Virus record (IMG/VR): IMGVR_UViG_3300025138_007798
Coordinates: 1-22,309 of that record
From: a virus
Length of the DNA: 22,309 bases
Strand: one strand, 5' to 3'
Positions within the stretch are counted from its first letter, which is position 1; each line of letters starts with the position of its first letter. The notes under the pieces are model-generated. The model searched no databases and had not been told where the DNA came from. It saw only the letters and a list, made by a program, of their open reading frames with translations. The position numbers and the translations under genes are program-made. This document shows positions 1-22,309 of the stretch, piece by piece.

Positions 1-1
1 T

Positions 2-556
2 ATAATTACAGAAGGAGTTGATTATAATCAATTGCTAGTAGGAGATAAGAATGCAATAATGTTTGCAGCTAGAATTTTATCGTACGGTAAAGATTACGTA
101 TTCAACTACGGTGGACAACAAACAGTGGACTTATCTACACTAGATCTTAAGTACTTAGACGAAAAAGTAATTAAAGAAGGTAAAAATGAATTTGCATTTG
201 ATCTACCTACAACCGGTAATACCCTTACCTTTAAGCTTTTAAATCACAGTGATGAGAAAAGTATCGAAAGAGAATTAGTAGGCTTAAAGAAACTTAATAA
301 AAATGCATCTCCTGAGGTTACTACCAGGTTGAAGAGGATTATAACTTCTATAAACGGACAAACTGAACAAAAAGATATTAGATCTTTTGTAGATAACTAC
401 CTTTTAGCTAAGGATGCTAGAGCTCTAAGAAAAGAGTATACTAAGATAAACCCAGATATTAACATGAAATTTAAACTATCGGATGACGATGGAGGAGAGG
501 AGGAAGTTGAATTGCCCATTGGGCTTAACTTTTTTTGGCCTGACTCAGGCGTATAG
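2..556 (+). CDS. T4 gp26-like baseplate/tail-assembly protein (5' truncated by window edge)
   Basis: The reading frame is open from the first bases of the window, so the N-terminus is missing. A TTG at 32 is internal, not the start. The visible part begins with a segment like the T4 gp26 family (T4_baseplate, PF12322): LLVGDKNAIMFAARIL, then a short beta-rich region with 'VDLSTLDL', 'NTLTFKLL' and 'DEKSIERE'. It ends in an acidic stretch (DDDGGEEEVE) and the terminal 'FFWPDSGV' before TAG. In T4 this family belongs to the baseplate hub assembly group. The position just upstream of the tape measure gene is where tail assembly chaperones (gpG/gpGT type) sit in other phages. The family assignment is from remembered motif patterns and is fairly secure. 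The 3' end overlaps a +1-frame ORF that continues the protein logically (see next entry). Confidence 0.8.
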   Translation: MITEGVDYNQLLVGDKNAIMFAARILSYGKDYVFNYGGQQTVDLSTLDLKYLDEKVIKEGKNEFAFDLPTTGNTLTFKLLNHSDEKSIERELVGLKKLNKNASPEVTTRLKRIITSINGQTEQKDIRSFVDNYLLAKDARALRKEYTKINPDINMKFKLSDDDGGEEEVELPIGLNFFWPDSGV

Positions 557-782
557 GTTAAGTGTATTCACTTCTATACATGAAATAGTTTTTAATGGAA
601 ACGGAGGTTACGACTGGAATACGGTATATAATATGCCTATTTGGTTAAGAAAGTTTACATTCAATAAAATTAAAGAACATTTTGAATCACAAAAAGTAGA
701 ACCAGCCCCAACGCAATCAAGTACTCCTCAAATAGCAAAACCTAATATAAAACCAGCATATACAACAAAGGCTTCTAAATAA
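483..782 (+). CDS. gp51-like tail-assembly segment in the +1 frame, probably expressed as a frameshift extension of the gp26-like protein
   Basis: This frame overlaps the end of the gp26-like gene. Residues before about position 549 are merely that gene read out of frame (MTMEERRKLN...), while the protein-like part starts at YRLSVF. It continues with 'HEIVF', 'GNGGYDW', 'VYNMPIWLRKFTFNKI' and a Pro/Gln-rich tail. The pattern of aromatic residues and 'VYNMPIWLR' resembles the C-terminal segment that I associate with gp26/gp51-like proteins of marine T4-like phages. The only ATG codons at the front (483, 489) would give a meaningless N-terminus, so a frameshifted fusion is more likely than separate initiation. 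Candidate shift sites are the T7 run at 530-536 and the GTA TAG G at 551-556. The gene lies directly before the tape measure, as gpGT extensions do. Confidence 0.6.
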   Translation: MTMEERRKLNCPLGLTFFGLTQAYRLSVFTSIHEIVFNGNGGYDWNTVYNMPIWLRKFTFNKIKEHFESQKVEPAPTQSSTPQIAKPNIKPAYTTKASK

Positions 783-793
783 AAGAGGCCTTT
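767..793 (+). terminator. Hairpin overlapping the stop codon of the gp51-like segment
   Basis: AAAGGCTTCT (767-776) pairs with AGAGGCCTTT (784-793) as a 10-bp stem with one G-U pair and a 7-nt A-rich loop that includes the TAA stop. It is followed by GCTATTTATATT rather than a clean U-run, so it may be a weak terminator or an mRNA-stability hairpin between the chaperone pair and the tape measure. Confidence 0.45.
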
Positions 794-794
794 G

Positions 795-808
795 CTATTT
801 ATATTAAA
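795..808 (+). promoter_or_regulatory. Candidate late-gene promoter element, copy 1
   Basis: The 14-mer CTATTTATATTAAA starts 27 nt before the tape measure ATG. The identical 14-mer occurs at 3219-3232, 25 nt before the next gene. The same position relative to two consecutive structural genes suggests a phage late promoter, but low-complexity AT sequence makes chance partial matches common. Confidence 0.4.
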
Positions 809-821
809 TAACTTACTATAG

Positions 822-3215
822 ATGCCTGAAGAAACTAACATAAATCCTGAGAATGCTAAGAATGCTAAGCAAATAGCTCAAGAAATGGGTACCGCTGCTG
901 AACAAGTAAAACAATTTTCAAAAGAAGCAGAAGAAGCTGGTCAACATTTAATTAGTTTATCCACCCACATTGGAAACGTAGCTAAAGGTTCTAAAGAGTT
1001 CAATGGTGAAATAAAATCAGCTCAGAATCTTACAAAACAAGCAAGTAAGTACGCTGGAGAAATTGCTAAGTTTACAGCTGATGATTTAAAAGATAAAAAG
1101 AAAACACATGTTCTTCTAAAAAAACAAGCAGCAGTTAAAGGTTCTATACAAGCTATGGAATCAAAAATAGCTGTTTTAATGGAAAAAGCAGCTAATGCAA
1201 CCGAAAAGGAAGCAGAACAGTTACAGAAATCAGCAGAATCTTTAGGAGGAGCAGTAGATAATGCTAAGGTTCTACTTAAGACATTTGATAAGATTGAAGA
1301 TGTTAACGAAAAGTTAAACAAAGATACTAAGTTCTTTGATACTATGAATGATTTTACTAAGGATATACCTGTACTAGGTAAACTCTTTAGTGATTTTAAA
1401 ACTGGAGCAGAAAATGCAAGAGCTGCAGGAGTAGAAGGGAAAAATGTAAGCATCGCAGGTTTTAAATCAATTGCTAAAGCCGGTACAAAAGCAGCAGCCG
1501 CTTTTGCAGGTGCAACTATATTTGCAGGATTTAAAGAAGGTAATCAAAGAATAACCGACCTATCAAGGAATCTAAACATGTCAAGAGAATCAGCACAAGC
1601 TCTAAACGACAGATTTAATAAACTTGGATCAGCAACTAAATCTCTAACAGGTAAAGATATTCTTAAAGCAAACAGTGATATATCTGCTCAATTTGGAATA
1701 CAAGCAGACTTATCCAATGATACCCTTACTACTATATCTACAATGACTACAAAATTAGGTCTAAGCGCAGAACAAGCAGGTGATCTAGCTAAATTCTCTG
1801 CTTCTACGGGTCAGGATTTAAAGAAAGTTTCAACGGGTATAATAGAACAGGTTAAATTTCAAAATATTAATAATAAATCTGCTATAAGATATCAAGATAT
1901 TATGAAGGATGTTGCAGGAGCATCTGCAGCAACCCAACTTACCACGTCTAAATTTCCAGGCGGAATAGCAAAAGCAGCTTACCAGGCTAGAAAATTAGGC
2001 CTAAGCTTCAGTCAATTAGATAGCGCCGGTTCTAACTTATTAGACTTTGAATCTAGTATTGCAGCAGAAATGGAAGCTGAATTACTTTTAGGTAGAGACC
2101 TAAACTTAGATAAAGCAAGAGCAGCAGCATTATCCGGAGACCAAGCAACATTAGCAGCTGAATTGGCTAAAAATCTAGGTTCCGCAGAAGAGTTTGGTAA
2201 ACTTAATGTTATACAACAGGAATCTCTTGCTAAAGCTATGGGAATGACTAGAGAGGAAGTAGCAGAATCTCTACAGAAACAAGAAGCTATTAAAAACCTT
2301 GGAGGAGACCAGAGTAAAGGTCTCGACGCAGCAATAAGACAAAGATACAAAGAAGTTTCCTTAATGAAAGAAGGTGCTGCTAAAGAAGCAGCAAAAGCTA
2401 AACTAATGGACGATGCTGGAAATGATGAACTGATAAGACAGTTAAATAATCAGAGTATGGCTGAAGCTCAATTAGAACTTCAACAGCAAATGAAAGAGGC
2501 TGTAATGGGTTTAGGGGACCCATTAAATAAGATAGCAAATATGTTCTCAAGTATTTCAGGGTCTGCAGGTACAGTACTAACAATTATTGGTGCAATAGGT
2601 GCACTTAGTATATTTAAGAAATTCAGAGGATTAGTAAAAACATTTAAAAAACTAACCTCAGGAGCCAAAGGCCTTAAATCTATGTTGGGAATGGGCGGCA
2701 AAGCAGCAAGTAAAACAGCTGCTAAAACAGCTGCTAAAACAGGTGGAAAGGGGATGCTGAAGGTAGGCGCTAAAATTGGAGCTAAAGCTGCAGGAAAGAG
2801 TATACTAAAAAAGATACCTATTATTGGAGCATTAGCAGGAATCGGTTTTGCAATAGGTAGAGCAGCAAAAGGCGATTATGCCGGTGCAGCAATGGAATTA
2901 GCATCAGGTGCAGCTAGTATTATACCAGGAGTTGGAACAGCAGCCTCTGTAGGGATTGATGCTGCATTAGCAATGAGGGATATATCTAAAGCTAAATCTA
3001 GAGGACCAGAAGCTACAGAGGGTACAGTAGGTGATTTTACATTAAAACCTTTAGGTGAAGATACTCTGACGATGGCAGGAGGTACAAAATTAGGAGGTAA
3101 CGTAGAAAAGTTACTGGAACAACTTATCTCTATCGTCAGTGCCGGAGGAGATGTATATCTAGATGGATCAAAAGTCGGACAAACCTTAGTATTAAATTCA
3201 AAACTTAGCAATTAA
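822..3215 (+). CDS. Tail tape measure protein (T4 gp29 role)
   Basis: This 797-residue protein is the largest helical protein of the tail block. It sits directly after the chaperone pair, which is the standard place for a tape measure. Residues 1-200 are charged, Ala/Lys/Glu-rich and coiled-coil-like. The middle part (about 210-560) keeps an Ala/Ser/Lys-rich helical character. Two hydrophobic segments near residues 583-600 (TVLTIIGAIGALSIF) and 665-685 (IPIIGALAGIGFAIG) could enter the host membrane on injection, and a short repeat 'AAKT' lies between them. At about 1.5 angstrom per residue the length would predict a tail near 120 nm. Sequence identity of tape measures is poor, so this rests on size, composition and position. 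The ATG at 822 is the first in frame, and no Shine-Dalgarno is visible. Confidence 0.8.
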   Translation: MPEETNINPENAKNAKQIAQEMGTAAEQVKQFSKEAEEAGQHLISLSTHIGNVAKGSKEFNGEIKSAQNLTKQASKYAGEIAKFTADDLKDKKKTHVLLKKQAAVKGSIQAMESKIAVLMEKAANATEKEAEQLQKSAESLGGAVDNAKVLLKTFDKIEDVNEKLNKDTKFFDTMNDFTKDIPVLGKLFSDFKTGAENARAAGVEGKNVSIAGFKSIAKAGTKAAAAFAGATIFAGFKEGNQRITDLSRNLNMSRESAQALNDRFNKLGSATKSLTGKDILKANSDISAQFGIQADLSNDTLTTISTMTTKLGLSAEQAGDLAKFSASTGQDLKKVSTGIIEQVKFQNINNKSAIRYQDIMKDVAGASAATQLTTSKFPGGIAKAAYQARKLGLSFSQLDSAGSNLLDFESSIAAEMEAELLLGRDLNLDKARAAALSGDQATLAAELAKNLGSAEEFGKLNVIQQESLAKAMGMTREEVAESLQKQEAIKNLGGDQSKGLDAAIRQRYKEVSLMKEGAAKEAAKAKLMDDAGNDELIRQLNNQSMAEAQLELQQQMKEAVMGLGDPLNKIANMFSSISGSAGTVLTIIGAIGALSIFKKFRGLVKTFKKLTSGAKGLKSMLGMGGKAASKTAAKTAAKTGGKGMLKVGAKIGAKAAGKSILKKIPIIGALAGIGFAIGRAAKGDYAGAAMELASGAASIIPGVGTAASVGIDAALAMRDISKAKSRGPEATEGTVGDFTLKPLGEDTLTMAGGTKLGGNVEKLLEQLISIVSAGGDVYLDGSKVGQTLVLNSKLSN
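2711..2746 (+). repeat. 12-bp tandem repeat inside the tape measure gene
   Basis: TAAAACAGCTGC occurs twice in tandem (2711-2734), followed by a third diverged unit TAAAACAGGTGG (2735-2746). It encodes the Ala-Ala-Lys-Thr repeats between the two hydrophobic segments and keeps the frame, as expected for a length-variable linker. Confidence 0.8.
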
Positions 3216-3218
3216 TAA

Positions 3219-3232
3219 CTATTTATATTAAA
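3219..3232 (+). promoter_or_regulatory. Candidate late-gene promoter element, copy 2
   Basis: CTATTTATATTAAA is identical over 14 nt to 795-808. It starts 25 nt before the ATG of the 86-residue gene and just after the tape measure stop. Partial relatives are TTTATATTT at 10477-10485 (before the 151-residue gene) and CTATTTATAT at 19621-19630 (before the 47-codon ORF). Confidence 0.4.
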
Positions 3233-3243
3233 ACACATACACT

Positions 3244-3504
3244 ATGTCACTATTATCAAAAGTAAAAGAATCTGTTTTAGGACTTAAGGGAGGAACACCT
3301 TCTAAAATGCCTGGAGCACTTAAAACATCTACCTTGCACAATAATTCATCAATTACTGACAAACCAGATATACTGGCTCAACAGTCTCAATTGAGTTTAA
3401 AAGGGAAAAAACCAGCTAACAACTATCTAGATAACTTACCTGAAAAAGGAATTAAAGCTAGAGCAATAGATGGTACAGGATCGAACAGTACAGATAGAAG
3501 TTAA
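3244..3504 (+). CDS. Small unknown protein of the tail module
   Basis: This 86-residue protein is rich in Ser, Lys and Leu and has no membrane segment or cysteine. It starts MSLLSKVKESVLGLKGG and looks mostly disordered after residue 20. I do not recognise a family. It lies between the tape measure and the tube-like protein, has its own copy of the candidate late promoter and is followed 15 nt later by the next structural gene. A minor structural or assembly role is inferred from position only. Confidence 0.6.
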   Translation: MSLLSKVKESVLGLKGGTPSKMPGALKTSTLHNNSSITDKPDILAQQSQLSLKGKKPANNYLDNLPEKGIKARAIDGTGSNSTDRS

Positions 3505-3519
3505 ATTTAACTCAATAAA

Positions 3520-4932
3520 ATGCCGTTAATAGATATACAGACAGATCTTAAGTCGTTAACTTATGGTGAGTTTGGATCAGATGAACCTTTAGTAATAAAG
3601 AACATCAATAATAATCCAAGCCCAGACGGTATACACCTGGAAGCTACTAAAAGGGTAGATGATCTAAAAAGAATAACTAAACTACTTACTACAACCCCAG
3701 CAGGATTGAAATTTGCTGCTAACCAAGCTATGCTTAATACTCTAGAACAGAGTATAGCGACTAAGAATAAAGATAAAACAGCAGCTGGTAAACTACTAAG
3801 AGGATTAGGAGGGACTGTAAAACAGTTAGCGTCTACTTTAGCACAAGTACCGGTAAGTGGTACTGGTTTACATTTCGTAGAAGGATTTTCTGGTAAGTTA
3901 GGGTACCTAAAAGGAGTAAGAGGTCATATAGAATATAAAAATAACAGGAACCAAGACGGTAATATAAAAACTATCGGGGTAATTGAAAAGACAGGTGACT
4001 TTGAAGCAAATAATAGTAACTTAGTATTAGACTACTTTAGTAAAGCAATCTCTGGAACAGGAAATACACTATCAAGATCAGAAAAACTATCATCTGCCTT
4101 AAAAAATGAAACTTTCCCAATCTTAGAAGACGGTTCTTTTGAGGATATTACATTAGAAAACTACAGCTCAGTATCTACAAATAAAAGCCATAGTAACTTT
4201 CTATTACAAAGTAGTAGTTTCCAAATAGATGATCCATCAAAACCTTTTGATACGATTACTGCAAAAGCACCACATACTTCTTCAATAGAAAATGCAGAAG
4301 AAAAAACTGATACTGATAAAATATACGACGATTTAATTAAATTTAGATTTAAGATAGTAACCCCAGGAACTACTGAAGGAGCAGAACCAATTGTAACACA
4401 TTTACAGTTTAGAGCTTTTTTAGACTCTTTTCAAGACGACTATACTGCAAATTGGAACAGCTTTAAATACATTGGAAGAGCAGAAGATTTTAGTACATAC
4501 GGTGGATTCGGACGTGCAATATCCTTTTCTTTTAAAGTAGCAGCACTATCTTCACAAGAATTACAACCAATGTATGATAAATTAAATCTTTTAGCAGGTT
4601 CTTTAGCACCTACGTATGTTGGTTCAAGCTACATGAGAGGTAATTTTGTAGCATTAACAGTAGGTGATTATTTAGTAAATCAAACAGGATTTTTAACCTC
4701 CGTAGGTCTATCATGGAATACAGATTACCCAGTAGGTGGAAGAAATCAAAATGGAGGAAACGACGAAGAAGGTAGAAAATACGATAAAGAGCTTTTTCAT
4801 ATACTAGATGTTAATTGTTCCTTTACTCCTGTACATAAATTTAACACTACATTCGGAAGTCAATTTATAAATGACCAAGGAAACATGTTAGCACAACCAG
4901 CAAAAGAACAAAAAACAGTTGACTTAGTATAA
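3520..4932 (+). CDS. Tail-tube-like baseplate protein (gp48/gp54-type candidate)
   Basis: This 470-residue structural protein has a likely tube-type fold in its C-terminal half (about residues 285-410). Features there are 'LQFRAFLDSF', 'WNSFKYIGRAEDFSTYGGFGR', a beta-strand 'SFSFKVAAL', 'YDKLNLLAGSLAPTY' and 'VGDYLVNQTGFLTSV'. This pattern recalls tube or tube-cap proteins of contractile tails that link the tube to the baseplate (T4 gp48/gp54). The N-terminal 200 residues are unrecognised. Gene order agrees: tape measure, this protein, LysM protein, hub. The stop TAA overlaps the next ATG by one base (TAATG), suggesting translational coupling. The exact equivalence to gp48 or gp54 is a guess. 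Confidence 0.5.
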   Translation: MPLIDIQTDLKSLTYGEFGSDEPLVIKNINNNPSPDGIHLEATKRVDDLKRITKLLTTTPAGLKFAANQAMLNTLEQSIATKNKDKTAAGKLLRGLGGTVKQLASTLAQVPVSGTGLHFVEGFSGKLGYLKGVRGHIEYKNNRNQDGNIKTIGVIEKTGDFEANNSNLVLDYFSKAISGTGNTLSRSEKLSSALKNETFPILEDGSFEDITLENYSSVSTNKSHSNFLLQSSSFQIDDPSKPFDTITAKAPHTSSIENAEEKTDTDKIYDDLIKFRFKIVTPGTTEGAEPIVTHLQFRAFLDSFQDDYTANWNSFKYIGRAEDFSTYGGFGRAISFSFKVAALSSQELQPMYDKLNLLAGSLAPTYVGSSYMRGNFVALTVGDYLVNQTGFLTSVGLSWNTDYPVGGRNQNGGNDEEGRKYDKELFHILDVNCSFTPVHKFNTTFGSQFINDQGNMLAQPAKEQKTVDLV

Positions 4933-5234
4933 TGAATAGATACAAAGACATACAGATAAACAGAGACTCAAGCGGCAATAGGTACTACAGTAACACAGTA
5001 TTCCCTGAAATACCACTTGACTCAGAAGATATATACGTTATTACCTCAGCTGGTGATAGGTATGATACTTTAGCTCTACAGTTTTACAACAATCCAAGTT
5101 TATGGTGGATTATCGCCGGTGTAAATAACACAAAAAAAGATTCATTAGTTGTGCGTGCTGGAATACAACTTAGAATACCAGCAAATCCATTTAACGTATT
5201 AAAACTTTATGAGGAAATTAACAGCAATAGGTAA
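4932..5234 (+). CDS. LysM-type baseplate wedge protein (gp53-like)
   Basis: This 100-residue protein contains a LysM-like fold from about residue 32 to 90: 'IYVITSAGDRYDTLALQFYNNPSLWWIIAGVN' type spacing, then 'LRIPANP' at the end. It resembles T4 gp53 and the short LysM tail proteins of contractile injection systems (P2 gpX-like), though it is shorter than T4 gp53. It would bind baseplate partners, and not peptidoglycan as soluble LysM proteins do. Both ends overlap neighbours by one base (TAATG at 4930-4934 and again at 5232-5236), so the three genes are probably translated as one coupled unit with the hub protein. Confidence 0.75.
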   Translation: MNRYKDIQINRDSSGNRYYSNTVFPEIPLDSEDIYVITSAGDRYDTLALQFYNNPSLWWIIAGVNNTKKDSLVVRAGIQLRIPANPFNVLKLYEEINSNR

Positions 5235-8176
5235 TGAAAAAAGCATTTGGAATACCGATAGAAAAAGCTGTCTACAAACAACTAGAAGCTAGAAAAGCAG
5301 TACTTAAACAGGACTCTAGAGTTGTACAAAGAAACATGTTACAGCATAATAAAGGAGCATGGGTAAGAGTGGTATCCGGAGTAGACACTAAAGTAGGCAC
5401 CATAACAGCAGCTCCAGAAGCAGCAGTAACAGGAGATACAGCTGAAAAAGATATTTACTCAGAAGAATTAGCTTCTAATTTTGTACTTCAGGGCGGAGTG
5501 CTTAAACCACAAACCGCAACTGACGGTAAACGTAGTTTTGAGCTTAGAGAAGGTTTAGAATTAAGAGGTAATTTTTTAGATCATAACGGTGCTTACTCTT
5601 ATGACGATACCTTAGGTTATAGACCAATGCCCGGTATAACTGACTTTACGGTTCAGTCTCAAGGTTCTTTCGGTACCCTAAAAAAATCTGATATACAATT
5701 TAAAGTTTGGTCATTAGAACACTTAAACTCTATGGAACAATTATACTTCCGACCAGGGTTTAATATTTTAATAGAATATGGCTCAGCAGCATTTTTAGAT
5801 TCTGAAAGTGAAGAACTGGAAGTAAATACATTAGAGTACTCCTTAGCTGATGAATACCTTAAAAGGAGTAAAACCTTAGCACAGCTTGATGCTGAGATTG
5901 ATAAGTTAGAATTAAAAACATGTTTTAACTATTCAGGTTTTTTAGGAAGAATTGTTAATTTCAGCTGGTCTTATAATACTGACGGAGGTTTTGACTGCAG
6001 TATACAGATACAGGCAAGAGGTGAAATAGTAGAATCACTAAAACTTTTGATGGAAGATAATTCTGATAGTGGGTTAAATTCATTTTCAACATCTACTCCT
6101 TCTAAAATGCCTGAGTTTACATTCCTAAAAGGTTTGAAAGCTTTAAAAGGGACACAAAGAGATGCTTTTGCAGAGAAGTACTTATTAGATATAGACGGCG
6201 AGTTTGATAAAGACGAGTTTATAGTTACTTCGAGTAATAGGTTTAACGTTGAAGGCTTGGAAACACAAGCTGATGAAAATTCTAAATATAAAGTAGGTAG
6301 AAAGTATGATAATGACTTCAAATTTATGACACTGGGTACACTACTAACGTTAATAAATAATTTCTGTGTAATAGAAAATGAAAAGGGAGAAAAAGAAACA
6401 TCCTTTAGAACAAAACGATACGAAAATAAACACTCCTGTGGGTATATAACATTTCCTGGGCATGTAGCATTAAATCCGTTAATCAGTATGTTACCTTTTA
6501 AAAGTGAAAAAGGAGTGTACATGTCTGACCTAGAGCTATACGGAGCCTATACAGACCAATCTGTACAAATGCCTAATGAAATTTCAGGTGATAAACTAGA
6601 ATCTACCAACATTTACCACATTCTAATTAACATAGATTACATTATAGAGTTAGTTGAAAGCCTTTATAAAGGTAAAGATAATACAGCAGATATAAATGTA
6701 TTCTCTTTTCTTAAAACTGTACTAGGAAAATTAAATTCAAATCAAGGAAGTATTAATAATTTAGATTTAGATTTAGATAAAAGAGTTAATGAATGGCGAG
6801 TAGTTGATAGAGACTACTATGATCCGGAAAAATCAAGCGGAGACAGCTATAGCGAACTTGATTTAGTAGGGCTAGGTAGTTTGGTAACAAATTTTAGTCT
6901 TGAAACTAAGATATCAGGAGCTCTTACAAACATGTTAGCAATATCAGCTGCTGTCAGCGGTAATGATGGCGACTTAGATTCTATGTCTAGATACAATATG
7001 GGTCTTAAAGACAGATTTAAAGACTCAGTATATACAGGAGTTGCAGATAAACCAGTAGAAGATGACAGTGCCAGTAAAGAGGAGACACAGAAACATGCAT
7101 TAGAAGCAGGATCTAAAGTAGCTAATTGTTATTCAATATATAATAAAAGTAAGAAATTAGATATTACTGCTTTTGAAAATACTAAAATAAGTCACACCAG
7201 CTATACCGAAAAAGCCTATAAGTTAAATCAAAAATCAATAAGACAGTCAGGTAAAAAAGCATCCTATAAAGGTATTATTCCAATGAATCTTAGTTTGACT
7301 ATAGACGGAATAAGCGGATTAAAAGTAGGAGAAGCATTCAGAATCAATAACAGTGTTCTTCCTTCAAGTTACCACAACAGAGTAGGTTTTATAATCACAG
7401 GACTTGCAGATAAGATAGGTGGGGATAGTAAATGGTCAACTGAAATTACAACAAAAATGTTCAACCTACCTTCCACAGAAAAAGCAGACCCTACTTTTCT
7501 AAAGCTACAGTCTAAGTTAGCTAAACAAAAAGAAGCAAGAAGAATAATAGCAGCAAGAGAATTAAAAGCATATAAAGCTGTCAATCAACGAGGTCAAGAA
7601 GCCTTAAAAGCAAAATACGGTCTACCAGGAGAAGGACCTTTCTCTAAAATAGAAATACCGAAAGGTTTACATTTATTTTATGGTAAAGAGAAACATACTA
7701 CCATTGGGGGTGTACATACATCAGTTGCAACACCATTGCAAAATGCATTTTCACAATTAGCAGATTTTTATGGAGGTCAAAAAGGATTAGATAAGTTGAA
7801 AATAAGTATGTACCATGGATATTACAATAAGAGACAAAAAAGAGGAGGCACATCCTGGAGTACTCATGCATTTGGTATAGCAATTGATTTATTTAAACCT
7901 AAAAATGAATTAAGCGGAATGCCAGCACCAATAGCATATTTCTCAAAACCAGAGTATAAAGCTGTGCAAGATATATTTGAACGAAATGGATTCTACAGTT
8001 TAGGTAGAGCAAAGAATTACGATTATATGCACTTCCAAGCATGGGATCCGGGACTAAGTGAAAAAACTGGAGCACCTTCTAACGCTAGCCGTTTAGCAGG
8101 AAGACCATATGGTGCTACTTCTGCAGTGACAACAGGATGGGAATTACCCGAGGCTGGTACTTGGGTAGAAAGTTAA
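5234..8176 (+). CDS. Large baseplate hub protein with C-terminal M15 peptidoglycan peptidase
   Basis: This 980-residue protein has a long N-terminal hub-like region. Segments such as 'LRGNFLDHNGAYSYDDTLGY', 'WSLEHLNSMEQLYFRPGFNILIEYG' and 'GFLGRIVNFSWSY' fit a beta-rich hub or spike base. A helical, charged linker spans about 760-815. The C-terminus (about 820-955) is a zinc peptidase of the M15 family: STHAFGIAID gives zinc ligands H878 and D885, and YDYMHFQAW gives H933, with D930 in the DxxH catalytic position known from M15C phage endopeptidases. It would cut host peptidoglycan peptides when the tail penetrates. T4 separates hub (gp27) and lysozyme-spike (gp5), so this is a different arrangement. 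The LysM gene immediately upstream supports the hub role. Confidence 0.75.
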   Translation: MKKAFGIPIEKAVYKQLEARKAVLKQDSRVVQRNMLQHNKGAWVRVVSGVDTKVGTITAAPEAAVTGDTAEKDIYSEELASNFVLQGGVLKPQTATDGKRSFELREGLELRGNFLDHNGAYSYDDTLGYRPMPGITDFTVQSQGSFGTLKKSDIQFKVWSLEHLNSMEQLYFRPGFNILIEYGSAAFLDSESEELEVNTLEYSLADEYLKRSKTLAQLDAEIDKLELKTCFNYSGFLGRIVNFSWSYNTDGGFDCSIQIQARGEIVESLKLLMEDNSDSGLNSFSTSTPSKMPEFTFLKGLKALKGTQRDAFAEKYLLDIDGEFDKDEFIVTSSNRFNVEGLETQADENSKYKVGRKYDNDFKFMTLGTLLTLINNFCVIENEKGEKETSFRTKRYENKHSCGYITFPGHVALNPLISMLPFKSEKGVYMSDLELYGAYTDQSVQMPNEISGDKLESTNIYHILINIDYIIELVESLYKGKDNTADINVFSFLKTVLGKLNSNQGSINNLDLDLDKRVNEWRVVDRDYYDPEKSSGDSYSELDLVGLGSLVTNFSLETKISGALTNMLAISAAVSGNDGDLDSMSRYNMGLKDRFKDSVYTGVADKPVEDDSASKEETQKHALEAGSKVANCYSIYNKSKKLDITAFENTKISHTSYTEKAYKLNQKSIRQSGKKASYKGIIPMNLSLTIDGISGLKVGEAFRINNSVLPSSYHNRVGFIITGLADKIGGDSKWSTEITTKMFNLPSTEKADPTFLKLQSKLAKQKEARRIIAARELKAYKAVNQRGQEALKAKYGLPGEGPFSKIEIPKGLHLFYGKEKHTTIGGVHTSVATPLQNAFSQLADFYGGQKGLDKLKISMYHGYYNKRQKRGGTSWSTHAFGIAIDLFKPKNELSGMPAPIAYFSKPEYKAVQDIFERNGFYSLGRAKNYDYMHFQAWDPGLSEKTGAPSNASRLAGRPYGATSAVTTGWELPEAGTWVES

Positions 8177-8209
8177 CAATATAAACAAGTAAAATAAAAT
8201 ATAAACACA

Positions 8210-9097
8210 ATGGCTTGGCTACCAGCATTTAAATACATAAAAGGGTTAATGGCTCCTGCAGGGTTATTTATGCAACCGAACGGAGAACCTTACGAAGGGT
8301 CCTATCATGAACTCTATAACGGTAAAACTTTTACTGGTGATATACCTAGTAAGGATTCTGTCCGTATATATAAAGATGATTCAGAACCACATCTACCAGA
8401 TTATAAATACGAAAATTCCTTAGTTAGCGAACCAGTGTACCCCTCCCCAGAGGATTATGAAAAAGGTTTTTTTATGAGATACTATATTAAAGATCATAGG
8501 GACTCTAAGTTATTTGAAGTAGAAAAACAAACATACATAAAGAAAATAGAAGAAAAGTTTCTTTCCGGTACTGATTTAAAGTGGATATTAGATAAACCTA
8601 TAAAGGATATTTTTAATCAAGGGTACTTATATAAAGGTGCTATAACTAGAAATAAAGAAAATACAAAAAAAGCTTCTATAATTCTAAACGGATTAGATTT
8701 ATTCATAACAGAGTATGATAAATTCGTTGATATACAATCAGATGTAAAAGGGTATAAATTTGAAGAACTACCTAGAATGGAAAAGGTTCGTATAATAAGA
8801 AAGATATCTAATTTGCAAAGCAAACCTAAAGTAACACCTAAGCCTAGGTTTAAAAAGAAGTTAAAGAAAAATATGAAAGGATTTCATATAATGCCTGATG
8901 GTACTAGGATGAGAGATTCGGATATGCCTAACTACAGTAACACACCAACTACATCCAGCAATACAACAACTTCATCCGGCGGCGGAGGTGGAGGTGGAGG
9001 TGGTAGTAACCAGTACTTCGACTCAAATGACGGTAGCCCTTATGGAAGTTCAATGGGTAATAGCAATTCGAGTAACAATACACTTAATAATTACTAA
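8210..9097 (+). CDS. Unknown virion-associated protein with C-terminal polyglycine run
   Basis: This 295-residue protein starts MAWLPAFKYIKGLM. It carries a short motif 'MQPNGEPYEGSYHEL' followed by 'GKTFTGDIPS', a pattern I associate with small structural proteins of marine phages. The middle is charged, with a basic patch 'KPRFKKKLKKNMKG' around residue 215-225. After that come Ser/Thr/Asn-rich low complexity and nine consecutive glycines (257-265). It is the last gene of the tail block, before the switch to replication genes. The function is not recognised; a tail or baseplate role is inferred from position. Confidence 0.55.
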   Translation: MAWLPAFKYIKGLMAPAGLFMQPNGEPYEGSYHELYNGKTFTGDIPSKDSVRIYKDDSEPHLPDYKYENSLVSEPVYPSPEDYEKGFFMRYYIKDHRDSKLFEVEKQTYIKKIEEKFLSGTDLKWILDKPIKDIFNQGYLYKGAITRNKENTKKASIILNGLDLFITEYDKFVDIQSDVKGYKFEELPRMEKVRIIRKISNLQSKPKVTPKPRFKKKLKKNMKGFHIMPDGTRMRDSDMPNYSNTPTTSSNTTTSSGGGGGGGGGSNQYFDSNDGSPYGSSMGNSNSSNNTLNNY

Positions 9098-9101
9098 TAG
9101 T

Positions 9102-9129
9102 TTGTAGCCTCAAGTATTTTTCTTATATT
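9102..9129 (+). promoter_or_regulatory. Bipartite promoter-like element upstream of the DNA polymerase
   Basis: TTG (9102-9104), 10 nt, then TATTTTTCTTATATT (9115-9129), 16 nt before the polymerase ATG. It matches the shared pattern of four other intergenic regions in this window. It lies exactly at the change from structural to replication genes, as expected for a new transcription unit. Confidence 0.6.
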
Positions 9130-9145
9130 ATACAAAAGGTTATAG

Positions 9146-10471
9146 ATGTTTTATATAGTAGAAGCAGAAAATAAATTAGATCACTTAGAGAAACTTATGA
9201 AATTAGGTTGCTTTGTAGATGTGATTTCATCTAACGACCTTTTTCATCCGAAACTTACCACAACAGTAGCAGTTTATATAAGAATGCTTAAAAGCACTCA
9301 CGGTTACATTATTCCAATTAATCATGATGAAGGTTTAAATGTAGATAAACAACGTATCTATGAACTTCTTAATAAATGTAATAAACTATATACAGTAGAT
9401 AAGAAGAAATTACTCTATCACTTTAATCTACAGGGAGCAATAGACGTATCACTGCTTTACAGTATGGTTAATTACGACAGACTAGATATCAACAGAAGCA
9501 ACTCAGCTTTAAATTATTTTTACAATAAATTTAGACAGCATCCTGATATAAACAAACTTATACCTATATCGAAACATTATGAGGTATGTGAAAATACCTA
9601 TAAAACTATTGAACCTATTTTTGAGTACGATTTACCAAGTGGATTTGATTTTTATAATAAAACTGCAACTAACGTATTCTTTCTTTTAGAGCAACATGGT
9701 ATAGGTATACATTATGAACCTTTTGTAGAGATGTTTTCTCCAAGGGATCCACTCTATAACATTAAAGGTGATACTGTATTGACATCGTATAATCTATACA
9801 ATGCTACATCTAGACCAACAAATTCCTTTAATAGTATAAATTTTGCAGCAATTCCTCATTCTGAAAAGCATCGTGAAACCTTCCGCCCGAAAAATGATTA
9901 CTTTATTGAGTTTGATTTTGACGGCTATCATCTACGTCTACTTTGCGATCAAATCAATTATAAACTTACCAATGAATCTGCTCATAAGCAACTAGCAAAG
10001 CATTATTTCGGTACAGAGGATATAACAGATGAGCAATATAAAGAAGCTAAGCAGATTAATTTTCAAGCTATATACGGCAAAATACCGGAAGAACATAAGA
10101 ATTTAGAAATATTTAAATTAATACAGGAATATATAGACAATATGTGGTCGACCTATAAAGAAGTAAACGTAGTTTGTAATCCACAGTCAGGAAAATCATT
10201 TACCACGAACCTAAAAGAAACACATCCAGCTAAGTTGATGAACTATATGATGCAATCGTTGGAAACCTCAAATAATATTCTTATCTTAAAAGAAGTACTA
10301 CGTTACTTAAGAGATAAAAAGACAAAGATATCGCTTTATACGTACGATGCTATCCTTTTTGATTTTTCAAAAGAGGATGGAAAAGAAACTTTAAAAGGTA
10401 TTCAAGAGATACTGGAAAGCAAGGGAAAATTCCCGGTTAAGTTTAAATATAGTAATAATTTAGTTTTGTAG
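9146..10471 (+). CDS. Compact family A DNA polymerase
   Basis: This 441-residue protein has the three palm motifs of PolA enzymes. Motif A is FDFDGYHLRLL, with D257 as metal ligand. Motif B is KEAKQINFQAIYG, with K302, F306 and Y310. Motif C is LYTYDAILF, with D401. The N-terminal 130 residues may be a worn 3'-5' exonuclease domain ('DKKKLLYHF', 'IDVSLLYSM'), but no clear DxE motif is seen, so proofreading is doubtful. It is much shorter than Klenow-type enzymes (about 600). Unusual changes are the motif A Glu (E710 in E. coli Pol I) replaced by His, the first motif B Arg replaced by Tyr, and the HDE of motif C changed to YDA. It may be the replicative polymerase or an accessory one. Its own promoter-like element lies upstream, and AAGG before ATG is the closest thing to a ribosome site here. 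Confidence 0.75.
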   Translation: MFYIVEAENKLDHLEKLMKLGCFVDVISSNDLFHPKLTTTVAVYIRMLKSTHGYIIPINHDEGLNVDKQRIYELLNKCNKLYTVDKKKLLYHFNLQGAIDVSLLYSMVNYDRLDINRSNSALNYFYNKFRQHPDINKLIPISKHYEVCENTYKTIEPIFEYDLPSGFDFYNKTATNVFFLLEQHGIGIHYEPFVEMFSPRDPLYNIKGDTVLTSYNLYNATSRPTNSFNSINFAAIPHSEKHRETFRPKNDYFIEFDFDGYHLRLLCDQINYKLTNESAHKQLAKHYFGTEDITDEQYKEAKQINFQAIYGKIPEEHKNLEIFKLIQEYIDNMWSTYKEVNVVCNPQSGKSFTTNLKETHPAKLMNYMMQSLETSNNILILKEVLRYLRDKKTKISLYTYDAILFDFSKEDGKETLKGIQEILESKGKFPVKFKYSNNLVL

Positions 10472-10492
10472 AACAGTTTATATTTATAATAA

Positions 10493-10948
10493 ATGAAAGT
10501 AGTTACGGATTTTTCCGTCGAATATGATTTCGACGATGTATTTTTAAACGATGATATGAGTAATAAACTGTTTTGTACATTTTCAACCCAAGAGGATTTG
10601 GAAGATGTACTTTCTTCTATACAAGATAGGTATAAGATAATATATAATAAAATATTTGTACTTTACTCTAAAAGTCAAGATGAATACATATGTACATATA
10701 ATGTAGATTTTGGTAATGTCTCTGCTTTTTTAGATAATACAATACTAGTTCATAGGAAAAAAGAAACAAATACTCTTTATACTATAAACGCACTTAATAC
10801 ATTAATTAAATCACTTAACGACGGTAAGGTAGATCCTTCTTATAGGGTAAACTGGGCAGATTACAGAAACTGCGTGCTACTTACCAAAGGTCCTGAACTA
10901 AAAAGGATAAATACTAAACTTTTTCAGATAATAGAGTTGGAGCATTAA
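10493..10948 (+). CDS. Unknown protein between polymerase and SSB
   Basis: This 151-residue acidic protein has no membrane segment. The N-terminus is 'MKVVTDFSVEYDFDDVF'. The C-terminal half (about 90-150) is the most protein-like part: 'NTLYTINALNTLIKSLN', 'SYRVNWADYRN', then 'LKRINTKLFQIIELE'. I do not recognise a family. Its place between a DNA polymerase and the single-strand binding protein suggests a replication accessory role, but nothing in the sequence proves this. A TTTATATTT stretch lies 8-16 nt before the start. Confidence 0.65.
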   Translation: MKVVTDFSVEYDFDDVFLNDDMSNKLFCTFSTQEDLEDVLSSIQDRYKIIYNKIFVLYSKSQDEYICTYNVDFGNVSAFLDNTILVHRKKETNTLYTINALNTLIKSLNDGKVDPSYRVNWADYRNCVLLTKGPELKRINTKLFQIIELEH

Positions 10949-10965
10949 AATATTTTTCGTATATT
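10937..10965 (+). promoter_or_regulatory. Bipartite promoter-like element upstream of the SSB gene
   Basis: TTG (10937-10939), 11 nt, then TATTTTTCGTATATT (10951-10965), 30 nt before the SSB ATG. The element starts inside the end of the upstream gene. A TATAAATA (10971-10978), the T4 late promoter sequence, lies between it and the ATG, so the gene could have both a middle-type and a late-type start. Confidence 0.6.
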
Positions 10966-10995
10966 ACTTATATAAATATTTAAAATAAGTTATAT

Positions 10996-11796
10996 ATGGA
11001 CATTAATGCAATCAAGGCAAAACTAGACGCCTTAAACAACAACAGTCAGGACAGAGAAAAAACTGACTACTCCAAGATTTTTTGGAAACCACAATTAGGA
11101 AAACAAACGCTACGTATTGTACCGTCTGCTTTCGATCCTGCTTTTCCTTTTAAGGAATTGAAGTTTCACTACGGAATTGGAAAGTATCCAATGGTAGCAC
11201 TCTCTAACTTTGGAAAACAAGATCCTATTGAGGAATTTGTAAAAGAATTGAGAAAGACCAACGATAAAGACAACTGGTCTTTGTCAGGTAAAATTAACCC
11301 TAAAACTAGAGTATTTGCTCCTGTAGTCGTAAGAGGAGAAGAAGATAAAGGAGTACGTCTATGGGGATTTGGTGTAACAATCTACAAAGCATTACTTGCT
11401 TTAGCAGAAGATGAAGATATCGGAGACTTTACAGATGTAATTAACGGATGGGATATGGTAGTAGAACAGGCACAAGGTAATCCTTATCCTGAGACTACTG
11501 TTAGAATAAAACCTAAACAAACTCCATTATCAGACGATAATAACTTAGTAGATACTTGGTTAAAAGATCAACCTAATCCTGTAGAAGTACATAATGAGTA
11601 CGATTACGAATTTATTAAAAAACAATTACAAAATTATCTGAACCCAGGCTCTGCTGAAGAGGGAACTCCTGAAGCACCTGCTAAAGATAAACTGCCAGAA
11701 AGCCTAGGTCAAGCAAAAACAGACTTTACTTTGGAAACAGCTACGGCTGGCAACAAAGACACAGTTAGTAAATTTGATGACTTATTCAACGAGTAA
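10996..11796 (+). CDS. Single-stranded DNA-binding protein, gp32-like
   Basis: This 266-residue protein resembles T4 gp32. Residues 25-60 ('YSKIFWKPQLGKQTLRIVPS', 'FPFKELKFHYGIGKYPM') match the entry strands of the gp32 OB-fold. 'VRLWGFGVTIYKALLAL' and 'NGWDMVVE' follow, then 'TTVRIKPKQTPLS' near 168-182. The C-terminus is a Pro/Ala/Glu linker and an acidic end 'KFDDLFNE', the usual partner-binding tail. It would coat single strands at the fork and in recombination. The zinc site of T4 gp32 (His plus three Cys) is not present: the whole protein has no cysteine, though H58 remains. It heads a likely operon with UvsX (3-nt gap) and the exonuclease (1-base overlap). Confidence 0.9.
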   Translation: MDINAIKAKLDALNNNSQDREKTDYSKIFWKPQLGKQTLRIVPSAFDPAFPFKELKFHYGIGKYPMVALSNFGKQDPIEEFVKELRKTNDKDNWSLSGKINPKTRVFAPVVVRGEEDKGVRLWGFGVTIYKALLALAEDEDIGDFTDVINGWDMVVEQAQGNPYPETTVRIKPKQTPLSDDNNLVDTWLKDQPNPVEVHNEYDYEFIKKQLQNYLNPGSAEEGTPEAPAKDKLPESLGQAKTDFTLETATAGNKDTVSKFDDLFNE

Positions 11797-11799
11797 AAT

Positions 11800-12873
11800 A
11801 TGGCAAAGAAAAAAGAAATAGTACAAGCAAAGGCTACTGCTAGTGTGCAGAAGTCATTTAACCTGGGTAATTTCAAGAAGAAAAAAGGATATTCCTCTTC
11901 TTCTGTAAAGTTCAAAGAACAAGGATGGATTCCTTTATCTAAAGCTTTTCAGGAAATTACTTCTCTACCGGGGATACCGACAGGTCATATTACCTTATTA
12001 AGAGGTCATAGTGATACTGGAAAAACAACAGCTCTATTAGAAGCAGCTGTAAACGCTCAAAAGATGGGAATTTTACCTGTCTTTGTAATTTCAGAAATGA
12101 AATGGTCATGGGAACATGCTAAAGAAATGGGTTTACAGTTTGACGAAGTAAAAGATGCTAACGGAACCGTAATAGATTATGAAGGACATTTCCTTTATGC
12201 TGATAGAGGGTCATTAAACACTATTGAAGAAGTAGCAGTCTATATGGCTGATTTAATGGACGAACAAGCAAAAGGTAATTTACCTTATGATATGTGTTTC
12301 TTTTGGGATTCAATCGGTTCAATCCCCTGTGATTTATCAGTACGTTCTAATAAGAATAATAATGAATGGAATGCAGGAGCAATGTCTACTCAGTTCGGTA
12401 ATAACTTGAATCAAAAGATTCTATTATCAAGAAAAGAGAACTCACCTTATACTAATACGTTAGTTGCTATTAATAAGGTATGGACTATGAAACCAGAACA
12501 TCCAATGGGTCAACCTAAATTACAGAACAAAGGAGGAATGTCTATGTGGTACGATGCTACATTAGTTGTTACCTTTGGTAATATTACTAACCCAGGTACC
12601 TCTAAAATAAAAGCTGTAAAGAATGGACTTCAAGTAGAATTCGCTAAAAGAACTAATATTCAGATAGAGAAGAATCATATTGGAGGTGTACAATCAAGAG
12701 GTAGGGTAGTTATGACGTCTCATGGATTTATTGAAGATGATAAAAGAGCTATCGATAAGTATAGGGATGCTCATAAAGAACACTGGTTAAAATTAGTTGG
12801 TTCTGTAGACTTTGATCTTATCGAAGAAGGAGATTTAGAAGAAACACCAATCTCTCCAAACCTACTAGATTAA
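11800..12873 (+). CDS. uvsX: UvsX/RecA-like recombinase
   Basis: This 357-residue strand-exchange ATPase has Walker A GHSDTGKT at 69-76, a probable catalytic Glu in 'VISEM' (E99), and Walker B 'CFFWDSIGSI' with D170. The loop region 'GAMSTQFGNNLNQ' and the strand 'TLVAINKVW' then follow. The length fits T4 UvsX (about 390) more than bacterial RecA, and the basic N-terminus (MAKKKEIVQAKA) may contact neighbouring subunits. It would load on gp32-coated DNA for recombination-dependent replication and repair. It begins 3 nt after the SSB stop and its TAA overlaps the next ATG by one base, so the three genes probably share one transcript. Confidence 0.92.
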   Translation: MAKKKEIVQAKATASVQKSFNLGNFKKKKGYSSSSVKFKEQGWIPLSKAFQEITSLPGIPTGHITLLRGHSDTGKTTALLEAAVNAQKMGILPVFVISEMKWSWEHAKEMGLQFDEVKDANGTVIDYEGHFLYADRGSLNTIEEVAVYMADLMDEQAKGNLPYDMCFFWDSIGSIPCDLSVRSNKNNNEWNAGAMSTQFGNNLNQKILLSRKENSPYTNTLVAINKVWTMKPEHPMGQPKLQNKGGMSMWYDATLVVTFGNITNPGTSKIKAVKNGLQVEFAKRTNIQIEKNHIGGVQSRGRVVMTSHGFIEDDKRAIDKYRDAHKEHWLKLVGSVDFDLIEEGDLEETPISPNLLD

Positions 12874-13907
12874 TGGCGTACGAAAATATACTAAATAACC
12901 TAAAAGAGACTCCTCCCCGATCATTAAACGATCATATATTGGTGGTGGATGCTATGAATATGTTAATTCGTAGTTTTTCACTCCTAAAAGCGATGAACCC
13001 TTCAGGCTCCCATATAGGGGGTATTGTCGGGTTCCTCCGCTCCTTAGGGTATGTGACTCGAATATTTGATCCAACAAGGGTGATAATAGTGTGGGACGGA
13101 AAAGGTGGATCAGCAAATCGAAAGAATGTAGATCCTAACTATAAAGCTCAAAGAGCTACAAGTAGAATAACCCATTGGGGTTTGTATGACACTAAAGAGC
13201 AAGAAATGGAAGCTTTAATAGGTCAATTACAAAGAGTACAGGATTATTTGGAATGTCTTCCTATGCAATCTATGGTGTTAGAGAAATTAGAAGCAGATGA
13301 TATTATAGCGTATTTAGCTAAGAAATCATCAGTATCTGACGTTAAAAAATGTACTATTATATCCTCTGATAAGGATTTCTTGCAATTAGTGGACGATACC
13401 GTTGAGGTGTATGCACCTATAAAGAAGAAAACCTTTACAGAATCCAATATAAATGCTGAATTACAGGTTCTTCCGGAAAATTATAATGTGGTTAAGGCAT
13501 TATTAGGAGATAACTCTGATAATTTAGCAGGTGTCAAAGGATTAGGAATAAAAACTATACTATCAGAATTTCCCGACCTAGTAAATAAACCAGGTACCGA
13601 CTTACAGTATGTTTACGATATATGTGAAGCTAAATTAGAAGAAAAGAAAGTTAAAAAGATTTTCCCTAAGATTATTACTCAATGGGATAGAGTTGAAACT
13701 AATTTTCAATTAATGAACTTACATATTTCTACTTTAGACGAAAAAGAAAAGAAGTACGTAAACGATGTAATTAAAGAACCTATAGACAGTCTACAGACCG
13801 GTGCTTTCTTACATATGTTGGAGTTAGATGGTATAGAAGGTATAACTAAAAATACCGAAGCATGGTTAGAGAACTTCAGAGGTTTAACTACCTACAAAAA
13901 GAAGTAA
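12873..13907 (+). CDS. 5'-3' exonuclease / flap endonuclease (T4 RNase H family)
   Basis: This 344-residue PIN-type nuclease carries the acidic metal-binding residues of the family in order: 'ILVVDAMNML' (D26), 'VIIVWDG' (D75), 'LEADDIIAYLA' (E140, D142, D143), 'IISSDKDFLQL' (D166, D168) and 'LLGDNSDNLAGVKGLGIKT' (Asp pair near 210-216 and the helix-hairpin-helix that binds the DNA duplex). T4 RNase H removes RNA primers and flaps on the lagging strand, which is the likely job here. The start overlaps the uvsX stop (TAATG). The first 20 residues before the fold are a short extension. Confidence 0.92.
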   Translation: MAYENILNNLKETPPRSLNDHILVVDAMNMLIRSFSLLKAMNPSGSHIGGIVGFLRSLGYVTRIFDPTRVIIVWDGKGGSANRKNVDPNYKAQRATSRITHWGLYDTKEQEMEALIGQLQRVQDYLECLPMQSMVLEKLEADDIIAYLAKKSSVSDVKKCTIISSDKDFLQLVDDTVEVYAPIKKKTFTESNINAELQVLPENYNVVKALLGDNSDNLAGVKGLGIKTILSEFPDLVNKPGTDLQYVYDICEAKLEEKKVKKIFPKIITQWDRVETNFQLMNLHISTLDEKEKKYVNDVIKEPIDSLQTGAFLHMLELDGIEGITKNTEAWLENFRGLTTYKKK

Positions 13908-13935
13908 ATTTATTACAAAAAATAGTAGCTATTAG

Positions 13936-13964
13936 TTGCTTTGTACGTTAATTTTCATTATATT
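13936..13964 (+). promoter_or_regulatory. Bipartite promoter-like element upstream of the helicase
   Basis: TTG (13936-13938), 10 nt, then TAATTTTCATTATATT (13949-13964), 21 nt before the helicase ATG. It differs from the other copies by one extra base between TTTC and TATATT. A small palindrome AATAG-TAG-CTATT lies just upstream at 13920-13932. Confidence 0.5.
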
Positions 13965-13985
13965 TAAATAAATAAAGGTTATAAT

Positions 13986-15344
13986 ATGACATTAAAAAGT
14001 TTACAGCAGTACGGAAAGGGTTTCCAATTAAAAGTTTTAGGGTCATTATTGACAGATAAAACGTTCTTACTAAACGTAAGAGACGTATTAACCGATGAGT
14101 ACTTCGACTCAGACGCCCATAAGTGGATTACCAATGAAATAATCAACTATTTCGATAAGTACCATACTACAATTACGATGGATGTTCTAAAGGTAGAACT
14201 TCAAAAATTAGATAATGAGCTTTTACAAGTTGCTCTAAAAGAAGAGTTAAGAAATTCTTATGCCGCTTCTCAAGACGATTTAGATTATGTTCAAGAAGAA
14301 TTTACTAATTTTTGTAAGAACCAAGAAATGAAATCAGCAATCCTTAACTCAGCTGACCTTTTAAAAGAAGGAGATTTCGATGGTATTAGGAACGTAGTAG
14401 AAAAGGCTATGAAAGCTGGTATGGATAAAAATATAGGACACGAATATAACAAAGATATAGAAAGTCGTTATAGGGAAAACTATAGACCTACTATACCTAC
14501 ACCATGGCCAGTACTAAATGAAGGAATCCAAGGTGGATTCGGACCTGGAGATTTAGCTATTGTATTTGGTAATCCAGGAGGCGGTAAAAGTTGGACTTGC
14601 GTTGCTATGGCAGCACATGCTGTAAAAATGGGATATAACGTTAATTATTATACTTTAGAATTAGGAGAAGATTACGTAGGTAAACGATTTGATTGCTACC
14701 TTACAGGCTACTCTATTGACGAAGTAAATGACCATAGAGAAAAGGTACAGAAGCTAGTGGAAGGGTTGAAAGGTAAACTAATAGTTAAAGAGTATGCACC
14801 TAAAGGAGCCACAGTAAATACAATTAAATCCCATATTCAAAAGTGTATTGATATGGAACATAAACCAGATTTAGTAGTAATTGATTATGTTGATTACTTA
14901 AGAGCACCTTCTAAAGGTAAATTCTCTGAACGTAAAGATGAAATAGATGATGTATTTATTGCAACTAAAGGTTTAGCTAAAGAATTTAAGATACCAGTTA
15001 TTACTCCATCTCAAGTTAATAGAATGGGAGCTAAAGATTCAGTTATAGAAGGAGATAAAGCAGCAGGATCTTACGATAAGATGATGGTAGCAGATATGTG
15101 CTTCTCCTTATCTAGAATGAAAGAAGATAAGGTACTAGGAACAGGTAGATGGCATGTAATGAAGAATAGATATGGAATGGACGGTATGACTTATAATCTT
15201 AAGATGGATACTAATAATGGTCATATTACTTTTGATGGAGAAGCAGATATGGAAGACTTAGAACCTAATGCAAACGGTGTTACCTCCACGCATAAGGAAT
15301 TAGCTAAGAAGTTTTTTAGTGTAGAACAAAATAATAACAAATAA
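13986..15344 (+). CDS. Replicative DNA helicase (DnaB/gp41-like)
   Basis: This 452-residue protein has an N-terminal helical domain (about 1-150) that would bind primase or neighbours in the hexamer, followed by a RecA-type motor. Walker A is GNPGGGKS (195-202). A following helix carries 'YYTLELGEDYVGKR', Walker B is 'LVVIDYVDYL' with D300, and 'VITPSQVNR' (about 338-346) is the sensor/Q motif of DnaB-like helicases. 'KNRYGMDG' near 400 is the arginine-finger region. T4 gp41 (475) has similar size. It would unwind the fork 5' to 3'. No primase gene is in the window. It has its own promoter-like element and is followed by a hairpin region, so it may be a separate unit. Confidence 0.9.
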   Translation: MTLKSLQQYGKGFQLKVLGSLLTDKTFLLNVRDVLTDEYFDSDAHKWITNEIINYFDKYHTTITMDVLKVELQKLDNELLQVALKEELRNSYAASQDDLDYVQEEFTNFCKNQEMKSAILNSADLLKEGDFDGIRNVVEKAMKAGMDKNIGHEYNKDIESRYRENYRPTIPTPWPVLNEGIQGGFGPGDLAIVFGNPGGGKSWTCVAMAAHAVKMGYNVNYYTLELGEDYVGKRFDCYLTGYSIDEVNDHREKVQKLVEGLKGKLIVKEYAPKGATVNTIKSHIQKCIDMEHKPDLVVIDYVDYLRAPSKGKFSERKDEIDDVFIATKGLAKEFKIPVITPSQVNRMGAKDSVIEGDKAAGSYDKMMVADMCFSLSRMKEDKVLGTGRWHVMKNRYGMDGMTYNLKMDTNNGHITFDGEADMEDLEPNANGVTSTHKELAKKFFSVEQNNNK

Positions 15345-15345
15345 T

Positions 15346-15395
15346 AGGATATTTATTAAAGTATCCTCAAGATCTTTCTAATTGACTCTTGGGGA
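15346..15395 (+). terminator. Two overlapping hairpins in the 88-nt helicase-nrdB gap
   Basis: Hairpin A pairs AGGATA (15346-15351) with TATCCT (15362-15367). Hairpin B pairs TCCTCAAGA (15364-15372) with TCTTGGGGA (15387-15395), 9 bp with one G-U pair and a 14-nt loop. They share 15364-15367, so only one can form at a time. B is followed by ATTTACTATCT, weakly U-rich. It could terminate the helicase message or act as an attenuator before nrdB. Confidence 0.45.
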
Positions 15396-15432
15396 TTTAC
15401 TATCTAACCAATCTAATAATATATAAAGATAT

Positions 15433-16410
15433 ATGAGTTTACTTAAAGAAAGAATAGTTTATAAACCATTCGAATACCCACAAGCATACGATTACTGGTT
15501 AAAACAACAACAAGCACATTGGTTACATACAGAAGTACCAATGGCGAATGACGTAACAGATTGGAAGTCTAATATGACTGCTAACGAAAAAAACGTTGTA
15601 GGACAAATCTTAAAAGGTTTTGCACAAACAGAAACAATAGTTAACGATTACTGGTCAACACTAGTAACTAAATGGTTCAGAAAGCCTGAAATAATTATGA
15701 TGGGCACAACATTAGGGTCTTCAGAAACTATTCATGCAGAAGCTTATTCTTTATTAAACGAGCAGCTAGGCTTAGACGACTTTTCAGAATTTCTTGAAGA
15801 TGAAGCTACTATGGCTAAAATAGAATCTTTAATGAATGTTAGAGATAATCATGATGGTACCCCTAATTGGCATGAAAGAGCAAAATCACTAGCAATATTT
15901 TCTGCATTTACAGAAGGTGTTAACCTTTTCTCTTCTTTCGCAGTATTGCTTTCATATAAAATGCGTAACCTGTTAAAAGGAGTAGGTCAAATAGTTGAAT
16001 GGTCTGTTAGGGATGAATCTCTTCATTCAAATGCAGGGTGTTGGTTATTCAGAACTCTTATGGAAGAACATCCAGAATTTAAAACTCCGAAACTAGTTAA
16101 AGAAATAGAAGAAGCAGCTCATTTAGCCTTAAAACTAGAATTTGATTTTATCGATAAAGTATTTGAAATGGGCGATTTAGAGAACCTTTCTAAATCTGAT
16201 TTAAAGAACTTTATTAAACATAGAGTTAATACTAAAATGGGAGATCTTGGTTTAACCCCAATTATTCCATCTTCCGATATTGATAAAGGTGCTTTAAAAA
16301 CAATGAAATGGTTTGATGCAGTAATTGCAGGTAAACAACAAACTGATTTCTTCGCAAGCAGAGTTACAAATTATAGTAAAGGTCACGTTGACTGGTCTAA
16401 CGCATTTTAA
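15433..16410 (+). CDS. nrdB: Class I ribonucleotide reductase, beta subunit
   Basis: This 325-residue protein is a di-iron/tyrosyl-radical subunit. The ligand set is complete: E67 (first acidic ligand), E98 and H101 in 'SSETIHAEAY', E161 in 'FTEGVNLF', and E195 with H198 in 'RDESLHSN'. Y105 stands four residues after H101, as E. coli Y122 does after H118, so a radical can be stored. It would pair with the NrdA encoded 9 nt downstream to reduce ribonucleotides to deoxyribonucleotides for phage DNA. The N-terminus (MSLLKERIVYKPFEYPQA) is typical of phage and bacterial NrdB. Class Ia versus another class I subtype cannot be decided from sequence reading. The ATG has no Shine-Dalgarno and follows the hairpin leader. 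Confidence 0.95.
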   Translation: MSLLKERIVYKPFEYPQAYDYWLKQQQAHWLHTEVPMANDVTDWKSNMTANEKNVVGQILKGFAQTETIVNDYWSTLVTKWFRKPEIIMMGTTLGSSETIHAEAYSLLNEQLGLDDFSEFLEDEATMAKIESLMNVRDNHDGTPNWHERAKSLAIFSAFTEGVNLFSSFAVLLSYKMRNLLKGVGQIVEWSVRDESLHSNAGCWLFRTLMEEHPEFKTPKLVKEIEEAAHLALKLEFDFIDKVFEMGDLENLSKSDLKNFIKHRVNTKMGDLGLTPIIPSSDIDKGALKTMKWFDAVIAGKQQTDFFASRVTNYSKGHVDWSNAF

Positions 16411-16419
16411 AAAAAAGAT

Positions 16420-18132
16420 ATGAGTATAATAGTAGACACAACTTCCTGGGAATCAGGTAAGGACTATCCTGAGTGGATGAATGAAATATCAATTGCTACA
16501 ATCTCTAAAGGTTATCTATTAGCAGACGAAACTCCTAAAAAAGCGTTTAGAAGAGTCGCCTCTACAATTGCTAGAAGACTGGACAGACCAGATATGGAGA
16601 ATAAATTCTTCAGGTATATGTGGAAAGGGTGGTTAAATTTAGCATCTCCGGTACTATCAAATACAGGTACAGATAAAGGCTTACCAATTTCATGTTTTGG
16701 TATCGATACACCTGATTCAATTAGAGGAATTGGGCTAACCAACGCTGAACTTATGAGACTTACTTCATTAGGTGGAGGAGTCGGTATAGGGTTAGGTAGA
16801 GTTAGAGGAAGAGGAGGTAAAATTGGAAATGGAGTAGGTCAATCTGAGGGTATAGTACCTTGGGCTAAGATTTACGATTCTACAATTATTGCAACAAATC
16901 AAGGAGCGGTAAGAAGAGGAGCAGCATCAGTAAACTTAGATATAAATCATCCAGATATACATGAATACTTAGAGATCAGGAGACCTAAGGGAGACCCTAA
17001 TAGACAGTGCTTAAATCTACATCAATGTGTAAATATAGATGATGCTTTTATGCAACGCTTAGAGCATAGAGACGCTGATGCTATGGAGTTATGGATTAAG
17101 ATTCTTAAATCCAGAATGGAAACAGGAGAACCTTATATTATGTTCGGTGATACAGTTAATAACAATAACCCATTAGCTTATAAGAAGAATAATTTAGATG
17201 TAACTATGACTAATATCTGTTCGGAAATAACACTCCATACAGACGAAGAACATAGCTTTATCTGTTGTCTATCATCAGTAAACTTAACTAAGTACGATGA
17301 ATGGAAAAATTCTGACTTAATAGAAACAGCAATATACTTTCTTGATGGAGTTTTAGAAGAGTTCTTAGCAAAAACTTCTGGAAGAGATTCATTAATTAGA
17401 GCTCACAGAAGTGCTAAAAAAGGAAGAGCAATTGGTTTAGGAGTACTAGGATGGCATACATTATTGCAGAACGAAAGAATTCCTTTCAGTTCAATAGCAG
17501 CTACATCGTTAACTCATCAGATATTCTCAGATATCAAACAAAAAGCAGAGAATGCTTCTAGAAAATTAGCTAATGAATACGGTGAACCACTTTGGTGCAA
17601 AGGTACAGGTATGAGAAATACACATTTAATTGCTGTAGCACCAACAGTTTCTAATAGCACCATAGCAGGAGGAGTATCAGCAGGTATAGAGCCAGTACCG
17701 GCAAACATTTACACTTTTAATTCAGCAAAAGGTACATTTATTAGAAAGAATACTGCTTTAGAAACGTATTTAGAAGAAAGAGGTCATAATACAGAAGAAG
17801 TATGGGATGAAATTATGAAAGATAGAGGTTCTATAGCTAACCTACCGGAAGATATTATGCCAGCAGAAGATAAACCTATATTTTTAACATTTGCTGAAAT
17901 AAACCAATTAGCGTTAATAGAACAAGCATCAGCTAGACAAAAGTATATTGATCAAACTCAATCATTAAATTTAGCATTTGATCCTACTGATAGCCCTAAG
18001 TTTATAAATGAAGTTCATCAAGCAGCTTGGAGATTAGGGATTAAAACACTATACTATTTAAGAACAGACTCAGTAATTAATGGAGACATAGGAAGTAGAA
18101 CCTCTACGGACTGTTTAAGTTGTGACGGATAA
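16420..18132 (+). CDS. nrdA: Class I ribonucleotide reductase, alpha subunit, without ATP-cone
   Basis: This 570-residue catalytic subunit has 'ISCFG' with C92 and 'CCLSSVNL' with C283 as the likely redox pair. 'TNICSEI' gives N265, C267 (thiyl radical) and E269. 'LYYLRTD' gives Y545/Y546, which relay the radical from NrdB. The C-terminal tail 'DCLSCDG' holds a C565-x-x-C568 pair that a thioredoxin can reduce. Most NrdA proteins are about 750 residues. Here the sequence enters the catalytic fold almost directly (the cysteine lies at 92, not near 225), so the N-terminal ATP-cone that senses ATP/dATP is missing, and dATP feedback at that site should be absent. It is followed by a thioredoxin gene that fits as its reductant. 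Confidence 0.93.
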   Translation: MSIIVDTTSWESGKDYPEWMNEISIATISKGYLLADETPKKAFRRVASTIARRLDRPDMENKFFRYMWKGWLNLASPVLSNTGTDKGLPISCFGIDTPDSIRGIGLTNAELMRLTSLGGGVGIGLGRVRGRGGKIGNGVGQSEGIVPWAKIYDSTIIATNQGAVRRGAASVNLDINHPDIHEYLEIRRPKGDPNRQCLNLHQCVNIDDAFMQRLEHRDADAMELWIKILKSRMETGEPYIMFGDTVNNNNPLAYKKNNLDVTMTNICSEITLHTDEEHSFICCLSSVNLTKYDEWKNSDLIETAIYFLDGVLEEFLAKTSGRDSLIRAHRSAKKGRAIGLGVLGWHTLLQNERIPFSSIAATSLTHQIFSDIKQKAENASRKLANEYGEPLWCKGTGMRNTHLIAVAPTVSNSTIAGGVSAGIEPVPANIYTFNSAKGTFIRKNTALETYLEERGHNTEEVWDEIMKDRGSIANLPEDIMPAEDKPIFLTFAEINQLALIEQASARQKYIDQTQSLNLAFDPTDSPKFINEVHQAAWRLGIKTLYYLRTDSVINGDIGSRTSTDCLSCDG

Positions 18133-18146
18133 ATAATAATTAAAAG

Positions 18147-18175
18147 TTGTAAAATACAATAAAATTTCGTATATT
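18147..18175 (+). promoter_or_regulatory. Bipartite promoter-like element upstream of the thioredoxin gene
   Basis: TTG (18147-18149), 11 nt, then AAAATTTCGTATATT (18161-18175), ending only 5 nt before the ATG. TTTCGTATATT is identical to the SSB and membrane-gene copies. If transcription starts 6-8 nt after the element, the mRNA would be nearly leaderless. Confidence 0.55.
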
Positions 18176-18180
18176 ATATT

Positions 18181-18438
18181 ATGGTACAAGCAATAAAATT
18201 TTACGCAGATTGGTGCGGGCCCTGTAAAGTCTATAACAAAATATGGACTAAGGTAGAAAGTGAATTAAGTGGTAAAGTTGAATTTAAGAGTATTAATATT
18301 GAAAAAGATACTACAGGTTTAGCAGCGGAATATAAAGTTAGATCGATACCATTTACAGTGATTATAGACGAAGAAGGTAAATCTACTTCTAAGACAGGTT
18401 TAATAAAAGAAGCAGAATTAAAAGCACTTTTAAAATAA
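18181..18438 (+). CDS. Thioredoxin
   Basis: This 85-residue thioredoxin fold has the active site WCGPC at 11-15 and the cis-proline in 'SIPF' (P57). It is shorter than bacterial thioredoxin (about 108) because the first strand and helix are trimmed, which is common in phage thioredoxins and glutaredoxin-like proteins. It would reduce the C-terminal cysteine pair of the phage NrdA just upstream. The short distance between its promoter-like element and the ATG leaves almost no 5' leader. Confidence 0.92.
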   Translation: MVQAIKFYADWCGPCKVYNKIWTKVESELSGKVEFKSINIEKDTTGLAAEYKVRSIPFTVIIDEEGKSTSKTGLIKEAELKALLK

Positions 18439-18464
18439 GTTAATAAATAAAAATAGTTATATAA

Positions 18465-18764
18465 ATGTTACGAAAACCAGATTCAATACCCGCTAACGAT
18501 ACTATCGTTCAAGACCCTAGTATGGAACCTTTCTTTATCAGTAAATCTTCAACAGGAGGTTACACAGTATACGAAAGAGTAATTAAAGGAGAAAATAATA
18601 CAGAGTATATTAAGACTGTATGTTATCCTGCAAACTTCTCCTATGCTTTAAAGAAAGTTGCAGAAGAAAAATTAAATCAAAAAAAGAGTTATAGTTCAAT
18701 TAAAGAGTACGTCGATACATATGACAGTATAAGTAAAACTATGACAAATATAATTAATATATAA
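18465..18764 (+). CDS. Conserved-looking unknown phage protein
   Basis: This 99-residue soluble protein has no clear domain. Visible features are 'DPSMEPFFISKSSTGGYTVYERV' (an antiparallel-strand pattern), 'YIKTVCYPANFSYALKKVAEEKL' and a helical C-terminus 'SIKEYVDTYDSISKTM'. Small proteins with this 'PFFI...GYTV.E' pattern are familiar from T4-like phages, but no function is known to me. It lies between the thioredoxin and queC-like genes, with a 26-nt gap before it. Confidence 0.65.
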   Translation: MLRKPDSIPANDTIVQDPSMEPFFISKSSTGGYTVYERVIKGENNTEYIKTVCYPANFSYALKKVAEEKLNQKKSYSSIKEYVDTYDSISKTMTNIINI

Positions 18765-18793
18765 CGTCCGCCTATACGTTAATAATACCTGGC
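18762..18793 (+). other. Possible small pseudoknot in the leader of the queC-like gene
   Basis: TAACGT (18762-18767) pairs with ACGTTA (18776-18781) around an 8-nt loop. GCC in the loop (18770-18772) could pair with GGC (18791-18793) in the tail, followed by an A-rich stretch and the ATG at 18813. The layout recalls small H-type preQ1 riboswitches, but the conserved nucleotides of preQ1-I are not evident. The stem overlaps the upstream stop codon. Confidence 0.2.
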
Positions 18794-18812
18794 AAATTAA
18801 AAATAGAAAATC

Positions 18813-19613
18813 ATGGCAAAACATGTAGTTGTAAGTCTTAGTGGAGGGATGGACTCCTCAACATTGTTATTAAGAGCATTAAAAGAATATGATACCGTAA
18901 CTGGTATTTCATTCGATTATGGTCAAAAGCATAGAGTAGAGCTAGAAAGAGCTCAACAGTTAATTAACTATCTTGCTGATAATGGTCACAAAGTAAATTA
19001 TCGTCAAATTCAACTTAACGGATTAGTAGATCTATTAGACTCAGCTCTAGTAGTAGGTGGCGATGATGTACCTGAAGGTCATTATGAGAATGATAATATG
19101 AAAGAAACAGTTGTACCTAATAGGAATAAGATGTTTGCTTCTATTACTCAAGCAGTAGCTTTATCTATAGCAAATAAATCAGAAGAAACTTGTGATATCG
19201 CTCTAGGTATTCATGCTGGAGATCATGCAGTATACCCAGACTGTAGACAAGAGTTTAGAGATGCAGATGATGCTGCTTTTAGAGAAGGAAATTGGGATGC
19301 AGATAGAGTAGGGTACTTTACTCCTTATTTAGATACTGATAAATTTGGTATCTTACAAGATGGAGAAATACTTTGCGCTAAATTAAAAATCGACTTTAAT
19401 GAAGTTTATAAGAGAACGAATACTTCTTACAAGCCTTATCCTTCAGGAAATAGCGATTATAAGTCTGCTTCTAGTGTTGAGAGGATTGAGGCTTTTATTG
19501 CTCTTGGCAGAAAAGATCCCGTACAGTATGAGGATGAAACTGGAGAAGTGGATTACGAGGTAGCAGAATCGCATGTAAAACAAATACTTGCAGATCATGT
19601 TGGTCCATGTTAA
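18813..19613 (+). CDS. queC: QueC-like 7-deazaguanine pathway enzyme lacking the zinc cysteines
   Basis: This 266-residue protein belongs to the QueC (7-cyano-7-deazaguanine synthase) family by its PP-loop 'SLSGGMDSST' (8-17), 'FDYGQKHRVEL', 'VVPNRNKMF' (101-108) and 'YPDCRQEF' (141-148). QueC normally uses ATP and ammonia to make the nitrile of preQ0 from CDG. Oddity: where QueC has C-x8-C-x2-C-x2-C zinc ligands, this protein has S205, S214, K217 and S220 at the same spacing, followed by the intact 'VERIEAF' helix. The rest of the fold appears kept, with extra residues around 155-170. It may still bind ATP but catalyse a changed reaction or be stabilised without zinc. queD and queE lie about 0.6 kb downstream. 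Confidence 0.85.
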   Translation: MAKHVVVSLSGGMDSSTLLLRALKEYDTVTGISFDYGQKHRVELERAQQLINYLADNGHKVNYRQIQLNGLVDLLDSALVVGGDDVPEGHYENDNMKETVVPNRNKMFASITQAVALSIANKSEETCDIALGIHAGDHAVYPDCRQEFRDADDAAFREGNWDADRVGYFTPYLDTDKFGILQDGEILCAKLKIDFNEVYKRTNTSYKPYPSGNSDYKSASSVERIEAFIALGRKDPVQYEDETGEVDYEVAESHVKQILADHVGPC

Positions 19614-19665
19614 TAATAAGCTATTTATATGCTATTCACAGTAATTTTTAAACATAGTATTAGTA

Positions 19666-19809
19666 ATGAGCACTGACAGATCAAACAACGGAAACACCCA
19701 ATTAAACTCGGAAAGAGGTAACCATAACCAAAGGGTTAGTAAGTACGTTATGTTGGGAAAATCCAAAAAAGTAATTTGGGACGCTTCTAGAAGGAACCGC
19801 ACCATTTAG
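19666..19809 (+). CDS. Small ORF of 47 codons upstream of the tRNA gene
   Basis: The ATG at 19666 opens a 47-residue reading frame: an Asn/Ser/Arg-rich N-terminus followed by 'SKYVMLGKSKKVIWDASRRN', which looks like a short folded or DNA/RNA-binding basic segment. It ends 7 nt before the tRNA. A CTATTTATAT stretch lies 36 nt before the start. No family is recognised, and coding is supported only by the reasonable composition and the fit in an otherwise empty gap. Confidence 0.45.
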   Translation: MSTDRSNNGNTQLNSERGNHNQRVSKYVMLGKSKKVIWDASRRNRTI

Positions 19810-19816
19810 AGAGGTA

Positions 19817-19890
19817 GGGGGATTAGCTCAGCTGGCTAGAGCGCCTGCCTTGCACGCAGGAGGTCATCGGTTCGACTCCGATATTCTCCA
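19817..19890 (+). tRNA. tRNA-Ala (anticodon TGC)
   Basis: A complete cloverleaf can be drawn. The acceptor stem is GGGGGAT/ATTCTCC, including the G3-U70 pair that defines alanine tRNAs. The D stem is GCTC/GAGC, the anticodon stem CCTGC/GCAGG with loop CTTGCAC, and the T arm ATCGG-TTCGACT-CCGAT, with discriminator A at 19890. The 3' CCA is not encoded (CAA follows), so it must be added by the host enzyme. It lies inside the 7-deazaguanine cassette. Confidence 0.95.
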
Positions 19891-19926
19891 CAATGTTAAT
19901 CAATAAAAATTAGACATGAAAAAAGT

Positions 19927-19955
19927 TTGGTTATTTAAAATAAATTTCGTATATT
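19927..19955 (+). promoter_or_regulatory. Bipartite promoter-like element upstream of the membrane protein/queD unit
   Basis: TTG (19927-19929, within TTTGG), 11 nt, then TAAATTTCGTATATT (19941-19955), 15 nt before a GTG and 45 nt before an ATG of the next gene. TTTCGTATATT is identical to the SSB and thioredoxin copies. It would start the transcript for the membrane protein, queD, queE and the oxidoreductase. Confidence 0.6.
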
Positions 19956-19970
19956 GATATTATAGTAATA

Positions 19971-20240
19971 GTGTCACAGCACCACTTTAAAAACACGAAT
20001 ATGAGTAAATTACAAAAAAAGGTTATAGATGAACTCTACAACAGAGAAGAAAGAGAGAACCTCGAAGGAATTAAGATCAATGATCATAAGATTCCAGATC
20101 CAAAACTACATCAACAAATAAGCTTCATCAAATCAGGTATCCGTATATTAGGGTACGCTGCATTATGGTGGAGTATTGATATAGCAGCTATTTTGCTAAT
20201 ATTATCAGAAGTAGTAGGAATCGGAGAAGAATTAGTATAA
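19971..20240 (+). CDS. Small membrane protein, unknown function
   Basis: This protein has 89 residues from a GTG at 19971, or 79 from the ATG at 20001, which gives MSKLQKKVIDELYNREE and is the more natural start. After a charged helix ('DELYNREERENLEGIKI') comes 'KLHQQISFIKSGIRILGY' and one hydrophobic segment 'AALWWSIDIAAILLILSEVVGI' (about 58-79 of the longer form), ending 'GEELV'. One transmembrane helix with an N-terminal cytoplasmic domain is likely. Similar one-helix proteins sit among metabolic genes in T4-like phages, but I know no function. It lies 11 nt before queD, whose possible TATAAATA element (20236-20243) overlaps its end. Confidence 0.7.
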   Translation: MSQHHFKNTNMSKLQKKVIDELYNREERENLEGIKINDHKIPDPKLHQQISFIKSGIRILGYAALWWSIDIAAILLILSEVVGIGEELV

Positions 20241-20251
20241 ATAAATAAGTT

Positions 20252-20716
20252 ATGGGAAAATTTCAATCAACAAAAGTATTTGACGGCTTTAGTACAGTAT
20301 TCCGTCAATGGAAAGCAACAACTACTCACTGTTCTAAATTACATGGATACGGAGTATCATTTAAAATCTGGTTTGAAGGAGAATTAGATGATAGAAACTG
20401 GGTATGGGACTTCGGAGGTATGAAGAGAGCAAAAGGCACTATCGACGGTATGTCCCCTAAAGCATGGATGGATTATATGTTTGATCATACCTTTATAGTA
20501 GCAGAAGATGACCCCTATAAAGAATCATTCCTACAAATGGACAAAGCTAAAGTAGCACAAGTAAGAGTAATTCCTGCAACAGGAGCAGAAAGTTTTGCTA
20601 AGTTTATTTTTGATAATATAAATCCATTTATAGAAGCAGAAACAGAAGGAAGAGTTAAAATTACTCAAGTAGAATTTAGAGAACACGGAAAAAATACAGC
20701 ATCATATGTCGCATAA
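20252..20716 (+). CDS. queD: QueD-like 6-carboxytetrahydropterin synthase, zinc site altered
   Basis: This 154-residue PTPS-family protein would convert 7,8-dihydroneopterin triphosphate to 6-carboxytetrahydropterin, the substrate of QueE. Catalytic residues are visible: C27 in 'THCSKLHGYG', D78-H79 in 'FDHTF' and E144 in 'EFREHGKNTASY'. 'WDFGGMK' and 'ATGAESFAKFIF' match the pterin-binding strands and the 'PTAENLA' helix. Of the three family zinc histidines, only H31 of 'LHGH' is clear: the second is Y33 (HGYG), and the first His of 'FSAAH' is F17. H26 next to the catalytic cysteine might substitute. The 3' end overlaps queE by 11 nt, so they are translationally linked. Confidence 0.85.
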   Translation: MGKFQSTKVFDGFSTVFRQWKATTTHCSKLHGYGVSFKIWFEGELDDRNWVWDFGGMKRAKGTIDGMSPKAWMDYMFDHTFIVAEDDPYKESFLQMDKAKVAQVRVIPATGAESFAKFIFDNINPFIEAETEGRVKITQVEFREHGKNTASYVA

Positions 20717-21494
20717 GCAATTAAAAAGAGTTACAGACTACGAAAAGAATTTACCTATAGTAGAAATTTATACAGCGGTACAATCAGAAGGTTCTAGAGC
20801 AGGATATCCAACAGTAGTAATTAGAACCACAGGATGTACTCATAGATGCTTCTTCGGTGAAGGAGGATGGTGTGATAGTTGGTACACAAGTATACACCCT
20901 GAAAAAGGACATTTTAACTTTAAAGACATTATTGCAATGTATGAGAAAAATCCTCATATAAAAGAAATGATGCTAACAGGAGGATCACCAACTATGCATC
21001 CTGCTTTAGTAAATGAATTAACACATTTTGCACATGAAAACAATATTTTTATTACTATCGAAACTGAAGGAAGTCACTTCTTACCCACAGATTACCCTAT
21101 TAATTTGTTATCTATTAGCCCTAAGTTTTCTAATTCTGTTCCAGTACTGGGAGTAGAAACTCCTCAAGGAGCTATCACAGATCAAAGAATGATAGACAGA
21201 CATAATAAACTTAGACTTAATTATGAATCTATAAAACAATCAATAGCATACCATTCAGATTTTCATATAAAACCAGTATGGGACGGTAAAGATAAAGCTG
21301 CTTTAGCAGAGATTATGGAATGTTTGGGGATACTCAATGTTTCTCAAGATAAAGTTTGGTTTATGCCAGCTGGAGATTCTAGGGAAGCATTATTTAAATC
21401 ATATCCTATACTATTTGACTGGGTAAGAGATAATGGTTATAGAATGACTTGGAGACCTCATATTATTGCTTTTGAAGACCAACGTGAAGTATAA
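20706..21494 (+). CDS. queE: QueE-like radical SAM 7-carboxy-7-deazaguanine synthase, unusual cluster motif
   Basis: This 262-residue protein begins like QueE: 'EIYTAVQSEGSRAGYPTVVIRTTGC'. The radical SAM cysteines are C44, C48 and C56, spaced CX3CX7C instead of the usual CX3CX2C, due to a 'FGEGG' insertion between the second and third. 'TGGSP' (91-95) stands for the SAM-binding GGEP motif with Glu replaced by Ser. 'LLSISPKFS' matches the conserved SPK segment. It would contract the pterin ring to CDG using SAM and a reduced flavodoxin or similar electron donor. It overlaps queD by 11 nt at its start and the next gene by one base (TAATG) at its end. The family call is strong; the exact reaction is inferred. 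Confidence 0.85.
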   Translation: MSHKQLKRVTDYEKNLPIVEIYTAVQSEGSRAGYPTVVIRTTGCTHRCFFGEGGWCDSWYTSIHPEKGHFNFKDIIAMYEKNPHIKEMMLTGGSPTMHPALVNELTHFAHENNIFITIETEGSHFLPTDYPINLLSISPKFSNSVPVLGVETPQGAITDQRMIDRHNKLRLNYESIKQSIAYHSDFHIKPVWDGKDKAALAEIMECLGILNVSQDKVWFMPAGDSREALFKSYPILFDWVRDNGYRMTWRPHIIAFEDQREV

Positions 21495-22081
21495 TGAAAA
21501 AGGAGTTTAAACATTTAGTAATAATCGGCCACCCTGACCATAAATCTTTTTGCTATAATGGTATATTTAAGACTATTATAAGACAATTAAGAAAGCATAA
21601 AGAAGTATTCAAGGTTATTGATGTATATGATGATAAACTTCATCGTGATAGAACTGAATTAATTAAAGAGTATAAGAAATTAGTTACTTGGTCAACACAC
21701 ATCTACTTTATATCACCAGTTTGGTGGTTTAGACTTGTACCTAAAATGGAAACTTTCTTCGATGAGGTATTTACACCGGGGTTTGCATATAAGTTTGTAC
21801 CGGTTTTTAGTATGTACGCATATCCAAAACCATTCCTAAGTGATAAGAAAGTTAGAACATACATTACACATGGAGCACCGATGTTACCCGTTATTACCTT
21901 ATACCTTAATTCAGTTAAGTTGAGATTAGTAATGGGGGTATATACTTTTGTTTTTGGATGGAACTTAAATAGATGGAGAAAGACTAAGCAATTTTGGTCT
22001 GTACCATTTGTAGATGCAAAGAAACGAGCAAAATACTTACGGGTAGTAAAGGAAGATATTAGAAATGATTTAGGTTTATAA
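21494..22081 (+). CDS. Flavodoxin-fold NAD(P)H oxidoreductase (quinone reductase type)
   Basis: This 195-residue member of the Flavodoxin_2 / NAD(P)H dehydrogenase (quinone) family has 'LVIIGHPDHKSFCYNGIF' as the FMN/FAD phosphate loop. 'HIYFISPVWWFRLVPKMETFFDEVFTPGFAYKF' follows and is the hallmark 'PVWWY..P..LK.W.DRVFTPGFAY' motif of this family. 'YITHGAPM' corresponds to the usual 'TTGG' flavin loop. It would pass electrons from NAD(P)H to an acceptor by a two-electron route. Its start overlaps the queE stop by one base, so it is probably co-translated. It might support QueE, which needs reducing power, but family members are not known to me as radical SAM reductants. Its role in phage infection is open. 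Confidence 0.85.
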   Translation: MKKEFKHLVIIGHPDHKSFCYNGIFKTIIRQLRKHKEVFKVIDVYDDKLHRDRTELIKEYKKLVTWSTHIYFISPVWWFRLVPKMETFFDEVFTPGFAYKFVPVFSMYAYPKPFLSDKKVRTYITHGAPMLPVITLYLNSVKLRLVMGVYTFVFGWNLNRWRKTKQFWSVPFVDAKKRAKYLRVVKEDIRNDLGL

Positions 22082-22083
22082 AA

Positions 22084-22221
22084 TTGGAAAAGTCAGAAGC
22101 ATTAGAAATATTAGAGGAAATAGAAGAGAATGTAAACACATGTTGCGCCATAACTATGGAACCAGATGAAGTATTAGTATTAATAGATAAATTAAAAAGT
22201 TATATAGAAAATGGAGGATAA
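22084..22221 (+). CDS. Small ORF of 45 residues with TTG start
   Basis: A TTG at 22084, two bases after the previous stop, opens a 45-residue acidic helical protein (MEKSEALEILEEIEENVN...) with a CC pair in the middle and 'EVLVLIDKLKSYI' near the end. No ATG gives a longer protein. It overlaps the next gene by 11 nt (ATGGAGGATAA), the tight packing typical of phage gene strings. No function is recognised. Confidence 0.55.
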   Translation: MEKSEALEILEEIEENVNTCCAITMEPDEVLVLIDKLKSYIENGG

Positions 22222-22309
22222 AGAATTTATTCAGTGGCTTAGAGGATTTGTAGAGGGAGTACATCATTACAATATTACTCCTAAACAGTGGGATGACCTT
22301 AAAGCTAAA
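22211..22309 (+). CDS. Small phage protein, 3' end cut by the window
   Basis: An ATG at 22211 opens a frame that reaches the window edge (33 codons seen). The sequence 'FIQWLRGFVEGVHHYNITPKQWDDLK' is a pattern I recognise from many short phage proteins that contain 'WLRGFVEG...NITPKQW'. These are widespread in T4-like genomes and without known function. It is the last gene in the window and overlaps its upstream neighbour by 11 nt. Confidence 0.65.
   Translation, partial: MEDKEFIQWLRGFVEGVHHYNITPKQWDDLKAK

Follow-up and report, generated by a model that had tools for sequence, protein, structure and literature searches.

A phage QueC-like protein without zinc-site cysteines and its probable place in preQ0 synthesis

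A 2026 survey of the QueC family calls the zinc motif a hallmark of QueC (PMC13329287). Here we analysed a stretch of viral DNA of 22,309 nucleotides (hereafter, the window) that encodes a QueC-like protein in which no cysteine is found at the zinc-ligand positions, so that the motif C(x)8CxxCxxC is absent, and asked whether such a protein still makes preQ0. The first-pass annotation of the locus had left two explanations side by side, a stable variant that works without zinc and an enzyme of altered chemistry with another end product.

The window QueC and its replaced zinc site

The window, a 22.3-kb virus record, contains phage tail and replication genes together with ribonucleotide reductase and thioredoxin. 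The QueC-like gene is an intact open reading frame of 266 codons that spans exactly positions 18813–19613 of the plus strand, on which all of the features described below also lie. Its 266-aa product scored 125.5 bits against Pfam PF06508 (QueC; gathering cut-off, 22 bits) and 149.9 bits against PHROG 1550, and reached 122.4 bits against the TIGR00364 QueC equivalog, short of the cut-off of 150.3 bits.

The motifs listed as kept in the first-pass annotation (PP-loop, VPNRN, YPDC and VERIEAF) are all present. The PP-loop of the ATP site (SGGMDS, residues 10–15; 18840–18857), which is kept across the family, is followed by YGQKHRVE (residues 36–43; 18918–18941), a match to YxQxHxxE, and then by VPNRN (residues 101–105; 19113–19127) and YPDC (residues 141–144; 19233–19244). 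In E. coli QueC, residues Y35, R99, Y131 and Y189 are essential by mutagenesis (Libby et al. 2026, PMC13329287). By alignment, these correspond to Y36, R104, Y141 and Y206 of the window QueC, the last of which directly follows the first lost ligand, and the conserved E. coli K165 corresponds to K177. Each of the five residues is kept in 234–235 of the 235 zinc-site-free proteins, with Y141 replaced by F in one sequence.

An alignment anchored on the shared ER[IL]EAF motif pairs the E. coli ligands C188, C197, C200 and C203 with S205, D215, S218 and S221 of the window QueC, which mark out the former zinc loop (residues 205–221; 19425–19475) with the spacing S-x9-D-x2-S-x2-S. That all four zinc cysteines are replaced, as had been proposed, holds in either residue register. 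Of the sites originally named (S205, S214, K217 and S220), S205 stands but the other three are off by one, and the alignment behind them was not free of gaps as claimed, since that register needs a one-residue gap before VERIEAF. The pattern S-D-[ST]-[SD] at the ligand positions is common to 136 related proteins. The same ligand substitutions as in the window are found in Flavobacterium phage vB_FspM_immuto_2-6A, the nearest isolate by QueC (YP_010114440; 70% identity), which has a longer loop between SYKP and SDYK and whose record reads plainly ‘7-cyano-7-deazaguanine synthase’, with the zinc loss unmentioned.

Among the 81 closest IMG/VR loci (70–100% identity to the window QueC), TNTSYKP…SDYKSASSVER is invariant, and the piece between TSYKP and SDYK is between about 5 and about 40 residues long. 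The median dN/dS of the QueC gene is 0.12 (118 pairs), and the gene is under purifying selection. The invariant replacement residues, taken with this ratio, indicate that the change at the zinc site is a fixed, selected replacement. A degenerate or artefactual gene, produced by sequencing error or decay, would explain the missing motif and has that alone in its favour; the invariance across 81 contigs and the dN/dS of 0.12 rule out sequencing error or a pseudogene, in line with the earlier judgement that an error was unlikely, and together with the intact catalytic residues and the conserved operon they reduce the probability of this explanation to almost nothing.

The AlphaFold2 model of the window QueC had a mean pLDDT of 91.9. 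The former zinc loop, for which a structure prediction had been suggested, was modelled at a mean pLDDT of 90–91 over residues 201–220, a value that is blind to the presence of metal, as AlphaFold draws a tidy loop with or without it. The top structural match of the model (residues 2–233) was QueC 3bl5 (Z 19.7, rmsd 2.5 over 190 residues), which places the protein in the QueC fold, and further matches were Cap9 9nto (Z 19.1) and QueC 2pg3 (Z 18.8). Cap9 is thus structurally as close as QueC, and it keeps the QueC catalytic core (PMC13329287), as would suit a deazaguanylation ligase of the Cap9/QatC kind that attaches CDG to protein. Such a ligase is highly improbable here. Both Cap9 and QatC keep the zinc cysteines (PMC13329287, PMC13279940), whereas the window QueC lacks them; the gene neighbours in this family are QueD, QueE, FolE, DpdA and QueF, and no CD-NTase or QatA/B/D is annotated in the immuto genome or the window. 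Neither the Cap9 signature of type IV CBASS, CE(x)6CxxCxxCxD with a neighbouring CD-NTase, nor that of QatC, C(x)19CGxCxxRR with N- and C-terminal extensions and qatA/B/D neighbours, was found in this protein of 266 aa, which keeps the QueC motifs.

The window protein shares with canonical QueC, the preQ0 synthase of PF06508 cluster 1 (represented by E. coli b0444, B. subtilis 3BL5 and 2PG3), the fold, the PP-loop, YxQxHxxE, VPxRN, YPDC, the essential Tyr after the first ligand and the linkage to queD and queE. It differs in the four replaced cysteines, the score below the TIGR00364 cut-off, the variable loop and a longer C-terminal tail. The zinc-site-free variant fails the zinc-motif and equivalog tests but very probably works like QueC.

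Gene neighbourhoods in phages

The gene order of the window, NrdB-NrdA-Trx-orf99-QueC-orf89-QueD-QueE, is that of a type of neighbourhood that we call class A, marked by synteny through the thioredoxin-like protein (18181–18438; Pfam Thioredoxin) and the 99-aa open reading frame directly 5′ of QueC (18465–18764). Between QueC and QueD lies a tRNA-Ala(TGC) (19817–19891; ARAGORN), followed by the QueD-like protein (20252–20716; Pfam PTPS, 54 bits; PHROG 2389), in which a canonical zinc His is changed in the alignment, the QueE-like radical SAM protein of the type that makes CDG (20706–21494; PHROG 2076, 179.4 bits) and a flavodoxin-fold protein (21494–22081; Pfam Flavodoxin_2), which adjoins QueE here and is also found near QueC in several relatives. 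In relatives with the class A order, the next genes encode FolE, a PRA-PH-like hydrolase, DpdA, a formyltransferase and QueF. The window ends before FolE, DpdA and QueF, and these genes were read in relatives only; by analogy, its own FolE, DpdA, formyltransferase and QueF would lie beyond its end.

Phage immuto_2-6A encodes FolE, QueD, QueE, a zinc-site-free QueC, DpdA, QueF and a formyltransferase. We examined 21 long records with a zinc-site-free QueC, of which 12 (class A) carry an immuto-type DpdA, and all 12 of these also carry a two-domain QueF and the formyltransferase. QueF is a reductase that acts on preQ0. Both QueF domains are present in the immuto protein, the 11 other class A QueFs are 62–68% identical to it, and the aligned class A QueFs keep the NADPH motif (VESKSIKLYLNSFN / ESKSIKLYLNSF) and the Cys/Asp motif NCRVTNQPDW. 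The class A DpdA family was modelled as a tRNA-guanine transglycosylase (TGT) fold (pLDDT 94.6), with TGT 2pot as the best PDB match (E 1.2e-8); a BLASTP comparison of the immuto-type DpdA with that of phage phiSM gave no match. The class A formyltransferase may correspond to DpdN (Cui et al. 2023) and would then produce a formylated dPreQ1. Since the relatives with the window gene order carry QueF, a TGT-fold DpdA and the formyltransferase, they need preQ0.

Exactly one QueC was found in each of the 21 long records, which rules out a hidden second canonical QueC in these phages. The preQ0 used by the phage QueF might in theory come from a QueC of the host, an objection that is void for the cells described below, in which a zinc-free QueC is the only QueC.

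In a further 7 of the 21 records (class B), the gene immediately upstream of QueC encodes a different DpdA, 32–37% identical to that of class A, and no QueF passes the cut-off, with a weak sub-threshold QueF match in one; in the fragments of the other two, neither DpdA type nor QueF is present. These seven records would fit a half-way enzyme that stops at ADG (7-amido-7-deazaguanine), the lost loop being needed for the nitrile-forming second step. ADG is the QueC intermediate, and dADG occurs in Campylobacter phage DNA (cited in PMC6884629). The QueCs of the Campylobacter phages, however, keep all four cysteines, so that ADG does not need zinc loss, and the idea that a missing zinc site marks ADG is ruled out. 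Furthermore, the relatives with QueF require the nitrile, and the cells whose sole QueC is zinc-free have TGT and QueF, or TGT in archaea. We regard an enzyme that stops at ADG as unlikely; the end base of class B in particular may differ, being preQ0 or ADG. Closely related phage QueCs (L003–L081) lie beside either of the two DpdA types, at different places. QueF and the formyltransferase accompany only one of the two types, and the pattern looks as if phages exchange the final DNA base while the preQ0 core stays constant.

Cellular relatives and loss of the zinc site

Scanning bacterial and archaeal genomes, we identified cellular QueCs without zinc cysteines (42–56% identity) in Poseidoniia (marine group II) archaea, namely Poseidoniales and Thalassarchaeaceae, and among bacteria in some Pirellulaceae, Neomarinimicrobiota and Fastidiosibacteraceae, the last including the cultured Cysteiniphilum and Facilibium. 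The zinc-free protein is the only full-length QueC in the 38 cellular genomes examined; no second canonical QueC was found, the other PF06508 matches being weak, partial and mostly in longer open reading frames. TGT is present in 37 of the 38 genomes and QueF in 20 of the 21 bacterial ones, and QueF above the cut-off was found in none of the 17 archaeal genomes, as expected for the queuosine and archaeosine pathways, respectively. In the archaea the operon order is folE-queE-queC-queD, and in Fastidiosibacteraceae queC adjoins queD-queE on the opposite strand. The zinc-free motif occurred in 67 of 89 sampled genomes of one archaeal class and in 2 of 248 sampled genomes of a planctomycete class (reversed control pattern, 0 in both), the latter count ruling out a general planctomycete trait.

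In these cells, a product other than preQ0 is hard to accommodate. Of the two explanations offered at the outset, altered chemistry with another end product is not supported: the same family serves QueF-encoding phages, and it provides the sole QueC both of bacteria that have TGT together with QueF and of archaea with TGT and the folE-queE-queC-queD operon. The stable zinc-free variant, by contrast, has gained strong support, as the protein is conserved, under purifying selection, confidently folded, widespread and has arisen more than once. We consider it highly likely that the window protein is a zinc-site-free QueC that still makes preQ0, a product inferred from the QueF/TGT linkage and from its status as sole copy.

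One particular form of altered chemistry is a DpdL-type CDG decarboxylase that gives 7-deazaguanine. DpdL is reportedly the name that Cui et al. gave in 2023 to a predicted CDG decarboxylase, and a QueC fold with part of its site lost is a plausible source of such an enzyme. Against it stand the intact ATP site, the presence of all known catalytic residues, the QueF linkage and the role as the sole QueC of cells with TGT/QueF, and we judge a decarboxylase to be very unlikely. In the open-licence literature searched, no description of DpdL or of a zinc-independent QueC was found.

Two observations concern the wider set of sequences. In three marine group II proteins (L162, L170 and L204), QueC is C-terminally fused to a methionine sulfoxide reductase B (SelR) domain. 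In addition, contigs from metagenome-assembled genomes (MAGs) labelled Pelagibacter, Woesearchaeota and Flavobacteriaceae (L145–L152) encode a phage-type QueC (63–82% identity), several of them with DpdA; they are probably phage contigs binned into MAGs and were left out of the cellular counts.

A phylogeny with QueC, as the first-pass annotation had suggested, was built from 115 QueCs with the zinc-loop columns excluded, as a quick tree whose branches carry SH-aLRT values only. It grouped the window, immuto and other phage QueCs with those of Fastidiosibacteraceae in a 9-row clade without zinc cysteines (SH-aLRT 99), itself part of a 41-row clade (support 100) that also holds the archaeal/planctomycete group and four cysteine-keeping proteins. 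The RHEph06-type phage QueCs (24 rows, support 99) and the zinc-free L308/L311 were placed elsewhere, and both of these other zinc-free viral lineages have members beside QueF and DpdA. On this tree, which gives no direction of change, the state of the zinc site needs six changes, at least four of them forced by supported branches. The replacement residues at the former ligands differ between the zinc-free groups, as expected if the losses were separate, and such losses are more likely than a regain of four cysteines. The zinc site therefore appears to have been lost several times in QueC, at any rate more than once.

The RHEph06-type QueC resembles that of the window in lacking the zinc cysteines and, in several relatives, in lying beside QueF and DpdA; it differs in its separate place on the tree and in its other replacement residues. 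Within this family (L226–L261), two members, L254 (59% identical) and L260, keep all four cysteines, and relatives 50–60% identical to them have none, a mixture that could stem from several losses or from a C-terminal segment exchanged by recombination. The best match in the phage collection outside the immuto phages was the QueC of a Rosebush-group mycobacteriophage (TA17A; 36% identity), which, unlike the window QueC, keeps all four zinc cysteines; Rosebush DNA carries dPreQ0 (PMC6884629).

Proposed reaction path and the role of zinc

For a zinc-site-free QueC that makes preQ0, we propose the following path. ATP bound in the PP-loop would adenylate the carboxylate of CDG, supplied by the neighbouring QueE, the adenylated CDG would react with ammonia to give ADG, and a second ATP would serve to dehydrate ADG to preQ0. 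Meanwhile, the former zinc loop with the essential Y206 would be held by protein packing between TSYKP and SDYKSASSVER. QueF of this phage would most likely reduce preQ0 to preQ1, which the TGT-fold DpdA would insert into DNA and which might also be formylated; the modified base would confer resistance to host restriction. The absence of metal, the packing of the loop and the final DNA base are likewise what we infer. Counting against a zinc-free reading, zinc is reported to be needed by canonical QueC (PMC13329287).

A clade that lacks the site, provides the only QueC of many genomes and has arisen more than once suggests that zinc stands outside the chemistry and is replaceable by packing. 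The clade challenges the zinc motif as a hallmark of the family and offers natural variants for testing the role of zinc in QueC. Genuine preQ0 synthases will be overlooked or misinterpreted if annotation relies on the zinc motif or the equivalog cut-off, and for phages the clade argues that loss of the zinc site by itself does not predict a new DNA base.

The QueD-like protein of the window has F for the first canonical zinc His, HGY for HGH and one additional His ahead of the catalytic Cys, and the same changes are seen in phages immuto, phiSM and RHEph06 and in Fastidiosibacteraceae. Going by these residues, the QueD zinc site was possibly rebuilt or lost, and the extra histidine may take over. 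As a reason for the loss in QueC, zinc economy has some appeal: in Neisseria meningitidis, queC is listed in the regulon of the zinc regulator Zur (table in PMC6103462). One could imagine a largely zinc-independent preQ0 route, with QueC stripped of its zinc site several times and QueD, in many of the same operons, of two of its three canonical zinc histidines; low zinc would then have remodelled the pathway repeatedly in marine microbes and phages, in the way that FolE2 takes the place of FolE. We hold this to be rather doubtful. Simple zinc economy is not established and is offered as a hypothesis only, since the FolE encoded in these operons retains its zinc ligands, the extra histidine of QueD may substitute for those lost, and a rhizobium phage belongs to the RHEph06 clade. 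Among the phage loci with a QueD, the HGY type was found in 73 of 74.
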